DNA of 64,000 bases from Cryomorphaceae bacterium (GTDB lineage Bacteria > Bacteroidota > Bacteroidia > Flavobacteriales > ECT2AJA-044), in the NCBI GenBank assembly GCA_017798125.1, contig CP059070.1, positions 2,232,001 through 2,296,000 of the forward strand, read 5' to 3'. Below are positions 1 to 64,000 of this stretch, one piece after another (position 1 is the first letter of the stretch; the number at the start of each line of letters is the position of its first letter). The notes beneath the pieces are model-generated. The model ran no database searches, was not told the DNA's origin, and worked only from the letters and a program-made list of their open reading frames with translations. Made by a program: the position numbers and the translations under genes.

Positions 1-1
1 G

Positions 2-1038
2 TTGCCTCACCTTCTCATGGCTGGTGCCACTGGGCAAGGAAAATCGGTTGGACTCAATGCCATTCTCGTCTCTATACTTTACAAGAAGCATCCATCTCAG
101 GTCAAGTTTGTATTGGTAGACCCGAAGAAGGTGGAACTCACGCTCTTCAATAAGATAGAGCGACACTTCTTGGCCAAACTGCCCGGTGCAGAGGAGCCCA
201 TCATAACAGACACGTCCAAAGTGGTTAATACCGTTAACTCACTCTGTATTGAAATGGATGAGCGCTATGAGCTATTAAAAGAAGCTCAATGCCGAAACAT
301 CAAGGAATACAATAAGAAGTTCATCGAGCGGCGGTTGAACCCGGAGAAAGGACATCGATTCCTACCATATATCGTGTTGGTGATTGATGAGTTTGCCGAC
401 TTGATCATGACCGCTGGCAAGGAGATTGAGACACCAATAGCCAGATTAGCCCAACTGGCCCGGGCGATTGGGATTCATTTGATTGTAGCCACACAAAGAC
501 CATCGGTCAATGTCATTACAGGCATCAATCAAGCCAACTTCCCGGCCAGGATTGCCTTCAGGGTTACATCCAAAATCGACTCCAGAACTATTCTTGACGC
601 TGGGGTGCCGACCAATTGATCGGTCGGGGTGATATGCTGATGTCCACCGGAAACGATCTTATTCGTCTGCAATGTGCTTTTGTGGACACACCTGAGGTGG
701 AGAAGATTACGGACTTTATTGGTGGCCAGCGCGCCTATCCCGAAGCCCACCTACTTCCAGAGTATGTAGGTGAAGAAGGCGGCGGTGTCGGGGACCTTGA
801 TTTGGACGATCGAGATAGCATGTTTGAAGATGCGGCACGCATTTTGGTTCAACATCAGCAGGGATCAGCCAGTCTCCTGCAACGAAAGTTAAAGCTTGGA
901 TACAACCGAGCTGGTCGTATCGTTGATCAACTCGAAGCTGCCGGCATCATTGGTCCTTTTGAAGGATCGAAGGCTCGGAAAGTATTGATCCCCGATGAAA
1001 TGGCTCTAGAAGAGCATTTGAGAAAAGAAAAAGAATAG
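2..1038 (+). CDS. ftsK: DNA translocase FtsK, 3' part, interrupted by a frameshift
   Basis: Motor domain and C-terminal winged helix of FtsK/SpoIIIE, the septal ATPase that pumps chromosome ends and activates XerCD at dif. The gene enters from the left edge of the window. Walker A GATGQGKS lies near the start and Walker B VLVIDEFADL near base 375-405; the gamma-type winged helix is around 840-990. The first reading frame stops at 617-619, just after DAG, whereas the family continues DAGGADQLIGRGD; the remainder (LIGRGDML onward) is in another frame starting at 616. Adding one G to the G run at 602-605 restores the family sequence exactly. FtsK is normally essential, so a sequencing or assembly error is more likely than a real pseudogene. 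lolA-like follows after 1 nt. Confidence 0.93.
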
Positions 1039-1039
1039 A

Positions 1040-1690
1040 ATGAAACGAGTTATTGTAATTTTTGCGCTCTTGATGAGTTCTGTGGTTTACGGCCAACAGG
1101 ATCCAGCTGCCAAAGCGCTCTTGGATGAAGTATCGGCTACAACCCGAGGGTATGAGAATATCGATTTGGACTTTTCCTTTTCATTGGTCAACACTTCGGC
1201 CAGTATACCTCCGGCAACGATGGAGGGATCGATCTTGATTCAAGGAGAATCCTATCACCTAGAATTAGAAGGAAACGAGCAAATCAGCGATGGAGAACGC
1301 ATATGGCGCGTGCTTCCCGATGATGAAGTTGTAGAAACCATGGGCGTTGACGACATGGAAGAGGAAGGATTAACCCCTAGTCGCTTACTGACCATGTACG
1401 AATCCGGGTTCAAATACAAGCTCGGCGACAAAAAGGCGTTCCGTGATGGTGAGGTACAGTTGGTGTACTTGTTTCCAGAAAACCCAGAGGCCGTTCCCTA
1501 CAGCAGTGTTGAACTGGCCATTGATGCGGACAAGAAACAGATCATGTACCTCATGGAGAACGGAAAAGATGGTACGGTCACTACGTACGAGATCTTGTCC
1601 TTTGAAACAGATGTGGAGGTTCCTGCAGGGTCCTTTACCTTTGATTCCAACAAGTACCCAGGCTTCGAAGTGATCGACGTCGGGTTCTAA
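1040..1690 (+). CDS. lolA: LolA-like outer-membrane lipoprotein carrier
   Basis: Predicted periplasmic chaperone that moves lipoproteins from the inner to the outer membrane. The 216-residue product starts with a clear signal peptide (MKRVIVIFALLMSSVVYG, then QQ) and continues as a single beta-rich LolA-like domain (SILIQGESYHLELEGNEQ, SDGERIWRVLPDDEVVE). The order ftsK, lolA-like, LptF/G-type permease, ribB is familiar from flavobacterial genomes. It starts 1 nt after ftsK, so translational coupling is likely. The family is assigned from fold-typical motifs and context. Identity as the true LolA rather than a paralogue is an inference, since Bacteroidota often carry several LolA-like proteins. 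Confidence 0.8.
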   Translation: MKRVIVIFALLMSSVVYGQQDPAAKALLDEVSATTRGYENIDLDFSFSLVNTSASIPPATMEGSILIQGESYHLELEGNEQISDGERIWRVLPDDEVVETMGVDDMEEEGLTPSRLLTMYESGFKYKLGDKKAFRDGEVQLVYLFPENPEAVPYSSVELAIDADKKQIMYLMENGKDGTVTTYEILSFETDVEVPAGSFTFDSNKYPGFEVIDVGF

Positions 1691-1705
1691 AACCGGCGCG
1701 CCGAT

Positions 1706-3208
1706 TTGAAAGTCATTTCCAAATTTACGCTCAAGGCTTTTGTTAGCCCTTTTGTGATCTCCTTTCTGGTGATCCTTTTCATCCTGCTCATGCAATTCGT
1801 GTGGAAGTACGTGGATGATCTCGTCGGAAAAGGACTCGAATGGTACGTCATTGCCGAGCTCCTGGTCTATACTTCCGCCAGCTTAGTGCCTCTTGCTCTA
1901 CCCCTTGCCGTTTTACTAGCCAGCATCATGACCTTTGGGCGTATGGGTGAAAACTACGAGCTCGTGGCCTTTAAAAGCTCAGGAGTATCCTTTTTCAGGG
2001 TGATGCGCCCCTTGCTCATTGCCATGTTCTTCTTATCCATCGGCGCGTTTCTCTTCAGTAACTATGTCATACCCTATTCAAACCTGAAAAGCGGTGCTCT
2101 TCTCTGGGACATCACCCGAAGCAAGCCAGCCTTTAACCTGCGTGCCGGTGTTTTTTACAACGGCATTGAAGGATACAGTATTAAGGTGGCCTCAAAAGGC
2201 GGTGATAATGGCAACTTGCTCCAGGATGTCCTGATCTATGACCATACAGCCAATCGAGGTAATGTCAAGGTCATCAGCGCCAAAAGTGGTGAGATGCTCA
2301 TTGATGAAGAGGCGAATACCATGACCTTGGAGCTCTATGAAGGCTTCAGTTATGAGGAGATGAACCCCGAGAATCGCCAGAAAAGAAAGAACTACCCCCT
2401 ACTTCGCTCCCATTTCAGCAAAGAGGTCATTCGCTTTGACCTCAGTAATTTCAAGATGAAACGGACTGATGAAGGTCTGTTCAAAAACAACTACAAAATG
2501 TTGAAGTTCGACCAGTTGACTCAGGCTATTGACAGCTTGCAAGGTCAATTGGACGATGAAGAAGAGAACTTCAAGGAGCGTTTGGCTGTGCGGTACAACT
2601 ACAACCCTCCCACCAAGGAAGGTGGTGTCAAGACCACCTCAAAAAAGAAGGTGTCCAATGACCCCGCAGTTCTGGACACTGTACCTGGGGACTTTCTGTT
2701 GGAGAACTACGGCATTCCCGAGCAACTGCGCATCATCCAAACCGCTACGGTCGCCGCACGAAACTCAAAGGCATACGTCTATTCCTACATCGGAGATTTT
2801 CGCAATAAGAATCGATGGATCGTCAAGCACAAACTGGAAACCCACAAGAAGTTTACCCTCAGTTTCGCAGTCATCTTTCTATTTCTCGTGGGCGCTCCAC
2901 TCGGCAGCATTATTCGCAAAGGTGGAATGGGGCTTCCGGTCGTTGTAGCGGTCCTGATCTTCCTTTTCTACCACATTGTTTCCACTACGGCTGAAAAGCT
3001 CGGAAAAGACTTTGTCCTCACACCTTTCGGCGCGATGTGGCTCTCCAGCATGATCCTATTCCCCGTAGGAGTCTGGTTGACTTACAAATCCACTACGGAC
3101 TCAGCCCTTTTCAACGCCGATCGCTATTGGCAACCCATTGAGAACTTTTTCCGCAGCATCTTCCAACGCAAAAAACGCCGCCGTGCGCATTCTTCAACTG
3201 ACGCATAA
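1706..3208 (+). CDS. LptF/LptG (YjgP/YjgQ) family permease
   Basis: Inner-membrane permease of the LPS export ABC transporter family that extracts LPS and feeds it to the Lpt bridge. The 500-residue protein shows the expected topology: transmembrane segments in the first ~120 residues, a large soluble region (~130-390) and three membrane segments at ~395-465. The start is a TTG at 1706, which gives the usual short N-terminus before the first helix (LKVISKFTLKAFVSPFV). The periplasmic part contains a long charged stretch (residues ~270-320). LptF and LptG cannot be separated from sequence alone. Its 3' end overlaps the next gene by about 26 nt. Confidence 0.85.
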   Translation: MKVISKFTLKAFVSPFVISFLVILFILLMQFVWKYVDDLVGKGLEWYVIAELLVYTSASLVPLALPLAVLLASIMTFGRMGENYELVAFKSSGVSFFRVMRPLLIAMFFLSIGAFLFSNYVIPYSNLKSGALLWDITRSKPAFNLRAGVFYNGIEGYSIKVASKGGDNGNLLQDVLIYDHTANRGNVKVISAKSGEMLIDEEANTMTLELYEGFSYEEMNPENRQKRKNYPLLRSHFSKEVIRFDLSNFKMKRTDEGLFKNNYKMLKFDQLTQAIDSLQGQLDDEEENFKERLAVRYNYNPPTKEGGVKTTSKKKVSNDPAVLDTVPGDFLLENYGIPEQLRIIQTATVAARNSKAYVYSYIGDFRNKNRWIVKHKLETHKKFTLSFAVIFLFLVGAPLGSIIRKGGMGLPVVVAVLIFLFYHIVSTTAEKLGKDFVLTPFGAMWLSSMILFPVGVWLTYKSTTDSALFNADRYWQPIENFFRSIFQRKKRRRAHSSTDA

Positions 3209-4364
3209 ACCGGCCTACCCACCCGTGGATGGTGGTTGCATTGCCATGCAAAAGGTAATGGAAGGATTTCTGCGCCTACGGCGCGATGTCGATGTCCTCA
3301 CCCTGAGCACCTTCAAGCACCCCTACAGCCCCTCTGCCTACCCGTCGAAGGATGGATTGAGGGTCTTTTCCGCAGACATAGACTTGCGTATGAAGGCCTT
3401 GGACGCACTGAAGAACCTTGCCCGCCGTGAGAGTTATATCATGGAACGCTTTGAAGACAATCGCGTCCGGGAACAACTCAATAATCTTCTTTCCCAGAAG
3501 AATTACGAAGTCATATGGATTGAAAGTATTTTCTGGCTCCCCTACCTAGACCAACTGCAGGGAGCTGGAGTTCCATTGGTTCTTAGAAGCCACAATATTG
3601 AGCATCGAATTTGGCGGGAGTTGGCTTTCAAAGCTGGATTCCCAAGATCTGCCTATTTAAGGCTACTATCGCGCCGTTTGGGGCGTGAGGAGCGTATGAT
3701 GTGGAATGGTGTAGAACAGATTTACTCCATTAGTCCTGAGGATCAAACCATCATCGAGCGCGAGACCAACACACCAGTATTCAATCTTCCCATGTCCGTT
3801 TCGGCCAATGACATCGCCGCACAACCTTCGAAGCCTTTTGAATGCCATCATCTAGGCGCTATGGACTGGATTCCTAACCAAGAAGGAATGCGTTGGTTCT
3901 TGGACGAGGTGTGGCCCTTGGTTCGGCGCAAAGAGGCTCAATCCATCTTCCACCTGGGAGGTCGAAGGATGACCCCAGAATTCCTGAACTGGAAAGCACC
4001 TGGCGTTCACGTTCACGGAGAAGTGGATGAACCCACAAAGTTTCGGGCGGATCATGGCGTCCTGGTTGTGCCGCTCTTCAGCGGTTCGGGGCTGCGCATC
4101 AAGATTCTCGAAGCTCTGAGTGAGGGCATTCCCGTTCTCGCAACACCGAAGGCGGTAGAGGGCCTTCCGAACCTGGAACAGAGTGGTATTATGGTCAGTG
4201 ATGAGCCTCGTATGTGGGTGAAATACCTCGTAGAGCTCTGGCATCGGCCCGTGGAGGGCCAAAAAATCGCTCAAAAAGGAATGGACTACGTTCAACACCA
4301 TTTCGGTGAGCCCGCAGTCGATGAACTTCTATCGCGTGGATTAGCGGTCTTAGATAAACCTTGA
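3183..4364 (+). CDS. Family 4-type glycosyltransferase
   Basis: Predicted sugar transferase of the GT-B fold. The N-terminal half opens with a glycine-rich loop (PAYPPVDGGCIAMQKV) and the C-terminal half has the GT4 nucleotide-sugar signature (PLFSGSGLRIKILEALSEGIPVLAT). I place the start at the GTG at 3183 (VRILQLTHKPAYPP), because the open frame upstream to 3138 lies wholly inside the preceding permease gene and reads as low-complexity sequence. The product is then 393 residues. The acceptor is unknown; location next to an Lpt-type permease suggests an envelope polysaccharide role (inference). Two copies of the CATC/GATG hairpin element lie inside this gene (3272-3288 and 4242-4260). Confidence 0.8.
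   Translation: MRILQLTHKPAYPPVDGGCIAMQKVMEGFLRLRRDVDVLTLSTFKHPYSPSAYPSKDGLRVFSADIDLRMKALDALKNLARRESYIMERFEDNRVREQLNNLLSQKNYEVIWIESIFWLPYLDQLQGAGVPLVLRSHNIEHRIWRELAFKAGFPRSAYLRLLSRRLGREERMMWNGVEQIYSISPEDQTIIERETNTPVFNLPMSVSANDIAAQPSKPFECHHLGAMDWIPNQEGMRWFLDEVWPLVRRKEAQSIFHLGGRRMTPEFLNWKAPGVHVHGEVDEPTKFRADHGVLVVPLFSGSGLRIKILEALSEGIPVLATPKAVEGLPNLEQSGIMVSDEPRMWVKYLVELWHRPVEGQKIAQKGMDYVQHHFGEPAVDELLSRGLAVLDKP
3272..3288 (+). repeat. Hairpin-GATG element, copy A
   Basis: GCGCC-TAC-GGCGC-GATG, perfect 5-bp stem. Inside the glycosyltransferase gene, sense strand. Confidence 0.8.
4242..4260 (-). repeat. Hairpin-GATG element, copy B
   Basis: GGCCC-TCCAC-GGGCC-GATG on the minus strand. Same stem as copies C, E and J but a 5-nt loop. 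Second copy in the same glycosyltransferase gene, antisense. Confidence 0.75.
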
Positions 4365-4379
4365 ACCCCTCATTTTGGT

Positions 4380-4387
4380 TACTTTTG
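4380..4387 (+). promoter_or_regulatory. TAnnTTTG -7 box for ribB
   Basis: TACTTTTG followed by CG, 18 nt before the ribB ATG, matches the Bacteroidota -7 consensus TAnnTTTG. A TTG at 4361-4363 could be the -33 element, although the 16-nt spacing is slightly short. The predicted leader is about 12-14 nt. Confidence 0.5.
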
Positions 4388-4405
4388 CGACGCTAATTTT
4401 GGGAT

Positions 4406-5509
4406 ATGTCGCATTTGCTCGATACGGTCGAAGAGGCCATTGAAGATATTCGGAACGGAAAGGTCATCATTGTCGTGGACGATGAGGATCGAGAAAACGA
4501 AGGTGATTTTGTTGCCGCTGCCGAAAAAGTTACACCAGAGATGATCAATTTCATGGCCGTTCATGGTCGTGGTTTGATCTGTACCCCTCTTCTCGAGGAG
4601 CGTTGTGAAGAGCTCGAATTGGAGCTTATGGTCGGAAAGAATACGGCCTTGCACGAGACGCCATTTACGGTTTCCGTGGATTTGAATGGACACGGGGTGA
4701 CGACGGGCATTAGTGCATCGGACCGTGCGAAGACGATTCAAGCCTTGGTGGATCCCAATACAAAACCGGAAGACCTTGGACGTCCAGGGCATATTTTCCC
4801 CTTGAAAGCCAAGGCCGGTGGCGTACTGCGCCGCACGGGCCACACGGAAGCTTCCGTTGACTTGGCGCGGATGGCGGGATTGGAGCCTGCCGGGGTCATT
4901 GTGGAGATCATGAACGAGGACGGGACCATGGCTCGCTTGCCACAGCTGCGCGAAATTGCTGATAAATGGGACCTCAAACTCATCTCCATCGAAGACTTGA
5001 TTGCCTATCGTCTCAACAACGAGTCTCTGATTAACAAGCGCGAGAGCTTCGAGATGGAGACCGCTCATGGGACATTTCAGTTGACCGCTTACGAGCAGCG
5101 CACCAACGGACAGATTCACATCGCGCTCTCCAAAGGAACCTGGACCGATGATGAAGCTGTATTGGTTCGCATGCACAGCTCCACCGTGAAAAACGATTTG
5201 CTCGAGGTATTGACCAAAGGCGGGCTTCCTGATTTGAACTCGTCTATGCAGCAAATCGCTGAAGCCGGAAAAGGGGTCATCGTTTACCTGAATATGGAGG
5301 GTCTAGGAGCCAACATCTTGGACACCCTTCGCAAAATGAAGGAAAGCACTTCCACTCCCCCACGACGCGATGCCCGGGACTTTGGGGTCGGTGCCCAAAT
5401 ACTTCGGTCCTTGGGCGTTTCCAAGATCAACTTGCTCACCAACCATCCGAGCAAACGCATTGGTCTAGTGGGTTACGGACTGGAGATTGTCGACAACACG
5501 GCTCTCTAA
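4406..5509 (+). CDS. ribB: 3,4-dihydroxy-2-butanone-4-phosphate synthase with degenerate GTP cyclohydrolase II domain
   Basis: Riboflavin pathway enzyme making the four-carbon precursor from ribulose 5-phosphate. The N-terminal ~200 residues are a textbook Rib[12 protein letters not shown] acidic metal loop, [16 protein letters not shown] and GHTEASVDL. The C-terminal ~160 residues align in layout with GTP cyclohydrolase II (VLVRMHS, then [11 protein letters not shown], then a [18 protein letters not shown] region), but there is no cysteine anywhere in this half, so the three zinc ligands and the CDCG loop are missing. The RibA activity is therefore probably lost and a separate ribA is expected elsewhere. 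At 367 residues the length equals bifunctional RibBA. It is preceded by a good -7 box. Confidence 0.92.
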
Positions 5510-5515
5510 ATAAAA

Positions 5516-5541
5516 AAGCCGACCCTGTATTGGATCGGCTT
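5516..5541 (-). terminator. Intrinsic terminator of katG
   Basis: Inverted repeat AAGCCGA / TCGGCTT with a 12-nt loop. Read on the minus strand it is followed by a T-rich run (TTTTTTATTT), so it best terminates katG, 26 nt after its stop codon. It may also act weakly on ribB transcripts from the other side. Confidence 0.75.
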
Positions 5542-5566
5542 AATCACTTATTTACTTGGGTACTTT

Positions 5567-7958
<2,392 letters not shown>

Positions 7959-8112
7959 AAACGATAATCTCGATACAACAATTGATGATGTCTATAAAGA
8001 TAGCTTTCATCAATACTTCCCTTCTTTACCTGAGTTTCGTGGGTACGCCTAAGTCAACTAGCTGGACTGCTGTATGTTCATGGCATTGAAGACCAGCGAA
8101 GGCCGGCCATTG

Positions 8113-8129
8113 CATCGGCCCGTAGGGCC
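8113..8129 (-). repeat. Hairpin-GATG element, copy C
   Basis: GGCCC-TAC-GGGCC-GATG on the minus strand, between genes, 6 nt after the tamB stop codon. No T run follows, so it is not a normal terminator. Confidence 0.8.
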
Positions 8130-8134
8130 AAAGA

Positions 8135-11100
8135 CTATTCCTGATCCTTCTTATTTCCGGTTATGGCTCGCCAGAAATCTTCGAAGTTCTCGAAGTCCGC
8201 AGTATAAACGAAGCCTACCCCCTGCATATACTGATATTGCTGGGAAAGGGGGTCGTTCTGATCGGAACGGTTGAAGGCCTTCACGCGGAATCGCCCGTCT
8301 TTACTGACTTTTACTTCGACCTCTACATCTCCAACCAAGTTGGAGGTATTCTCTCCTCCTTCCAGGGGCACGCCAATGTTGCTGTTCAGCAATACCCGAT
8401 CATTGAAGAGCTGGGTGGTCAAGGCCACCTCTACCTGCTCGCTGTTTAAGTCATTACCCGCTTCGTAATTCACTCCCACATCGACATTCTCATTGATTCC
8501 GGAGATCCAGCGCGAAAGCTGATTGGAGAGCATTTCTGTGGTATTGGCCGTCAGTCCTTGGTTCAGAAGATTGCCATTGTTGGCCGTGGTTGACGTTTCC
8601 GGGGTTATAAAGGATCCCATGACCAAAAGTGAGATCACCTGCCGGTTGAGCTCGTTGTCGTCCCGGGTCACCACCAATTGCACTTCCTCTTGAAGGGCAG
8701 AATTGGCGTTGGGCAAGCGAATACCAAAGTCAATGTTGGGCTTCATCAATCGGTTGGTCAATTCCATATCGACCTCTACAGGGCGCCTACGGCGCGATGA
8801 ATCGCTTACTTCCAGTGGTTTCAAACTGGCCCGAGTTGGGTAGCTCGCGGTCAAGTTGATTTCTGCGTCATAGGGATCGCCGGTCCATTTCAGAGTGCCG
8901 CCTCTTTGGATGTTGAATCGCTTACTAAATAGGTTTTGCAGGGTGAAGAGGTAAGTACCGCTGTAGATGGTATAGTCTCCGGTCATCGTCATGCTGCCAT
9001 CTTCAGCCAGTCGAATACTAAAAGCCCCTACACCGCTTCCCTTCAGGATATCCCCCACCGTTTCGTCGAAGATCAACTCCACTTCAACACCTTCTTTGAT
9101 CTCGACATCAAAGTTCATTTCATAACCTGCCTCTCGACTTTTTCGTACTCCAGTCGCCTCAGCCTTGTACGAAGTCACGGACTTATCCACAAAACTGATG
9201 AAGCTGTGCTCGCTCACACTGCTGGCTCCTCCCAGAGGTAGGGCGAACTCTGTTCCGTCTTCAGCCGCAGCATCAATGTTGATTTTCATGCGATTCAGAG
9301 GGCCCAAAACGGCCAGCTCTCCAGTGCCGAAGGCCGTTCCGTAGTAATAGTCTCCAACCTCTGTGTCTAGGACGAGTGTTGAATCTACATTGACGTGCAA
9401 GTCAAAGGACCAATTGCGCAATCCGCGATGTAGGATGGCTCCACTGACCTCTCCCGGTGTTTGGTATTTATTATCCCTGAACTTGAAGTCTTTGAAATCT
9501 ATACTGCGTTCATTGAATTCGACGCGCGGTACGCCATCAACGCTATAGTCTACCTGAGTTTGAGGCACAGTGAATCCTACCTTGCGCAAATCCGCCCAGC
9601 CCATAAGGGACATTTCGCGTCCTTCTATGATCAGTTCCAATTCGGCATCCAAGGCACCACGAAGGTTTGTCAAATAGGCCTCCGTGTATTGACTTGCAGC
9701 ATCGACCCGCATCTTGTCCAGATTCATTCGGAGTTGAACACGATCATGCTCATTCCCTGGAAAATATGCTCCGCTCACATCGAGCGCATGGAGCTCACCT
9801 CGGTAGATATCCGCCTTGAGGGCAAAAGCATTCATTTCATCATCCCAATTCATACCCGCACTAAAGCGACCTACAAAATTGTCGTTCAAGGCCAGGCTGT
9901 CAATCGAGATATCCCCGACTACGTTGAATTCATCGTAGACGTCAAGCAAACGAACGGAACCGTCAATACCACCGTGAAGCTGGGTATTTTCGTCGTCAAT
10001 GACTGGGTATAGATACTCAATGCGGAGTCCGTCAAAGGTCAAGTCTAATGATTTCCGAGAATCCTCGGACAGGAATCCCTCGATGCCCAAAGACTGATCC
10101 AAGTGTTCGAAACGAAGGTCTCGGAATTCAACCTCTTTCCCTCTAGCCACAATTCGATTTCCCTTGGGGATGACAATGGTATCTCCTAAATAAAGCAGTT
10201 CTGAGGTGTCAAATCCAGCAGCCCAAGCAGTAGAGTCGATATAGGTGAAATAAGGATGTAGGGAACCGGCAAAAGTACTACTGTCCTTGTATACCCAGTA
10301 AATATCAAAGAAGCTAGAATCCCTTCGCGTGTCATTGGTGACGAGCAAGGTGTCTATTTGCGAGCCATCCGCTAGCTCCAAATAATCCGCTTGAAGCTGA
10401 CTGTTGAACTTCACGCCATTTCCTTCAATGGTCAAAAGAGGCTTTTGAATTCGATAGTCTTCATAGTCCAAACCTGGGGCATCCAAGTTTAAGGCGATAC
10501 TGTTTTTCTGATCGTCATAGCTTCCGAAAATCTTGGTTCCGGTTTCAATGCTCAGTTCAGGAATAAAGAGCTCAGTTATGGGGAGTGTATTGTATAGAGT
10601 GAACTCGTAGGTCAGCCGTTGGTGATCTGTCGCAGGAACGGCATCAACACCTTCTATGTACTGTCGGAAGTGGTTTTGAAGACTTCCAATTAAAGAGCTT
10701 ACGGTAAAGTCGCCTTCCGCATTTCCCTTCATTAGATCACTGTCTATGGATAAGGACCGGGCTCCATCTTCGAATTGGGAGGACACGTCCATGTACCCTA
10801 CATAATAGACGCTTTGTTCCGTTTCATACAAGGTTTGGGCAATGTTGAGCGTACCGTCGGCATCGTCCAAGCCGACACCCGTAAACGCAGCCTCAATCTT
10901 AGTGCTCAAGTAGGCCACACTGTCCGACACAACGCCCAGCGCAAAGAGATCGGCTGTTTGCACGTCCAAATCAAAATATAAATCCGGACGCTCCTTTCGG
11001 ATGTCTACAGATCCATCAAAATCGGCCGTAAGCTTCGGATCGCGAATTACAAACTCACCTTCAAAGAGGCCTTGAGTTAAGTGTCCTACGAGCTGGGCAT

Positions 11101-12487
11101 CTTTATATGTATATCCACGGTACTCAAACGTATTGATGGTTCCAGAAGCATCGGTATTGAGAAGATTAGCGGTCAAGCCGCTTCCATCGACATTTAAATT
11201 GAAATCGACTACTCCAAGCTCGGGCGTGTTCAAAACCTTGCCTAGGTTCCAATCAATGGCCCTCAATTGACCTTTGTAGTTCATTTCTAGCGGCTGCCCC
11301 TTTGGGAAGTTGGCGTCTAAGTTGGCCCTCACTGCTCCGTGTGCGGTCCGAATGGTCATGTTCGTGGTAAAGTCGTTGAGATACCCTTCAATCGATCCAC
11401 TTAAGGTGATAAACTCCAATGGTTCCAATTCTTCCGGTAAGACCAATTCCGGCACGAGCCGCTGTATTCGCTTGAGGTCGTTCCAAGAGGTCTTAGCATA
11501 CAGCTCTCGAGAAGAGATATACAATTCATCCGTTTCCGGTAATCCAACAATCTCCGCATCGCCGTCAATCACGGTGCTGCCGCCGTAGGAGAAATAGAAG
11601 TTTTCCGTCTCAAAATCTCCTAAGCGGCCTTGTGTGCTTCCTCGAAGAACGGCTTTAGCCAATGAAGGTGGGAAGGCGTCTGGGAAATAAACGCGATACT
11701 CCGACGGGTCGAACTGAATATCTTGAACGTCCACCTCCCAATTCAGCCGCTCTTGCCAACCATAGACTTCTAATGAATCGTATTCCAATCTACCGCTCAA
11801 TTCAGCGATGTTCTTCGCTGTGTGGATTTTAAACCCATCGAATGACCACGCTCCTGGAGCATGTTGAAGGTTTCCTTCGAGTTTCTTTAAAACAAAGCCC
11901 TTATCTTCTATCCCCGACCCACTTCTAAACTCAGCATTCATCCGCACTCCGTCCCACATAAGAGCTCCGAAATCCAAGTTCAAATCACGCAGATGAAAGC
12001 CATCGGCATACTGCTCGCTCTGTAAATCTTTGAATCGAATAGATGCGTTGGTCAAAAAGAAGTTGTCCAACTCTAATCGAAAAGGGTTCGATGCGCCTGT
12101 GACCGTATCTGAGTCCAACCTATCAATGAAGATCTCGTAGTCAAAACGCTCATCGTCCGTATATCGGTGAAGCTTGATGACAGGATCTTCAATGGTCAAG
12201 CGCTTTAGCGAAAAGTCTGCGCTCCCAAACCAAAGATGTCGTATTTGGGCTTGAATTCTGCTCGCGTACAACAAGGTATCCCCGTGAAAATCCTCAATGT
12301 AAATGCCTTTGATGTCCGCACTGTTCAAAAAACGCATGTGGATGCGATCAATCTCAACGACTAGTCCAAGCCGCTTTTCGACCATTCCAGTAAACACATG
12401 GGCCAGCCGAGTTTGCACCCATGGCGTATAGGCTAAAATTCCGCCCAGCAAGAAGAGCACGGCCAGTGCCGTGAGCAGTCCGATCAA
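8135..12487 (-). CDS. tamB: TamB-like translocation and assembly module / AsmA-type giant
   Basis: A 1450-residue inner-membrane-anchored protein of the TamB (DUF490) family, thought to bridge the periplasm as a long beta-groove for outer-membrane biogenesis or lipid transfer. One N-terminal membrane segment (IGLLTALAVLFLLGGILAY) is followed by over 1,300 residues of repetitive beta-strand sequence and a C-terminal DUF490-like end (LLVMGSFITPE, then LNSEQVEVALTTQLFNDRV and KAFNRSDQND). The only standard start is TTG at 12487; the frame stays open upstream to 12535 and would add basic residues (LKPRWRK) typical before a membrane anchor, so a non-standard start such as CTG at 12511 is possible. 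It is divergent from tsaD with almost no gap. Confidence 0.88.
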   Translation of the reverse strand: MIGLLTALAVLFLLGGILAYTPWVQTRLAHVFTGMVEKRLGLVVEIDRIHMRFLNSADIKGIYIEDFHGDTLLYASRIQAQIRHLWFGSADFSLKRLTIEDPVIKLHRYTDDERFDYEIFIDRLDSDTVTGASNPFRLELDNFFLTNASIRFKDLQSEQYADGFHLRDLNLDFGALMWDGVRMNAEFRSGSGIEDKGFVLKKLEGNLQHAPGAWSFDGFKIHTAKNIAELSGRLEYDSLEVYGWQERLNWEVDVQDIQFDPSEYRVYFPDAFPPSLAKAVLRGSTQGRLGDFETENFYFSYGGSTVIDGDAEIVGLPETDELYISSRELYAKTSWNDLKRIQRLVPELVLPEELEPLEFITLSGSIEGYLNDFTTNMTIRTAHGAVRANLDANFPKGQPLEMNYKGQLRAIDWNLGKVLNTPELGVVDFNLNVDGSGLTANLLNTDASGTINTFEYRGYTYKDAQLVGHLTQGLFEGEFVIRDPKLTADFDGSVDIRKERPDLYFDLDVQTADLFALGVVSDSVAYLSTKIEAAFTGVGLDDADGTLNIAQTLYETEQSVYYVGYMDVSSQFEDGARSLSIDSDLMKGNAEGDFTVSSLIGSLQNHFRQYIEGVDAVPATDHQRLTYEFTLYNTLPITELFIPELSIETGTKIFGSYDDQKNSIALNLDAPGLDYEDYRIQKPLLTIEGNGVKFNSQLQADYLELADGSQIDTLLVTNDTRRDSSFFDIYWVYKDSSTFAGSLHPYFTYIDSTAWAAGFDTSELLYLGDTIVIPKGNRIVARGKEVEFRDLRFEHLDQSLGIEGFLSEDSRKSLDLTFDGLRIEYLYPVIDDENTQLHGGIDGSVRLLDVYDEFNVVGDISIDSLALNDNFVGRFSAGMNWDDEMNAFALKADIYRGELHALDVSGAYFPGNEHDRVQLRMNLDKMRVDAASQYTEAYLTNLRGALDAELELIIEGREMSLMGWADLRKVGFTVPQTQVDYSVDGVPRVEFNERSIDFKDFKFRDNKYQTPGEVSGAILHRGLRNWSFDLHVNVDSTLVLDTEVGDYYYGTAFGTGELAVLGPLNRMKINIDAAAEDGTEFALPLGGASSVSEHSFISFVDKSVTSYKAEATGVRKSREAGYEMNFDVEIKEGVEVELIFDETVGDILKGSGVGAFSIRLAEDGSMTMTGDYTIYSGTYLFTLQNLFSKRFNIQRGGTLKWTGDPYDAEINLTASYPTRASLKPLEVSDSSRRRRPVEVDMELTNRLMKPNIDFGIRLPNANSALQEEVQLVVTRDDNELNRQVISLLVMGSFITPETSTTANNGNLLNQGLTANTTEMLSNQLSRWISGINENVDVGVNYEAGNDLNSEQVEVALTTQLFNDRVLLNSNIGVPLEGGENTSNLVGDVEVEVKVSKDGRFRVKAFNRSDQNDPLSQQYQYMQGVGFVYTADFENFEDFWRAITGNKKDQE
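8783..8799 (+). repeat. Hairpin-GATG element, copy D
   Basis: GCGCC-TAC-GGCGC-GATG, identical to copy A, inside tamB but on the antisense strand, where it encodes part of an Arg-rich stretch. Confidence 0.8.
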
Positions 12488-12520
12488 TATTTTACGCCAC
12501 CTAGGTTTCAGTGCTTGTTG

Positions 12521-12528
12521 TACTTTTG
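12521..12528 (+). promoter_or_regulatory. TAnnTTTG -7 box directly before tsaD
   Basis: TACTTTTG ends exactly 4 nt before the tsaD ATG at 12533, which places the predicted transcription start at or next to the start codon. No convincing -33 TTG is seen at the usual distance. Confidence 0.45.
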
Positions 12529-12532
12529 CGCT

Positions 12533-13555
12533 ATGTCAGAAAAGCCCATCACGCTGTTAGCTATTGAATCGAGTTGCGACGATACTTCCGCCGCCGTTAT
12601 GATCAATCGCAAAGTCCATTCCAACGTGGTGGCCGACCAGAGCATTCACGAGAAATACGGTGGAGTGGTCCCGGAATTAGCTTCCAGAGCACACCAAGCC
12701 AACATTGTTCCGGTCGTGGACGCTGCCTTACGCAAAGCAAATATCGGAATTAACGACGTGGATGCCATTGCCTATACCCAAGGCCCTGGTTTAATGGGTT
12801 CTTTATTGGTCGGTAGCTCTTTTGCTAAGAGCTTGGCCCTCGCGGGCCGATGCCCCCTGATTCCCGTCCACCACATGCAGGCGCACATTATGGCGCACTT
12901 CATCGATGATCCTGAAATGACAACGCCGGAGGATCCCTTTTTATGCTTGACCGTTTCCGGTGGGCACACACAAATTGTCCGCGTCAATGGGCCGCTAGAG
13001 TTTGAACTTCTCGGCGAGACCATTGACGATGCGGCTGGTGAAGCCTTTGACAAAGCAGCTAAAATCTTAGAGCTTCCCTACCCAGGCGGCCCCCTCATAG
13101 ATCGTTATGCTGCAGAAGGAAATGCCGACTTCCTGACTTTTGCCGAGCCCAAGATTGAGGCCCTCAACTTCAGTTTCAGTGGACTTAAGACCAGTATTCT
13201 ATACACCCTTCGAGATGCAGAGAAAAAAGAGCCAGGATTTCGTCAAAAGCACATGAAGGATATCTGTGCGAGCATTCAGAAGAGCATCGTGGACATTCTA
13301 ATGGAAAAGGTTCGAAAGGCGGTTGCGCAAACGGGAATAAATCAAGTCGCTATTGCTGGAGGAGTTTCAGCTAATTCGGGGCTCCGCAAGGCCTTAAACC
13401 GTGCTGCAGAAGAAGAAAACTGGAAGGTATTCATTCCCTCATTTCAATACTGCACTGACAATGCGGGCATGATTGCCATTGTTGGACATTACGCCTTTGA
13501 AAAGGGGGCTTTTGGTTCCCTGAACGAGCGCTCGCAAGCGCGAATGTCGCTTTAA
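12533..13555 (+). CDS. tsaD: tRNA N6-adenosine threonylcarbamoyltransferase TsaD
   Basis: Transfers threonylcarbamoyl to A37 of ANN-decoding tRNAs together with TsaB and TsaE. The 340-residue ASKHA-fold protein shows IESSCDDTSAAV at the N-terminus, the metal-binding H-x3-H of VHHMQAH, the phosphate loop SGGHTQI, and SGLKTSILY, GGVSANSGLR and CTDNAGMIA. I chose the ATG at 12533 (MSEKPITLLAIE) over the in-frame ATG at 12515, because 12515 lies upstream of a consensus -7 box. The 3' end overlaps the convergent histidine kinase gene by 4 nt. A hairpin-GATG element lies inside it at 12835-12852. Confidence 0.97.
   Translation: MSEKPITLLAIESSCDDTSAAVMINRKVHSNVVADQSIHEKYGGVVPELASRAHQANIVPVVDAALRKANIGINDVDAIAYTQGPGLMGSLLVGSSFAKSLALAGRCPLIPVHHMQAHIMAHFIDDPEMTTPEDPFLCLTVSGGHTQIVRVNGPLEFELLGETIDDAAGEAFDKAAKILELPYPGGPLIDRYAAEGNADFLTFAEPKIEALNFSFSGLKTSILYTLRDAEKKEPGFRQKHMKDICASIQKSIVDILMEKVRKAVAQTGINQVAIAGGVSANSGLRKALNRAAEEENWKVFIPSFQYCTDNAGMIAIVGHYAFEKGAFGSLNERSQARMSL
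12835..12852 (+). repeat. Hairpin-GATG element, copy E
   Basis: GGCCC-TCGC-GGGCC-GATG, 4-nt loop, inside tsaD, sense strand; encodes the LAGRC stretch. Confidence 0.8.
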
Positions 13556-14904
13556 AACTCCAAACGGAAAGTAGTTCCTTCCCCAGGAGCACTTTTTACT
13601 TGGATACTCCCGTTGTGCTGGCGCATGATTTGTCGGCTTAGACTCAAGCCAATTCCACTTCCCTGTTCCTTCGTGGTATAAAATGGAATGAACACGCGCT
13701 CTAAGGTTTCGGCATCCATTCCTGGACCGTTGTCCCCAATATATAAGCACAAGCGTCCAAATTCGCGCTGAAACAAGATGCTTATGGCCGGTTCTTCTGT
13801 GTCCTTAAGTGCTTCTTTCGCGTTCTTAAGCAGGTTGATCAATACCTGATCCATAAGGTTCGGATCCAAATTTTCTCGAAGATCATCGGTATTGGAATCA
13901 ACTTGAACGCGAATCTGTTGTGCATCCAAATCACCGCGAAGAAGGTTCAAAACGCGTTGAACAAGCGCAAACAGGTCTGTAGACTCGAGAACTGGATCCG
14001 GCACTTTCGATAGGCTCCTATAGGTGTTGACAAATTTCAGCAATCCTTTTCCCCGGCTCTCAATGGTGCGAATACTCTGATTCACATCATCCGCGTCATC
14101 TGCGGGCAGGTGAAGCCCTTCGCTTTCTTCGTTGCGATGGTCCTCTAATATTTGTTCGACTACACCAGAGAGGGACACAATGGGAGTCACCGAATTCATG
14201 ATTTCATGCGTCAAGATGCGGATTAGCTTTTGCCAGCTCTCAATTTCCTTTTGATCCAGCTCGTTCTGAATATCGCTTAGGGTGATGAGCTTGTAGTTGT
14301 CCCCCATGGTCACAAACTCCGTTGCACTGACGGCAATGTGTACCATACGTCCGTCGATCACCGGTCGTATCAATCGTCGCTCACCGTTTTTGAGATCTAG
14401 AATGGTCGAGTATAGAGATTCGTCTATATCCTTTATACCAACCAAGCTCCGCATGTAGGGTTTCTTAAGTAGATTCTTGGCAGCCGAATTGTACCAGCGC
14501 AGGTGTCCGTGTTCATCGCTTGCCACAACAGCCAAGTCCACGTGTTCCAACAAGGTCTGAAGGAACTGGTCTTTCTGTTCCCGTTCGGCCTTTACCTTTT
14601 GAAATTCCTTGATAATAGAATTATATGCCCGTTTTAATTCACCGTCTGAACGACCCGCAACTTCCGTTGAAAACGTGGCAGAAAAATCATTGTAGCGGAT
14701 GCTGAGTAAGAAGCTTGCTAGCTCTTTGCGACTTCTGTTGATGTATTGGTAGAGGTTGTAGGTAGTGTAGAGCAAGGTGAGTATGGCCACTACGGTTATG
14801 ACCACCCAATCTGTTCTCGTCAGCGCATAGTTGATGAGCCAGCACAACATGAAGATGGCCGATACCCGAAGGAAAAGCTGAACTCTAGTGCGCTTAAATA
14901 CCAT
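13552..14904 (-). CDS. NtrY-like membrane sensor histidine kinase
   Basis: Membrane sensor kinase, 450 residues, partner of the sigma54 activator encoded immediately upstream. Two membrane helices fill residues ~10-55, then a PAS-like region (~125-210, ASDEHGHLRWYNSAAKNLL), the H-box (LTHEIMNSVTPIVSLSG), the N-box (VLINLLKNAKEAL) and ATP lid motifs (DNGPGMD, GSGIGLSLSRQI). The start codon overlaps the regulator's 3' end by 11 nt, so the two genes form one transcript. The signal is unknown; the neighbouring divergent efflux operon suggests envelope stress or a toxic compound (inference). Confidence 0.93.
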   Translation of the reverse strand: MVFKRTRVQLFLRVSAIFMLCWLINYALTRTDWVVITVVAILTLLYTTYNLYQYINRSRKELASFLLSIRYNDFSATFSTEVAGRSDGELKRAYNSIIKEFQKVKAEREQKDQFLQTLLEHVDLAVVASDEHGHLRWYNSAAKNLLKKPYMRSLVGIKDIDESLYSTILDLKNGERRLIRPVIDGRMVHIAVSATEFVTMGDNYKLITLSDIQNELDQKEIESWQKLIRILTHEIMNSVTPIVSLSGVVEQILEDHRNEESEGLHLPADDADDVNQSIRTIESRGKGLLKFVNTYRSLSKVPDPVLESTDLFALVQRVLNLLRGDLDAQQIRVQVDSNTDDLRENLDPNLMDQVLINLLKNAKEALKDTEEPAISILFQREFGRLCLYIGDNGPGMDAETLERVFIPFYTTKEQGSGIGLSLSRQIMRQHNGSIQVKSAPGEGTTFRLEF

Positions 14905-16264
14905 ATTTGGCCATTTTGCGGTACAGTGTTGTTCGACCTAGGCCGAGCTCTTTGGCCACAGCACTCATATTGGAATCGTGTTTCTTTATGGCACTGATGA
15001 TGGCCTTTTTCTCCACATCTTCTAGATTGAGTGACTCATTCTCTACGACCTTGACTTCACGCCCTTGAAGAGCGAAATCATCGGCCGTGAGTTCGTTTCC
15101 ATCACTCATAATTACAGCCCGCTCCAGTACATGCTGAAGTTCTCTGATGTTCCCAGGCCACGAATAGCGGGTCAGCTTTCGAAGGCCGTCTTTGCTCAAT
15201 TCAATTTTGTCCTTCTGATACTTCTTAGCATACATCTTTAGGAAGTGGTCACAGAGGACGGGAATATCGTCTTGGCGATCCCTTAACGGCGGCAGCGTAA
15301 TCTCCACCGTGTTGATCCGATAGAGCAAGTCTTGACGGAACTCTGAGGTTTCCACCATATCGTACAAGGGCATATTGGTGGCCGCAATTAAGCGGATGTC
15401 CACTTTGCGAGGTTTGCTCTCTCCCACCCGATTAATGGTCCTGCTCTGCAAGGCGGTCAGAAGTTTAGCTTGCATGGGCATGCTCAGGTTTCCAATCTCG
15501 TCCAAAAAGAGGGTTCCTTGATTGGCCAATTCGAAACGTCCAGCGCGAGCTTCTTTGGCGTCGGTAAAGGCCCCTTTGGCGTGTCCAAACAATTCAGACT
15601 CAAAAAGCGATTCCGTTATGGCTCCTAGATCCACGTTCACAAAAATCTGGTCAGTTCTCAGCGAACTACGGTGCAAGGCGCGTGCCACGACTTCCTTACC
15701 TGTTCCATTTTCGCCGAGAATCAGAACATTCACGTCCGTCTTCGCCACCTTTCGAATGGTCGAAAAAACGTCCTTCATGGCCTCCGACTCACCAATCATA
15801 TCACTAAAGGGTTGATCGAGATCCTTGGTGAGCTCTTTCGTCTTTCTTTTTAGGGTCTTGATCTCTTTTTCACTCTTCCCTAATTTAATGGCTGAAGCCA
15901 CTGTTGCGCGAAGGCGTTCATTGTCCCAAGGCTTCACGACAAAGTCTGAGGCTCCTTCCTTCATGGCCCTGACGGCCAGATCGATATCCCCGTAGGCCGT
16001 CATTAAAATCACCTGGGTTTCCGGAGATAGTTCTTTGATTCTAGAGAGCCAATGAAAGCCCTCTTTACCCCCTATTGCACCGACCGTGAAATTCATGTCG
16101 AGCAGTATCGCATCATACTTTTCGTGGGAGAGGTAATCTTCAATATTGGATGGGTCGTTACTGGTTCTCAGGATGTCGACATTCCGCTTCAAGACCATCT
16201 TTGCTGAGAGCAAGACATCTTGATCATCATCTATGATGAGGAGTTTACTTTGTTCTTGGGCCAT
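14894..16264 (-). CDS. NtrC-family sigma54-dependent response regulator
   Basis: Activates sigma54 RNA polymerase at enhancer-type promoters. Domain order is receiver (~1-125, LLIIDDDQD and the phospho-acceptor in ILLDMNF), AAA+ ATPase (Walker A GENGTGKE, the sigma54 contact loop, Walker B TLFLDEIG, the arginine region ATNMPLYDM) and a Fis-type helix-turn-helix (MSAVAKELGLGRTTLYRKM). The sigma54 contact loop reads GAFTDA instead of the classical GAFTGA. I take the ATG at 16264 (MAQEQSKLLIIDDD) as start; an upstream in-frame ATG at 16315 would add 17 residues not seen in the family. It is divergent from an operon with a perfect sigma54 promoter, its likely target. Confidence 0.94.
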   Translation of the reverse strand: MAQEQSKLLIIDDDQDVLLSAKMVLKRNVDILRTSNDPSNIEDYLSHEKYDAILLDMNFTVGAIGGKEGFHWLSRIKELSPETQVILMTAYGDIDLAVRAMKEGASDFVVKPWDNERLRATVASAIKLGKSEKEIKTLKRKTKELTKDLDQPFSDMIGESEAMKDVFSTIRKVAKTDVNVLILGENGTGKEVVARALHRSSLRTDQIFVNVDLGAITESLFESELFGHAKGAFTDAKEARAGRFELANQGTLFLDEIGNLSMPMQAKLLTALQSRTINRVGESKPRKVDIRLIAATNMPLYDMVETSEFRQDLLYRINTVEITLPPLRDRQDDIPVLCDHFLKMYAKKYQKDKIELSKDGLRKLTRYSWPGNIRELQHVLERAVIMSDGNELTADDFALQGREVKVVENESLNLEDVEKKAIISAIKKHDSNMSAVAKELGLGRTTLYRKMAKYGI

Positions 16265-16310
16265 TTGGTCAATCGTTCTGTGTCGGAAGGTAGAAAGTGT
16301 TTCACTGTGG

Positions 16311-16337
16311 AACAAATTTTTGTTTCAGAACGAAACA
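16311..16337. promoter_or_regulatory. Candidate enhancer (activator) site
   Basis: Two adjacent inverted repeats: AACAAA-N2-TTTGTT (16311-16324) and TGTTTC-N5-GAAACA (16321-16337). Their centre lies about 100 nt upstream of the predicted start of the sigma54 promoter, the normal place for an NtrC-type dimer to bind. It could also be an autoregulatory site for the divergent regulator gene. Confidence 0.4.
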
Positions 16338-16343
16338 GGGATA

Positions 16344-16360
16344 CATCGTGCCGTAGGCAC
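16344..16360 (-). repeat. Hairpin-GATG element, copy F
   Basis: GTGCC-TAC-GGCAC-GATG on the minus strand, between genes, in the control region of the sigma54 activator and the efflux operon, 43 nt upstream of the -24 element. Confidence 0.8.
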
Positions 16361-16402
16361 TTGAAATTGATTAACCACTGATTTAGTGGGGTTTATCATT
16401 TA

Positions 16403-16417
16403 TGGCACGTTGATTGC
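16403..16417 (+). promoter_or_regulatory. Consensus sigma54 promoter of the efflux operon
   Basis: TGGCACG-N4-TTGC matches the -24/-12 consensus at every conserved position, giving a predicted start near 16429. It lies in the 317-nt gap between the divergent sigma54 activator and the ABC operon. The gap also holds the candidate enhancer repeats, one hairpin-GATG element (16344-16360), a stem-loop (16448-16478), a 49-codon open frame and an intrinsic terminator (16526-16558). Confidence 0.85.
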
Positions 16418-16435
16418 CTAAGTAAAAGCGAAACG

Positions 16436-16585
16436 ATGCAGAAACACTTGACACTTTACTTAACACTTGAAGTGTCGAAACATGACATACTCCAAAGCGC
16501 TTGTTACAGAAACACGCTTAACACGAGGTTCTTCCTGCATAGCGGGAAGAGCCTTTTTATGCATTGTCCTAACTTGAGCCCATGA
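16436..16585 (+). CDS. Possible 49-residue leader peptide
   Basis: An ATG 7 nt after the predicted sigma54 transcription start opens a 49-codon frame whose stop overlaps the start of the ABC ATPase gene as ATGA (16582-16585). The product (MQKHLTLYLTLEVSKHDI and onward) has no recognisable domain. Its frame runs through the terminator hairpin at 16526-16554, so translation could influence termination. No Shine-Dalgarno sequence is evident. It may be a chance open frame; I report it because the start and stop positions fit the regulatory layout so well. Confidence 0.25.
   Translation: MQKHLTLYLTLEVSKHDILQSACYRNTLNTRFFLHSGKSLFMHCPNLSP
16448..16478 (+). other. Stem-loop in the sigma54 leader
   Basis: GACACTT (16450-16456) pairs with AAGTGTC (16470-16476), extendable to 9 pairs with one G-U, loop 13 nt. 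The right arm is itself part of the palindrome ACACTTGAAGTGT (16463-16475), so it could equally be a DNA-level operator. Confidence 0.4.
16526..16558 (+). terminator. Intrinsic terminator inside the leader of the ABC operon
   Basis: AGGTTCTTCC (16526-16535) pairs with GGAAGAGCCT (16545-16554) over ten pairs with one G-U wobble, a 9-nt loop, and a TTTTT run at the 3' side. It lies 24 nt before the ABC ATPase start and about 100-130 nt after the sigma54 start, so it either ends a ~130-nt small RNA or works as an attenuator. Confidence 0.7.
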
Positions 16586-17265
16586 AGCATCCGATCATTG
16601 AGATGAAAGGCCTGTCAAAAGTATTCCGCATGTTCGATGTGGAGACTACAGCTGTCGATCATCTGGATTTGGAAATTGAATCTGGTGACTTTCTCGCCAT
16701 CATGGGTCCCTCAGGTTGTGGAAAATCTTCTCTACTCAATATGTTGGGACTTATTGACCGTCCGAGTGCAGGTAAACTGTACATCGACGGGCAAGACGTC
16801 TCAGCTTTGGACGACAAGACGGCGGCCAATTGGCGGAAACACCGTATTGGCTTTGTTTTCCAAAGCTTCAATTTGATCGATGAACTCAATGTCTATGAGA
16901 ACATCGAACTTCCTTTGATCTATACGAAGCGAAGCAGCCAGGAGAAACAAGAACTGGTTGAAGAGCTTCTGGAAACGATGCGGCTACTACACAGAAAGCA
17001 TCACTTTCCGTATCAACTATCGGGCGGGCAAAAGCAACGTGTTGCTATGGCCCGCGCGATGGTTAACCAACCGAATATCTTGTTGGCCGATGAGCCTACG
17101 GGAAATTTAGATTCACAGGCCGGAGAAGAGATCTTAGAATTGCTGACCGAACTCAACAGCCACGGTACAACCGTAATTCTGGTAACCCATTCTGATCGCG
17201 ATGCATCCTATGCCAAGCGTATTATTCGAATGCGCGATGGCGCCATAGCACAAGAGGTTTGGTGA
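16582..17265 (+). CDS. ABC transporter ATPase, LolD/MacB type
   Basis: Cytoplasmic ATPase powering FtsX-like permeases. The 227-residue protein has Walker A GPSGCGKSS, the Q-loop FVFQSFNLI, the signature LSGGQKQRVAMARA, Walker B ILLADEPTGNLD and the H-loop VTHSD. It is the first gene of a five-gene operon with two ATPases, three permeases and a membrane fusion protein. The long permease starts 1 nt after its stop. Expression is probably controlled by the sigma54 promoter at 16403 and the leader terminator. Confidence 0.93.
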   Translation: MKHPIIEMKGLSKVFRMFDVETTAVDHLDLEIESGDFLAIMGPSGCGKSSLLNMLGLIDRPSAGKLYIDGQDVSALDDKTAANWRKHRIGFVFQSFNLIDELNVYENIELPLIYTKRSSQEKQELVEELLETMRLLHRKHHFPYQLSGGQKQRVAMARAMVNQPNILLADEPTGNLDSQAGEEILELLTELNSHGTTVILVTHSDRDASYAKRIIRMRDGAIAQEVW

Positions 17266-17266
17266 G

Positions 17267-19675
17267 ATGACCATGTTGGAGAACTACATAAAGGTCGCTT
17301 GGCGAAATCTCAAGAAACACCGGGTTTACTCCCTGATCAACATCAGTGGTTTGGCTCTGGGCATGGCTTGCGGGTTGTTCATTATCCTCTACATCTTTGA
17401 AGAAACCAGCTACGATAAGTTCTGGGATGATTCAGATCGTATTTACCGCGTCTACATTGATGGGAATTTTCTGGGGCAGGAAATCAACTCCCCAACGACT
17501 CCTTCGGGTATGGCTCATTCCTTGAGAACCGAGTTTAGTCAAGTAGAATCTGCTACGCGCTTTCGTCCTATTCGTCAGGAAATCATGTTCCAACACCGGG
17601 ATATGAAGATTTATATCGCGGATGTCGCCTATGCCGATTCCAACTTCTTTGATGTCTTTTCGATTCCGCTATTAATGGGCGATCCGAAGGAGGTGCTGGC
17701 GAGCACTGGATCATGTGTAATCTCTCAGCGCATCGCTCAAGCCTTTTTTGGGGAAGAGAACCCCATTGGTAAGATCCTGAACTACGACAATCGTTGGAAT
17801 TATAGGGTAACGGGAGTCATGGCTCCCCTACCCGGAAAATCGCATTTCTCATACGACGTATATATGACGTCCAATGAGATTCGCGGAAACTGGATTGAGA
17901 ACGGGCACTGCACCTATTTCAAAACTAAAGAGGGCGCAAATCCGGATGAAGTCATTGCTCAAATAAATGACTACGCCTACGCGCAATTGAGTACTATTCT
18001 TGAAGAGCAACTCGGATTGACTCCTGAAGAGTTTTTAGAGCAAGGAAATTCCTATGAGTATGGTTATCAAAATGTTGAGCGCATTCACCTACACTCAAAT
18101 CTACAAGCAGAACTCAAGCCAAACAGCAAAGTTGAATACCTCTACATCTTGGGAGTCATTGGGATTCTAGTCCTTATGGTCGCTGGAATTAACTTCACCA
18201 ATTTGGTGACCGCACGAAGTGCGAGCCGATCCAAAGAAGTAGGTGTTCGAAAGGTCGTCGGTGCATATCAACCTTTGATCGTGCGGCAATTCTTAACAGA
18301 AGCCATTATTCAAAGTGTCATTGCCCTAGTCATTGCCATGATGCTTCTAGAGCTAGCGCTACCCTCTCTGAGCCGGGTAATGGGTATATCGGGGATGCGT
18401 CTTTTTGGTGGTGGATACGGATGGGTTGCTGTGATCTTTGTGTTTTTGGCTTTGATCGTTGGTATCTTCTCTGGAAGTTATCCCGCACTTTACTTGAGTT
18501 CCTTTGATCCCTCTCAAATCATAAAGGGGCAATTCAAAAGCGGAAAAAAGGGCCTTCTCACGCGAAGAATTCTGGTGATTATTCAATTCAGCATCAGTTT
18601 GAGCTTGATTATTGGGCTGTCCGTCATGCTCAAACAGTTGAAGTTCATGCAGCAAAAAGACCTTGGCTTTCAGCCGGAGCAGGTTATTGTGGTTCCCATT
18701 CAAACAGACTTCGTTACCGAAAACTTCCATGAAATCAAGGATGGCATGCTGGCGACGGTTCCCGGCATTGAGAGCATTTCCAGAGGATCACATATTCCAG
18801 GCGTCATGGAAATGGTCCAGGGCATTTTCCGGGTTGGAACCTCTGACCTCACCTACCCCATGTGGTTTATGGGAGTCGACGACGATTTCTTGAATACCAT
18901 GGAAATTGATTTACTCGAAGGAGTTGAACCGAGCTTTGACGTAGCCAAAACCGGAGGTGTGGTCATCAATAAAAAAGCTGTTGAGTTTTTGGGCTTAAAA
19001 AACCCAATTGGTACATCTATTGGATATTCGAATGACTTCGTTGAGCAAAGCATGCAAGTAGTCGGAGTCATTGAAAACTTCCACACAGAAAGCTTCGATC
19101 AGGAAATCAAACCGATGATTCTGTACTACGATCCAGAAACGTGGTTCAGCGTCATCAGAATTGATCCCGGACAATGGGAAGAAACCATTTCAGGTATTGA
19201 AGACTACTGGGAAAAGGTTGAGCCATCTCATCCCTTCCGGTATACCCTTCTTCAGGACGATTTTGCTCGACTTTATGAGGAGGAAAAGAACCTTAGCCAG
19301 CTTTTTCTGGTTTTCACCATTTTGAGCATTTGGATTGCCTGTATGGGATTGTTTGGATTGGCTCTGTATAATTCGGAATTGAGAACTAAGGAGATCGGGA
19401 TTCGGAGAGCACTCGGTGCAACCACTGGCCAGACATGGCTACTACTCACCAAGGAATTCGGATACCTCACGGGAATTTCCATCCTCATCTCCTGGCCCAT
19501 TAGCTACTTTGCAATGAATTTTTGGTTAGAGTCGTTTGTCTATCATATCGAAGTGCCCCTCCAGGTGTTCTTATCATCATCCATGATCGCCTTGTGCATT
19601 GCTTTGGTTACAGTCAGCGTACAAACCATACGAACCAGCATGGCAGACCCCATACAAGCTCTGCGATACGAATAA
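17267..19675 (+). CDS. Large FtsX/MacB-type ABC permease with two FtsX domains
   Basis: An 802-residue permease with a first membrane helix near residue 20-45 (SLINISGLALGMACGLFIILY), a MacB-like periplasmic domain, an FtsX three-helix block at ~285-440, a second periplasmic domain and a second FtsX block at ~680-795 (ELRTKEIGIRRALGATTGQ). This duplicated architecture is common in Bacteroidota export systems and probably works as a mechanotransmitter rather than a classical importer. An alternative start is ATG 17273 (MLENYIKVAWRNLKK), the more usual N-terminus of the family. It is followed by the second ATPase gene after 29 nt. Confidence 0.9.
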   Translation: MTMLENYIKVAWRNLKKHRVYSLINISGLALGMACGLFIILYIFEETSYDKFWDDSDRIYRVYIDGNFLGQEINSPTTPSGMAHSLRTEFSQVESATRFRPIRQEIMFQHRDMKIYIADVAYADSNFFDVFSIPLLMGDPKEVLASTGSCVISQRIAQAFFGEENPIGKILNYDNRWNYRVTGVMAPLPGKSHFSYDVYMTSNEIRGNWIENGHCTYFKTKEGANPDEVIAQINDYAYAQLSTILEEQLGLTPEEFLEQGNSYEYGYQNVERIHLHSNLQAELKPNSKVEYLYILGVIGILVLMVAGINFTNLVTARSASRSKEVGVRKVVGAYQPLIVRQFLTEAIIQSVIALVIAMMLLELALPSLSRVMGISGMRLFGGGYGWVAVIFVFLALIVGIFSGSYPALYLSSFDPSQIIKGQFKSGKKGLLTRRILVIIQFSISLSLIIGLSVMLKQLKFMQQKDLGFQPEQVIVVPIQTDFVTENFHEIKDGMLATVPGIESISRGSHIPGVMEMVQGIFRVGTSDLTYPMWFMGVDDDFLNTMEIDLLEGVEPSFDVAKTGGVVINKKAVEFLGLKNPIGTSIGYSNDFVEQSMQVVGVIENFHTESFDQEIKPMILYYDPETWFSVIRIDPGQWEETISGIEDYWEKVEPSHPFRYTLLQDDFARLYEEEKNLSQLFLVFTILSIWIACMGLFGLALYNSELRTKEIGIRRALGATTGQTWLLLTKEFGYLTGISILISWPISYFAMNFWLESFVYHIEVPLQVFLSSSMIALCIALVTVSVQTIRTSMADPIQALRYE

Positions 19676-19704
19676 ACCAAACTGATTCAAACGCCGTATA
19701 CGGA

Positions 19705-20379
19705 ATGAAAGAAATGATTCGCATTCGCGACCTAAATAAGTCCTACCAAATGGGACACAGTGCCCTTCATGTATTAAAAGGTATTGACCTCAATATTCAT
19801 GAAGGAGAATTCGTATCCATTATGGGATCTTCGGGATCGGGAAAATCTACCCTCTTGAACATCTTAGGCCTCTTGGATGAGCACGATAACGGGAGTTACC
19901 ATCTGAACGAGGTCTTGATGAAGGATCTATCAGAAAAGAAAGCCGCCTACTATCGGAATCAGTTTATCGGGTTTGTCTTTCAGTCTTTCAACCTCATTTC
20001 CTTCAAGAATGCGATGGAGAATGTTGCTCTTCCTCTCTACTATCAGAAGGTTCCGCGAAAGAAGCGCAATGAACTAGCCCTGGAATATTTGGATAAAGTA
20101 GGCCTGGCTGAATGGGCGGAGCATATGCCCAACGAACTTTCCGGGGGACAAAAACAGCGTGTAGCCATTGCACGGGCCTTGATTTCAAAGCCTAAGATCA
20201 TCTTGGCAGATGAGCCCACGGGTGCGCTAGACTCCGTTACTTCACATGAAGTCATGGAGCTCTTTAAGGAAATCAATGGCGAGGGAATCACGGTCATTAT
20301 TGTCACACACGAGAATGATATCTCGGCCATGACTCAGCGAATCATTCGCTTGAAGGATGGCGTAATTGAAGCCGCCTGA
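19705..20379 (+). CDS. Second ABC ATPase of the efflux operon
   Basis: A LolD/MacB-type ATPase of 224 residues with Walker A GSSGSGKST, Q-loop FVFQSFNLI, signature LSGGQKQRVAIARA, Walker B IILADEPTGALD and H-loop VTHEN. The open frame continues upstream to 19522 inside the preceding permease gene, but the family N-terminus (MIRIRDLNKSYQMG) fixes the start at ATG 19705 or 19714. It likely serves the two smaller permeases that follow directly. Confidence 0.92.
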   Translation: MKEMIRIRDLNKSYQMGHSALHVLKGIDLNIHEGEFVSIMGSSGSGKSTLLNILGLLDEHDNGSYHLNEVLMKDLSEKKAAYYRNQFIGFVFQSFNLISFKNAMENVALPLYYQKVPRKKRNELALEYLDKVGLAEWAEHMPNELSGGQKQRVAIARALISKPKIILADEPTGALDSVTSHEVMELFKEINGEGITVIIVTHENDISAMTQRIIRLKDGVIEAA

Positions 20380-20380
20380 G

Positions 20381-21616
20381 ATGTTTGACGTAGACAAGTG
20401 GCAAGAAATATTCACGACCATTCAGCAGAATAAGCTGAGAACTTTCCTCACGGGATTTAGTGTGGGTTGGGGAATCTTCATGCTCATCATCTTGCTCGGA
20501 GCGGGGCAAGGAATTTTCAATGGTGTGGAGTCCATGTTCAACGACGACGCCATTAACAGTATCTGGATTCGCCCGGGTCAAACGACCATGGAATACAAGG
20601 GTTTCAAATCCGGTCGCCGCGTAAAGATGTACAACGAGGACTACGATTACCTGCTATCTACATACAAGGGCATCGATGAAGCCACGGCTCGAGACTGGGT
20701 TTGGGGCGTCAATGTCAGCTATCGCAACGAGTACGGATCATACGGAGTCAGAGGTTGTCACCCAGGTCACAAGTACCTAGAGAAGACTGAAATGATCTCT
20801 GGCCGATACCTGAACGAAAAAGATATTCAAGAGGCACGTAAGGTTGCCGTTATTGGGAAACTCGTAGAACAAGACCTGTTTAAAAGAGAAAGCGCCATTG
20901 GGGCCTATATCAATATTTCGGGAATTCCATTTAAAGTCATTGGGGTATCTGATGACGTTGGTAGCCAATGGGAGCAACGCTCAATCTACATCCCGGTGAG
21001 TACTTCTCAAGGCGTCTTTGACGGAGGCAGTAATGAATTCGACATGATGATGGTGTCCACTGGTGATTTGACGCTTATGGAGACCATTGACCTGGCAGAA
21101 AACATTGAGCGCGATATGAAAGAGCGCTTAGTCGTGGATCCCCGTGATCAGCGCGGTCTGAATATCCGCAATAACAATGCGGAGTTTGCCAACATCGTGA
21201 ACGTCATCAACGGTATGCGCATCTTCATCTGGGTAATCGGTATCTTCACCATCATCGCAGGTGTGGTTGGTGTCAGTAACATTATGATGATCATCGTTAA
21301 AGAGCGCACCAAAGAAATTGGGGTCCGAAAAGCACTAGGGGCCACCCCCTTCTCTATTGTATCCTTAATCCTTCAGGAATCTATTTTCATCACTACACTA
21401 AGTGGTTATATCGGACTGATGCTCGGTATTGGCCTTTTAGAACTGGTCAACAGTTTCATGCCCGAAGGCACACCTTTCTTCCGGAACCCTGAAGTGGATG
21501 TACAAGTCGCCGTTTACGCAACGCTCCTTTTGATTTTGGCCGGAACCTTGGCGGGATTCTTCCCAGCGAGAAAGGCAGCCGCCATTAAACCAATTGTAGC
21601 TTTAAGAGACGAATAA
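20381..21616 (+). CDS. MacB-type ABC permease (first of two paralogues)
   Basis: A 411-residue permease: N-terminal amphipathic stretch and helix (NKLRTFLTGFSVGWGIFMLII), a periplasmic MacB_PCD domain (~50-270), and three C-terminal helices with the FtsX signature (VKERTKEIGVRKALGATPFS). The start is ATG 20381 (MFDVDKWQEIF), 1 nt after the upstream stop; the TTG at 20366 would lie within the ATPase gene. It is similar in layout to the next gene, suggesting a tandem duplication and a heterodimeric permease. Confidence 0.92.
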   Translation: MFDVDKWQEIFTTIQQNKLRTFLTGFSVGWGIFMLIILLGAGQGIFNGVESMFNDDAINSIWIRPGQTTMEYKGFKSGRRVKMYNEDYDYLLSTYKGIDEATARDWVWGVNVSYRNEYGSYGVRGCHPGHKYLEKTEMISGRYLNEKDIQEARKVAVIGKLVEQDLFKRESAIGAYINISGIPFKVIGVSDDVGSQWEQRSIYIPVSTSQGVFDGGSNEFDMMMVSTGDLTLMETIDLAENIERDMKERLVVDPRDQRGLNIRNNNAEFANIVNVINGMRIFIWVIGIFTIIAGVVGVSNIMMIIVKERTKEIGVRKALGATPFSIVSLILQESIFITTLSGYIGLMLGIGLLELVNSFMPEGTPFFRNPEVDVQVAVYATLLLILAGTLAGFFPARKAAAIKPIVALRDE

Positions 21617-21617
21617 G

Positions 21618-22880
21618 ATGTTTGATAGAGATCGCTGGCAAGAAATATGGGAAGTCCTCTCCAAGAACAAGCTCCGTTCGTTTCTAACGGCCTTCGGAGT
21701 CTTTTGGGGCATCTTTATGATGATTATCATGCTGGCCAGCGGGCGTGGATTGCAAAACGGTGTGAGTCAAGACTTTGGTGAAATGGCCACGAACAGTATG
21801 TTCATCTGGACCCAAGGCACAAGTATTCCATACAAAGGCCTTCCTCGAGGAAGGTGGTTTAGCCTACGGCTCGATGACGTTGACGCCATTTACAACAACA
21901 TTCCCGAAGCAAAGCTCGTCTGCCCCCGTAATCAACTAGGCGGTTGGCAGGGAGCCAACAATGTGGTTCGCGGGCTTCAAACCGGTGCTTTTAGTGTCTA
22001 CGGAGATGTGCCGGGATATGCCGACGTCGAAAAGAGGAACATGGCTGTCGGTCGCTTCATCAATGAGTCCGATATCCAAGAAAGACGCAAAGTCTGTGTC
22101 ATTGGAGAAGCTGTTTATGACGCGCTCTACTTGCCAGGTGAGGAAGTCATAGGATCATACGTACGTATCAACGGAGTGTACTTTCAAGTAATAGGTCTCT
22201 TCAAGTCTGTCAAGGCAGGTGAAGACGCTCTGGAAGAGACACAGATGATCCACATCCCCTTCACCACCTTTGCTCAAGCCTTTAATCGCGGTGATCAAGT
22301 CGGATGGATGGCCTTGATGTCCGAGGATAAAGTGCCTGTTTCCGTCATGCAGGAAAAGGTGCTCGCGCTTTTGAAAGAACGACACACCGTGCACCCTGAA
22401 GATCAGCGTGCGTTCGGCTCCAACAACTTAGAAGAAGAGTTTCAGCGCATGACCAACCTTTTTACGGGAATCAAGGCGCTTTCCTTCTTTGTCGGTATTC
22501 TTACTCTTATTGCCGGGGTCATTGGTGTCAGTAACATCATGCTCGTCATCGTCAAAGAGCGGACAAAGGAAATTGGCGTTCGAAGAGCACTTGGGGCAAC
22601 ACCGTGGAAAATCATGGGGCAAATCATACAGGAGTCTGTTGTTTTAACTACTCTTGCCGGCGTTACTGGATTGGTCATAGGCGTGTGGCTCATGGAGGGC
22701 GTGAATCAGGCTCTTACCCAATTTGGAATGGACACCGGATCCTTTAGAAACCCGGAAGTAAAATTTGGAATCGTCTTTGTGTCATTAATCATCCTCATTG
22801 TCTCGGGAGCTCTGGCGGGTCTCATTCCCGCTCGACGAGCAGTGAAGATTAGACCAGTAGACGCTTTAAGATCAGAATAA
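21618..22880 (+). CDS. MacB-type ABC permease (second paralogue)
   Basis: A 420-residue paralogue of the preceding permease, starting one nucleotide after it. It has the same layout: N-terminal helix (RSFLTAFGVFWGIFMMII), MacB_PCD domain, and a C-terminal FtsX block with VKERTKEIGVRRALGATPWK and IPARRAVKIRPVDALRSE. The shared motifs support a heterodimer driven by the ATPase at 19705. A degenerate copy of the hairpin-GATG element is at 21860-21876. Confidence 0.92.
   Translation: MFDRDRWQEIWEVLSKNKLRSFLTAFGVFWGIFMMIIMLASGRGLQNGVSQDFGEMATNSMFIWTQGTSIPYKGLPRGRWFSLRLDDVDAIYNNIPEAKLVCPRNQLGGWQGANNVVRGLQTGAFSVYGDVPGYADVEKRNMAVGRFINESDIQERRKVCVIGEAVYDALYLPGEEVIGSYVRINGVYFQVIGLFKSVKAGEDALEETQMIHIPFTTFAQAFNRGDQVGWMALMSEDKVPVSVMQEKVLALLKERHTVHPEDQRAFGSNNLEEEFQRMTNLFTGIKALSFFVGILTLIAGVIGVSNIMLVIVKERTKEIGVRRALGATPWKIMGQIIQESVVLTTLAGVTGLVIGVWLMEGVNQALTQFGMDTGSFRNPEVKFGIVFVSLIILIVSGALAGLIPARRAVKIRPVDALRSE
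21860..21876 (+). repeat. Hairpin-GATG element, degenerate copy
   Basis: TAGCC-TAC-GGCTC-GATG: four pairs plus an outer T-C mismatch, inside the second MacB-type permease gene, sense strand. Confidence 0.5.
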
Positions 22881-22900
22881 TTGAAACCCTGTAACCTGTT

Positions 22901-23995
22901 ATGAAAAAAGTACTTCGCATCCTCCTTATCCTCATTGCTGTTGGATTGGTCGGCTACACCTTCTATTTTCTTTATCAGAAGTCTGTAGAGCCCGAAATGA
23001 CCTACAATACTGCAGCTCCTGAGCAAGGTACCGTCATTAAGAAAACGGTAGCTACGGGTTCCATTATCCCCAGAAAGGAAATCGAGATTAAGCCCCAAGT
23101 ATCCGGAATTATTGACGTTCTATACGTTGAAGCTGGTGATGAAGTCCAAAAGGGTGATTTGATTGCCCGTATCAAGGTGATCCCGGACATGGCCCAGCTC
23201 AACTCCGCGGAGAACAGAGTCAATAGAGCTCAAATTTCCCTGGATGCCGCCAAGTTGGATTACGATCGGAACAAAGAGCTTCACGAAAAGGGCATCATTG
23301 CCGATGCTACTTGGCAGGGTTTTGAAATTGCCTATCGGAATGCTCAAGAGGAATTGGCCGCTGCCGAAGCTAATTTAGAGATCATCAAAGAAGGTGCTGC
23401 AAAAAAAGCGGGTTCAACGGCCAATACGCTTGTCCGTAGTACTTCGAGCGGAACAATTTTAGACGTACCGGTAGAAGAAGGAAACTCTGTCATTGAAGCC
23501 AATACCTTCAATGACGGAACTACGATTGCCACGGTTGCAGACTTAGGCGAGATGATCTTTGAAGGAAAAGTTGACGAATCTGAAGTCGGTAAGATTCAAA
23601 CCGGTATGGAGCTCATCCTCAATATTGGTGCGCTACAAGACCAGCAATTCAAGGCAGAGCTCGAGTATATTTCGCCTAAAGGGGTGGAAGAAAACGGAGC
23701 AATTCAATTTGAAATCAAAGCCGACATGCAACTCCAAGAAGGCATGTATATCCGTGCAGGGTACAGCGCCAATGCGGATATCGTTCTCGCACGAGCTGAT
23801 TCAGTCTTGACCATCAAAGAATCCCTACTCCAATTTGAAGAAGGCAAAGCGTACGTTGAAGTAAAGGTCGGTGAAGATCAATACGAGCGTCGTGAAATCG
23901 AAACAGGTCTTTCGGACGGAATCATTGTCGAGATCAAGAGTGGTCTCGAAGAAGGAGATGAAATCAAAGTCTGGAATAGTCCTATTCGCTCTTAA
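22901..23995 (+). CDS. HlyD/RND-type periplasmic adaptor (membrane fusion protein)
   Basis: A 364-residue adaptor with an N-terminal membrane anchor (LRILLILIAVGLVGYTFYFL), the first lipoyl half (IKPQVSGIIDVLYVEAGDE), a coiled-coil hairpin (~95-165), the second lipoyl half (STSSGTILDVPVEEGNSV) and a beta-barrel. It would connect the inner-membrane permeases to an outer-membrane channel. No TolC-like gene is present in the window, so the channel must be encoded elsewhere. Its stop codon abuts the convergent tetR stop without a gap. Confidence 0.92.
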   Translation: MKKVLRILLILIAVGLVGYTFYFLYQKSVEPEMTYNTAAPEQGTVIKKTVATGSIIPRKEIEIKPQVSGIIDVLYVEAGDEVQKGDLIARIKVIPDMAQLNSAENRVNRAQISLDAAKLDYDRNKELHEKGIIADATWQGFEIAYRNAQEELAAAEANLEIIKEGAAKKAGSTANTLVRSTSSGTILDVPVEEGNSVIEANTFNDGTTIATVADLGEMIFEGKVDESEVGKIQTGMELILNIGALQDQQFKAELEYISPKGVEENGAIQFEIKADMQLQEGMYIRAGYSANADIVLARADSVLTIKESLLQFEEGKAYVEVKVGEDQYERREIETGLSDGIIVEIKSGLEEGDEIKVWNSPIRS

Positions 23996-24667
23996 TTAGC
24001 TAATCGCTTTGAACACGAGTTCGCGGACGAACTCTTCGATGCGCTCCGTTTCATTCTTTTTGACTTCCGTCAAGCTTGGGAGATGCTGCGCGAAGAAATT
24101 TTGATCGTGAACCGATTCCACTACTGTGGAGATCAGCGCGTGAGAAAACCGATAGTCGGGATTGATCTCGTGAACGATCTGCGCTACGCGGTCTACAAAC
24201 CTCTTGTAACTGGAGAATAGCCCCTCTTTGTTGTCCGCATCGACCTCCTTGTTTAGATACACCTTTGAGGATTCCGCAATAACAATGTTGTACAGTGATT
24301 TCTCATTAATGTGCTCAAAAGTCTGATCCAATTGAATCGGAGCGCTGAGCAATTTGATGCAATTGGTCAATCGATGCTCCGGCGACTCAATATTATTGGT
24401 TACAAAAATGATTTGGTAATCGATCCAATTCCAATACCAGGTCACAAGGTAGATCAACAGTTTGTGCTTGTTCTCAAAGTAGCGATAAACGGAAGCCTCA
24501 GTGCTTTGAATATGATCGGCTAACTTCTTGAAGGTGAACTGTTCAAATCCAATTCGATCAATCAGGTCGATTGAGCCTTCAATGATTTTCTTTCCCAGAA
24601 CACTGCTTTCAGGATTCTTCAAAAAGACCTTTTCGTCGATTAAGATTTGAACTCTCGGATGGGTCAT
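23996..24667 (-). CDS. TetR-family transcriptional regulator
   Basis: A 223-residue repressor-type regulator. The N-terminal helix-turn-helix is clear (GFEQFTFKKLADHIQSTEASVYRYFENKHKLLIYLV), and the C-terminal ligand domain is not assignable. It is divergent from the SulP gene; the 82-nt gap holds a perfect 9-bp inverted repeat with a 1-nt centre (24690-24708) that is its most likely operator. Its target is probably its own gene plus the SulP transporter. Control of the convergent efflux operon is a less supported alternative. Confidence 0.92.
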   Translation of the reverse strand: MTHPRVQILIDEKVFLKNPESSVLGKKIIEGSIDLIDRIGFEQFTFKKLADHIQSTEASVYRYFENKHKLLIYLVTWYWNWIDYQIIFVTNNIESPEHRLTNCIKLLSAPIQLDQTFEHINEKSLYNIVIAESSKVYLNKEVDADNKEGLFSSYKRFVDRVAQIVHEINPDYRFSHALISTVVESVHDQNFFAQHLPSLTEVKKNETERIEEFVRELVFKAIS

Positions 24668-24689
24668 GGCTACTGTCTTCTACAGCTTA

Positions 24690-24708
24690 AAAGTAATACT
24701 ATTACTTT
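24690..24708. promoter_or_regulatory. Palindromic operator between tetR and sulP genes
   Basis: AAAGTAATA-C-TATTACTTT is a perfect inverted repeat, 22 nt before the tetR start and 41 nt before the SulP start. Size and symmetry suit a TetR dimer. A near -7 box (TAACTTTC, 24717-24724) for the SulP gene lies beside it. Confidence 0.6.
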
Positions 24709-24749
24709 AATTAATGTAACTTTCGGTACCTATTACCTAGTAGACCTTT

Positions 24750-26297
24750 ATGAAATACTCTCTATCTCAGTTCGCCAAGGACGGACCTTCCGGCCTTGTG
24801 GTTTTTCTTGTTGCCCTTCCATTGTGTTTGGGAATTGCCTTAGCCTCGGGTGCTCCCCTTCTTTCTGGTCTGATTTCCGGTATTATTGCCGGTATCGTCG
24901 TGGGCTCATTAAGTGGCTCTCATTTAAGTGTTAGTGGACCTGCCGCAGGTCTTACAGTGATCGTTTTGGATGCCATTACTGAAATGGGAAGCTTTGAGAG
25001 CTTTCTTGTAGCTGTGATGCTCGCCGGTATCATTCAACTTTTAATGGGGGTTTTTAAGGCTGGAATCATCGGGCTCTTCTTCCCGGTTTCCGTCATTCGC
25101 GGAATGCTGGCAGCCATTGGGATCATTTTAATCCTGAAACAGATTCCGCACTTTTTCGGAATTGATACCGATGCATTCGGGGAAATGCGTTTTCTCGGAA
25201 CTGACGGTCGCAATACCTTCGAAGAGGTAATCTACGCAACGAAACATATTGAACCGGGTGCATTTGTCATCGGAATCCTATCTCTATTGATTCTCGTCGT
25301 TTGGGATTTCGGCATCAAGAAGCGTATTACAAGCCTTTCCTTCGTGCCGGGTGCACTTTTGGCCGTGATTACCGGAGTTGTTTTGAATCAATACTACGCA
25401 GGAGGCCTTACCGAATGGCAGCTCAGTACTAATCATATGGTTCAAATCCCGAGTATAGGCTTGGATGAGGAGTCTTCTGAACTACTGTACTTTCCAAACT
25501 TTTCTGCCCTGAGCAATCCATCGACCTACAAGGTGGCTATGGTGATTGCCATTATTGCCAGTCTGGAAACCTTGCTTAGCATTGAAGCGGTAGATAAGTT
25601 AGACCCACACAAAAGACGAACGCCGAACAATCGAGAGTTAAGAGCTCAAGGTGTTGGTAACCTAATCGCTGGCGCCATTGGCGGACTGCCCATGACGGCG
25701 GTAATCATTCGCTCCTCAGCGAACGTAGACGCCGGAGCGGCAACCAAATTCTCAGCGGTCTTCCATGGAATTCTCTTGGCGGTATGCGTCCTTCTAATTC
25801 CACATATCCTGAATCTAATTCCTCTTGCTAGCCTAGCTGCTATCCTACTTGTTGTAGGCTTTAAGCTGAATAAACCAACCTTATACCATCAGCAATTTTA
25901 CAATGGGTGGAAGCAGTTTATGCCCTTCATAATCACCATCATTGCCATCTTATTCAGTGACCTTTTGATTGGAATAATGATCGGGCTCTGTGTGGCCATC
26001 TTCTTTATTCTTCAAACGAACTACAACACGCCCTACTTCTATGTAGAAGATGAGCATCCTGAAGACAAAAAGGACAAGCAAATTACCATTCACTTGTCCG
26101 AACATGTTTCCTTCTTAAACAAAGGAAGACTTCAAAAGACTCTTGAAGCCTTGCCGTCAGACAGTGATGTGACTATCGATGGAGCAAAGACCTTGGATAT
26201 TGATTTTGATGTACTCAACATTATATTTGATTTTAACAATACAGCGCACGAGCGTAACATACACGTGAACTTGGTGAATATTCCTGAGTTAAAGTAA
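24750..26297 (+). CDS. SulP-family anion transporter
   Basis: A 515-residue SLC26/SulP transporter for sulfate, bicarbonate or another anion. The N-terminal consensus (FLVALPLCLGIALASGAPLLSG, then LSGSHLSVSGPAAGLT) and about 11 membrane segments are followed by a C-terminal STAS-like domain (~435-515). Bicarbonate is common for this subfamily in marine Bacteroidota, often beside a carbonic anhydrase, but no such gene is here, so the substrate stays open. It is divergently arranged with a TetR regulator and the shared palindrome. Confidence 0.9.
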   Translation: MKYSLSQFAKDGPSGLVVFLVALPLCLGIALASGAPLLSGLISGIIAGIVVGSLSGSHLSVSGPAAGLTVIVLDAITEMGSFESFLVAVMLAGIIQLLMGVFKAGIIGLFFPVSVIRGMLAAIGIILILKQIPHFFGIDTDAFGEMRFLGTDGRNTFEEVIYATKHIEPGAFVIGILSLLILVVWDFGIKKRITSLSFVPGALLAVITGVVLNQYYAGGLTEWQLSTNHMVQIPSIGLDEESSELLYFPNFSALSNPSTYKVAMVIAIIASLETLLSIEAVDKLDPHKRRTPNNRELRAQGVGNLIAGAIGGLPMTAVIIRSSANVDAGAATKFSAVFHGILLAVCVLLIPHILNLIPLASLAAILLVVGFKLNKPTLYHQQFYNGWKQFMPFIITIIAILFSDLLIGIMIGLCVAIFFILQTNYNTPYFYVEDEHPEDKKDKQITIHLSEHVSFLNKGRLQKTLEALPSDSDVTIDGAKTLDIDFDVLNIIFDFNNTAHERNIHVNLVNIPELK

Positions 26298-26362
26298 ATC
26301 TGGAATAGTCGTTCCATAACGGATACTTAACAGTCCCGAATTACCGTTAAATAAAAAAAGTG

Positions 26363-26370
26363 TACTTTTG
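26363..26370 (+). promoter_or_regulatory. TAnnTTTG -7 box for the response regulator
   Basis: TACTTTTG, 23 nt before the ATG at 26394, matches the Bacteroidota -7 consensus. No clear TTG lies at the -33 distance. Confidence 0.45.
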
Positions 26371-26393
26371 ACACTAAGTTAATTGCGCTGTGT

Positions 26394-26804
26394 ATGCTTC
26401 TTTCAACAAATATGAAAGTCCTCGTTGTAGACGATGACGAGGTAAATCTCTTAATTACTGCTACTATGTTGACCCAAATGGGGTTAACGGCCGTAAAGGT
26501 GAGCAGTGGTGAAGCTGCGGTAGAGGCCGTGGATCACCAAGACTTCGATTTAATCTTGATGGACTTGGAAATGCCTGGTATTGATGGCACCAAGGCGGCT
26601 CGTGAGATTCGAAAAAAGGGATACAATATGCCCATTATGGCCATGACGGCTCATAATACAGTGAATGGTCATAGTCGTGCGCATCAGGCCGGTATACGTG
26701 TCTTTATCCGCAAACCCATTGACACCGACAAGCTTACCGAGGTCATAGAATTGGCAAGTGAAGGCGCATACTTGTTGGAAGACACTCCTACCCTCTCCGT
26801 CTAA
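26394..26804 (+). CDS. Single-domain response regulator
   Basis: A CheY-like receiver of 136 residues with no output domain: acidic pocket VVDDDE, phospho-acceptor in ILMDLEMPGIDG, the conserved Thr in AMTA and Lys in IRKP. Such stand-alone receivers usually take part in phosphorelays with hybrid kinases. The likely core start is ATG 26412 (MKVLVVDDDEVN); ATG 26394 adds six residues and is kept because it fits the promoter spacing. The stop overlaps the convergent comEC stop by 4 nt. Confidence 0.92.
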   Translation: MLLSTNMKVLVVDDDEVNLLITATMLTQMGLTAVKVSSGEAAVEAVDHQDFDLILMDLEMPGIDGTKAAREIRKKGYNMPIMAMTAHNTVNGHSRAHQAGIRVFIRKPIDTDKLTEVIELASEGAYLLEDTPTLSV

Positions 26805-28246
26805 GGCCACCAAAAGGCAATTCTCGTAATCAAAACTGCTGCGGTTATCAAAAGCCAGACAGCAATTTTTCTGGCTCTTAAAATGAGCCCCCAAGCAAAT
26901 AGTCCGAATACCAACAATACGTGGAGTTCAAATTCTGCGTTGATTGAAGAAAATGGCCACTTCGCCACGTGGCTGAGGGCCCAATAGAGCGCGTCCGCGG
27001 ATTCCCCCCACAACCACGTTAACCACCACAACACTGGTCCTGCAGGAAGAATTACCAAGGCCCATGCACCAAACAAGAGTATGGGGAGCAATGGTGTAAG
27101 CAAAACATTAGTTAGGAGGAAATAGGTAGGCCACTGTTTAAAGTAATACAAGGCAATTGGCCCTGTTCCAAGTTGAGCGAGAATAGGAACTTGAATGATC
27201 GCGTATCCCGCTTTATGCGTATCTGAAAATGAACGTTCTCTTGCCCAAGATTTAAGTCCAAGAATGATGGCCGCTACAGCCACATAGGACAAGTGAAAGC
27301 CCGCTGACAACAACCAACGCGGAACGCAAACAAGAGAGCAAAACGCCGCTAGCCACAGCCCGTTAAGGGAATAGCGATCTCGCTCCAGTTGCGTGGAACA
27401 CTCCCAAAAAAAGAACATGAGACAAGCGCGTACAACGGAAGGAGAATGGCCCGTCCAACGTGCCAAAAAGAATAAACTTATACCCGAGAAAAATAGGAAT
27501 AGAAGTCTTCGAGATCTCAGAGAAGCAATCGAGTAACTCAGCTGTTTTAGAAGTACATAGAACAGCCCAACATGAAGACCTGAAACAGCGAGAACATGGG
27601 CTGTCCCGGTTCGCGCAAAGGGCTCTCTATCCTTTTTCTCAAGGGCCCTTCCCTCTCCGAGGACAAGGGCACGAGCAAGCCTTTTTGAAAACCCGCTTAT
27701 CCGAAGACTTGAAATTCGATCGTGAGCATGCTGCCACGTTATTCTTGTGCCAGATTGTGGCAAGGGAGAGAGATGGTGTAGGCGGATTAAAGACGCTTTC
27801 AGGGACCACCCTTCCCTTCGAAACCAAGCCTCTTGGTCAAAATTCGCGCTTGAATGGGTCTCCTTCTCTTGAATAAGACACGTAACTCTTACGGGAGGGT
27901 GAATCGTCACGTCTCTGGGCAACTCCACGAGAATTCTCTGATTTTCCAATTCTCCAGCTGGGGAGTTTTCTACCTTGAAAATGCCAAAATCACGTTTTCC
28001 TATCACCCGGACTTCAACGCATTTGGCTTGAACAATGGTTGGTTTCTCCAAGACAAGTTGTTGGGTTTCAAGTCGACTTGTTCGGAAGAAGCTAAGCGCC
28101 AAAATAAGCACGAGCATTACTCCATCCCGTCTAAAAACTACTACAAGACTGGCAGAAAGGACTACAAGCGCCACAATGACCCATGGGGCAGCAAAAAAAG
28201 CGGCGATAATGCCGAGCACCCAAAGAATGAATAAGCGAAATAGCAC
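26801..28246 (-). CDS. comEC: ComEC/Rec2-family DNA channel protein
   Basis: Inner-membrane protein of the competence family that passes single-stranded DNA into the cytoplasm. The N-terminal helices and OB-like region (~1-165) are followed by the competence domain with GTAHVLAVSGLHVGLFY and multiple membrane segments. At 481 residues it lacks the C-terminal metallo-beta-lactamase domain of full ComEC, as is usual for Bacteroidota. It starts with GTG at 28246, 17 nt after the SpoIID-like gene, so it is the last gene of the surE-lpxB operon. Confidence 0.85.
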   Translation of the reverse strand: MLFRLFILWVLGIIAAFFAAPWVIVALVVLSASLVVVFRRDGVMLVLILALSFFRTSRLETQQLVLEKPTIVQAKCVEVRVIGKRDFGIFKVENSPAGELENQRILVELPRDVTIHPPVRVTCLIQEKETHSSANFDQEAWFRREGWSLKASLIRLHHLSPLPQSGTRITWQHAHDRISSLRISGFSKRLARALVLGEGRALEKKDREPFARTGTAHVLAVSGLHVGLFYVLLKQLSYSIASLRSRRLLFLFFSGISLFFLARWTGHSPSVVRACLMFFFWECSTQLERDRYSLNGLWLAAFCSLVCVPRWLLSAGFHLSYVAVAAIILGLKSWARERSFSDTHKAGYAIIQVPILAQLGTGPIALYYFKQWPTYFLLTNVLLTPLLPILLFGAWALVILPAGPVLWWLTWLWGESADALYWALSHVAKWPFSSINAEFELHVLLVFGLFAWGLILRARKIAVWLLITAAVLITRIAFWWP

Positions 28247-28263
28247 GTCAACTTATTACGCGC

Positions 28264-29400
28264 CTAAAACCTCAATTTTGAAAGTTCTTCGATTCGAGCC
28301 TCGCGGTAGTAATGTAGGAGGATTTCTCGATAACGATACCCCAGCTCAGCCATTTTCATAGCTCCTTCTTGACTAAGGCCAACTCCATGTCCAAAGCCGC
28401 GACCACTCAGGTACACGGTATTCCCTTTGGTGGACACGTCGAAAAAAGTGCTGTTTAGTCCAAAATGACTTCGAAGATCCTTCATTCGAATACTTTGATC
28501 CGAACACGGTAGTCGCAACCACCGCTCCTCTTGCTCAAAGTCCAAATAGGCATAAATAGAATCAGGGTGTAGGCTCGGACAGACTTCCTTGATGTATTTG
28601 GTCCACTCCACGCGATCAATTTCCGTAGTCCAAGCATAATGCGGCATATCTCTGCTGAAGGTGTCCTCTACTGCTCTCAAATACGGAAGAGCCGAACTCC
28701 ATACGTCTTCAGAATTACAGGTCTCTCCGCCCGAATTGCTGTGGTAGGCTGCCGTTAAAAACTTGGACTGCTCATCAACCAATACTTCACCCTTGGTCAT
28801 TAAAACAGCTTTGTAAATCCCATAGGCATTCTTGGCATATGCCATACTGTGGTACACTTGATGATCCACTCCATCGTTTAAGTCATAGCCCTGACGGGAA
28901 TAGCTATTCAAATGCTTCAATGCATAAGTTCGAGCGATCAGCACTTGGGCCTTCAGGTATTCGGGATGAACTTCATGACCTCCTTCTGACTCTACAACTC
29001 CCGCGACATAGTCATCCAGCTCTACGATGTTGATTAGGTATAGACGCCCTTTCAAAACTTGCACTTTTACTGACCCTCGATAAAGGCGTTCATCCTCATT
29101 CACACGAATACGGATCACGGAATTCGGCAACTCCGTTTCGATGGTAAACGCCCCCGTCATTTCTCGCGCCTCACCGTTGGCCTTTACCTCTAAATAGCCC
29201 TTTGAAATACTCACGGTCATCAAAGACCGATGATCAACATCAACGACTTCTTTTCCTCCTTGATAAATACCGTATGACCCCTTCTCAACCTTGAGGATAG
29301 CAGTATTCACCGTTACGTCAGAATACAGGTTAACACGTACTTCCCTGCCTACGGCAAGATGCGTCATCACCACGAAAAGAAGGAGCAATATTCTATTCAT
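28264..29400 (-). CDS. SpoIID/LytB-domain protein
   Basis: A secreted protein with the SpoIID fold, in Firmicutes a peptidoglycan lytic transglycosylase and amidase enhancer. The start at ATG 29400 (MNRILLLLFVVMTHLAVG) gives a signal peptide; the open frame upstream lies in lpxB. Diagnostic motifs are DDYVAGVVESEGG, the LIARTYALKH region, AYHSNSGGETCNSEDVW and GRGFGHGVGLSQEGA. The product is 378 residues. It overlaps lpxB by 8 nt. A near-perfect hairpin-GATG element (29345-29361) falls in the signal peptide region. Confidence 0.88.
   Translation of the reverse strand: MNRILLLLFVVMTHLAVGREVRVNLYSDVTVNTAILKVEKGSYGIYQGGKEVVDVDHRSLMTVSISKGYLEVKANGEAREMTGAFTIETELPNSVIRIRVNEDERLYRGSVKVQVLKGRLYLINIVELDDYVAGVVESEGGHEVHPEYLKAQVLIARTYALKHLNSYSRQGYDLNDGVDHQVYHSMAYAKNAYGIYKAVLMTKGEVLVDEQSKFLTAAYHSNSGGETCNSEDVWSSALPYLRAVEDTFSRDMPHYAWTTEIDRVEWTKYIKEVCPSLHPDSIYAYLDFEQEERWLRLPCSDQSIRMKDLRSHFGLNSTFFDVSTKGNTVYLSGRGFGHGVGLSQEGAMKMAELGYRYREILLHYYREARIEELSKLRF
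29345..29361 (+). repeat. Hairpin-GATG element, degenerate copy
   Basis: CTGCC-TAC-GGCAA-GATG: four pairs plus an outer C-A mismatch, antisense within the SpoIID-like gene. Confidence 0.5.
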
Positions 29401-30511
29401 TCGTCCGCATTTCTTTACAAATCTCCACAGCCGTCTTTTCCGATGCTCCACCGTCTCCCAACAGATGACGAAGTTCGTCGTACTGTCGGAGTAAGCGCTC
29501 TCTCCCATCGCCAGTGAGCAGGCGTTTTAATTCTTCCGTCAAGGCCTTGGCATTCATCTCATGCTGAATCAGCTCTCGAATAACTTCTTTGCCGTAGATC
29601 AGGTTCACCAGAGAGATAAACTTGATGTTGACGAGATTCTTAGCGATTTGATACGTAATCCAGCTTGTTTCATAGCAAACCACTTGAGGAACGTCGAATA
29701 ATGCGGTTTCTAAGGTTGCCGTACCACTGGCTACGGCCGCAACCTCGCTGTTGTGGAGCACGTCATAGGTTTCGTCGAGAATGACGTGTACCTGCTCATC
29801 CGAAGTGTACGGTGCATAGAACTCTTCACCCAGGTTCTTCATGCCCGCAATCACAATTTGATACTCTGGAAACGACCGGGCCGATTCGAGCATGACCGGC
29901 AGAATTTTTGGAATTTCTTGAGTACGGGACCCAGGGAGGAGCGCAATAATGGGCTGTTCACTCAATCCATGACTTCGCCGCCATTCGCCTTGGTCACGGA
30001 GCTCAATTTGCGGCAGCGCGTCCAATAATGGATGCCCGACATAATCTACGCTGTAATGGTAGTCGGCATAGAAGTCTTTCTCAAAAGGAAGAATGACAAA
30101 CATCCGGTCTACGTATCGTTTGATCTTATGTACCCGATTCTTTTTCCAAGCCCAGACCTGAGGAGAGATGTAGTAGAAGACCTTGATCCCGAGCTCGTGG
30201 CAGAATTTGGCCATCCTCAAGTTGAATCCCGGATAGTCGATGAGTATGACCGCATCGGGCCGTGAGGCCCTAATATCTTCTTTTGCGCGCTTTAATAATC
30301 CGAGAATGGTGCGCAGATTGGCCAGCACTTCAGCGAATCCCATGAAACTGATGTCTCGGTGATGCTTGACTAGATCCCCTCCTACAGCGGACATGCGATC
30401 GCCACCCCAAAAGCGAAAGGTCGCTTCCGTGTCGCAGCTTTTTAAAGCTTTCATGAGGTTTGAGGCGTGTAAGTCGCCCGAAGCCTCCCCGGCGATCAAG
30501 TAGTACTTCAT
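29393..30511 (-). CDS. lpxB: Lipid-A-disaccharide synthase
   Basis: Joins UDP-2,3-diacylglucosamine and lipid X to form the lipid A disaccharide at the inner membrane. The 372-residue protein has the N-terminal signature IAGEASGDLHASNLM, VILIDYPGFNLRMAKF, YYISPQVWAWKKNR and the UDP-binding region LPGSRTQEI. It starts one base after the small membrane protein gene. A hairpin-GATG element (30253-30270) lies in the SRPDAVILIDYPG coding region. Confidence 0.97.
   Translation of the reverse strand: MKYYLIAGEASGDLHASNLMKALKSCDTEATFRFWGGDRMSAVGGDLVKHHRDISFMGFAEVLANLRTILGLLKRAKEDIRASRPDAVILIDYPGFNLRMAKFCHELGIKVFYYISPQVWAWKKNRVHKIKRYVDRMFVILPFEKDFYADYHYSVDYVGHPLLDALPQIELRDQGEWRRSHGLSEQPIIALLPGSRTQEIPKILPVMLESARSFPEYQIVIAGMKNLGEEFYAPYTSDEQVHVILDETYDVLHNSEVAAVASGTATLETALFDVPQVVCYETSWITYQIAKNLVNIKFISLVNLIYGKEVIRELIQHEMNAKALTEELKRLLTGDGRERLLRQYDELRHLLGDGGASEKTAVEICKEMRTNE
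30253..30270 (-). repeat. Hairpin-GATG element, copy G
   Basis: GGGCC-TCAC-GGCCC-GATG on the minus strand, inside lpxB, sense. Confidence 0.8.
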
Positions 30512-30784
30512 TTACTTCCCTAAGAAGAAAAAGAAAAAGATGAATGCATAAACGAAGGTAGCGAAAAGCATGCCTTTGCCCGATTCCTCCATATCCCACT
30601 TGAGCATGTATTGCCTAAAGAGGATGACGTTTGCCGTAATGCTGATCACCATTAAGGTGTCGTGATTGAAACTGTCCTGTGGGCTAAACGTGGTTAAGAA
30701 TACCATGAATCCGTAGAGCGCGGCAGGAATAATTAGGCCGAGGATCAGCCCCAGTACAAGGGAGTTTCGTTTTAAGAACTTCAT
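30512..30784 (-). CDS. Small membrane protein of unknown function
   Basis: I do not recognise a family. The 90-residue product has three hydrophobic segments (LVLGLILGLIIPAALYGFMVF, a middle helix around TLMVISITANVIL, and AFIFFFFFLGK at the C-terminus). It is sandwiched between surE (ATGA overlap) and lpxB (adjacent), an arrangement I recall for flavobacteria, suggesting a conserved but uncharacterised envelope role. Confidence 0.75.
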   Translation of the reverse strand: MKFLKRNSLVLGLILGLIIPAALYGFMVFLTTFSPQDSFNHDTLMVISITANVILFRQYMLKWDMEESGKGMLFATFVYAFIFFFFFLGK

Positions 30785-31563
30785 ACGTCAAAACTCCATT
30801 GGTTCAAACTTCCAATGACATGGTGGGCGGTAACGTCGTACTGAACGGGAACAATGCTCACAAAGCCATTAGCCAAGGCCCATTCGTCGGTGTCCTCTCC
30901 TCTATCGTAGTTTTCGAATTTACCGGTCAACCAGTAGTACTTTCGGCCTCGAGGATCAGTCCGCGAATCAAACTCTTCCACCCAATTGGCATCGGCTTGA
31001 CGGCAGATTCGAACGCCTTTGATGGGGCCATTTTTAGGCCTAGGGAAATTTACGTTGAAACATGTTCCTTTAGCCATTCCATTGCGAAGCACTTCCTCAG
31101 CGATAGCGCGCACATAAGGTCTCACTGGAGAGAAGTCAGCGTCCCAGCTGTAGTCCAATAAGGAAAAGCCAATCGATGGTATCCCTTCTAGTGCGCCTTC
31201 TACCGCGGCAGACATGGTTCCGGAGTAAATGACGTTTATAGAGCTATTACTTCCGTGATTGATGCCCGAGACAATAAGGTCCGGTTTGCGATCGAGAATG
31301 ACATTTACTGCCAGTTTGACACAATCTACAGGAGTACCAGAACAGGCATAATCTTCTTGAGGACCTTGGTCAATGTGCACTTGATCGCACCGCAAAGTGC
31401 TCTCAATGGTGATCGCATGCCCTTTTCCACTTTGTGGGCCATCGGGCGCAACAACCACAACATCACCGAGTTGCGTCATTTCCGCGACGAGGTTGCGAAT
31501 ACCTGGAGCGGTAATCCCGTCGTCATTGGTCACTAAGATCAGGGGGCGGTTTGAATCAGTCAT
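30781..31563 (-). CDS. surE: 5'-nucleotidase SurE
   Basis: Metal-dependent nucleoside monophosphatase of stationary-phase survival. The 260-residue protein has LVTNDDGITAPG (metal-binding DD), SGINHGSNSSINVIYSGTMSAA and NVNFP. It is the first gene of the surE, small protein, lpxB, SpoIID-like, comEC transcript. A consensus -7 box ends 4 nt before its ATG. Confidence 0.97.
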   Translation of the reverse strand: MTDSNRPLILVTNDDGITAPGIRNLVAEMTQLGDVVVVAPDGPQSGKGHAITIESTLRCDQVHIDQGPQEDYACSGTPVDCVKLAVNVILDRKPDLIVSGINHGSNSSINVIYSGTMSAAVEGALEGIPSIGFSLLDYSWDADFSPVRPYVRAIAEEVLRNGMAKGTCFNVNFPRPKNGPIKGVRICRQADANWVEEFDSRTDPRGRKYYWLTGKFENYDRGEDTDEWALANGFVSIVPVQYDVTAHHVIGSLNQWSFDV

Positions 31564-31567
31564 GGAG

Positions 31568-31575
31568 CAAAGCTA
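31568..31575 (-). promoter_or_regulatory. TAnnTTTG -7 box directly before surE
   Basis: On the minus strand TAGCTTTG is separated from the surE ATG by only four nucleotides (CTCC), predicting a leaderless or near-leaderless transcript. No -33 TTG is evident. Confidence 0.45.
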
Positions 31576-31638
31576 CTTTCTTTTTTAGTCCCTTAGGTAT
31601 GGATTTTGTTAAATTGAAAACGCAAAAAGAAAACACTT

Positions 31639-32391
31639 ATGGCACTTATACAGAAATCATCGAACCCAGCCTTAAATGATAAGATCATTCAAGGCCTCGG
31701 CGTTCAAGACCATACCATCGCTGCTGAGCCCATGACGGTTTCGGGAGCGGTCAATAAAAGTTTCATTCTCTTAGCCTTGGCTATGGTAACGGCAGGCTTC
31801 ACCTGGTCGCAAACCTTGGCCACCGGCGTTATCAATCCATTGTTTGTATGGGGTGGCGGGATTGGAGGATTCATCACGGCGATGATTACGGTATTTAGAC
31901 CGCAATCCTCGGGAATCACAGCGCCCTTATACGCCGTTCTTGAAGGGCTCTTCTTGGGAGCTATATCAGCCATGTACGCAAGTGCATACGACGGTATTGT
32001 CCTTCAGGCCGTGGGATTGACCTTTGGAACCTTCCTTACCCTACTCTTGGCGTACCGAAGCGGCTGGATTCAAGTCACCGATAAAATGCGTTGGGGAATT
32101 GTCGCGGCTACAGGCGGCGTATTCTTTCTTTATCTACTGAGCTGGATCATGAGTTTATTTAGTGTGGGAATTCCTGTGCTCCACAGCAGCGGTTGGGTAG
32201 GCATTGGCTTTAGTCTACTCGTCGTTGTGGTCGCAGCCTTGAATCTCATTTTAGATTTTGACTTTATCGACCGTGCAGCAGAGGCACGTGCACCAAAGTA
32301 TATGGAGTGGTACTCGGCCTTTGGCCTCATGGTCACCTTGGTTTGGTTGTACCTCGAGTTCCTTCGTCTCTTGAGCAAGTTGCGCGATTGA
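31639..32391 (+). CDS. Bax inhibitor-1/YccA family membrane protein
   Basis: A 250-residue protein with about seven membrane segments. YccA-like features are the VNKSFILLALAMVTAGFTW first helix, SGITAPLYAVLEGLFLGAIS and the C-terminal DFIDRAAEARAPKYMEWYSA ending. E. coli YccA modulates FtsH; the role here is unknown. It overlaps the next gene (TGATG), so the two are coupled. Confidence 0.9.
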   Translation: MALIQKSSNPALNDKIIQGLGVQDHTIAAEPMTVSGAVNKSFILLALAMVTAGFTWSQTLATGVINPLFVWGGGIGGFITAMITVFRPQSSGITAPLYAVLEGLFLGAISAMYASAYDGIVLQAVGLTFGTFLTLLLAYRSGWIQVTDKMRWGIVAATGGVFFLYLLSWIMSLFSVGIPVLHSSGWVGIGFSLLVVVVAALNLILDFDFIDRAAEARAPKYMEWYSAFGLMVTLVWLYLEFLRLLSKLRD

Positions 32392-32870
32392 TGGATTGGT
32401 TTCTCGCCATACTCGGAGGAATCCTCATGGTTGTCGGGATTATTGGAGCCATCGTTCCCGTTCTCCCCGGTCCACCCATCAGTTATTTCGGGCTATTGCT
32501 TTTGCATTGGACCGGGTGGGTTGATTTCTCGACCCAATTTCTGGTCATGATGGCCGCGGTAGCGGCTGCGGTTACCGCTGTTGATTACGTGGTCCCGGTA
32601 TGGGGAACAAAGAAGTTTGGAGGATCAAAAGCGGGAGTGCGCGGATCAACCATTGGACTGATTATCGGGGTATTCTTCTTTCCGCCCATCGGGATTATTG
32701 TTGGGCCATTCCTAGGAGCTGTAATTGCGGAATTGATGGTGAATGCGGATGACTTCAATAAAGCCCTGCGTTCTGGATTCGGTTCTTTAGTTGGCTTCCT
32801 CATGGGAACCGGGCTCAAGCTCGGCGCGAGCCTTTTAATGACCGTTTACTTCGTCAGGGCTCTGATCTAG
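32391..32870 (+). CDS. DUF456 membrane protein
   Basis: A 159-residue, glycine-rich membrane protein matching the DUF456 layout: an initial hairpin with VPVLPGPPISYFGLLLLHW, then PVWGTKKFGGSKAGVRGSTIG and a glycine-rich pair of helices. The ATG at 32391 overlaps the upstream stop codon; the longer open frame from 32307 lies within the BI-1 gene. Function is unknown. Confidence 0.88.
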   Translation: MDWFLAILGGILMVVGIIGAIVPVLPGPPISYFGLLLLHWTGWVDFSTQFLVMMAAVAAAVTAVDYVVPVWGTKKFGGSKAGVRGSTIGLIIGVFFFPPIGIIVGPFLGAVIAELMVNADDFNKALRSGFGSLVGFLMGTGLKLGASLLMTVYFVRALI

Positions 32871-32894
32871 TCCAAACCCAACATCATGAAAACA

Positions 32895-32926
32895 AAAAAA
32901 CGGCCATCGCGAGATGACCGTTTTTT
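32895..32926. terminator. Bidirectional intrinsic terminator
   Basis: A-rich/T-rich hairpin: AAAAAACGG, mismatch, CATC, loop GCGA, GATG, mismatch, CCGTTTTTT. It serves the DUF456 gene on the plus strand and could also stop minus-strand transcripts from the FAD oxidase. The 178 nt between it and the oxidase stop codon (32927-33104) show nothing I can name. Confidence 0.8.
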
Positions 32927-33104
32927 ATTCTGGTGGCGCAGTTTGGACTTCTCCTCCCTACGCGGAAATTCGAACCTATACTCCTAACGTTTCGCTTTCC
33001 ATATTCGCACCAGACAGAAACACTAAACATAAAAAGGCAAGCCAAACATACACTTTTCTTGTATGTACATCAAGTGATACTAGAAGTAAAAATCACAACT
33101 CAGG

Positions 33105-34508
33105 CTATGGGAAGATCTTGCCTGGGTTTAAAATATGCTGCGGATCAAAGAGGTCTTTGATTTTGCGTTGCAGCTCTAAGTTCGCCTCATCGAATACGAT
33201 ATCCATGTAGTCTTTCTGGACTAGACCTATCCCGTGTTCACCGCTAATAGTACCCCCAAGACTAAAACACAGCATAAATATTTCCGAAATGGCCAAGGGT
33301 ATTTCTTGCTGCCACTGTTTGTCGGATAAATCACCCCTCAAGATATTCACGTGGAGGTTGCCATCCCCGGCATGACCGTAGCAAACACTCTTGAAGCCGT
33401 AGTGCTTTCCGATGTCCTTAACTCCTTTAAGAAGCTTAGGTAGTTCTGCTCTGGGAACCACCGTGTCTTCCTCTTTATAGATGGAATGAGCTTTGACCGC
33501 CTCCCCAACTTTGCGACGAACAGCCCATAAGCGGTCCTTTTCCGCCGAACTCTCTGCAAATCGAATCTCTCCGGCATCAAATCGTTCAACTACCTCCATA
33601 ATGGCCTCGAGTTCCTTAAAAAGAACTTCAGGATCGTTCCCATCGACTTCAATCAGCAGATGCGCTTCGTCTTCTGGCCCCAATAAATCGGGAGCATCAT
33701 CGATGACATCCAAAGTGAACTGAATAGCATCTCGTTCCATAAACTCCATGGCACTCGGGGTAATACCCGCTTGAAATACAGCACTGACTGCTGCACAGGC
33801 TTGTTCGGCTGATTTGAATGGAACCAAGATCAAGCGATTCTCCCTCGGATACGGCAACAACTTCACCACTCCTTTAGTGATCACTCCCAGGGTCCCTTCA
33901 CTACCTGCAATGAGTTGCGTAAGGTTATATCCCGTAGCATTCTTGAGCACATTGGCCCCCGTCCAGATGATTTCACCGGAGGGAAGTACGACTTCCATAT
34001 TGAGCAGGTACTCGTTAGTCACACCGTACTTGACTGCCTTTGGGCCACCCGCATTCTCTGCCCAATTTCCTCCAAGGCTACAACTCCCCTTGCTCGCTGG
34101 ATCTGGCGGGTAAAACAATCCTCTTTCTTGAACCGCCTCCTGAAAAACTTGATTGATGACACCCGGCTCCACGGTCGCTTGGAGATTGCGCTCATCGATT
34201 TCCAAGATCTGATTGAAGCGCTTCATGCTCAGACTTATGCCCTTTTCTACGGGAAGGGCACCTCCACTGAGGCCAGTGCCAGCGCCTCTCGGCGCGATGG
34301 GAACCCTATGCGCATTACACCATTTGAGCAAAAGACTCACCTCCTCGGTATTGGCTGGCATAACCACGACGTCCGGTGTATACTGTAAATCCTCGGTATA
34401 ATCCCGTCCGTGTTCTTCTCGTATTTCCTCGTCGACAAACACGTAGTCGGTTCCCAGTAATTCCCGAAGTTCTTCGACCCTTTCGTCGGTCATCTTGCTG
34501 TACGGCAT
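33105..34508 (-). CDS. FAD-linked oxidase, glycolate/D-lactate dehydrogenase GlcD type
   Basis: A flavoenzyme of the PCMH family oxidising a 2-hydroxy acid. The 467-residue protein has the FAD-binding domain (PRGAGTGLSGGALPV, GGNWAENAGGPKAVKYGVT) and the C-terminal oxidase domain with CYGHAGDGNLHVNI and SGEHGIGLVQK. I use ATG 34508 (MPYSKMTDERVEEL); the frame upstream to 34586 overlaps the divergent promoter region. The substrate, glycolate or D-lactate, cannot be decided from sequence. Confidence 0.93.
   Translation of the reverse strand: MPYSKMTDERVEELRELLGTDYVFVDEEIREEHGRDYTEDLQYTPDVVVMPANTEEVSLLLKWCNAHRVPIAPRGAGTGLSGGALPVEKGISLSMKRFNQILEIDERNLQATVEPGVINQVFQEAVQERGLFYPPDPASKGSCSLGGNWAENAGGPKAVKYGVTNEYLLNMEVVLPSGEIIWTGANVLKNATGYNLTQLIAGSEGTLGVITKGVVKLLPYPRENRLILVPFKSAEQACAAVSAVFQAGITPSAMEFMERDAIQFTLDVIDDAPDLLGPEDEAHLLIEVDGNDPEVLFKELEAIMEVVERFDAGEIRFAESSAEKDRLWAVRRKVGEAVKAHSIYKEEDTVVPRAELPKLLKGVKDIGKHYGFKSVCYGHAGDGNLHVNILRGDLSDKQWQQEIPLAISEIFMLCFSLGGTISGEHGIGLVQKDYMDIVFDEANLELQRKIKDLFDPQHILNPGKIFP
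34282..34299 (+). repeat. Hairpin-GATG element, copy H
   Basis: GCGCC-TCTC-GGCGC-GATG, inside the FAD oxidase gene, antisense. Confidence 0.75.
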
Positions 34509-34526
34509 GAAATATGTGTTACTCCT

Positions 34527-34534
34527 CAAAATTA
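34527..34534 (-). promoter_or_regulatory. TAnnTTTG -7 box for the FAD oxidase
   Basis: TAATTTTG on the minus strand, 18 nt before the ATG at 34508, matches the -7 consensus; no clear -33 element. Confidence 0.4.
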
Positions 34535-34603
34535 CTAAATTAGTCGGCCTTGATTCATCAGGCCATAACGGCCAACGACTACTCATTAACCTACACTGAA
34601 TCT

Positions 34604-36757
34604 ATGCATAAAGGATTACTCGCCGTGGCGATGTTTACCGCCACTACCCTCACTGCTCAAGACATTACCGTTGAAGACATATGGCGAAAAGGGACTTTTC
34701 GTTCAGAAGGTGTCTACGGTGTCCGTTCCATGAATGACGGTGAGCACTACACTTCTTTAAACTACGGACCAGAAGGTGTGCAGGTCGTTCAATACAGTTA
34801 TGAAACCGGAGAAGCTGTGGACACCTTAGTAGGCGACGCACAGATTGACGGAGCGTCCATTCAAGGGTATAGTTTCAGTAGCGATGAGCAGAAAATGATG
34901 ATCGCTACAGAAATGGAAGGCGTTTACCGATACTCCACACGCGATGTGAACTTCATCTTCGACCGATCTACCGGAGAAGCATCTTTATTGAGCACTGAAA
35001 AGCAAATGTTTGCCACCTTCAGTCCCAATGGAGATCGAGTAGCCTTTGTCCGCAGCAATAACCTTTTCGTTAAAGACTTAGATTCTGGTGAAGAGACACA
35101 GGTCACTTTTGACGGTGAATGGAACAAAGTGCTCAATGGAGGAACCGACTGGGTATACGAAGAGGAGTTTGCCTTTGACAAAGCCTTCTTTTGGTCTCCG
35201 GATGGAAGCAAGATCGCGTACTACCGCTTCGATGAAAGCGAGGTGCCGATGATGGACATGGACATGTTCAACAATCAATTGTATCCAGAGAACTACACGT
35301 TTAAGTACCCAAAGGCGGGTGAAGCGAATTCAAAAGTTGAGATCAAGGTCTATGACCTTCAAAGCGGATCTATTACCAATGTTGATTTGGGCCGAAGTGG
35401 TGACTTCTACGTTCCCCGCATTAAGTGGACGGCGAGCAGCGATGCCCTCTGCACCATGGTGATGAATCGGCTTCAAAATGAGTTAGAGCTTCGTTTGGTG
35501 AATCCAAGTGACGGGTCATCACGCTCATTAATGACTGAAAAGGCCGAATCCTACATTGAGATCTCAGATGATTTGACCTTCTTGAACGACAACAGTTTTC
35601 TGTGGACCAGCGAAACAGACGGATACAATCATATCTATCACTACAAGGCTGATGGAAGCCTGAAAAAGCAAATCACCGAAGGCCCTTGGGATGTGACCAA
35701 CTTTTATGGGTACAACGCAAAGAGCGGATACCTGTATTTCCAGGCTTCGATGAACGAGCCGTATAACACCGAAGTGTATCGCGTTAAATTGAACGGAAAA
35801 AGTCTGAAGCAATTGAATCCTGCCGTAGGCAGTAACTCTGCACAATTCAGTTCTAGTTTCAAGTATTTCATTTTGACGCACAGCGATGCCAACACCCCGG
35901 CCAGCTATGCCCTCTACGCCTCCGACGGGAAGGAAGTGCGGTCGTTGAAGGACAACGCGGACCTGAAGGAGACGCTTGAAGGATATGGACTAGGAAGTAA
36001 GGAGTTCTTCTCTTTCGAAACCAGCGAAGGGGTGTCCTTGAATGGCTGGATGATGAAACCAGCAGATTTCGACGCATCCAAGAAATATCCTGTTTTGATG
36101 TACGTGTACGGTGGCCCAGGGTCTCAGACAGTGACCAACAGCTGGGGAGGATCCAACCATATGTGGTACCATATGCTGAATCAAAAAGGGTACATCGTTG
36201 TGAGTATCGATAACCGCGGTACCGGACATCGAGGAAGAGACTTTAGAACCGTGACGTATCAGCAGCTCGGGAAATACGAAATCGCCGATCAAATCGAAGG
36301 AGCTAAATACCTCGGAGGCCTGGATTACGTCGATGCCGATCGAATTGGTATTTGGGGATGGAGTTACGGAGGATATATGGCCAGCCTTGGGGTTTCCAAA
36401 GGTGCTGACGTATTCAAAATGGGTATTGCGGTTGCACCGGTCACTAACTGGCGTTATTACGACACCATTTACACGGAACGCTATATGCGCACTCCACAAG
36501 AAAATGCGGAAGGCTACGATGATAATTCCCCGATCAATCACGTCGAAAAGATCAAAGGATCGTATCTGCTGGTTCACGGATCGGCTGATGACAACGTACA
36601 TTATCAAAACACCATGGAGATGATTCGCGCACTCGTCAATGCGAATGTGCAGTTTGACTTGTTTGTTTACCCAGACAAGAACCACGGTATATATGGTGGA
36701 AACACACGTAACCACCTCTACACCAAAATGACCAGTTTCATTTTGGAGAACCTCTAA
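34604..36757 (+). CDS. Secreted dipeptidyl peptidase IV (S9 family)
   Basis: Serine peptidase releasing X-Pro type dipeptides from peptide N-termini, in the periplasm or on the surface. From ATG 34604 the 717-residue precursor has a signal peptide (MHKGLLAVAMFTATTLTAQ), a DPP4 beta-propeller including the Glu motif region WVYEEEFAF, and a catalytic domain with the nucleophile in GWSYGGYMAS, the Asp in HGSADDNVHYQ and the His in DKNHGIYGG. The longer open frame from 34550 is upstream sequence. A POT peptide transporter follows after 29 nt, so the pair digests and imports peptides. Confidence 0.95.
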   Translation: MHKGLLAVAMFTATTLTAQDITVEDIWRKGTFRSEGVYGVRSMNDGEHYTSLNYGPEGVQVVQYSYETGEAVDTLVGDAQIDGASIQGYSFSSDEQKMMIATEMEGVYRYSTRDVNFIFDRSTGEASLLSTEKQMFATFSPNGDRVAFVRSNNLFVKDLDSGEETQVTFDGEWNKVLNGGTDWVYEEEFAFDKAFFWSPDGSKIAYYRFDESEVPMMDMDMFNNQLYPENYTFKYPKAGEANSKVEIKVYDLQSGSITNVDLGRSGDFYVPRIKWTASSDALCTMVMNRLQNELELRLVNPSDGSSRSLMTEKAESYIEISDDLTFLNDNSFLWTSETDGYNHIYHYKADGSLKKQITEGPWDVTNFYGYNAKSGYLYFQASMNEPYNTEVYRVKLNGKSLKQLNPAVGSNSAQFSSSFKYFILTHSDANTPASYALYASDGKEVRSLKDNADLKETLEGYGLGSKEFFSFETSEGVSLNGWMMKPADFDASKKYPVLMYVYGGPGSQTVTNSWGGSNHMWYHMLNQKGYIVVSIDNRGTGHRGRDFRTVTYQQLGKYEIADQIEGAKYLGGLDYVDADRIGIWGWSYGGYMASLGVSKGADVFKMGIAVAPVTNWRYYDTIYTERYMRTPQENAEGYDDNSPINHVEKIKGSYLLVHGSADDNVHYQNTMEMIRALVNANVQFDLFVYPDKNHGIYGGNTRNHLYTKMTSFILENL
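35816..35832 (-). repeat. Hairpin element with altered flank
   Basis: CTGCC-TAC-GGCAG-GATT: perfect stem and loop, but GATT in place of GATG. In the dipeptidyl peptidase gene, antisense. Confidence 0.45.
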
Positions 36758-36786
36758 GCTCAAAACCTAACTAAAAAGAAAGCTGA

Positions 36787-38265
36787 ATGTCTGAAGTTCA
36801 AGTAAAACAAGGCCACCCGAGTGGATTATGGGTGCTCTTCATGTCAGAAATGTGGGAGCGTTTCTGCTACTATGGAATGCGTACCCTATTGACTTTGTAC
36901 TTAGTCAAATCCTTGATGAAAGGTGATGCGGATGCCGCTTTGATCTATGGTGCCTACACAGCACTTGTCTATGCTGCTCCAGTTCTCGGAGGCCGTATGG
37001 CGGACCGATTCTTAGGATACCGCTATGCCATTATCCTGGGAGCCATCCTGATGTCCATCGGTGAATTCATGATCATAGTGCAGCCTACAGACTTCTGGTT
37101 GTTGGCCGGAATGGGAGGAATCATCATTGGTAATGGGTATTTCAAAGCCAATATCTCAACCATTGTAGGAAAGCTATACGAGGATGGAGATCCCCGCCGG
37201 GACTCTGGTTTTACGATTTTCTACATCGGTATCAACATCGGTGCACTTTTAGCAACAACCATCGTGGCCTATGTAGGAGAAACCTATGGCTTCCACTACG
37301 GATTCGGCTTAGCCGGTATCGGTATGCTTGTGGGTGGCTTGGTGTTCTATCTGGGGCGTGACCGCTACGCAGAAGCACCAGGTGTAGACATTCCTGAAGC
37401 GGGCTTGAAAAAGAGCTTTGCTGGACTGAGCAACGTTACGCTTATCACCATTGGGTCTATTTTGGCCATTCCGCTTTGTTTCTTCTTGATCAGCCAGAAC
37501 CAGATCATGGATTACCTGCTGCTTGCCTTATTCGCCTATGTAGCCTACAGTTTGATTTCCACTGGGGCTAAGGACGGAAAGGTCTGGAGAGATCGTATGA
37601 TTGCACTGGTCATCTTCATGTTGATCAACATTACCTTCTGGGCATGTTTTGAGCAAGCAGGAACATCTCTGACGCTTTATGCGGATCGAAATGTCGACCG
37701 TGTGATTTGGGGATGGACCATGCCGGCTTCCATGACGCAGTTCTTTAACCCATTCTTCATCGTGACCTTCGGATCCATCTTCTCCGTAATGTGGATCAAA
37801 TTGTCTGAGATGGGTAAGAACCCGAGTATCCCAATGAAATTTGCTTTGGGAATTCTCCAATTAGGAGTTGGATTCTTGGTAACTCTAGTAGCCGTGAATT
37901 TTGCTGATGACTATAAAGTGCCTTTGTTAACACTTGTGTTGCTGTACATGCTGCACACCACTGGGGAACTCTTCCTCTCACCCATCGGTCTTTCCATGGT
38001 GACCAAATTGGCTCCGAAAGAAATTGCCGGTACCGCTATGGGTGGATGGTTCCTGAGTTTTGCCATTGCAAACTTCGTAGCGGGTAAAATTGCGGCCTTG
38101 ACGGGAATTGAGCACGGAGGCGGCGGAGAAGCTGTTGACCTTGGCGCTCAGCTCGAGCAATACACGAGCATTTTCGGAAACATCGGATTTGTATTGGTTG
38201 GATTTGCCGTACTCATTATGTTGTTGCGCAAGCCACTCAATAAGCTCATGCACGGAGTAGTTTAA
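36787..38265 (+). CDS. POT-family proton-coupled peptide transporter
   Basis: Imports di- and tripeptides with protons. The 492-residue protein has the POT signatures: EMWERFCYYGMRTLLTLYL (the ExxER motif at the start of helix 1), GGRMADRFLGYR, and GYFKANISTIVGKLY with FYIGINIGAL, plus about 12-14 membrane helices. Its position 29 nt after the secreted dipeptidyl peptidase gene points to one operon for peptide use. Confidence 0.95.
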   Translation: MSEVQVKQGHPSGLWVLFMSEMWERFCYYGMRTLLTLYLVKSLMKGDADAALIYGAYTALVYAAPVLGGRMADRFLGYRYAIILGAILMSIGEFMIIVQPTDFWLLAGMGGIIIGNGYFKANISTIVGKLYEDGDPRRDSGFTIFYIGINIGALLATTIVAYVGETYGFHYGFGLAGIGMLVGGLVFYLGRDRYAEAPGVDIPEAGLKKSFAGLSNVTLITIGSILAIPLCFFLISQNQIMDYLLLALFAYVAYSLISTGAKDGKVWRDRMIALVIFMLINITFWACFEQAGTSLTLYADRNVDRVIWGWTMPASMTQFFNPFFIVTFGSIFSVMWIKLSEMGKNPSIPMKFALGILQLGVGFLVTLVAVNFADDYKVPLLTLVLLYMLHTTGELFLSPIGLSMVTKLAPKEIAGTAMGGWFLSFAIANFVAGKIAALTGIEHGGGGEAVDLGAQLEQYTSIFGNIGFVLVGFAVLIMLLRKPLNKLMHGVV

Positions 38266-38336
38266 AATATGTCCGATGGGTTACACTTAGGTGCCCATCT
38301 GTTTTCGATCTTTGTAATCACAATAGTCAAAGAATC

Positions 38337-38903
38337 ATGAAAAAGTACATACTAGCACTGTCCTTCATTGTCACGGCTTCCTTCTCTTTTAGCGCTTTTG
38401 CGCCTAAGGAGGACAAGATCAATTGGGTCTCTATGGAAGAAGCGGTTGCGATGACCGATAAGAAACCAAAGAAAATCCTGATTGACGTATACACCAATTG
38501 GTGTGGGCCGTGTAAGCGCATGGCGAGCACAACCTTTGTGCATCCATTCATTGTGAGCTACGTCAATGAGAATTACTACGCCGTTAAATTCAACGCTGAA
38601 GGAAACGACACCGTAGAGTTCAAAGGCAATGTCTATGTCAACAAGCAATTCAATCCAGCCAACGTCAATCGCCGAAATGGGACGCACGACTTTACACGAG
38701 CCATTGCGCCTGTGAATGGCCGCATCGCCTACCCTACGATTGTTTATTTGGACGAGGATTTGAACTATTTGACAGGGGTTCAAGGTGCCTATGGTGCCAA
38801 AGATATTGAGCCCATCCTCAAATGGTTTGCTACTGATACGCATGAAGAGAATCCGGACTTTAACTCCTATAAAGCGAGTTTTGTGTCGGAGATTCCAGAT
38901 TAA
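38337..38903 (+). CDS. Secreted thioredoxin-fold protein
   Basis: A 188-residue protein with a signal peptide (MKKYILALSFIVTASFSFSAF) and a thioredoxin active site WCGPCKRM at about residue 58. The C-terminal region reads YPTIVYLDED with the cis-Pro typical of the fold. It probably handles disulfides in the periplasm; the partner is unknown. An intrinsic terminator follows. Confidence 0.88.
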   Translation: MKKYILALSFIVTASFSFSAFAPKEDKINWVSMEEAVAMTDKKPKKILIDVYTNWCGPCKRMASTTFVHPFIVSYVNENYYAVKFNAEGNDTVEFKGNVYVNKQFNPANVNRRNGTHDFTRAIAPVNGRIAYPTIVYLDEDLNYLTGVQGAYGAKDIEPILKWFATDTHEENPDFNSYKASFVSEIPD

Positions 38904-38916
38904 CTAGAATACCAAG

Positions 38917-38940
38917 ACCCCCACTTTCCTGGGGGTTTTG
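38917..38940 (+). terminator. Intrinsic terminator after the thioredoxin gene
   Basis: ACCCCC pairs with GGGGGT around the loop ACTTTCCT, followed by TTTTGTTTTG. It ends 10 nt before the operator of the next operon. Confidence 0.8.
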
Positions 38941-38950
38941 TTTTGACCTA

Positions 38951-38972
38951 TAATTAGATGTTTATCTAATTA
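38951..38972. promoter_or_regulatory. Perfect palindromic operator of the ArsR-type regulator
   Basis: TAATTAGAT-N4-ATCTAATTA, a perfect 9-bp inverted repeat, lies immediately upstream of the -7 box of the ArsR/SdpR-like gene. This is the expected place and symmetry for autorepression by a winged-helix dimer. Confidence 0.7.
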
Positions 38973-38975
38973 TCT

Positions 38976-38983
38976 TATATTTG
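38976..38983 (+). promoter_or_regulatory. TAnnTTTG -7 box directly before the sdpR-like gene
   Basis: TATATTTG ends 3 nt before the ATG at 38987, predicting a leaderless transcript. The adjacent palindrome would cover the -33 region, so the repressor would block polymerase binding. Confidence 0.5.
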
Positions 38984-38986
38984 AGT

Positions 38987-39247
38987 ATGCAGGATGTATT
39001 CAAAGCTCTAGGTGACCCAACAAGGCGCGCCATTCTTGAAATGCTCAAGGTAAAAGATCTCAATGCCGGAGAAATTGCAGAGGCTTTTAACATGAGTAAG
39101 CCCAGCATCTCACACCATCTTGAATTGCTGCACCGAGCAAACTTAGTATCTCGCGAAAAACAGGGTCAATTCGTTGTTTACACCCTGAATACAACTGTAT
39201 TTCAAGAACTTCTTCAATGGATTGTTGAATTAAAGAGCAGCAAATGA
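38987..39247 (+). CDS. ArsR-family (SdpR-like) winged-helix repressor
   Basis: An 86-residue repressor with the ArsR fold: FKALGDPTRRAILEMLK, then LNAGEIAEAFNMSKPSISHHLELLHRA as the recognition region, and a beta-wing (EKQGQFVVYTLN). It has no cysteine cluster for metal sensing. It overlaps by ATGA with an SdpI-like membrane protein gene, the arrangement of B. subtilis sdpRI, where SdpI sequesters SdpR at the membrane. I chose ATG 38987; the TTG at 38981 lies inside the promoter box. Confidence 0.93.
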   Translation: MQDVFKALGDPTRRAILEMLKVKDLNAGEIAEAFNMSKPSISHHLELLHRANLVSREKQGQFVVYTLNTTVFQELLQWIVELKSSK

Positions 39248-39909
39248 AAAAGCAAAACCTCCGCTTCGAATTACTCGCATTGTGCTTGGTCTTATTCCCT
39301 ATCGTCTATGCCTTGTCGGTGTACGATCAGATTCCGGAGACCATGGTGACTCACTACAACATTAAAGGAGAACCGGACGGATTTCAGGAAAAGAACTTTG
39401 TCTATTTCCTGATCCTCCCAGGTGTTAGCTTTATGCTGAATTTAGTTTTGGCCTCAATACCGGCACTTATGCCAGAAGAGGATCAAAAAGCCAGTACGCT
39501 TCGAATGATCCAAGCGACGCGCATTGCTACGCTACTTCTACTGGGGGGTATCGCCATTTCTATGGTTCAAACTACGGATGGACGAAGCCCAGACTACCTG
39601 TTTCGCTGGCTTGGAGGCGGAATCTTCCTCTTGACTCTACTCTTGGGAAATTACATGAAAGAAATCAAGACTAATGAGTTTGCAGGAATGCGAAACCGGT
39701 TTACACTTAGCGATCCCGAGGTATGGAAAGTCACTCATCGCCGATCGTCTTATTGGTTCTTTTACTCTGGATTAGTGGGTTTAATTGCAACCGTTTTCAT
39801 TGAAACACCCATCCTATTCGGTGCAAGCCTTTTCATACTCATAGGCCTTTGCCTTATGTCCTGGAAGATTTCCGCAAGTGAATTCCGAAAGCGCAACCCT
39901 GAACAATAG
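39244..39909 (+). CDS. SdpI/DUF1648-family membrane protein
   Basis: A 221-residue membrane protein with the DUF1648 motif (YDQIPETMVTHYNIKGEPDGF) near the N-terminus and an SdpI-like C-terminal half (AGMRNRFTLSDPEVWKVTHR), with about six membrane segments. In B. subtilis SdpI gives immunity to the killing peptide SdpC and binds the repressor SdpR. No SdpC-like toxin gene is seen nearby, so this pair may answer to foreign toxins or other envelope insults (inference). Confidence 0.9.
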   Translation: MKKQNLRFELLALCLVLFPIVYALSVYDQIPETMVTHYNIKGEPDGFQEKNFVYFLILPGVSFMLNLVLASIPALMPEEDQKASTLRMIQATRIATLLLLGGIAISMVQTTDGRSPDYLFRWLGGGIFLLTLLLGNYMKEIKTNEFAGMRNRFTLSDPEVWKVTHRRSSYWFFYSGLVGLIATVFIETPILFGASLFILIGLCLMSWKISASEFRKRNPEQ

Positions 39910-39955
39910 GCCTTCCATAAGGATTTACTATTTTCAGACCTCTTAAATTGACTCC

Positions 39956-41377
39956 ATGAAAAGATTAGTTACCCTCTCCTTTATCCTTTGTACTGTTTTG
40001 GCCTACGGCCAGATGCTCGTTTCCGGCAATCAGATCGCCACGTATACAGCCGCAGATATTTCCAGCCAACTCGGAATCCCAGTACCCTACGGTGTAACCG
40101 CGTACAAGATTTTGTATACCACACCTGGTTCAGACGGAGTTACAGACACAGCTTCAGGGCTACTGTGCGTACCTGACGACGCTTCTCTCTCCTACCCTAT
40201 CCTCAACTACAACCACGGAACCACCGACGGGAAGCAAGACTGCCCTTCCAATCTTCAAGGAGGAACCTTTCTTTCCCTAGGCTTTTCTAGTCAGGGTTAC
40301 ATTGTTGCTGCTCCAGATTACCTCGGAATGGGTGAATCCCGTGGGTTCCATCCCTATGTACACGCCGCTACTCACGGCCAAGCTTCTGTGGACATGCTTT
40401 TCGCTATTGAAACCTATTTAAACAATAATGGAATTGCCCATGAGGATCAGCTCTTCATCAGCGGATACTCGCAAGGTGGTCATGCAGGAATGGCTACTCA
40501 AAAGCTGATCGAAGCGCAATATATGTCTGATTTTAATCTGGCTGCTTCTGGACACATGTCCGGACCATATTCCATCTCCAAGGTCATGAAGGATGTCATT
40601 CTAGCCGATGTGAACTACGGAACTGTAGCATTCGTGCCTTACGTGGTCATGGGCTATCAAGAAGTCTATGGAAACTTGTACAATGACCTGACGGACATCT
40701 TCAAGGCTCCCTATGCACCTTTCTGCCAGCAGTTTTACAACGGCACCATTTCTCTAACCAATTTGAACATCCAGCTCTTAACTCAATTGTCCATTAACGA
40801 AGGGAACTCCTACCCCTACGGCATGTTCCAAGACTCTATCGTCAACTCCCTCCGAACCGACCCAAACCACCGACTGAACCTAGTACTTCAGGACAATGAT
40901 GTGTGGAACTTCAACGCCACTACCCCTACCCGCATGTACTACTGTGATGCAGACGAGCAAGTCTCCTACATCAATGCTCTATTCGCAGACAGCGCAATGA
41001 ATGCCAATGGGGCAACTGATGTGCAGGCCATACAGGTCGATCCCAATCAAAGTCATGGAGGATGTGCCCCACTGGCAACACTGGCCGCGATTCTCTATTT
41101 CGACCAGTATGCGACCATCGGACTTGAAGAACACAACACGCTTGAGGGTGTTCGCGTCTACCCGAACCCCGCGGCCGATCAAATCTCTATCGACCTCGAG
41201 GGAACGGAGAATGCTTCGGTTACTGTCGTCGACGGGGCTGGTCGTGTGGTCTTTAAGAAAGAAATTGTACCTTTTGGACCACAAACCATCCTAGTGAGCA
41301 GCTGGAGTTCAGGAGTTTATCTGCTTTCGATTGAGCAGAATGGCCTCCTGCATCAGCAGCGGCTCGTCATCGAATGA
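39956..41377 (+). CDS. T9SS-exported alpha/beta hydrolase
   Basis: A secreted hydrolase with a T9SS sorting domain. The 473-residue precursor has a signal peptide (MKRLVTLSFILCTVLAYG), an alpha/beta-hydrolase core with the nucleophile elbow GYSQGGHAG and upstream NYNHGTTDG, similar to secretory lipases, and a C-terminal domain beginning VRVYPNPAADQISIDL and ending GVYLLSIEQNG. The catalytic Asp and His may be DADEQVSY and QSHGGCAP. Substrate unknown, probably an ester. The downstream PAP2 gene overlaps its stop codon. Confidence 0.9.
   Translation: MKRLVTLSFILCTVLAYGQMLVSGNQIATYTAADISSQLGIPVPYGVTAYKILYTTPGSDGVTDTASGLLCVPDDASLSYPILNYNHGTTDGKQDCPSNLQGGTFLSLGFSSQGYIVAAPDYLGMGESRGFHPYVHAATHGQASVDMLFAIETYLNNNGIAHEDQLFISGYSQGGHAGMATQKLIEAQYMSDFNLAASGHMSGPYSISKVMKDVILADVNYGTVAFVPYVVMGYQEVYGNLYNDLTDIFKAPYAPFCQQFYNGTISLTNLNIQLLTQLSINEGNSYPYGMFQDSIVNSLRTDPNHRLNLVLQDNDVWNFNATTPTRMYYCDADEQVSYINALFADSAMNANGATDVQAIQVDPNQSHGGCAPLATLAAILYFDQYATIGLEEHNTLEGVRVYPNPAADQISIDLEGTENASVTVVDGAGRVVFKKEIVPFGPQTILVSSWSSGVYLLSIEQNGLLHQQRLVIE
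39999..40015 (+). repeat. Hairpin-GATG element, copy I
   Basis: TGGCC-TAC-GGCCA-GATG, in the signal-peptide region of the T9SS hydrolase gene, sense; encodes AYGQM. Confidence 0.75.
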
Positions 41378-42162
41378 TGAAAAGACGTGTCCTCTACCTA
41401 ATAACCTTACTTTGCTTTGGCCACCTTTCGTTTGGCCAAATCAACTATCAACTTACATGGCAAAGGGAAGCTACTATTGCTTCGGCTAATTTGTTAATTC
41501 TGGCTACGGGCTTGCCCGCATACCAAGAAGTTCAGCCTTATGAGTGGTATCAGGTTTTTGATCTACCAGCGCCTGAACTCTACACCATTGATCGCGGGGC
41601 CATTGAAAATTGGAACCCTGAGATTGCTAAGAACAGTGATTATGTCCTCGGAGGACTGATGCTTCTTCCGTTTGCTTCTCTGGCTAGCCAAGAGGTTCAA
41701 GAACAAGCAGGAACGTACCTGTTCATGTATGGTGAAGTCCTCGTTTCAACAGGATTGATTACCGCGGCCATTAAAGGATGGACGGAGCGCGCACGCCCAT
41801 ACGTATACAACAATACCGTCCCGCTGGAAGAACGTATTTCACAGAGCTCAATGCGTTCGTTCGTGAGCGGACATACTGCCTTAGCATTTGGAGCCGCCAG
41901 CTTTATGAGTACGACCTACATGGACCTTCATCCAGATGATCCTTTTCGATGGGTAGTTCTCGCCGGAACATTTGGAGCCGCTGGTCTTGTTGGATATATG
42001 CGGGTTGAAAGTGGCCAGCATTTTCCTACGGACGTCATTGCCGGTGCCGCTATTGGAACGGCCATTGGTTGGGCTATTCCCGCTCTCCACCGTGAGGCCC
42101 GCTACCGCGGAATTCGCTGGAATGCCGGCTGGAACCAATTCCGACTTGTCTGGGATTTCTGA
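41374..42162 (+). CDS. PAP2-family lipid phosphatase, exported
   Basis: A 262-residue protein with a signal peptide or anchor (YLITLLCFGHLSFG) and the three PAP2 phosphatase motifs: KGWTERARPY, SFVSGHTA and SGQHFPTDVIAG. It probably dephosphorylates a lipid phosphate such as undecaprenyl pyrophosphate or phosphatidate on the periplasmic side. It is co-transcribed with the T9SS hydrolase (ATGATG overlap). Confidence 0.92.
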   Translation: MMKRRVLYLITLLCFGHLSFGQINYQLTWQREATIASANLLILATGLPAYQEVQPYEWYQVFDLPAPELYTIDRGAIENWNPEIAKNSDYVLGGLMLLPFASLASQEVQEQAGTYLFMYGEVLVSTGLITAAIKGWTERARPYVYNNTVPLEERISQSSMRSFVSGHTALAFGAASFMSTTYMDLHPDDPFRWVVLAGTFGAAGLVGYMRVESGQHFPTDVIAGAAIGTAIGWAIPALHREARYRGIRWNAGWNQFRLVWDF

Positions 42163-42210
42163 TCTGCGTTTTTTTTGACGTAACTGCTCGCACTGCTTAT
42201 TTCATTTCTT

Positions 42211-42218
42211 TATATTTG
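42211..42218 (+). promoter_or_regulatory. TAnnTTTG -7 box for tRNA-His
   Basis: TATATTTG followed by C, ending 14 nt before the mature tRNA 5' end. No TTG is at the usual -33 distance. Confidence 0.55.
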
Positions 42219-42232
42219 CCGTCCTGAAAAAT

Positions 42233-42307
42233 GGTGGCTATAGCTCAGTTGGTTAGAGCGCCGGATTGTGGTTCCGGAGGTCGTGGGTTCGAACCCCATT
42301 AGCCACC
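42233..42307 (+). tRNA. tRNA-His (anticodon GTG)
   Basis: Complete cloverleaf: acceptor GTGGCTA/TAGCCAC, D arm AGCTCAGTTGGTTAGAGC, anticodon stem CCGGA/TCCGG with anticodon GTG at 42268-42270, and T arm GTGGG TTCGAAC CCCAT (with one mismatch or wobble). The extra G at 42233 pairs with the discriminator C at 42307, the histidine identity element. CCA is not encoded. An intrinsic terminator follows within 10 nt. Confidence 0.97.
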
Positions 42308-42316
42308 CTAGAAAAA

Positions 42317-42340
42317 AGCTCGCATTCGCGGGCTTTTCTC
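42317..42340 (+). terminator. Intrinsic terminator after tRNA-His
   Basis: AGCTCGC pairs with GCGGGCT (one G-U) around the loop ATTC, followed by TTTTCTCTTTT. Confidence 0.8.
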
Positions 42341-42386
42341 TTTTACAATCACAACGGTTGCTCGGTCGTTATACCTTACGAATAAT

Positions 42387-42394
42387 TAACTTTG
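42387..42394 (+). promoter_or_regulatory. TAnnTTTG -7 box directly before copA
   Basis: TAACTTTG is separated from the copA ATG at 42399 by exactly four nucleotides (TTTC), predicting a leaderless transcript. The nearest upstream TTG (42358-42360) is 26 nt away, too far for a standard -33. Confidence 0.45.
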
Positions 42395-42398
42395 TTTC

Positions 42399-44495
42399 AT
42401 GGCCGATCAATCATCCCAAAAGCTCCAGATATCCGGCATGACCTGTGCTAATTGTGCCTTGGGCGTAAGAAAGCATATGGAAAAGGCAGGATTGGAAGCA
42501 GTGGATGTGAACTTTGTGAACGGAGAAGCGTACTTCGACAACCCTCAAAATCTTGACCTTCAGCCTATCGTATCGGGAATACGTCAACTGGGGTATCAAG
42601 TAGATTCAAATCAGACCTCGAAGAAACCAAGCAAGCCCGACTTAACTCTTGAGCGCTATTTCCTTTTTAGCCTACTCTTAACCTTGCCTTTAATGGGGCA
42701 CATGTGGGTAGGTCCCGATTCCATTCTCAACAACCCGCTCTTTCAAATTGCACTTAGTTCACCTGTATATTGCTTGGGCTTTTGGTATTTCGGGCGATCT
42801 GCATGGGCCTCCATTAAAGTTGGTGTTCCCAATATGGACGTCCTCATATTTATTGGAGCAACATCAGCTTTCGGTTATTCGCTGTATGGTGTAATTAGAC
42901 ATTGGGGGTCACCCGAGTTGCATCAATATCTTTTCTTCGAGACGGCTGCAACCATAATCACCCTTGTCCTCCTGGGCAATGTGATCGAAAAACGCTCAGT
43001 TCGTCGAACCACAGACGCCATAAAAGGCCTTCAAGGTCTACAGAAAAAAACGGCTCTAACATTGCGTCACGAAAAATGGCAAGTCCTTTCCATTGAAGAG
43101 CTCGTGGTCAATGACTTGATTCGGATCCGAGAAGGAGAACAAATTCCCGTGGATGGTGAAATACAGTCTGGTTCCGGAAGGATTGATGAATCAATGCTCA
43201 CTGGAGAATCACAGACTGTTGAAAAATCGACAGGATCCACTGTATTTGCGGGGACCTTGCTCCATGAAGGGGTTCTCGAAGTGAAAATGAGTAAAAAGAG
43301 CGACGAAACAGTTCTTTCAGGTATTGTACAGTTGGTCAAGGATGCCCAAAGAGATCAGCCGACGATTCAAAAGTTAGGTGATCGAGTCAGTGCGATTTTC
43401 GTACCCGTAGTAATGGCTATTTCACTGGCCACATTTGCCATTTCCTTTCGGATTCTTGGAGTTGGTCTTGAAGCGAGTTTAATGCGTTCTATCGCCGTCT
43501 TGGTCATTTCATGCCCCTGTGCCATGGGGCTTGCCACCCCAACGGCCGTCATGGTCGGCATCGGTCGAGCAGCTCGCAAGGGTATATTAATCAAAGGTGG
43601 CTCCACATTAGAAGAGCTCGCGCGGGCAGAAACGGTAGTTTTCGATAAAACCGGAACATTGACAACCGGTGAGTTTCGGGTTAAGAGAATAGAGTCCATT
43701 TCCATTGATTTAAAGGATTTGCAGAGTATTGTTCTTGGGTTAGAGCTGCACAGTGACCATCCCATTGCCACAAGCCTTGTTGAGGCCTGGAAAGATCAAG
43801 TTACTCCCTACCCCTTTGAAAATGTCAAAGAGCTAAAAGGGCGTGGAATTACCGGTCGTGACGACCACGGGCAAGAATTCTCTGTTCTGGCTGACGGACG
43901 GCAGGCAGATCTGCTCGTTCTTCGAAATAAAGAAGTCATTGGATACATCGATATCGAAGATGACTGGAAAACAGGAGTGCCAGAACTGATCGAATGGCTG
44001 AACCAGAATGAAATTCGATCCATCATGCTCAGTGGTGATTTGGAACACAAATGTCGTCGGCTTGCAGAACGGGTAGGGATTACCGAATTCTATGCTCGTC
44101 AAAGTCCCGAGGACAAAATTCGCCACATTCGAATGTGGTCGAAAAAGGAAAAAGTAGTCATGGTAGGTGACGGTATCAATGATGCTCCGGCCCTTACACA
44201 GGCAAATGTGGGTATTTCAATGGTAGAGGCCTCAGACATTGCTATTGATAGCTCGGAGGTTGTTCTGCTCCAGGATCGCGATTTGAACGCTGTTAAATCA
44301 GCTATTCAAATCAGTCGTCACACTTTATTGACCATTCAACAGAATCTATTCTGGGCATTTTTCTACAACGTTTTGGCTATTCCCATTGCAGCGGCCGGAT
44401 TATTGAGCCCAATGATAGCTGCATTGAGTATGGCCTTCTCTGACGTCGTTGTCATTGGAAACAGTCTACGTCTACGCATTAAGCGAATTCAATAA
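42399..44495 (+). CDS. copA: Copper-exporting P-type ATPase
   Basis: A P1B-type ATPase that expels Cu(I). The 698-residue protein has one N-terminal heavy-metal domain (GMTCANC, residues 13-19), eight membrane segments with the CPC site (VISCPCAMGLATPTA), the phosphorylation motif DKTGTLTTG, the HP motif (SDHPIATSL) and GDGINDAPAL. CPC plus the other motifs supports monovalent copper or silver. It is followed with zero gap by an unrelated glycosyltransferase gene. Confidence 0.96.
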   Translation: MADQSSQKLQISGMTCANCALGVRKHMEKAGLEAVDVNFVNGEAYFDNPQNLDLQPIVSGIRQLGYQVDSNQTSKKPSKPDLTLERYFLFSLLLTLPLMGHMWVGPDSILNNPLFQIALSSPVYCLGFWYFGRSAWASIKVGVPNMDVLIFIGATSAFGYSLYGVIRHWGSPELHQYLFFETAATIITLVLLGNVIEKRSVRRTTDAIKGLQGLQKKTALTLRHEKWQVLSIEELVVNDLIRIREGEQIPVDGEIQSGSGRIDESMLTGESQTVEKSTGSTVFAGTLLHEGVLEVKMSKKSDETVLSGIVQLVKDAQRDQPTIQKLGDRVSAIFVPVVMAISLATFAISFRILGVGLEASLMRSIAVLVISCPCAMGLATPTAVMVGIGRAARKGILIKGGSTLEELARAETVVFDKTGTLTTGEFRVKRIESISIDLKDLQSIVLGLELHSDHPIATSLVEAWKDQVTPYPFENVKELKGRGITGRDDHGQEFSVLADGRQADLLVLRNKEVIGYIDIEDDWKTGVPELIEWLNQNEIRSIMLSGDLEHKCRRLAERVGITEFYARQSPEDKIRHIRMWSKKEKVVMVGDGINDAPALTQANVGISMVEASDIAIDSSEVVLLQDRDLNAVKSAIQISRHTLLTIQQNLFWAFFYNVLAIPIAAAGLLSPMIAALSMAFSDVVVIGNSLRLRIKRIQ

Positions 44496-45623
44496 GTGGA
44501 TAGACCTCTTCATATCGTCTTTTTAACGCAATGGTATCCCCATCATGAAGATGTTCAAAACGGCATTTTCATCAAGCATCAAGCGGAAAGCTTGGCTCAT
44601 AAGCATCGCGTAACCGTATTATGGGTGGGTCCTTCGAGCCAGCAGACCAGCATTACTGTATCCTCTAACACGAGTGCTTCCAGTCTACTTCGTGAAGTAA
44701 ATGTGCGCTACCCAAAATCGCGCAAGACCCTCGGGAAAACCATGGGCTGGAAAAAGGCATTCGAGCAGATCAAGGACTCGGTTGATGTCGTCCATGCGCA
44801 TATTCTCGATCGGGATTTTCCGGCATGGGAAGTTTGGCTACAAGCAAAACGCATCCCATTTGTGGTTCACGAACACGCTTCTTTCTATTTTGACAGGTAC
44901 AAGAAAGACGTCGTTTGGCACGCTGCAAGAAAAAGAATGCTCAAACGAGCGTTCAAGGTATGCCCTGTAAGCGAGGGGCTGAAACAAGCGATGATAAAAC
45001 AAGGCCTTGAAGGCCGATACGAGGTGGTCCCAAATATTTTAAACGTCCCCACTCCATCTTCTCGAAAGAAAAGGCCGGAACGACTAAAACTAATATCTGT
45101 CGGTGACTTGGTGAATACCGTGAAAAGGTTCGACGAAATTTTGGAAAGTCTTGTGAATCTTCAAGGACCTTGGGATTACGACATCATTGGTGACGGACCC
45201 AATCGAGATCAGTTGGAGAAACAAGCCATGGTCCTATTCGGTAATGACGATTCTAGAAACGTACGCTTCTTGGGGAGAATGGAACAAGAGGACGTTCAAA
45301 AAGTCCTCTCTGAATACACAATGTGCTTGGTCAACAGCAAATACGAAACCTTTGGCCTCATTGCGCTTGAAGCCTTAAATGCAGGAGTTCCAGTTCTGAG
45401 CCCACGCGTTGGTGTCATCGAGGAGTTCATCTCTCCAGGAGTTAATGGCCACTTTATCGAGTCAGCAGCTGATTTTCCTGAATTGATTCGGAAGACTTGG
45501 GATCAATACGACGAATTGGATCATGAGCTCCTCGATCAGCAAAAGAGGAGCGACTTATCCAGTGAAGCCTATCTCAATCGAATAACTCTTACTTACCGTC
45601 AGCTCGGTTTATTCGTAGATTAG
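44496..45623 (+). CDS. Family 4 glycosyltransferase
   Basis: A 375-residue GT-B enzyme with an N-terminal acceptor domain (FLTQWYPHHEDVQNGIFIKHQA) and a C-terminal donor domain (SKYETFGLIALEALNAGVPVLSPRVGVIEEF, with the E-x7-E type acidic motif). It starts with GTG at 44496 directly after the copA stop. Together with the flippase gene 5 nt downstream it suggests synthesis and export of a surface glycan (inference). Confidence 0.9.
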   Translation: MDRPLHIVFLTQWYPHHEDVQNGIFIKHQAESLAHKHRVTVLWVGPSSQQTSITVSSNTSASSLLREVNVRYPKSRKTLGKTMGWKKAFEQIKDSVDVVHAHILDRDFPAWEVWLQAKRIPFVVHEHASFYFDRYKKDVVWHAARKRMLKRAFKVCPVSEGLKQAMIKQGLEGRYEVVPNILNVPTPSSRKKRPERLKLISVGDLVNTVKRFDEILESLVNLQGPWDYDIIGDGPNRDQLEKQAMVLFGNDDSRNVRFLGRMEQEDVQKVLSEYTMCLVNSKYETFGLIALEALNAGVPVLSPRVGVIEEFISPGVNGHFIESAADFPELIRKTWDQYDELDHELLDQQKRSDLSSEAYLNRITLTYRQLGLFVD

Positions 45624-45628
45624 CCCAC

Positions 45629-46912
45629 ATGATCAGGACCATCATAGCGACGACGTTCAGCAAATTCGGAGTCATCGTCCTCAGTTTCTTACTGCTGATC
45701 AGTACCACACAAACCCTTGGCGCTGACGGTAAGGGGTATATCAGCTTGTTCCTGCTAAACGTTACCCTCGTTCAGCTGATCAGTAGTTTCATTGGAGGTC
45801 CAGCCCTGGTCTATCTACTACCTCGATTTGGCATAGAACGACTACTCTTGCCTTCCTACGCTTGGGCCTTATTCGTTTCCATCGTTGTTCCGCTCATTCT
45901 CTTTGCCGCGGGATTACAGGATCGCGAATATCTGTATCACCTCATGTTCATTGGCGCTATTGATGCCATTGGCAAAATCCACCTACAATTCATCCTTGGC
46001 CGTGAAGACCTCAAGAGCCACAATTGGATCAGTTTTTTACAGGGTGCCGCATTGCTATTGAGTTTCTGGATTTTTTACGGCGTTTATGGCATTCACGACA
46101 TCAGCGCCTACATTGGAGCGATCTATGTCGCCTATCTCTTTACGGTCATTTCGGGATTCCTTCGAATTTTCAGAGAGCTCGGTACAACGCCAAGTCAAGA
46201 ACTTCAAGGTACTTGGCGCATTACAATCCGAGAAATGTCCCGCTATGGATTTTGGATTCAATTGGCCAACATTAGCCAATTACTGAATTACCGACTATCC
46301 TACTATCTTCTTCAGAAGCTCCTCCCAGAAAACAACTACGCTGGACTGGGTTATTATGCCACTGCAATAAACCTCGCTGAAGCTTCTTGGGTGGTCAGTA
46401 AATCCTTGGCCATGATTCAATACGCACGCATCAGCAATACCCAGAACCCCATTGAGATAAGGCGCCTAAGTACTCAAATGTGGAAAATTGCCTTTTATTC
46501 CGCCTTTGCCATCATCAGCGTCCTACTGCTCGTTCCGGGCGAAGTATGGAATTTCGTTTTTGGAGCCGAGGACAATTTCGCCCAAATTCGACCCCTTCTC
46601 GTAGTCTTGGCCCCTGGAATCTTCTTCATGGCCCTCAACAATACCATGAGTGCGCATTTGGCCGGACAAGGTCTGTACTCGTTAAATGCTCGAGTATCAG
46701 CTCTAGGTCTCGTCCTTACTGGGGTTTCAGCTCCTTTCCTGATCACGCGCTACGGAATGACTGGAGCGGCAGTTTCAACCTCTCTTTCCTACTCCTTGTC
46801 GACCATATACCAAACCCAACTCTTTCTCAAGACAAGTCGTATTCCTATGGCAGACCTTTGGCCCTCACGGGCCGATGGGCGATGGCTTCGACAACTCATC
46901 CGCAAAGGCTAG
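45629..46912 (+). CDS. Wzx-type polysaccharide flippase (MOP superfamily)
   Basis: A 427-residue multi-spanning membrane protein with about 12 helices and the layout of oligosaccharide flippases: first helix TIIATTFSKFGVIVLSFLLL, then STTQTLGADGKGYISLF, a motif frequent at the start of MOP-superfamily exporters, and a PLLVVLAPGIFFMALNN helix late in the chain. It lies 5 nt after a glycosyltransferase gene. A hairpin-GATG element (46860-46877) lies near its 3' end, in the SRADG-coding region. Confidence 0.85.
   Translation: MIRTIIATTFSKFGVIVLSFLLLISTTQTLGADGKGYISLFLLNVTLVQLISSFIGGPALVYLLPRFGIERLLLPSYAWALFVSIVVPLILFAAGLQDREYLYHLMFIGAIDAIGKIHLQFILGREDLKSHNWISFLQGAALLLSFWIFYGVYGIHDISAYIGAIYVAYLFTVISGFLRIFRELGTTPSQELQGTWRITIREMSRYGFWIQLANISQLLNYRLSYYLLQKLLPENNYAGLGYYATAINLAEASWVVSKSLAMIQYARISNTQNPIEIRRLSTQMWKIAFYSAFAIISVLLLVPGEVWNFVFGAEDNFAQIRPLLVVLAPGIFFMALNNTMSAHLAGQGLYSLNARVSALGLVLTGVSAPFLITRYGMTGAAVSTSLSYSLSTIYQTQLFLKTSRIPMADLWPSRADGRWLRQLIRKG
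46860..46877 (+). repeat. Hairpin-GATG element, copy J
   Basis: GGCCC-TCAC-GGGCC-GATG near the 3' end of the flippase gene. With its upstream TTT it differs from copy C by one inserted base in the loop. Confidence 0.8.
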
Positions 46913-46953
46913 TGTCGTCTTCACGACGTTATGAAACTTTGGGGAATAAATAA

Positions 46954-46984
46954 TTGTTGAAACATCAACATTCTGTTATATTTG
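46954..46984 (+). promoter_or_regulatory. Promoter of the T9SS surface protein gene
   Basis: A complete flavobacterial promoter: TTG at 46957-46959, or 46954-46956, 17-20 nt before TATATTTG (46977-46984), with a predicted start near 46990 and a ~30-nt leader ending in AAAGAGGATT before the ATG. It is the best matched promoter in the window. Confidence 0.65.
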
Positions 46985-47018
46985 GAACTCAATTATTAAC
47001 CCAAACTAAAAGAGGATT

Positions 47019-48839
47019 ATGAAAAAATCGTTACTCTTTGCTGCTGTAGCTGCGGGTTCACTTGCTTTTGGACAAAGCAATGTGACGGTTCATGAAGCTC
47101 ATGGACTCAATATGCGTGCGAAAGCAGAATTAATGAAAACTGAAATTAATGGTGTGCATCAGGCTCCATATTTGCCAGGATCGCGTTCAGCGGTAGTGGA
47201 TATGGGTCAAGCACAAAACGTATATACGGTGGCTTTCGGTCGTCGTGATGCGGTTTCTGTTCGTCCAGAATTGAATGCCATCACATTTATCCACCGTTCT
47301 GACGCTGCGACAAACGGCGATGCAGGAAGTGGATCTCTCCGTTATGACCACAGTTTGGATGGAGGAGCTACCTTCACCAACAACGTTGGACCAGTATATG
47401 ACGGCGGAAACGCTCGTTATCCAGCGGCAGGTATGATCAATGACCCAAGCAACACGGACATTGCAAACGCTCAGTTCGTATACACTGCACCAATCCTTTC
47501 CGGTACTAACGGAGGTTCTTGGGGTGGTCAATTGGTTGGTTACGTAAGCCTCGGAGCTGTTGATAGCGTAAATGCCATCTTCGAATCTGACGATGCTGCT
47601 GGAGATTACAACCTGATTTCTGCTGGTCAGTGGAATGCAGGTCAAGTAATGCACCACGTAGACTCTGAAATTGATTTGATCAACACGAGTGACTACGTTG
47701 ATACTATCATCTACCGTCGCGCTGATTTCAGCGGTGGTGGAGCACCAGTGATCAACGTAGAGGAGCTTTACGTACCTGTATACAACGATACCGGTATTGG
47801 AAAAGCCTTGGTTGACTCTTATATCGGTTTTGCTCCAGACGGACAAACTGGATACATCGCAATCATCGGACACGGTGGTGATGTAAACGTAGAGCCAGTA
47901 GGATCTTACCACTTGATTGTTTTGAAAACTACAGATGGGGGAACTACTTGGGGAGCTCCTGTAAATGTTGCTACCTCTAGTTGGGCAGATGGCCAATTGG
48001 CAAATGACGGAAGTAACTACACTATGGCTTTCGAAGGCGATATCGCAGTAGACAGCAACGGTGACATGCACTTCTCAGTAGCTGTAGGTCCTGCAACAGG
48101 AACTTGGAGTATCACAACTACACCAGGTGCTTGGGGAATCTTTGACGTACACGGTGACGGAACTACCTTCACTGGTGACCTCGTAGGTATTCCACAAACA
48201 TTCCGTGGTGACCTTGGCGGTTTGAACGAGGATAGCCGTCCACAAGTATCTGCTTCTGCAGACGGAGACTTCATCACTGTAACTTGGTTCGATTCTGATA
48301 CTTTGTTGGTGGGTAGCACAGACAACACATTCCCAGATGCATGGGTACGTGGATACCGTGTTCAAGACCAAACTTGGTTGAACGAAGTGAACGCGTCTAC
48401 AGGTACAGCAGCCGATGCTCAGTGTACTTGGGGAACTGTTGGTGACTTGATGTTCAAAAACGGTGACCAAGCTACTGTAGCCATTGTATACGCTACATTG
48501 GTTAACGCGGACATCTTGAGTACTACTCAATTCCACTTCTTGGATGCACCTTACAGCTTCAGCGGTGTAGGTATTGAGGAAAACGACATCACTGAAATGC
48601 GCGTCTTCCCTAACCCAGCTTCTGACATGGTACGTGTAGCTTTCGAAATGAAAGATGCTACTGACGTGACCGTAAACGTTGTTAACACTGTAGGTCAAAC
48701 GGTTATGACTTCTACTCATAACGCAGTAACGGGAGGTAACGTCGTTACTATGAACGTTGCTAACTTGGCTAACGGATTGTACTTCGTAGAAGTGAATTCA
48801 GCTAACGGAACTTCAACTCAGCGTTTGATTGTTCAATAA
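47019..48839 (+). CDS. T9SS-exported protein with sialidase-like Asp-box repeats
   Basis: I do not recognise an enzyme family. The 606-residue precursor has a signal peptide (MKKSLLFAAVAAGSLAFGQ), a probable beta-propeller with Asp-box-like motifs (TTDGGTTWGAP; SLDGGATF), DSNGDMHFSV and SADGDFITVTW repeats, and a C-terminal T9SS sorting domain (MRVFPNPASDMVRVAF ending in YFVEVNSANG). Codons are strongly restricted compared with neighbours (for example GTA, GGT, AAC, TTC), as expected of a highly expressed gene; a strong promoter and a strong terminator flank it. It is probably an abundant surface or secreted protein. Confidence 0.88.
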   Translation: MKKSLLFAAVAAGSLAFGQSNVTVHEAHGLNMRAKAELMKTEINGVHQAPYLPGSRSAVVDMGQAQNVYTVAFGRRDAVSVRPELNAITFIHRSDAATNGDAGSGSLRYDHSLDGGATFTNNVGPVYDGGNARYPAAGMINDPSNTDIANAQFVYTAPILSGTNGGSWGGQLVGYVSLGAVDSVNAIFESDDAAGDYNLISAGQWNAGQVMHHVDSEIDLINTSDYVDTIIYRRADFSGGGAPVINVEELYVPVYNDTGIGKALVDSYIGFAPDGQTGYIAIIGHGGDVNVEPVGSYHLIVLKTTDGGTTWGAPVNVATSSWADGQLANDGSNYTMAFEGDIAVDSNGDMHFSVAVGPATGTWSITTTPGAWGIFDVHGDGTTFTGDLVGIPQTFRGDLGGLNEDSRPQVSASADGDFITVTWFDSDTLLVGSTDNTFPDAWVRGYRVQDQTWLNEVNASTGTAADAQCTWGTVGDLMFKNGDQATVAIVYATLVNADILSTTQFHFLDAPYSFSGVGIEENDITEMRVFPNPASDMVRVAFEMKDATDVTVNVVNTVGQTVMTSTHNAVTGGNVVTMNVANLANGLYFVEVNSANGTSTQRLIVQ

Positions 48840-48860
48840 GCCTAAGAGCTTTAAGCATAG

Positions 48861-48889
48861 AAAAGCCGCCCTTCTGGGCGGCTTTTTTT
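48861..48889 (+). terminator. Strong intrinsic terminator after the T9SS surface protein gene
   Basis: GCCGCCC pairs with GGGCGGC around the tetraloop TTCT, flanked by AAAA and TTTTTTT, so it may work in both directions. Confidence 0.92.
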
Positions 48890-48920
48890 ATGCCTATATA
48901 TTTCAATCAATGGAGAAACC

Positions 48921-49640
48921 TTACTTCAAATCAAAAACGCTATCGACGCTTAAAAGTCGATCGCAAGTAAAGCCTTCTCCGTACGACGCTCCAACCATGC
49001 GGCCTAAATCAGCCGCCCGATAACGTACGCTTTCTAAAAAGTTCTTACTGGATATCGCCGTTTCTGGCTCTTCGCTATTAGGGTCAAAGAATTGAGAGGA
49101 AAAGGCTTGTACCGCCTCCATTTTCTGTTCCATGACGGCTTCATCAAAAGTGATGATTACGTCAGGTTCTATAGGATTGAATTGCACATAGTTCAGTACA
49201 ATCTTTGGCCTATAAGCTTCTTGGTCTTTACCATCGATCTCTGTATGGATTTTGGGAAGTCCTGAGAGGAATATGGCATTCCGAACAACATCTGCCCCTC
49301 TTCCATGATCGGGATGACGATCACTAATTGCATTTGCCAGTACTACTCGGGGTCGATATTTTCTGATCATTCGCACGACGGCCAGTTGATGTTCCTCGTC
49401 ATTCACAAAGAAACCATCCCTGAATCCAAGATTCTCACGCGCGCTCAAGCCCATGATCTCAGATGATCGAGCGCTTTCTTGATCTCTCAAGTCTGCAGAA
49501 CCTCTGGTACCGAGTTCTCCACGTGTTAAATCTACAATACCAGCTGTAGCTCCAGCCTTAATGTGCTTAATGACTGTTCCAGAAGCGCCCAACTCGACAT
49601 CGTCAGGATGTGCGGCAAAAGCCAATAAATCGAGTTCCAT
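48921..49640 (-). CDS. bshB1: Bacillithiol biosynthesis deacetylase BshB1
   Basis: A LmbE-type zinc deacetylase that removes acetyl from N-acetylglucosaminyl malate in bacillithiol synthesis. The 239-residue protein has the metal motif AAHPDDVELG, LTRGELGTRGS, SDRHPDHGRGADVV and the C-terminal YGEGFTCDRLLSVDSV typical of BshB1. The neighbouring exported glutathione peroxidase-like gene fits a thiol or peroxide theme. A -7 box lies 16 nt upstream. Confidence 0.92.
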   Translation of the reverse strand: MELDLLAFAAHPDDVELGASGTVIKHIKAGATAGIVDLTRGELGTRGSADLRDQESARSSEIMGLSARENLGFRDGFFVNDEEHQLAVVRMIRKYRPRVVLANAISDRHPDHGRGADVVRNAIFLSGLPKIHTEIDGKDQEAYRPKIVLNYVQFNPIEPDVIITFDEAVMEQKMEAVQAFSSQFFDPNSEEPETAISSKNFLESVRYRAADLGRMVGASYGEGFTCDRLLSVDSVFDLK

Positions 49641-49656
49641 TTGATTCAGTTTTCCC

Positions 49657-49664
49657 CAAAAGTA
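49657..49664 (-). promoter_or_regulatory. TAnnTTTG -7 box for bshB1
   Basis: TACTTTTG on the minus strand, 16 nt before the bshB1 ATG. It lies between the bshB1 start and the stop codon of the glutathione peroxidase gene, so bshB1 may be transcribed on its own. Confidence 0.45.
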
Positions 49665-49678
49665 GGGAAATCAAGCCC

Positions 49679-50215
49679 TTACTTGGTCACCCATGCGACC
49701 ACTTCATCCTCCATGGGGCTCACACCCGGCGCAAAGACTTCTTCGATTCGCCCTTCTTCGTTGATGCAGTATTTCTGAAAATTCCACTTCACCTTGCTGT
49801 CTTTAACTCCATTGAGTTCTTCAGACGTCAGCCAGGCATATACCGGAGCCTGATCATTACCTTTAACGGAGATCTTAGACATCATTGGAAACGTCACTTG
49901 ATAATTCTCCTGGCAAAAAGACTTGATCTCCTTATTTGATCCAGGCTCCTGCCCCATAAAGTTGTTTGCGGGGAAAGCAACAATGACAAAATCGTCACCA
50001 CCATACTTGCCGTACAACTCCTGAAGCTCCTCATACTGAGGCGTATAACCGCACTTAGAAGCAACGTTTACAATCATCACCTTTTTCCCTTTGAGTTCGG
50101 CAAAAGAAAATTCTTTCCCGTCAATATCCTCTACCTTGATATCGTAAAAAGATGATTGACCAGAGACAGAAATACTCAGTGATAATGCGAAGAATAATGA
50201 TAAAACTACTTTCAT
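49679..50215 (-). CDS. Exported glutathione peroxidase-like protein
   Basis: A thiol peroxidase of the GPx family reducing hydroperoxides. The 178-residue precursor carries a signal peptide (MKVVLSLFFALSLSISVSG), so it should act in the periplasm. The peroxidatic Cys is in VASKCGYTPQYEELQ; the Gln of the tetrad is not at the usual PANNFMGQEPG position by chance, since FPxNxFxxQEPG is conserved; the Trp-Asn pair is in KWNFQKY. The reductant is probably thioredoxin rather than glutathione, since BshB1 points to bacillithiol. Confidence 0.93.
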   Translation of the reverse strand: MKVVLSLFFALSLSISVSGQSSFYDIKVEDIDGKEFSFAELKGKKVMIVNVASKCGYTPQYEELQELYGKYGGDDFVIVAFPANNFMGQEPGSNKEIKSFCQENYQVTFPMMSKISVKGNDQAPVYAWLTSEELNGVKDSKVKWNFQKYCINEEGRIEEVFAPGVSPMEDEVVAWVTK

Positions 50216-50258
50216 TGTAAGGCCTTTTAAAGGGTGTTTAGACTCGATAACTAAGCAT

Positions 50259-50266
50259 CAAAGCTA
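50259..50266 (-). promoter_or_regulatory. TAnnTTTG -7 box for the GPx gene
   Basis: TAGCTTTG on the minus strand, 43 nt before the ATG at 50215. It is back-to-back with the ccmB -7 box on the other strand 16 nt away. Confidence 0.4.
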
Positions 50267-50282
50267 TAGTTCACGACAATCT

Positions 50283-50290
50283 TATCTTTG
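50283..50290 (+). promoter_or_regulatory. TAnnTTTG -7 box directly before ccmB
   Basis: TATCTTTG is followed by four nucleotides (TTCC) and then the ccmB ATG at 50295, predicting a leaderless transcript for the ccm operon. Confidence 0.5.
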
Positions 50291-50294
50291 TTCC

Positions 50295-50951
50295 ATGATT
50301 CGGCAGGTCTTCACGGTTTTACGACACGAACTTCGCATGGAATGGAAGCAACGCTATGCCGTTTTTGGACTGCTGCTTTATGTCTTAAGCACGGTTTTCG
50401 TGACCTACTTGGCGTTTCAAGGCCAAATCACACCCCGATCTTGGAATGTACTCCTTTGGGTTGTTTTGATCTTTGCATCCATTAACGGTGCCACCGGGAG
50501 TTTTATGCGAGAAACCTCCGGTCGATACTGGCTGTACTATCAACTTGTGGATCCTCGAGTACTTATCTTGGGGAAGACCCTGTACAACATGGTACTCATG
50601 TGGCTCCTTTCCTTTTTAGCCTGGGGTTGTTTCAGGCTCTTCCTCAAGGATCCAGTAGCTCACGACGGCTTGTATTTCGCGGCACTTTTACTGGGCAGTA
50701 GTGGGTTTGCAGCGACGCTTTCTACCATGGCCGCTATATCGGCGAGAACACAGCAAAATACGGCCCTATTGGCCATTTTATCGCTTCCCATTCTTCTTCC
50801 TCTCATTCTCGTAGCCCTCCAGTTGAGCAATGCCGCTTTGCTTGGCTTGACCTCTGAACTTTGGTGGCGATCGGTACTGGTCATGATCCTCCTGAACCTC
50901 GTAACCATTTTACTCTCATACTTGTTATTTCCGTACCTTTGGCGCGATTAA
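50295..50951 (+). CDS. ccmB: Haem exporter permease CcmB
   Basis: Permease of the CcmABC complex of cytochrome c maturation. The 218-residue protein has six predicted membrane segments and the CcmB-typical INGATGSFMRETSGRYWLYYQL and RVLILGKTLYNMVL stretches. It is first of a compact operon ccmB, ccmC, ccmD-like, ccmE, ccmF; the ATPase gene ccmA is not in this window. Confidence 0.95.
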   Translation: MIRQVFTVLRHELRMEWKQRYAVFGLLLYVLSTVFVTYLAFQGQITPRSWNVLLWVVLIFASINGATGSFMRETSGRYWLYYQLVDPRVLILGKTLYNMVLMWLLSFLAWGCFRLFLKDPVAHDGLYFAALLLGSSGFAATLSTMAAISARTQQNTALLAILSLPILLPLILVALQLSNAALLGLTSELWWRSVLVMILLNLVTILLSYLLFPYLWRD

Positions 50952-50966
50952 AAGCGTTAGCTGCGG

Positions 50967-51641
50967 ATGAAGTGGACTTGGTGGAAAATTGCAAGTATCG
51001 TCTTGGTCTTTTACGTCCTGATTGCCGGACTGTTGGGGGATGTCCCGCGCCTTCCAATCTTGAACGAAACCATTCGCAATCTCTATTTCCATGTGACCAT
51101 GTGGTTCAGCATGATCATCCTTTTTCTCATCTCCCTTATCTACAGCATAAGATATTTACGAAGCAACGACATCGTTCATGATGACTGGGCCGTTGAATCA
51201 GCGATTTCCGGCTTGGTATTGGGCTTACTTGGATTAGTAACCGGCATGCTTTGGGCACGTTTTACTTGGGGGGCCTATTGGGTAAACGACCCTAAACTCA
51301 ATGGAGCGGCAATCGCCATCCTGATCTACCTTGCCTATTTCATCCTCCGCCAAAGCTTTGATGACGAACGGAAACGAGCCCGCCTCAGCGCAGTCTACAA
51401 TATTTTCGCCTTCATCTTTATGATCGTATTTATCGGCATCCTTCCGCGCTTGACGGATAGTCTGCATCCCGGAAACGGAGGCAATCCTGCCTTTAGTCAG
51501 TACGACTTAAACAGCGACATGCGCAAGGTCTTCTACCCCGCTGTAATTGGTTGGGCCCTCGTGGGTTACTGGATTGTACAAATCCGTTTGCGCATTCGCC
51601 GTATGGAACGCCAATGGTCCTGGAAAGAATTAAACTCATGA
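50967..51641 (+). CDS. ccmC: Cytochrome c assembly protein CcmC/CcsA family
   Basis: Integral membrane haem-handling protein of 224 residues. Conserved features are the periplasmic His in RNLYFHVTMWFSM, the WWD-type loop (GMLWARFTWGAYWVNDPKLNGAAIA) and the second His-bearing loop near RLTDSLHPGNGG. It presents haem for transfer to CcmE. The stop codon overlaps the next start as ATGA. Confidence 0.95.
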   Translation: MKWTWWKIASIVLVFYVLIAGLLGDVPRLPILNETIRNLYFHVTMWFSMIILFLISLIYSIRYLRSNDIVHDDWAVESAISGLVLGLLGLVTGMLWARFTWGAYWVNDPKLNGAAIAILIYLAYFILRQSFDDERKRARLSAVYNIFAFIFMIVFIGILPRLTDSLHPGNGGNPAFSQYDLNSDMRKVFYPAVIGWALVGYWIVQIRLRIRRMERQWSWKELNS

Positions 51642-51847
51642 AAAGATTACTCCTTTTATTGATACTGAGTGCCTACGGCACGATGGCTCAAAACCCCAAT
51701 AACGTCGAGATGGCAGATACCTTCAGACAGGAAGGTAAAATATACGTAGTTGTAGGCGTCATCGTAATCATTTTCATTGGACTGTTTGTTTATTTGATCA
51801 GTGTTGACCGCAAAGTCAGCAGACTTGAAAAGAAGATGGAAAAATGA
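51638..51847 (+). CDS. Small CcmD-like membrane protein
   Basis: A 69-residue protein with a signal-like first segment (KRLLLLLILSAYGTMAQ) and one membrane helix (YVVVGVIVIIFIGLFVYL) followed by a basic coiled stretch (DRKVSRLEKKMEK). Size and position between ccmC and ccmE match CcmD, although sequence similarity is weak, as usual for this family. It overlaps neighbours on both sides (ATGA). A perfect hairpin-GATG element (51669-51685) encodes the AYGTM segment. Confidence 0.75.
   Translation: MKRLLLLLILSAYGTMAQNPNNVEMADTFRQEGKIYVVVGVIVIIFIGLFVYLISVDRKVSRLEKKMEK
51669..51685 (+). repeat. Hairpin-GATG element, copy K
   Basis: GTGCC-TAC-GGCAC-GATG in the ccmD-like gene, sense, same stem as copies F and L. 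Confidence 0.8.
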
Positions 51848-52233
51848 AAAAGACGCACATCGTCATCATCGTCATCATTGCTCTTGGAATTGCTGCCATC
51901 ATGAGCACCTTTACCGATGCAAGCACCTACGTGAGCTTTCCACTTGCTGAGAAAAACGAAGGAAAGCAGTTCACCGTTATCGGCTATCTAAATAAGGATG
52001 CAGCCATGGACTACAACCCAGAACGGAATCAATTCTCGTTTACGGCCATTGATAAAGAAGGTAATGAGCGACGCGTGGTATACTTTCAACCTAAGCCACA
52101 GGATTTCGAGCGTTCAGAAGAAATCACCATGAAGGGATTTGCCACCGACACGGCGTTCGTCGCTGAGCAAATCTTGATGAAATGCCCATCCAAGTACAAC
52201 GAGACTAACGACGTCGAGAATACCTACGAATAA
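51844..52233 (+). CDS. ccmE: Haem chaperone CcmE, Cys (CxxxY) variant
   Basis: A membrane-anchored periplasmic chaperone of 129 residues that carries haem from CcmC to CcmF. The N-terminal anchor (IVIIVIIALGIAAIMS) precedes a small beta-barrel (TVIGYLNKDAAMDYNPERN). The haem attachment site reads KCPSKYNE: a Cys replaces the His of the classical HxxxY motif. CxxxY CcmE proteins are known from archaea and Desulfovibrio. Its stop overlaps the ccmF start by one base. Confidence 0.93.
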   Translation: MKKTHIVIIVIIALGIAAIMSTFTDASTYVSFPLAEKNEGKQFTVIGYLNKDAAMDYNPERNQFSFTAIDKEGNERRVVYFQPKPQDFERSEEITMKGFATDTAFVAEQILMKCPSKYNETNDVENTYE

Positions 52234-54677
52234 TGGAGTACGTCAATGAACACACTGGGATCGGTTCCATCGGTCACTTTGCTGTAGTCCTATCTTTTGT
52301 ATCCGCAATCATTTCCACTATTGCGTACTACTTCATGCATCGCTCCGATACACCGGAATGGAAGCGACTTGCGAGAACAAGCTTCTACGTCCACGCTCTG
52401 GGCGTCTTGGGCATTGTAGTGAGCCTGTACGTAATGATCTTCGGGCATTACTTCGAGTATCAATACGTCTGGCAGCACAGTTCACGCGAATTACCCATAT
52501 ACTACCTCATTTCGTGTATGTGGGAGGGTCAAGAAGGAAGTTTTCTTCTGTGGATCTTCTTCCAGGTCATTCTAGGACTCCTCTTCCTCAAGAAGGCGGG
52601 AAAATGGGAAGCAACCACCATGACCATTTACGGAAGCGTTCAGGTCTTTTTGACCAGTATGCTACTTGGTTCCTACATTTTCGGTGCCAAAATAGGTTCG
52701 TCACCATTTGTCCTGATCCGTGAGTTACCCGAGTATGCCGGTCTTCCTTTCCTTCAAAATCCGAACTACTTAGAAGCCCCTCAATTTCAGAATGGGACTG
52801 GGCTCAATCCACTTCTTCAAAACTACTGGATGGTTATACATCCTCCTACTCTATTCCTCGGATTTGCATCAGTTTTACCTCCTTTTGTCTTTGCGCTGGC
52901 AGGGCTTTGGCGTCGCAAGTACGACGAATGGCTAAAACCAGCTCTTTCTTGGACGTTCTTCTCTGTTATGATCCTCGGTACAGGAATTCTCATGGGAGGA
53001 GCTTGGGCTTACGAAGCACTGAGTTTTGGAGGATTCTGGGCTTGGGACCCTGTGGAAAATGCCATTTTGGTTCCTTGGTTGACCTTGGTTGGTGCGGCCC
53101 ACCTGATGTTGATTCAGAAAAACAAAGGTGGAAACCTAATGTCCACCTATGTGCTCACCTTCATAACCTTCATCCTCATTTTATACTCGACTTTCTTGAC
53201 TCGAAGCGGTGTCTTAGGAGACAGTTCCGTGCATGCATTCGTAGATCTAGGACTGAACGGTCAGCTACTGCTGTACCTCTTCTTTTACATCTTGCTTTCC
53301 TTTGGAGCCTTAGCCTACCACTGGCGCTGGCTGCCCAAAGCGACCACAGACGATCGCCTCTGGTCACGTGAGTTTTGGATGTTTATCGGGGCCTTGACCT
53401 TGACCATTTCGAGTTTCCAGATCACTTTTAGCACTTCTATTCCGGTGATCAACAAGCTCACCGAAATCATTGTGAATCCAGTGCTCGGAATCTTTGGAAT
53501 TGCAGAGCGAGCTGCCTTGGCCCCTCCGATTGATGTCATCGAACACTACAACAGTTGGCAACTTCCCTTTGCCCTACTCATTACTTCCTTAATCGCGTTC
53601 ACACAATTCTTGAAGTACAAGAAGACCGATTTTGGTAAATTCTTGAAGTCTATTGGCTTTAGCTTAGCTGCCTCTCTTGTATTGACCGTGGTTCTCGCAT
53701 TGGCCTGGGGTTTTGACAACGCCCTCTACACAGCTATGCTCTTCACGTCCATTTTTGCCGTGGTGGCCAACTTCGACTACTGGACTCGTATCCTGAAAGG
53801 AAAGCTCGACTTTGCGGGTGCTTCAGTTGCCCACATTGGATTCGGTTTGGTCATGCTAGGTTCCTTGGTCTCCAATGCCCAGAAAGAGGTTATATCGGAG
53901 AACCCGACGTACATCGCAAAAGACTTTCCCGCCAATGAGAATATCCTCATGGAGCTCGGGGACACCATGCAAATGGGCAAATACTACGTGACATGGCGCA
54001 GTGAGCGAAAAGAAGGATTTAATCGAGTATTCGAAATTGATTACTACGAAAGTGACGGTGCGGGAAGTCTTGAAAAGGCGTTCACCTTAGAGCCCTTTAT
54101 CCAGCTCAACGAGCAAATGGGCAACGTTGCTGAACCGAGCACAAGACATTTCTTGACCAAGGATATCTATACCCACATCACTTATGCAGAGCCCGAAGAG
54201 GTCCGAGCGGAGAAAATGGCTACGGGTTATGGACGCGAAGCGGATATTGAAATGGCGATGGGTGATTCGGCCATCTACAACCGTCACTTCGTTATCCTTG
54301 ACAGCCTTGCGCTTGATCCGAATCGAGCTCAATTCGACAACGGTGAAGCCATGAACATCGCGTTGGTGACCTATCTTTCCGTGATCAACGTCCAAGGAAC
54401 CCGTCGATATGCAAGACCTGCTTACGTCGTTACGGGGAACCAAGTCACACTGGAAGATGCGCTCATCGAAGATTTCGGCTTAAAATTCCGCTTCGAAGAC
54501 GTAAATCCCGAGAACAACAAGGTGAAGCTCAAGGCCTTTACGGATGTGCGGGATGAAAAAGAATTCATTGTCATGAAGGCCATCATCTTCCCTTGGATCA
54601 ATATTCTTTGGTTGGGAAGTATCTTGATGATCATTGGAACGGTAATGGCCATTAGACGACGAATTCTCCGCTCCTGA
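52233..54677 (+). CDS. ccmF: Haem lyase CcmF
   Basis: An 814-residue membrane protein that attaches haem to apocytochrome c. The WWD domain is clear (FGGFWAWDPVENAILVPWL), with conserved His-containing loops (MWEGQEGSFLLW; WMVIHPPTLFLGFA; RSGVLGDSSVHAF) and about 14 membrane segments. The C-terminal ~220 residues form a large periplasmic domain. It is coupled to the DUF2520 gene by a TGATG overlap. Confidence 0.95.
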   Translation: MEYVNEHTGIGSIGHFAVVLSFVSAIISTIAYYFMHRSDTPEWKRLARTSFYVHALGVLGIVVSLYVMIFGHYFEYQYVWQHSSRELPIYYLISCMWEGQEGSFLLWIFFQVILGLLFLKKAGKWEATTMTIYGSVQVFLTSMLLGSYIFGAKIGSSPFVLIRELPEYAGLPFLQNPNYLEAPQFQNGTGLNPLLQNYWMVIHPPTLFLGFASVLPPFVFALAGLWRRKYDEWLKPALSWTFFSVMILGTGILMGGAWAYEALSFGGFWAWDPVENAILVPWLTLVGAAHLMLIQKNKGGNLMSTYVLTFITFILILYSTFLTRSGVLGDSSVHAFVDLGLNGQLLLYLFFYILLSFGALAYHWRWLPKATTDDRLWSREFWMFIGALTLTISSFQITFSTSIPVINKLTEIIVNPVLGIFGIAERAALAPPIDVIEHYNSWQLPFALLITSLIAFTQFLKYKKTDFGKFLKSIGFSLAASLVLTVVLALAWGFDNALYTAMLFTSIFAVVANFDYWTRILKGKLDFAGASVAHIGFGLVMLGSLVSNAQKEVISENPTYIAKDFPANENILMELGDTMQMGKYYVTWRSERKEGFNRVFEIDYYESDGAGSLEKAFTLEPFIQLNEQMGNVAEPSTRHFLTKDIYTHITYAEPEEVRAEKMATGYGREADIEMAMGDSAIYNRHFVILDSLALDPNRAQFDNGEAMNIALVTYLSVINVQGTRRYARPAYVVTGNQVTLEDALIEDFGLKFRFEDVNPENNKVKLKAFTDVRDEKEFIVMKAIIFPWINILWLGSILMIIGTVMAIRRRILRS

Positions 54678-55432
54678 TGGATCGCATTGTTCTCATCGGA
54701 GCTGGACGGTTGGCCTTTCATTTGGGCCAAGCTCTTCAAGCCGTAGGCTTTGATCTCATAGGGCTTTACAATCGTACTGCAGATAATGGCAAAGAACTAG
54801 CGGAAGCTTTAGGTGCAGAGCTCTATCTTTCCTACGATGAGATTCCCCGTGATGCGGACTGGTATCTGATTGCCGTCTCCGATTCGGCCATTCCCGAAGT
54901 ATCTGAAAAATTAGAGGGTGTAAAAGGTTTGGTAACGCATACCTCGGGTTCTGTTGACTTAGATGTGCTGCAGGTACACGAGCGAAGAGGCGTTTTTTAC
55001 CCGCTCCAAACGTTCTCGCGTCAAAAGGAAGTCGTATTCCACCAAATACCCATGCTCATCGAAGCAAATTCGTCGGATTCAGAAGAGCTCCTTCTGGGGG
55101 CCGCGGCTCGAATCAGTCACCGAGTGGAGCGTGTGGACAGCTATCAGCGCCAATACTTGCATCTTGCAGCGGTTTTCGCCTGTAACTTCAGCAACCATAT
55201 GTACAGCATTGCCGAAAAGCTGATGAAACAACGCGGAATGAAGTTCGACTTGCTTCATCCATTGATCGCTGAGACCACACAAAAAGCTTTAGAACAGGGT
55301 CCAAGATCCTCTCAAACGGGCCCCGCAATCCGAAAAGATCAGGAGATCCTTAACAAGCACTTGACCTTGTTGGATGATCCCCTCTGGAAAGATCTTTATA
55401 CCTTAATCAGCCAAAGTATCGTTGATAAGTAA
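54677..55432 (+). CDS. Rossmann/DUF2520 NAD(P)-binding protein
   Basis: A 251-residue protein with an N-terminal Rossmann domain (VLIGAGRLAFHLGQALQ) similar to F420- or NADP-dependent oxidoreductases, and a C-terminal helical DUF2520 domain (HLAAVFACNFSNHMYSIAEKL). Family members resemble ketopantoate or pyrroline carboxylate reductases in fold, but the reaction is unknown. Confidence 0.88.
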   Translation: MDRIVLIGAGRLAFHLGQALQAVGFDLIGLYNRTADNGKELAEALGAELYLSYDEIPRDADWYLIAVSDSAIPEVSEKLEGVKGLVTHTSGSVDLDVLQVHERRGVFYPLQTFSRQKEVVFHQIPMLIEANSSDSEELLLGAAARISHRVERVDSYQRQYLHLAAVFACNFSNHMYSIAEKLMKQRGMKFDLLHPLIAETTQKALEQGPRSSQTGPAIRKDQEILNKHLTLLDDPLWKDLYTLISQSIVDK

Positions 55433-55434
55433 CT

Positions 55435-55956
55435 GTGAAGAATTACAAAGAACACCTTAAGAACATCACCACCTTCATCTTTGATGTAGACGGTGTCCTC
55501 ACCGACGGGCGAGTATTCGTGACCACAGAAGGAGAACAGTACCGGAATATGAACATCAAAGATGGATACGCCCTTCAGCTGGCCGTCAAGAAAGGCTATC
55601 ATGTGGCCATTATTTCAGGTGGTAATAACGAAGGGGTTCGAGTACGACTTAAAGGCCTCGGGCTTACCGATATTTACCTCGGCCAAAGGCACAAAATGGA
55701 CGCCTTCGAGGATTTAAAGGCGATTTATGGACTTGAGGCAGATGAAATTCTGTACATGGGTGATGATATTCCGGATTTCGAGGTGATGAGTCAATGTGGA
55801 TTGGCTACGTGTCCAGCAGATGCCGCACCGGAGATTCAAAAAATCAGCGATTACGTTTCTCCTCGCGGAGGCGGACAAGGTTGTGCACGAGACGTTCTTG
55901 AACAGGTGATGAAGGTTCAAGGTAAATGGATGAATGGCGATGGCTTTGAATGGTAA
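55435..55956 (+). CDS. kdsC: KDO-8-phosphate phosphatase (KdsC type)
   Basis: A 173-residue HAD phosphatase without a cap domain that makes KDO for lipopolysaccharide. Motifs are FIFDVDGVLTDG (nucleophile Asp), SGGNNEGVRVR, QRHKMDAF and GDDIPDFEVM (metal Asp), plus the C-terminal RGGGQGCARDVLE typical of KdsC. The start is GTG 55435 (VKNYKEHLKNITTF), 2 nt after the upstream stop; the gene overlaps the UbiA gene by 23 nt. Confidence 0.93.
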   Translation: MKNYKEHLKNITTFIFDVDGVLTDGRVFVTTEGEQYRNMNIKDGYALQLAVKKGYHVAIISGGNNEGVRVRLKGLGLTDIYLGQRHKMDAFEDLKAIYGLEADEILYMGDDIPDFEVMSQCGLATCPADAAPEIQKISDYVSPRGGGQGCARDVLEQVMKVQGKWMNGDGFEW

Positions 55957-56875
55957 GCTCATCTGGTCCTTTTTGCGGCTCATTCGCGCTAAGAACCTAC
56001 TAATTGTTGCTCTGACGCAATATCTGATTTATTGGAGTCTCATCTTGCCCTACGGAATTCCGATAGCCCTCTCCCCTCTTCAATTCTCCTTGCTGGTATT
56101 ATCTACTGTTCTTGTTGCTGCAGGTGGCTATGTCATCAACGACTACATGGACGTCAAGACCGACGAAATCAATCATGGTGATGTCATTGTCGGAACGGTT
56201 ATCAAACGAAGAGCTGCTATTGCTTGGCACGCCGGCCTTACATTTACAGGCGTCGTTCTAGGATTGTATCTGTCCTATCTCTTGAACATTTGGTATTTAT
56301 ATCTCATACATCCCTTTGCTGCCGTAGCTCTTTGGTACTATAGCATGACCTTGAAACGCGAATTCCTATTGGGAAACCTACTGGTTTCTGGAATGACCGC
56401 CTTAACGGTGCTTATCGTGCCTCTTTTTCTGATCTTACCGGCCTTGAGCGGACCCTTTCTTCAAAACCAACGAACACTCTTTTTGATTGTCTGCGGTTAT
56501 GCCCTATTCGCTTTTCTCGCCAATTTGATCCGAGAAATCATCAAGGACCTTGAAGATGTTCCGGGAGATTCTGCCCAAGGCTTCAAAACCATGGCGATTC
56601 AAATTGGCCCTACGGGAACCAAAATTCTTTTGGGATCCTTGATAGCCGCTATGCTGGTTTTAGTCGGCATCGTAAGCTTTAAACTTCTAGCGGACAGCAC
56701 TGGTCCCCTCATTTACACGATTGTCTTAGTCGTAGTACCTTCCGTACTACTCTTGTATCAAGTTCTTACTGCTGAATCGCCTAAAGACTATGGTCGAGCA
56801 AGTACCTTGACCAAGGTCATCATGCTGTTTGGAATTGTCTCCATGTGGGCCTTCAATCTGCTGTCTGGGATATGA
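55934..56875 (+). CDS. UbiA-family prenyltransferase
   Basis: A 313-residue membrane prenyltransferase with about nine helices and two Asp-rich motifs: NDYMDVKTDEIN and KDLEDVPGD. The substrate could be a quinone ring, but the sequence most resembles geranylgeranylglycerol-phosphate or chlorophyll-synthase-like members, so I leave it open. ATG 55934 or 55940 may be the start; Maf follows with an ATGA overlap. Confidence 0.9.
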   Translation: MAMALNGKLIWSFLRLIRAKNLLIVALTQYLIYWSLILPYGIPIALSPLQFSLLVLSTVLVAAGGYVINDYMDVKTDEINHGDVIVGTVIKRRAAIAWHAGLTFTGVVLGLYLSYLLNIWYLYLIHPFAAVALWYYSMTLKREFLLGNLLVSGMTALTVLIVPLFLILPALSGPFLQNQRTLFLIVCGYALFAFLANLIREIIKDLEDVPGDSAQGFKTMAIQIGPTGTKILLGSLIAAMLVLVGIVSFKLLADSTGPLIYTIVLVVVPSVLLLYQVLTAESPKDYGRASTLTKVIMLFGIVSMWAFNLLSGI

Positions 56876-57450
56876 TACGGGAGGAATATCCACACCCCAT
56901 AGTACTGGGTTCCGGATCGCCCCGCAGGAAGTCATTGCTTGCGGAACTAGGCTATACGTTTACCATTCGGACCAGTGATGTGGACGAAACACCGCCACCC
57001 CATTTGGATGGTCGTGGAATTGCCGAGTACCTGGCCAAGCACAAGGCGGATCACATTCAAACCTCCCCGGAAGAGGTCCTCATAACATCAGATACGGTGG
57101 TCTGGCAGAACGGAGAGAGTCTGGCTAAACCCGCTGACAAAGAGGAAGCTACAGAGATGCTGATCAAACTAAGCGGAAACACGCATGAGGTGATCACAGG
57201 GGTGTGCCTACGGCACGATGGACACCATCACGTCTTTTCAGACGTAACGACGGTTACGTTCAAAAAACTAGACGTGAATGACATCGAATACTACATCGAC
57301 ACCTTTAAGCCTTACGACAAAGCAGGCGCCTATGGAATCCAAGAATGGATTGGGATGATCGGCATAGAAAGCATCGAAGGATCGTACTTCAATGTTGTGG
57401 GTCTACCGGTCCAACGACTCGATGAAGCTCTGCGCTCCTTAGTCCACTAA
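56872..57450 (+). CDS. maf: Maf-family nucleotide pyrophosphatase
   Basis: A 192-residue house-cleaning pyrophosphatase acting on non-canonical or modified nucleotides. Motifs are VLGSGSPRRKSLLAELG, ITSDTVVW, and the C-terminal KPYDKAGAYGIQEWIG, the signature of dTTP/UTP-type Maf. I start at ATG 56872, overlapping the upstream stop; the longer frame from 56845 lies in the UbiA gene. The 3' end overlaps the convergent PLP enzyme gene by 12 nt. A hairpin-GATG element is at 57204-57220. Confidence 0.95.
   Translation: MIREEYPHPIVLGSGSPRRKSLLAELGYTFTIRTSDVDETPPPHLDGRGIAEYLAKHKADHIQTSPEEVLITSDTVVWQNGESLAKPADKEEATEMLIKLSGNTHEVITGVCLRHDGHHHVFSDVTTVTFKKLDVNDIEYYIDTFKPYDKAGAYGIQEWIGMIGIESIEGSYFNVVGLPVQRLDEALRSLVH
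57204..57220 (+). repeat. Hairpin-GATG element, copy L
   Basis: GTGCC-TAC-GGCAC-GATG in maf, sense, in a different codon phase from copy K (C-L-R-H-D rather than A-Y-G-T-M). Confidence 0.8.
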
Positions 57451-58644
57451 TCCAACGGCTTTAAAGCTCTCGAGCATCTTTTGGTACGTACGCTCAATGT
57501 CGTGGTCTAATCCTACGGACATGCGGACGAGTCCTCCGCTGAGTCCCATGGCTTTCATTTCTTCTTCTGTAAACTCAGAGCTGGTACTGCCTCCAGGATT
57601 ACTGAACAAGGTCTTTGAAAAGCCTAAACTGACCGCTAAATAGCCAATATTGGCATTCTGCATGTGTTCCATTAAGCGATAGCTTAGCTCATGAGACTGT
57701 GCGTCAATCATCAGCATTCCACCAAAACCAAAGTCTTCATTGTAGAGCGCTTTCATCAAATCGTGCTGTGGATGAGAAGTCAAGCCCGGATAGTACACGC
57801 GTAGGCCAATTTGCTCAAATCGCTCCGCCAAGTAAAGTGCGTTCCGACTGTGCTGCTTCATACGGATGTGTAAGCTTCTCAAATTCTTTAACATGCTTGC
57901 AGAACGGAGTCCATCTAAAACAGGACCAAGAAGCATTGAAGATCCGGCATTCACATCCATCATGCCCGCTACTAGTTCCTTTGAGCCACAGGTGACACCA
58001 CCTACAGCATCACTGGTACCGTTGATGAATTTAGTTAAGGAGTGAATCACCACATCAGCTCCATGGATAGCCGGGCTTAGCACCATAGGTGAGAAGGTGT
58101 TATCCACGACCAATTTTAAGTTGAACTCCTTTGCCAACTTCGCCAACGCTGGGATGTCCGCAACTTCGAGTAGCGGATTACTGATGGCTTCCGTGTAGAT
58201 CACCTTTGTGTTTTCAGTTATTCTTGAACGAACAGCATCCAAGTCTGAAATGTCCACAAAATGAGTCTGAACGCCGAAGCGCGGCAAGAAATTCTTCATG
58301 AACGCATAGCTACCTCCGTAGACGGTTCTTGCGCTGATTATTTCATCGCCCTGTCCGCATAAATGCATGAGTACTGAGCTGATGGACCCCATCCCTGAAG
58401 CAGATGCATGAGCCGCTTCAGTTCCTTCCATAGCCGCCAAGGCGTCCGCTAAATACTTGTTACTAGGGTTCGTGTGGCGTGAATAGAGATAGCAACCCTC
58501 CTTTTCTATTTCAAAGAGTTCCTCCATGGTTTCGGCCTGAAGGAAGGTAAAGGTGCTGGAATCTGTAATGGAAGGATTTACGCCTCCAAATTCACCAAAG
58601 TTCTGTAGGTCAAGAACTTGATCTGCGGGGTTGAAGTGATTCAT
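57439..58644 (-). CDS. Methionine gamma-lyase / trans-sulfuration PLP enzyme
   Basis: A 401-residue Cys/Met metabolism enzyme (fold type I). The PLP lysine is in HSLTKFINGTSD, with VVDNTFSPMV, YSRHTNPSNKYLADALAAMEG and the SLGFSKTLFSNPGGSTSS C-terminal phosphate/carboxylate region. It could be methionine gamma-lyase, cystathionine gamma-synthase or gamma-lyase; these cannot be separated reliably by eye. It is divergent from nhaC. Confidence 0.92.
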   Translation of the reverse strand: MNHFNPADQVLDLQNFGEFGGVNPSITDSSTFTFLQAETMEELFEIEKEGCYLYSRHTNPSNKYLADALAAMEGTEAAHASASGMGSISSVLMHLCGQGDEIISARTVYGGSYAFMKNFLPRFGVQTHFVDISDLDAVRSRITENTKVIYTEAISNPLLEVADIPALAKLAKEFNLKLVVDNTFSPMVLSPAIHGADVVIHSLTKFINGTSDAVGGVTCGSKELVAGMMDVNAGSSMLLGPVLDGLRSASMLKNLRSLHIRMKQHSRNALYLAERFEQIGLRVYYPGLTSHPQHDLMKALYNEDFGFGGMLMIDAQSHELSYRLMEHMQNANIGYLAVSLGFSKTLFSNPGGSTSSEFTEEEMKAMGLSGGLVRMSVGLDHDIERTYQKMLESFKAVGLVD

Positions 58645-58669
58645 GTCTGAGTCTTTTGTGTAGTGAGGG

Positions 58670-58677
58670 CAAACTTA
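58670..58677 (-). promoter_or_regulatory. TAnnTTTG -7 box for the PLP lyase gene
   Basis: TAAGTTTG on the minus strand, 25 nt before the ATG at 58644. It lies 9 nt from the nhaC -7 box on the opposite strand, so the two promoters may interfere. Confidence 0.45.
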
Positions 58678-58686
58678 AGGTTTTCG

Positions 58687-58694
58687 TATGTTTG
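58687..58694 (+). promoter_or_regulatory. TAnnTTTG -7 box for nhaC
   Basis: TATGTTTG ends 7 nt before the nhaC ATG at 58702, so the leader would be only a few nucleotides. Confidence 0.45.
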
Positions 58695-58701
58695 AAAACC
58701 T

Positions 58702-60150
58702 ATGGAAAAGTCACCTTCGCTTGGGAAAGCGTTGATCCCAATCATCTTTCTTGTTGTCCTCCTCGCCTACAACGTAATTGTCGTTTACGGTGACAATGCC
58801 CTATCTGGAAGTAATCAGTTGATTTTATTGTTGGCAGCCGGAGTTGCCGCGGTGGTTGGCATTACCGAAGGCATCTCTTGGAAGGTCATGCGCGACGGTA
58901 TCACCAAGAGCATTGCCAGCACCGTACCCAGCTTAATTCTTCTGCTCTTCATTGGAGCGCTTGCGGGGACATGGCTCGTAAGTGGCATCATACCGGCCAT
59001 GATTTACTACGGTCTGGATTTACTAAATCCATCGATCTTCTTAGTGGCCTCCTGCATCATTTGTGCTATTGTGAGTTTGGCCACGGGAAGCTCTTGGAGC
59101 ACCATCGCCACGGTAGGAATCGCCCTTCTTGGAATTGGTAAAGCACTTGGAATAAGTGAGGCCGTCATCGGCGGCGCGGTCATTTCTGGAGCCTATTTCG
59201 GTGACAAGATCAGTCCGATGTCTGATACGACGAATTTGGCACCTGCCATGGCGGGGACGGACTTGTTCACGCACATCCGATACATGTTGTACACAACCAT
59301 CCCCAGCATTACCATTACCCTTCTTATTTTCTTGTTCATCGGGTTGAGACATTCTTCCAATGTGGCCATTGAAGACGCGGCCAGTATTCAGGCGGAGCTC
59401 GATTCAATTTTCAACATCAATGGATGGCTCTTCTTAGTGCCCATTGCCGTGATCATCATGATCGTTCGGAAGGTTCCTGCCATTCCGGCATTGGTTGCAG
59501 GAGTTCTGCTCGCAGGCTTGTTTGCCGTGGTCTTTCAAGCCAACCTGATCCATGATCTGGCAAACGGACTTAGTGGTGTGGAAGCCTTCTACACCGTCCT
59601 TATTGATGCCATGACGGTGGATACTAATATACCTGCACAAGACCCCATGCTCGCAGACTTACTCAGTGCAGGTGGTATGTCCGGTATGCTCAACACGGTT
59701 TGGCTCATTCTCTGTGCTATGACCTTCGGCGGAGTCATGGAAAGCGCAGGATTCCTTTCTACGCTGTCCGCAGCCCTCATCAAACGGGCCAAATCGACCA
59801 CAGCCTTGGTGTCTACTACCGTTGGAACCTGTTTAACCTTGAACGTTACGGCGAGTGATCAATACCTAGCCATTGTTGTCCCTGGTAGAATGTATGCCGA
59901 TGTATTTAAGAAGCGAGGACTAGCTCCACAAGTACTTAGTCGTACCCTTGAAGATTCTGGAACGGTCACGAGCGTGCTTGTTCCTTGGAACACCTGTGGT
60001 GCCACGCAAGCCGCCATCCTTGGGGTAGCTACCCTGAGTTATGCGCCCTTTACATTTTTCTGCATCATTAGTCCTTTGATGACTATTGCCTTTGCTGCGT
60101 TCAATATTAAGATTGCTCGATTACCAAAGGAAGAGATCGAAATGGCTTAA
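58702..60150 (+). CDS. nhaC: Na+/H+ antiporter NhaC family
   Basis: A 482-residue antiporter with about 12 membrane segments. Family features are the ATGSSWSTIATVGIALLGIG segment, FGDKISPMSDTTNLAPAMAG and VLVPWNTCGATQA. It probably exchanges sodium for protons, as expected of a marine organism; malate/lactate antiport, seen for some NhaC relatives, is an alternative. Confidence 0.93.
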   Translation: MEKSPSLGKALIPIIFLVVLLAYNVIVVYGDNALSGSNQLILLLAAGVAAVVGITEGISWKVMRDGITKSIASTVPSLILLLFIGALAGTWLVSGIIPAMIYYGLDLLNPSIFLVASCIICAIVSLATGSSWSTIATVGIALLGIGKALGISEAVIGGAVISGAYFGDKISPMSDTTNLAPAMAGTDLFTHIRYMLYTTIPSITITLLIFLFIGLRHSSNVAIEDAASIQAELDSIFNINGWLFLVPIAVIIMIVRKVPAIPALVAGVLLAGLFAVVFQANLIHDLANGLSGVEAFYTVLIDAMTVDTNIPAQDPMLADLLSAGGMSGMLNTVWLILCAMTFGGVMESAGFLSTLSAALIKRAKSTTALVSTTVGTCLTLNVTASDQYLAIVVPGRMYADVFKKRGLAPQVLSRTLEDSGTVTSVLVPWNTCGATQAAILGVATLSYAPFTFFCIISPLMTIAFAAFNIKIARLPKEEIEMA

Positions 60151-60172
60151 GGATTTACGTACCTTTCTACTT

Positions 60173-62170
60173 ATGAAATATCTTCTACTCCTCTGTTTCA
60201 TAAGCACCCTCTTTAATACCTCAGGTCAGGGATCCCTACTTCTTGTCGGCGGGGGCTCTGAGGATTACAATTCTTGGAGTGACGATCCATACGGTTGGGC
60301 CGTTCAGCAAGCGGACAGTGGTCGCGTAGCCATTATTGCACATGGTTCCGCCACTCAATGGCTTCCAGATTACTTTGAAAGTTTAGGTGCTTCACAAGCG
60401 GTAAATTTCAACATTTCAGACAGTTCGTCGGCGAATGCCCCTCACCTTTTAGACACGCTGAAGAGCTATGATATGATCTTCTTCAAAGGTGGTGACCAGT
60501 GGGATTATCTCAGAACGTTCAGAGGTACCCCCGTTCAATGGGCAGTGGATTCCGTTTTCGATAATGGTGGAGTGATCGCCGGAACCAGTGCCGGTTTGGC
60601 CATACTCAGTGATTGGGTCTACACCGCAGAGAATGGAACGGTCTACCCAGATGAAGCACTGAGCGACGTCTATCACCACAAGAGCACATTGGATACTGGA
60701 ATGTGGTCTTTTTATAGTGGATATCTTTTCGATAGTCACTTCATTGAACGCGGGCGATTGGGAAGACTTCTTTCCTTCATAGCTCAATTGAACGCGGAAG
60801 GATCGAGTGTTTGGGGTGTTGGTGTTGATGATCGCACAGCGCTTTGTGTTGATGTAAATGGACTCGGGACTGTTATGGGAACGGGAACCGTGACATTCAT
60901 AGACCCTGTGACGGACATTTCTGGCGCTTTAACCTACGGCTTCCAAGACAGTATTCTTTACGCAAAAGATGTCTTTTATCACGCACTTAAGGATGGAGAG
61001 CAATGGGATTTAGTTCAAGCTGCTCCTGTAAGTTCATCCGCGAGCTTTATTAATCCGCCTTATGCGGCGTATCGCGAAACTCAAGTCTTGGTTTCTGGAG
61101 GGTTGACTCCAACAGAGAATGATCCTTTTTTGAATCTACTGGCAAGCTACTGGAATGCGAATGACGTCGTGCAAATCATGTGTTCGGACTTAAACGATGG
61201 AGCCGCCTATAAGAATGCGCTCAACAACAAGGGATTTGCAAATGCGACTGTGCTTCAGATTACAGGCGGCAGTTCGGATCAATACTTAAGTTCCGTTAAG
61301 GACCTTTGGGTAGGCGTTGACCATCAAGACTACCAGGACTATGTACAGAACAACTCAAGCGGAGCGCTTCTCGATAGCATGTATGCTTTCTTTCAAGCAT
61401 TCTATTGGTTTCCTAAGTCCTATGAATGTGCGTTTGTTGGCCCGGACATCCGATGGGTTGGAAAAACCTACGTGGAGGGCTTGGAAACGGATCCGTACAA
61501 CGCCTATTACGGCGATCTCGAATTAAAACCCGGATTCAATATCATTCCAAACAGTGTTTTAATTCCATGGACTTATCAGAGTTCCAGTACCGCCTTATAT
61601 GAAAACACCATAAGTTCTGGACCTTGGGCTATGGCCGAAGATACGTTGACCTATGCCTTGTGGTTTCAAGCCCAAGCGTATGCGGAGTATTTTTCGGCGC
61701 ATCCAGTTCGTGACACAATAGACAACGCCCTATTCTCTATTCTGAGCACCTTAAATTCTCAAGGGCACAACAGTCTTCCACTCTTCTATATGGCTAACCC
61801 TGGTGCTTTTGCGGAGTCTTTAGATCAAACCCACGGAAGCGGATACACAAGACAGAATAGTTCAGCTAATCGCTTTTATCTAGGCTATGATCACTGGATT
61901 GAAATGGCCTATACTTCAGCAGGAGCAATTGCTGAAAACAGGCTTCGTAAAGTCCAGGTATTCCCAAATCCTTCGGCGGATTGGATCCAAGTAGAAACAG
62001 ATCAGGTAACAGAGGCTACCCTGATCGACCTAAGTGGAAAGGCTATTCGCCAGTGGATGCTTCATCCAAATGATTTGATACCGATTCAAGGACTTGAGGC
62101 TGGCCGATATCAGATTCGATTGAAATACCGCAACGGTGAATTGGCGATGGGCACATTCATCAAGCCGTAG
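60173..62170 (+). CDS. T9SS-exported S51 peptidase (cyanophycinase-like)
   Basis: A 665-residue exported peptidase. A signal peptide (KYLLLLCFISTLFNTSGQ) precedes an S51 domain with MIFFKGGDQWDY and the serine nucleophile in GVIAGTSAGLAIL, as in cyanophycinase and peptidase E. A second, unassigned domain (~300-590) is followed by a T9SS sorting domain (VQVFPNPSADWIQVET ending in GRYQIRLKYRNG). Cyanophycin, or another isoaspartyl or Asp-containing peptide, is a possible substrate. The start ATG 60173 is chosen for the signal peptide. The stop codon lies within a hairpin-GATG element (62158-62174). Confidence 0.88.
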   Translation: MKYLLLLCFISTLFNTSGQGSLLLVGGGSEDYNSWSDDPYGWAVQQADSGRVAIIAHGSATQWLPDYFESLGASQAVNFNISDSSSANAPHLLDTLKSYDMIFFKGGDQWDYLRTFRGTPVQWAVDSVFDNGGVIAGTSAGLAILSDWVYTAENGTVYPDEALSDVYHHKSTLDTGMWSFYSGYLFDSHFIERGRLGRLLSFIAQLNAEGSSVWGVGVDDRTALCVDVNGLGTVMGTGTVTFIDPVTDISGALTYGFQDSILYAKDVFYHALKDGEQWDLVQAAPVSSSASFINPPYAAYRETQVLVSGGLTPTENDPFLNLLASYWNANDVVQIMCSDLNDGAAYKNALNNKGFANATVLQITGGSSDQYLSSVKDLWVGVDHQDYQDYVQNNSSGALLDSMYAFFQAFYWFPKSYECAFVGPDIRWVGKTYVEGLETDPYNAYYGDLELKPGFNIIPNSVLIPWTYQSSSTALYENTISSGPWAMAEDTLTYALWFQAQAYAEYFSAHPVRDTIDNALFSILSTLNSQGHNSLPLFYMANPGAFAESLDQTHGSGYTRQNSSANRFYLGYDHWIEMAYTSAGAIAENRLRKVQVFPNPSADWIQVETDQVTEATLIDLSGKAIRQWMLHPNDLIPIQGLEAGRYQIRLKYRNGELAMGTFIKP

Positions 62171-62174
62171 GCTT
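62158..62174 (-). repeat. Hairpin-GATG element, copy M
   Basis: AAGCC-TAC-GGCTT-GATG on the minus strand, spanning the stop codon of the S51 peptidase gene. Confidence 0.75.
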
Positions 62175-62209
62175 TTCATAAATTCGCAGCAAACACCAAA
62201 CCTTCGATC

Positions 62210-62812
62210 ATGGCACAACTCGTCATCGTACGTCACGGACAATCACAATGGAATCTTGAAAACCGCTTTACTGGATGGGTCGACGTGGACCTAGCACCAA
62301 AGGGAATCGAGGAAGCGCATGCCGCTGGTCAGAAGCTCAAGGATTTCAAATTTGACATGGCCTACACTTCGGCTTTGAAAAGAGCGCAAAGAACCTTGGA
62401 CATCATCTTGGGCGAAATGGGCGTTGAATTGCCGATTACGCGTGATGAAGCGCTGAATGAGCGCATGTACGGAGATTTGCAGGGGATGAATAAGGACGAA
62501 GCCCGCAAGGAATTTGGCGAAGAGCAAGTGCATATTTGGCGTCGCAGTTATGACGTACCACCTCCAGGTGGTGAGTCTTTGGAGCTTACCGCTAAACGCG
62601 TACTCCCCTACTTCGAAGCGGAAATTGTCCCAAAACTCAAAGCTGGAAAGAACATCATCATCGCAGCACACGGAAACTCCTTACGCGCATTGGTGATGGC
62701 TTTGGAGAAGCTCACGCCAGAACAAATTCTGAAGACCGAAATTCCAACGGGAGCTCCTCGCTTGTATGAGTTGGACGAGAATCTCGAAGTTCAAAATGCC
62801 GAATACCTGTAA
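62210..62812 (+). CDS. gpmA: 2,3-bisphosphoglycerate-dependent phosphoglycerate mutase
   Basis: Glycolytic enzyme interconverting 3- and 2-phosphoglycerate. The 200-residue protein has the phosphohistidine motif VRHGQSQWN (His9), [38 protein letters not shown] and [10 protein letters not shown] with the second His. It is shorter than E. coli GpmA (about 250 residues), mainly in the C-terminal part. It shares a base with the next start. Confidence 0.94.
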
Positions 62813-63222
62813 TGGTCATTGCTGTAGATTTTGACGGAACCATTGTCGATGACCGCTATCCGGAAATTGGCAAACCCAAGCTATTTGCGTTTGAGACCCT
62901 TAAGGAACTTCAGAAGCGAAGACATCAGCTAGTCCTGTGGACCTACCGCAGCGGGCGTAGGCTGGATGAGGCCGTTGAATTCTGTAAGAAGAATGGAATT
63001 GAATTCTACGCCATAGGGATGAGTTATCCGGAAGAGCAATGGGATTCGAGGCAAAGCCGCAAGATCAATGCAGATCTCTTCATCGATGACCGAAATGTCG
63101 GAGGATTCCCCGGTTGGGGCGAAGTGCTTCAAATGATTGTCGGTGAAGAAATGAATCCCGAGTTCCAGAAGGCGATGAAGGGTAAAAAGGGCGGTTTACT
63201 CGGTGGCCTCTTTAAGCGCTAA
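62812..63222 (+). CDS. Small HAD-superfamily protein
   Basis: A 136-residue HAD-like hydrolase with VDFDGTIVDD (nucleophile Asp), LWTYRSGRRLDEAV (motif II Thr) and ADLFIDDRNVGG (metal-binding acidic pair), all within the first ~105 residues. It has no cap domain. The substrate is unknown; the C-terminus is basic and glycine-rich (KKGGLLGGLFKR). It overlaps gpmA by one base. Confidence 0.88.
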   Translation: MVIAVDFDGTIVDDRYPEIGKPKLFAFETLKELQKRRHQLVLWTYRSGRRLDEAVEFCKKNGIEFYAIGMSYPEEQWDSRQSRKINADLFIDDRNVGGFPGWGEVLQMIVGEEMNPEFQKAMKGKKGGLLGGLFKR

Positions 63223-63244
63223 TCGCTCTGTACCTTATTGAATC

Positions 63245-63937
63245 TTAACCCGCTTCTACCAAGCGAAAACCCTCCCCGTGCACATTGATGATCTCCAGTT
63301 TGGGATCAGACTTCAAGTACTTGCGCAATTTGGCGATGTATACATCCATGGATCGCGATGTGAAGTAATTATCATCGTGCCAGATGGTTTTAAGGGCCTC
63401 TGAGCGACTCAATACCTCGTTCTTGCGCTGGGCTAGCATTTCAAGCAGACGAGCCTCCTTAGGCGATAATCGGGCCGATTCACCACCGCGCACCAAGTGA
63501 CGCAATTCGGCATTAAAGGTAAAGCCGCCCAGGTCGTACTCTGTTTGACGCTCAACAGGTGCTGAGTTACGTCGACTCAGGATTGCTTGGATCTTCAGCA
63601 GCAATACCTCTGAATCAAAAGGCTTTGTCAAGTAATCATCAGCCCCTAGCTTAAATCCTCGGACCATATCTTCCTTCATGTTCTTAGCCGTGAGAAAGAT
63701 GAAGGGAGTCTTGTTCTCGTTTAGCTCTTGAATCTCGCGAGCGAGCGAAAAGCCGTCTTTAACAGGCATCATGACGTCAAAGATGCAGAGGTCAAAGGAC
63801 TCGCTCCGGAATTTTGCCAGGCCAACATTTCCGTCCTCGGCATGGACCACCTCATAATCGTTGAGTCGCAGATAGTCACTCAACACCGACCCAAAATTCG
63901 GGTCATCTTCCACCAACAGTATTCTCGTATTACTCAT
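63245..63937 (-). CDS. OmpR/PhoB-family response regulator
   Basis: A 230-residue regulator: receiver domain (ILLVEDDPNFG, phospho-acceptor in CIFDVMMPVKDG, Lys in LTKPF) and a winged-helix output domain (SPKEARLLEMLAQRKNEVLSR, SRSMDVYIAKLRKYL, VHGEGFRLV). It is similar in layout to RprY of Bacteroides. It is co-transcribed with the histidine kinase whose 3' end overlaps its start by 8 nt. Confidence 0.94.
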   Translation of the reverse strand: MSNTRILLVEDDPNFGSVLSDYLRLNDYEVVHAEDGNVGLAKFRSESFDLCIFDVMMPVKDGFSLAREIQELNENKTPFIFLTAKNMKEDMVRGFKLGADDYLTKPFDSEVLLLKIQAILSRRNSAPVERQTEYDLGGFTFNAELRHLVRGGESARLSPKEARLLEMLAQRKNEVLSRSEALKTIWHDDNYFTSRSMDVYIAKLRKYLKSDPKLEIINVHGEGFRLVEAG

Positions 63938-64000
63938 GTTCTAATGGTAGTTCAACGATAAAGGTACTTCCCTTGTCCAATTCGCTTCGAACGTCTACTT
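63930..64000 (-). CDS. Histidine kinase, 3' end only
   Basis: On the minus strand the last 71 bases of the window encode VDVRSELDKGSTFIVELPL followed by EHE and a stop at 63930-63932. The SELxKGSTFIVELP stretch is the usual last beta strand of a histidine kinase ATPase domain. The stop codon lies inside the start region of the response regulator gene (8-nt overlap). The rest is outside the window. Confidence 0.8.
   Translation of the reverse strand, partial: VDVRSELDKGSTFIVELPLEHE

Follow-up and report, generated by a model that had tools for sequence, protein, structure and literature searches.

We propose, with a probability of about 0.85, that positions 16403-16417 of the window (the whole 64,000-nucleotide stretch of DNA analysed here) are the promoter of a sigma54-dependent transcription unit that is controlled through two enhancers by a divergently encoded kinase/NtrC pair and that would extend into an ABC operon. 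The sequence-based evidence for this reading comprises the putative promoter and enhancers, their conservation, the covariation of the enhancers with the recognition helix of the activator, the presence of rpoN and distant copies of the same arrangement. In the mechanism that we infer, the phosphorylated activator would bind two palindromes of the form TGTTYC-N5-GRAACA upstream of the -24 element, assemble on them and remodel sigma54-RNA polymerase, and transcription would then pass through a leader of ~155 nt, which contains a terminator-like hairpin, into a six-gene MacB/FtsX-type ABC operon. The features of the locus are as follows:

13552-14904 (-): sensor kinase with two membrane helices and without an outside sensor domain (Pfam, hydrophobicity)
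14894-16264 (-): NtrC-type activator with receiver, sigma54-activating AAA+ (GAFTDA) and Fis-type DNA-binding domains (Pfam, motif)
16298-16314 (+): putative distal enhancer palindrome TGTTTC-ACTGT-GGAACA, TGTTTCACTGTGGAACA (congener footprint, fixed offsets, genome count)
16321-16337 (+): putative proximal enhancer palindrome TGTTTC-AGAAC-GAAACA, TGTTTCAGAACGAAACA (congener footprint, fixed offsets, genome count)
16403-16417 (+): putative sigma54 -24/-12 element TGGCACG-TTGA-TTGC (sequence, congener footprint, 53/71 gaps vs 0 on the other strand)
16436-16460 (+): leader stretch GCAGAAACACTTGACACTTTAC, common to the congener and, in part, to the distant target genes
16526-16558 (+): terminator-like hairpin and T run in the leader, kept in the congener (folding, congener comparison)
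16582-17265 (+): ABC ATPase 1 (Pfam / NCBIfam)
17267-19675 (+): 802-aa permease with duplicated MacB/FtsX domains (Pfam / NCBIfam)
19702-20379 (+): ABC ATPase 2 (Pfam / NCBIfam)
20381-21616 (+): MacB/FtsX-type permease (Pfam / NCBIfam)
21618-22880 (+): MacB/FtsX-type permease (Pfam / NCBIfam)
22901-23995 (+): MacA/HlyD-type periplasmic adaptor (Pfam / NCBIfam)

The element lies in a gap of 317 bp between the start codons of the NtrC-type gene (ATG at 16264, -) and of ABC ATPase 1 (ATG at 16582, +) and is, as the initial annotation had stated, a full match to TGGCACG-N4-TTGC on the strand of the ABC operon, with GG at -24, G(C) at -12 and ten bases between them. A bare match of this kind is weak evidence for a promoter. 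The exact consensus occurs three times in the 2.84-Mb genome, compared with two occurrences of its mirrored control, and the looser pattern TGGCAY-N5-TTGC occurs 14 times against 12; genome-wide counting of the consensus was dropped as uninformative because it yielded the same level as the mirrored control. The second exact copy falls in the window, within the NtrC-type gene (15673-15687, -), and the third (locus L120 8130-8144, +; G000:C1:293130) is located just 5' of a gene encoding a ~240-aa exported protein, with no enhancer pair seen at that match. The promoter matrix was weighted according to what is generally known of the consensus, and the later counts rely on plain patterns. Since the consensus match alone is not meaningful, the case for the promoter rests on its setting. 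The position, strand, conservation and paired upstream palindromes of the element are far beyond chance, and the element is very probably real and functional.

A search for the same operon at the order level returned close matches in this genus only, so that conservation was judged from the wider NtrC family, using 80 activator relatives (nearly all Bacteroidota by record title) together with the window, its congener and a paralog pair; two genomes in this analysis carry the ABC operon itself. The congener encodes an activator 91% identical to that of the window and the same operon, and its upstream gap has diverged save for a few blocks. These comprise both palindromes, the TGGCAC and TTG motifs, a short inverted repeat and the initial portion of the leader. 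Among the 71 usable divergent gaps beside NtrC relatives, TGGYAY-N5-YTG is directed toward the divergent operon in 53, and occurs neither on the other strand nor in mirrored form (0/71 in each case). Within 450 bp beside the activator, the element is present at 43 of 53 ABC/FtsX-linked loci vs 1 of 16 unlinked loci (Fisher p = 8e-8), leaving ten ABC-linked loci without it in that interval by the pattern used. In loci L031, L035, L040 and L044, activator relatives are divergent to ORFs of ~900-1000 aa in place of ABC genes, and the -24/-12 element is absent.

Conservation of the GG and GC dinucleotides in relatives had been put forward as a check on the promoter. The GG at -24 and the TTG are conserved; the GC at -12 is not, the base after TTG in the 53 element-bearing gaps being G (38), A (7), C (5) or T (3), with TTGA in the congener and TTGG in most relatives. 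Because this base varies among relatives and is A in the congener, the proposed check fails where GC is concerned, and is overly strict as grounds for refuting a promoter in the Bacteroidota phylum. By the same token, promoter scans that require TTGC miss most such promoters, because the -12 element is loose. The gaps of loci L016-L095 contain loose or shifted -12 elements in Bacteroidota, mostly with G after TTG.

The two 17-bp palindromes in the window precede the -24 element by 105 and 82 bp and are 23 bp apart. Only 0.02 sites of the form TGTTYC-N5-GRAACA are expected in the window, where the pair is found; the genome contains five such sites (mirrored control 0), of which two are the window pair and two precede distant -24/-12 elements. 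Matches at G000:C1:835626 and, in the congener, at C62 both appear to fall inside coding sequence and were taken as chance. Across the relatives, two palindromes occur at fixed offsets upstream of -24 in most loci, in two classes. The first, to which the window belongs, has 17-bp sites near -103/-81 (~7x the shuffled expectation by occurrences), and the second has 16-bp sites mostly near -88/-68 (~13x by the same measure). The recognition helix of the activator follows this division, containing GRTT or GRAT with YRK in 13/13 loci of the 17-bp class and TR[STA][SA]LYRR in 37/37 loci of the 16-bp class. Such covariation of helix and enhancer is what direct binding predicts, with phylogeny as a confounder. 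A separate 13-bp palindrome, GTGCCKNMGGCAC, occurs three times in the window (16348-16360, 51669-51681 and 57204-57216; 0.03 expected), and in the congener copy near the promoter both arms are changed while pairing is retained.

The gene rpoN, whose presence the initial annotation had proposed to check, is present as one gene in the genome (E 9e-54), which also encodes six clear sigma54 activators. The activator of the window reaches no NCBIfam equivalog cut-off. Its loop reads GAFTDA, not GAFTGA, and all 80 relatives carry GAFTDA, GSFTDA or GAYTDA; the GAFTDA variant is listed as tolerated in Desulfovibrio (PMC4641369). The original proposal that sigma54 controls the operon strand through the adjacent NtrC/kinase pair is thus supported by rpoN, by the conserved -24, TTG and paired enhancers, and by the same layout at a paralog. 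That paralogous activator, encoded in this genome, is accompanied by an adaptor-ABC-FtsX operon of its own, and TGGCATGCGTATTGC stands ~23 bp before the operon. A third activator and its kinase (locus L115 9268-11932) are found at the end of a similar ABC/FtsX operon headed by TGGCACAGCCTTGGC (L115 3426-3440, +), and a related palindrome accompanies TGGCACAGCCTTGGC at the start of that operon.

The operon downstream of the element is densely packed (16582-23995, +) and contains the parts of a MacAB-type system, with MacB_PCD and FtsX domains, separate ATPases and an adaptor; no TolC outer-membrane partner is encoded among its six genes. The assignment to MacB/FtsX-type ABC families is upheld by these domains, and it is the protein family that suggests efflux as a putative function of the operon. 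The earlier claim that the promoter drives the operon holds as regards a promoter on the operon strand, and needs revision in that the ABC genes do not follow the promoter directly. The whole leader folds with z = -5.5, and its strong hairpin ends 24 bases before the ABC1 start; an outer helix predicted for the folded leader is not preserved in the congener and was dropped. In the congener the order is promoter, small secreted-protein ORF (locus L112 12032-12362, +, with one frameshift in the assembly), hairpin and ABC1. This ORF has no Pfam match and no copy was found in the window genome, and it appears to have been lost from the window species. Because a conserved hairpin stands between the promoter and ABC1, read-through past it is a real question, and the hairpin could stop most transcripts.

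The same enhancer pattern leads to a cluster ~955 kb away, with the following features:

L131 7095-7415 and 7773-8093 (-): tandem genes sp1 and sp2 for secreted 107-aa proteins, each with an enhancer pair and a -24/-12 element
L131 8308-8437 (-), equivalent to G000:C1:1294308-1294437, with congener counterparts in L167/L140: candidate sigma54-dependent non-coding RNA of ~130 nt

Two further exact enhancer sites each lie here 71 bp before TGGCACGCCGGTTGA and a secreted-protein gene (sp1, sp2). The two proteins are 91% identical to each other and belong to no family, and their congener ortholog (65% identical) also has a -24/-12 element and recognisable enhancers. A scan allowing one mismatch revealed a third enhancer pair at the cluster, 104 and 82 bp before TGGCACGGCAATTGG, which is the geometry of the window; beyond the sites reported here, the only other one-mismatch site with a -24/-12 element at a plausible distance belongs to the operon of the third activator. 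When the six predicted target promoters are aligned, TGGCAC and TTG are invariant and the enhancer half-sites largely so. Very probably, then, the same activator also controls this unlinked cluster of two secreted-protein genes and a ~130-nt RNA. The candidate RNA folds with z = -4.2, ends in a terminator-like hairpin and has no Rfam match and no notable reading frame. From the -12 element to just beyond the RNA hairpin, the two species share an uninterrupted run of ~145 identical bases, and most 50-base windows in the flanks are 42-84% identical. With these ~145 bases unchanged and the neighbouring genes clearly diverged, the predicted RNA ranks as a strong candidate for a previously undescribed regulatory RNA; its predicted pairing with the leaders of the ABC operon, sp1 or the activator gene is no better than that of shuffled sequences.

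The leader raises an alternative reading of the promoter, in which its main product would be a short leader transcript left over from a unit that lost its small secreted-protein gene in this species, the ABC operon being transcribed mostly from another promoter or only through leakage. The strong hairpin and T run so close to ABC1, kept in a congener with a small ORF between promoter and hairpin, are what such a reading would predict, as is the promoter-to-gene distance of 163 bp, compared with ~30 bp for the majority of relatives. In most relatives, nevertheless, this promoter directly precedes the ABC/FtsX genes, the ABC operon is otherwise intact, and with fewer than 30 bases separating the hairpin from the ATG there is little space for another promoter, so that we regard this alternative as unlikely.

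The replacement of GAFTGA by GAFTDA opens a different route, whereby the activator would serve sigma70-type promoters or repress transcription, like some GAFTGA-defective relatives, and the -24/-12 element would be a bystander; in VfmH, whether the GAFTDA change matters has been left open (PMC10714721). The critical positions of the GAFTGA loop are, however, the phenylalanine and the threonine (PMC3162934), both of which are intact in GAFTDA, and most loci of the GAFTDA/GSFTDA family carry a -24/-12 element at a set distance, making this route highly improbable. That the match is due to chance and has no function finds a basis in the genome-wide counts, where the bare pattern is about as frequent as its mirrored control, but is hard to reconcile with an element that is conserved, biased to one strand, regularly spaced from paired enhancers and linked to ABC genes, and we give it next to no credence.

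The kinase has few residues between its two membrane helices, plus a cytosolic region, and hydrophobicity analysis indicates two membrane helices with almost no outside loop in 67/70 kinases, including that of the window. Because the kinase lacks an outside sensor domain, nothing indicates that it senses the exported compound directly, and it more likely responds to a signal arising in the membrane or passed on by the transporter than binds a periplasmic compound itself; the suggestion that the pair senses the exported compound or the damage it causes is left unsupported. For a kinase without an outside loop, the Bce systems of Firmicutes, in which the transporter is needed for sensing, are the nearest analogy (PMC7828314). 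BceRS-BceAB similarly combines a kinase lacking an outside sensor domain with an adjoining FtsX-superfamily ABC transporter controlled by its regulator, whereas the window encodes an NtrC-type regulator predicted to act with sigma54, not one of BceR type, and a Gram-negative MacB-like transporter with an adaptor. Activators of the NtrC/ZraR/AtoC type share with the window the receiver, AAA+ and Fis-type domains, tandem palindromic enhancers ~80-105 bp upstream and a divergent target operon; the window differs in its GAFTDA loop, its kinase without an outside domain and its MacB/FtsX ABC operon target.

A 2025 survey reported, as what it called first evidence, that predicted sigma54 promoters are enriched at MacB/FtsX permeases (COG0577) in Bacteroidia (PMC12316311). 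Like our analysis, it puts predicted sigma54 promoters before Bacteroidota genes for MacB/FtsX-type ABC permeases, by means of promoter matrices; it deals with class-wide enrichment and, in the parts of the survey drawn on here, names no activator, enhancers or regulon for the permeases. In Flavobacterium psychrophilum, sigma54 promoters mapped by transcript ends precede envelope-stress genes, genes for exported proteins of unknown function and the putative regulatory RNA Rfp36 (PMC9723704). The resemblance lies in Bacteroidota sigma54 promoters before exported-protein genes and an RNA; the portion of that study used here includes no ABC operon among the promoters selected and does not assign activators to promoters. 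Judged among the open-licence literature, and with sigma54 control of Bacteroidia MacB/FtsX predicted in 2025, the activator, enhancers and regulon described here appear to be new.

More speculatively, and with considerable reservation, the locus may exemplify a phylum-wide Bacteroidota envelope-defence module, in which the kinase would read the state of a MacB/FtsX transporter in a Bce-like manner and signal through a GAFTDA NtrC and sigma54, with the regulon in the genus of the window tying the transporter to small secreted proteins and to a small RNA that hardly varies. To our knowledge, few sigma54 activator-target pairs are known in Bacteroidota. The enhancer code, with two classes that vary with the recognition helix, enables regulon predictions in many genomes and allows real sites to be told from consensus noise.

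A final observation concerns sigma54 itself: TGGTACGACTTTTGAT is located 26 bp before rpoN (L119 6758-6773, +), pointing to possible self-control, which has reportedly been described for Dokdonia.
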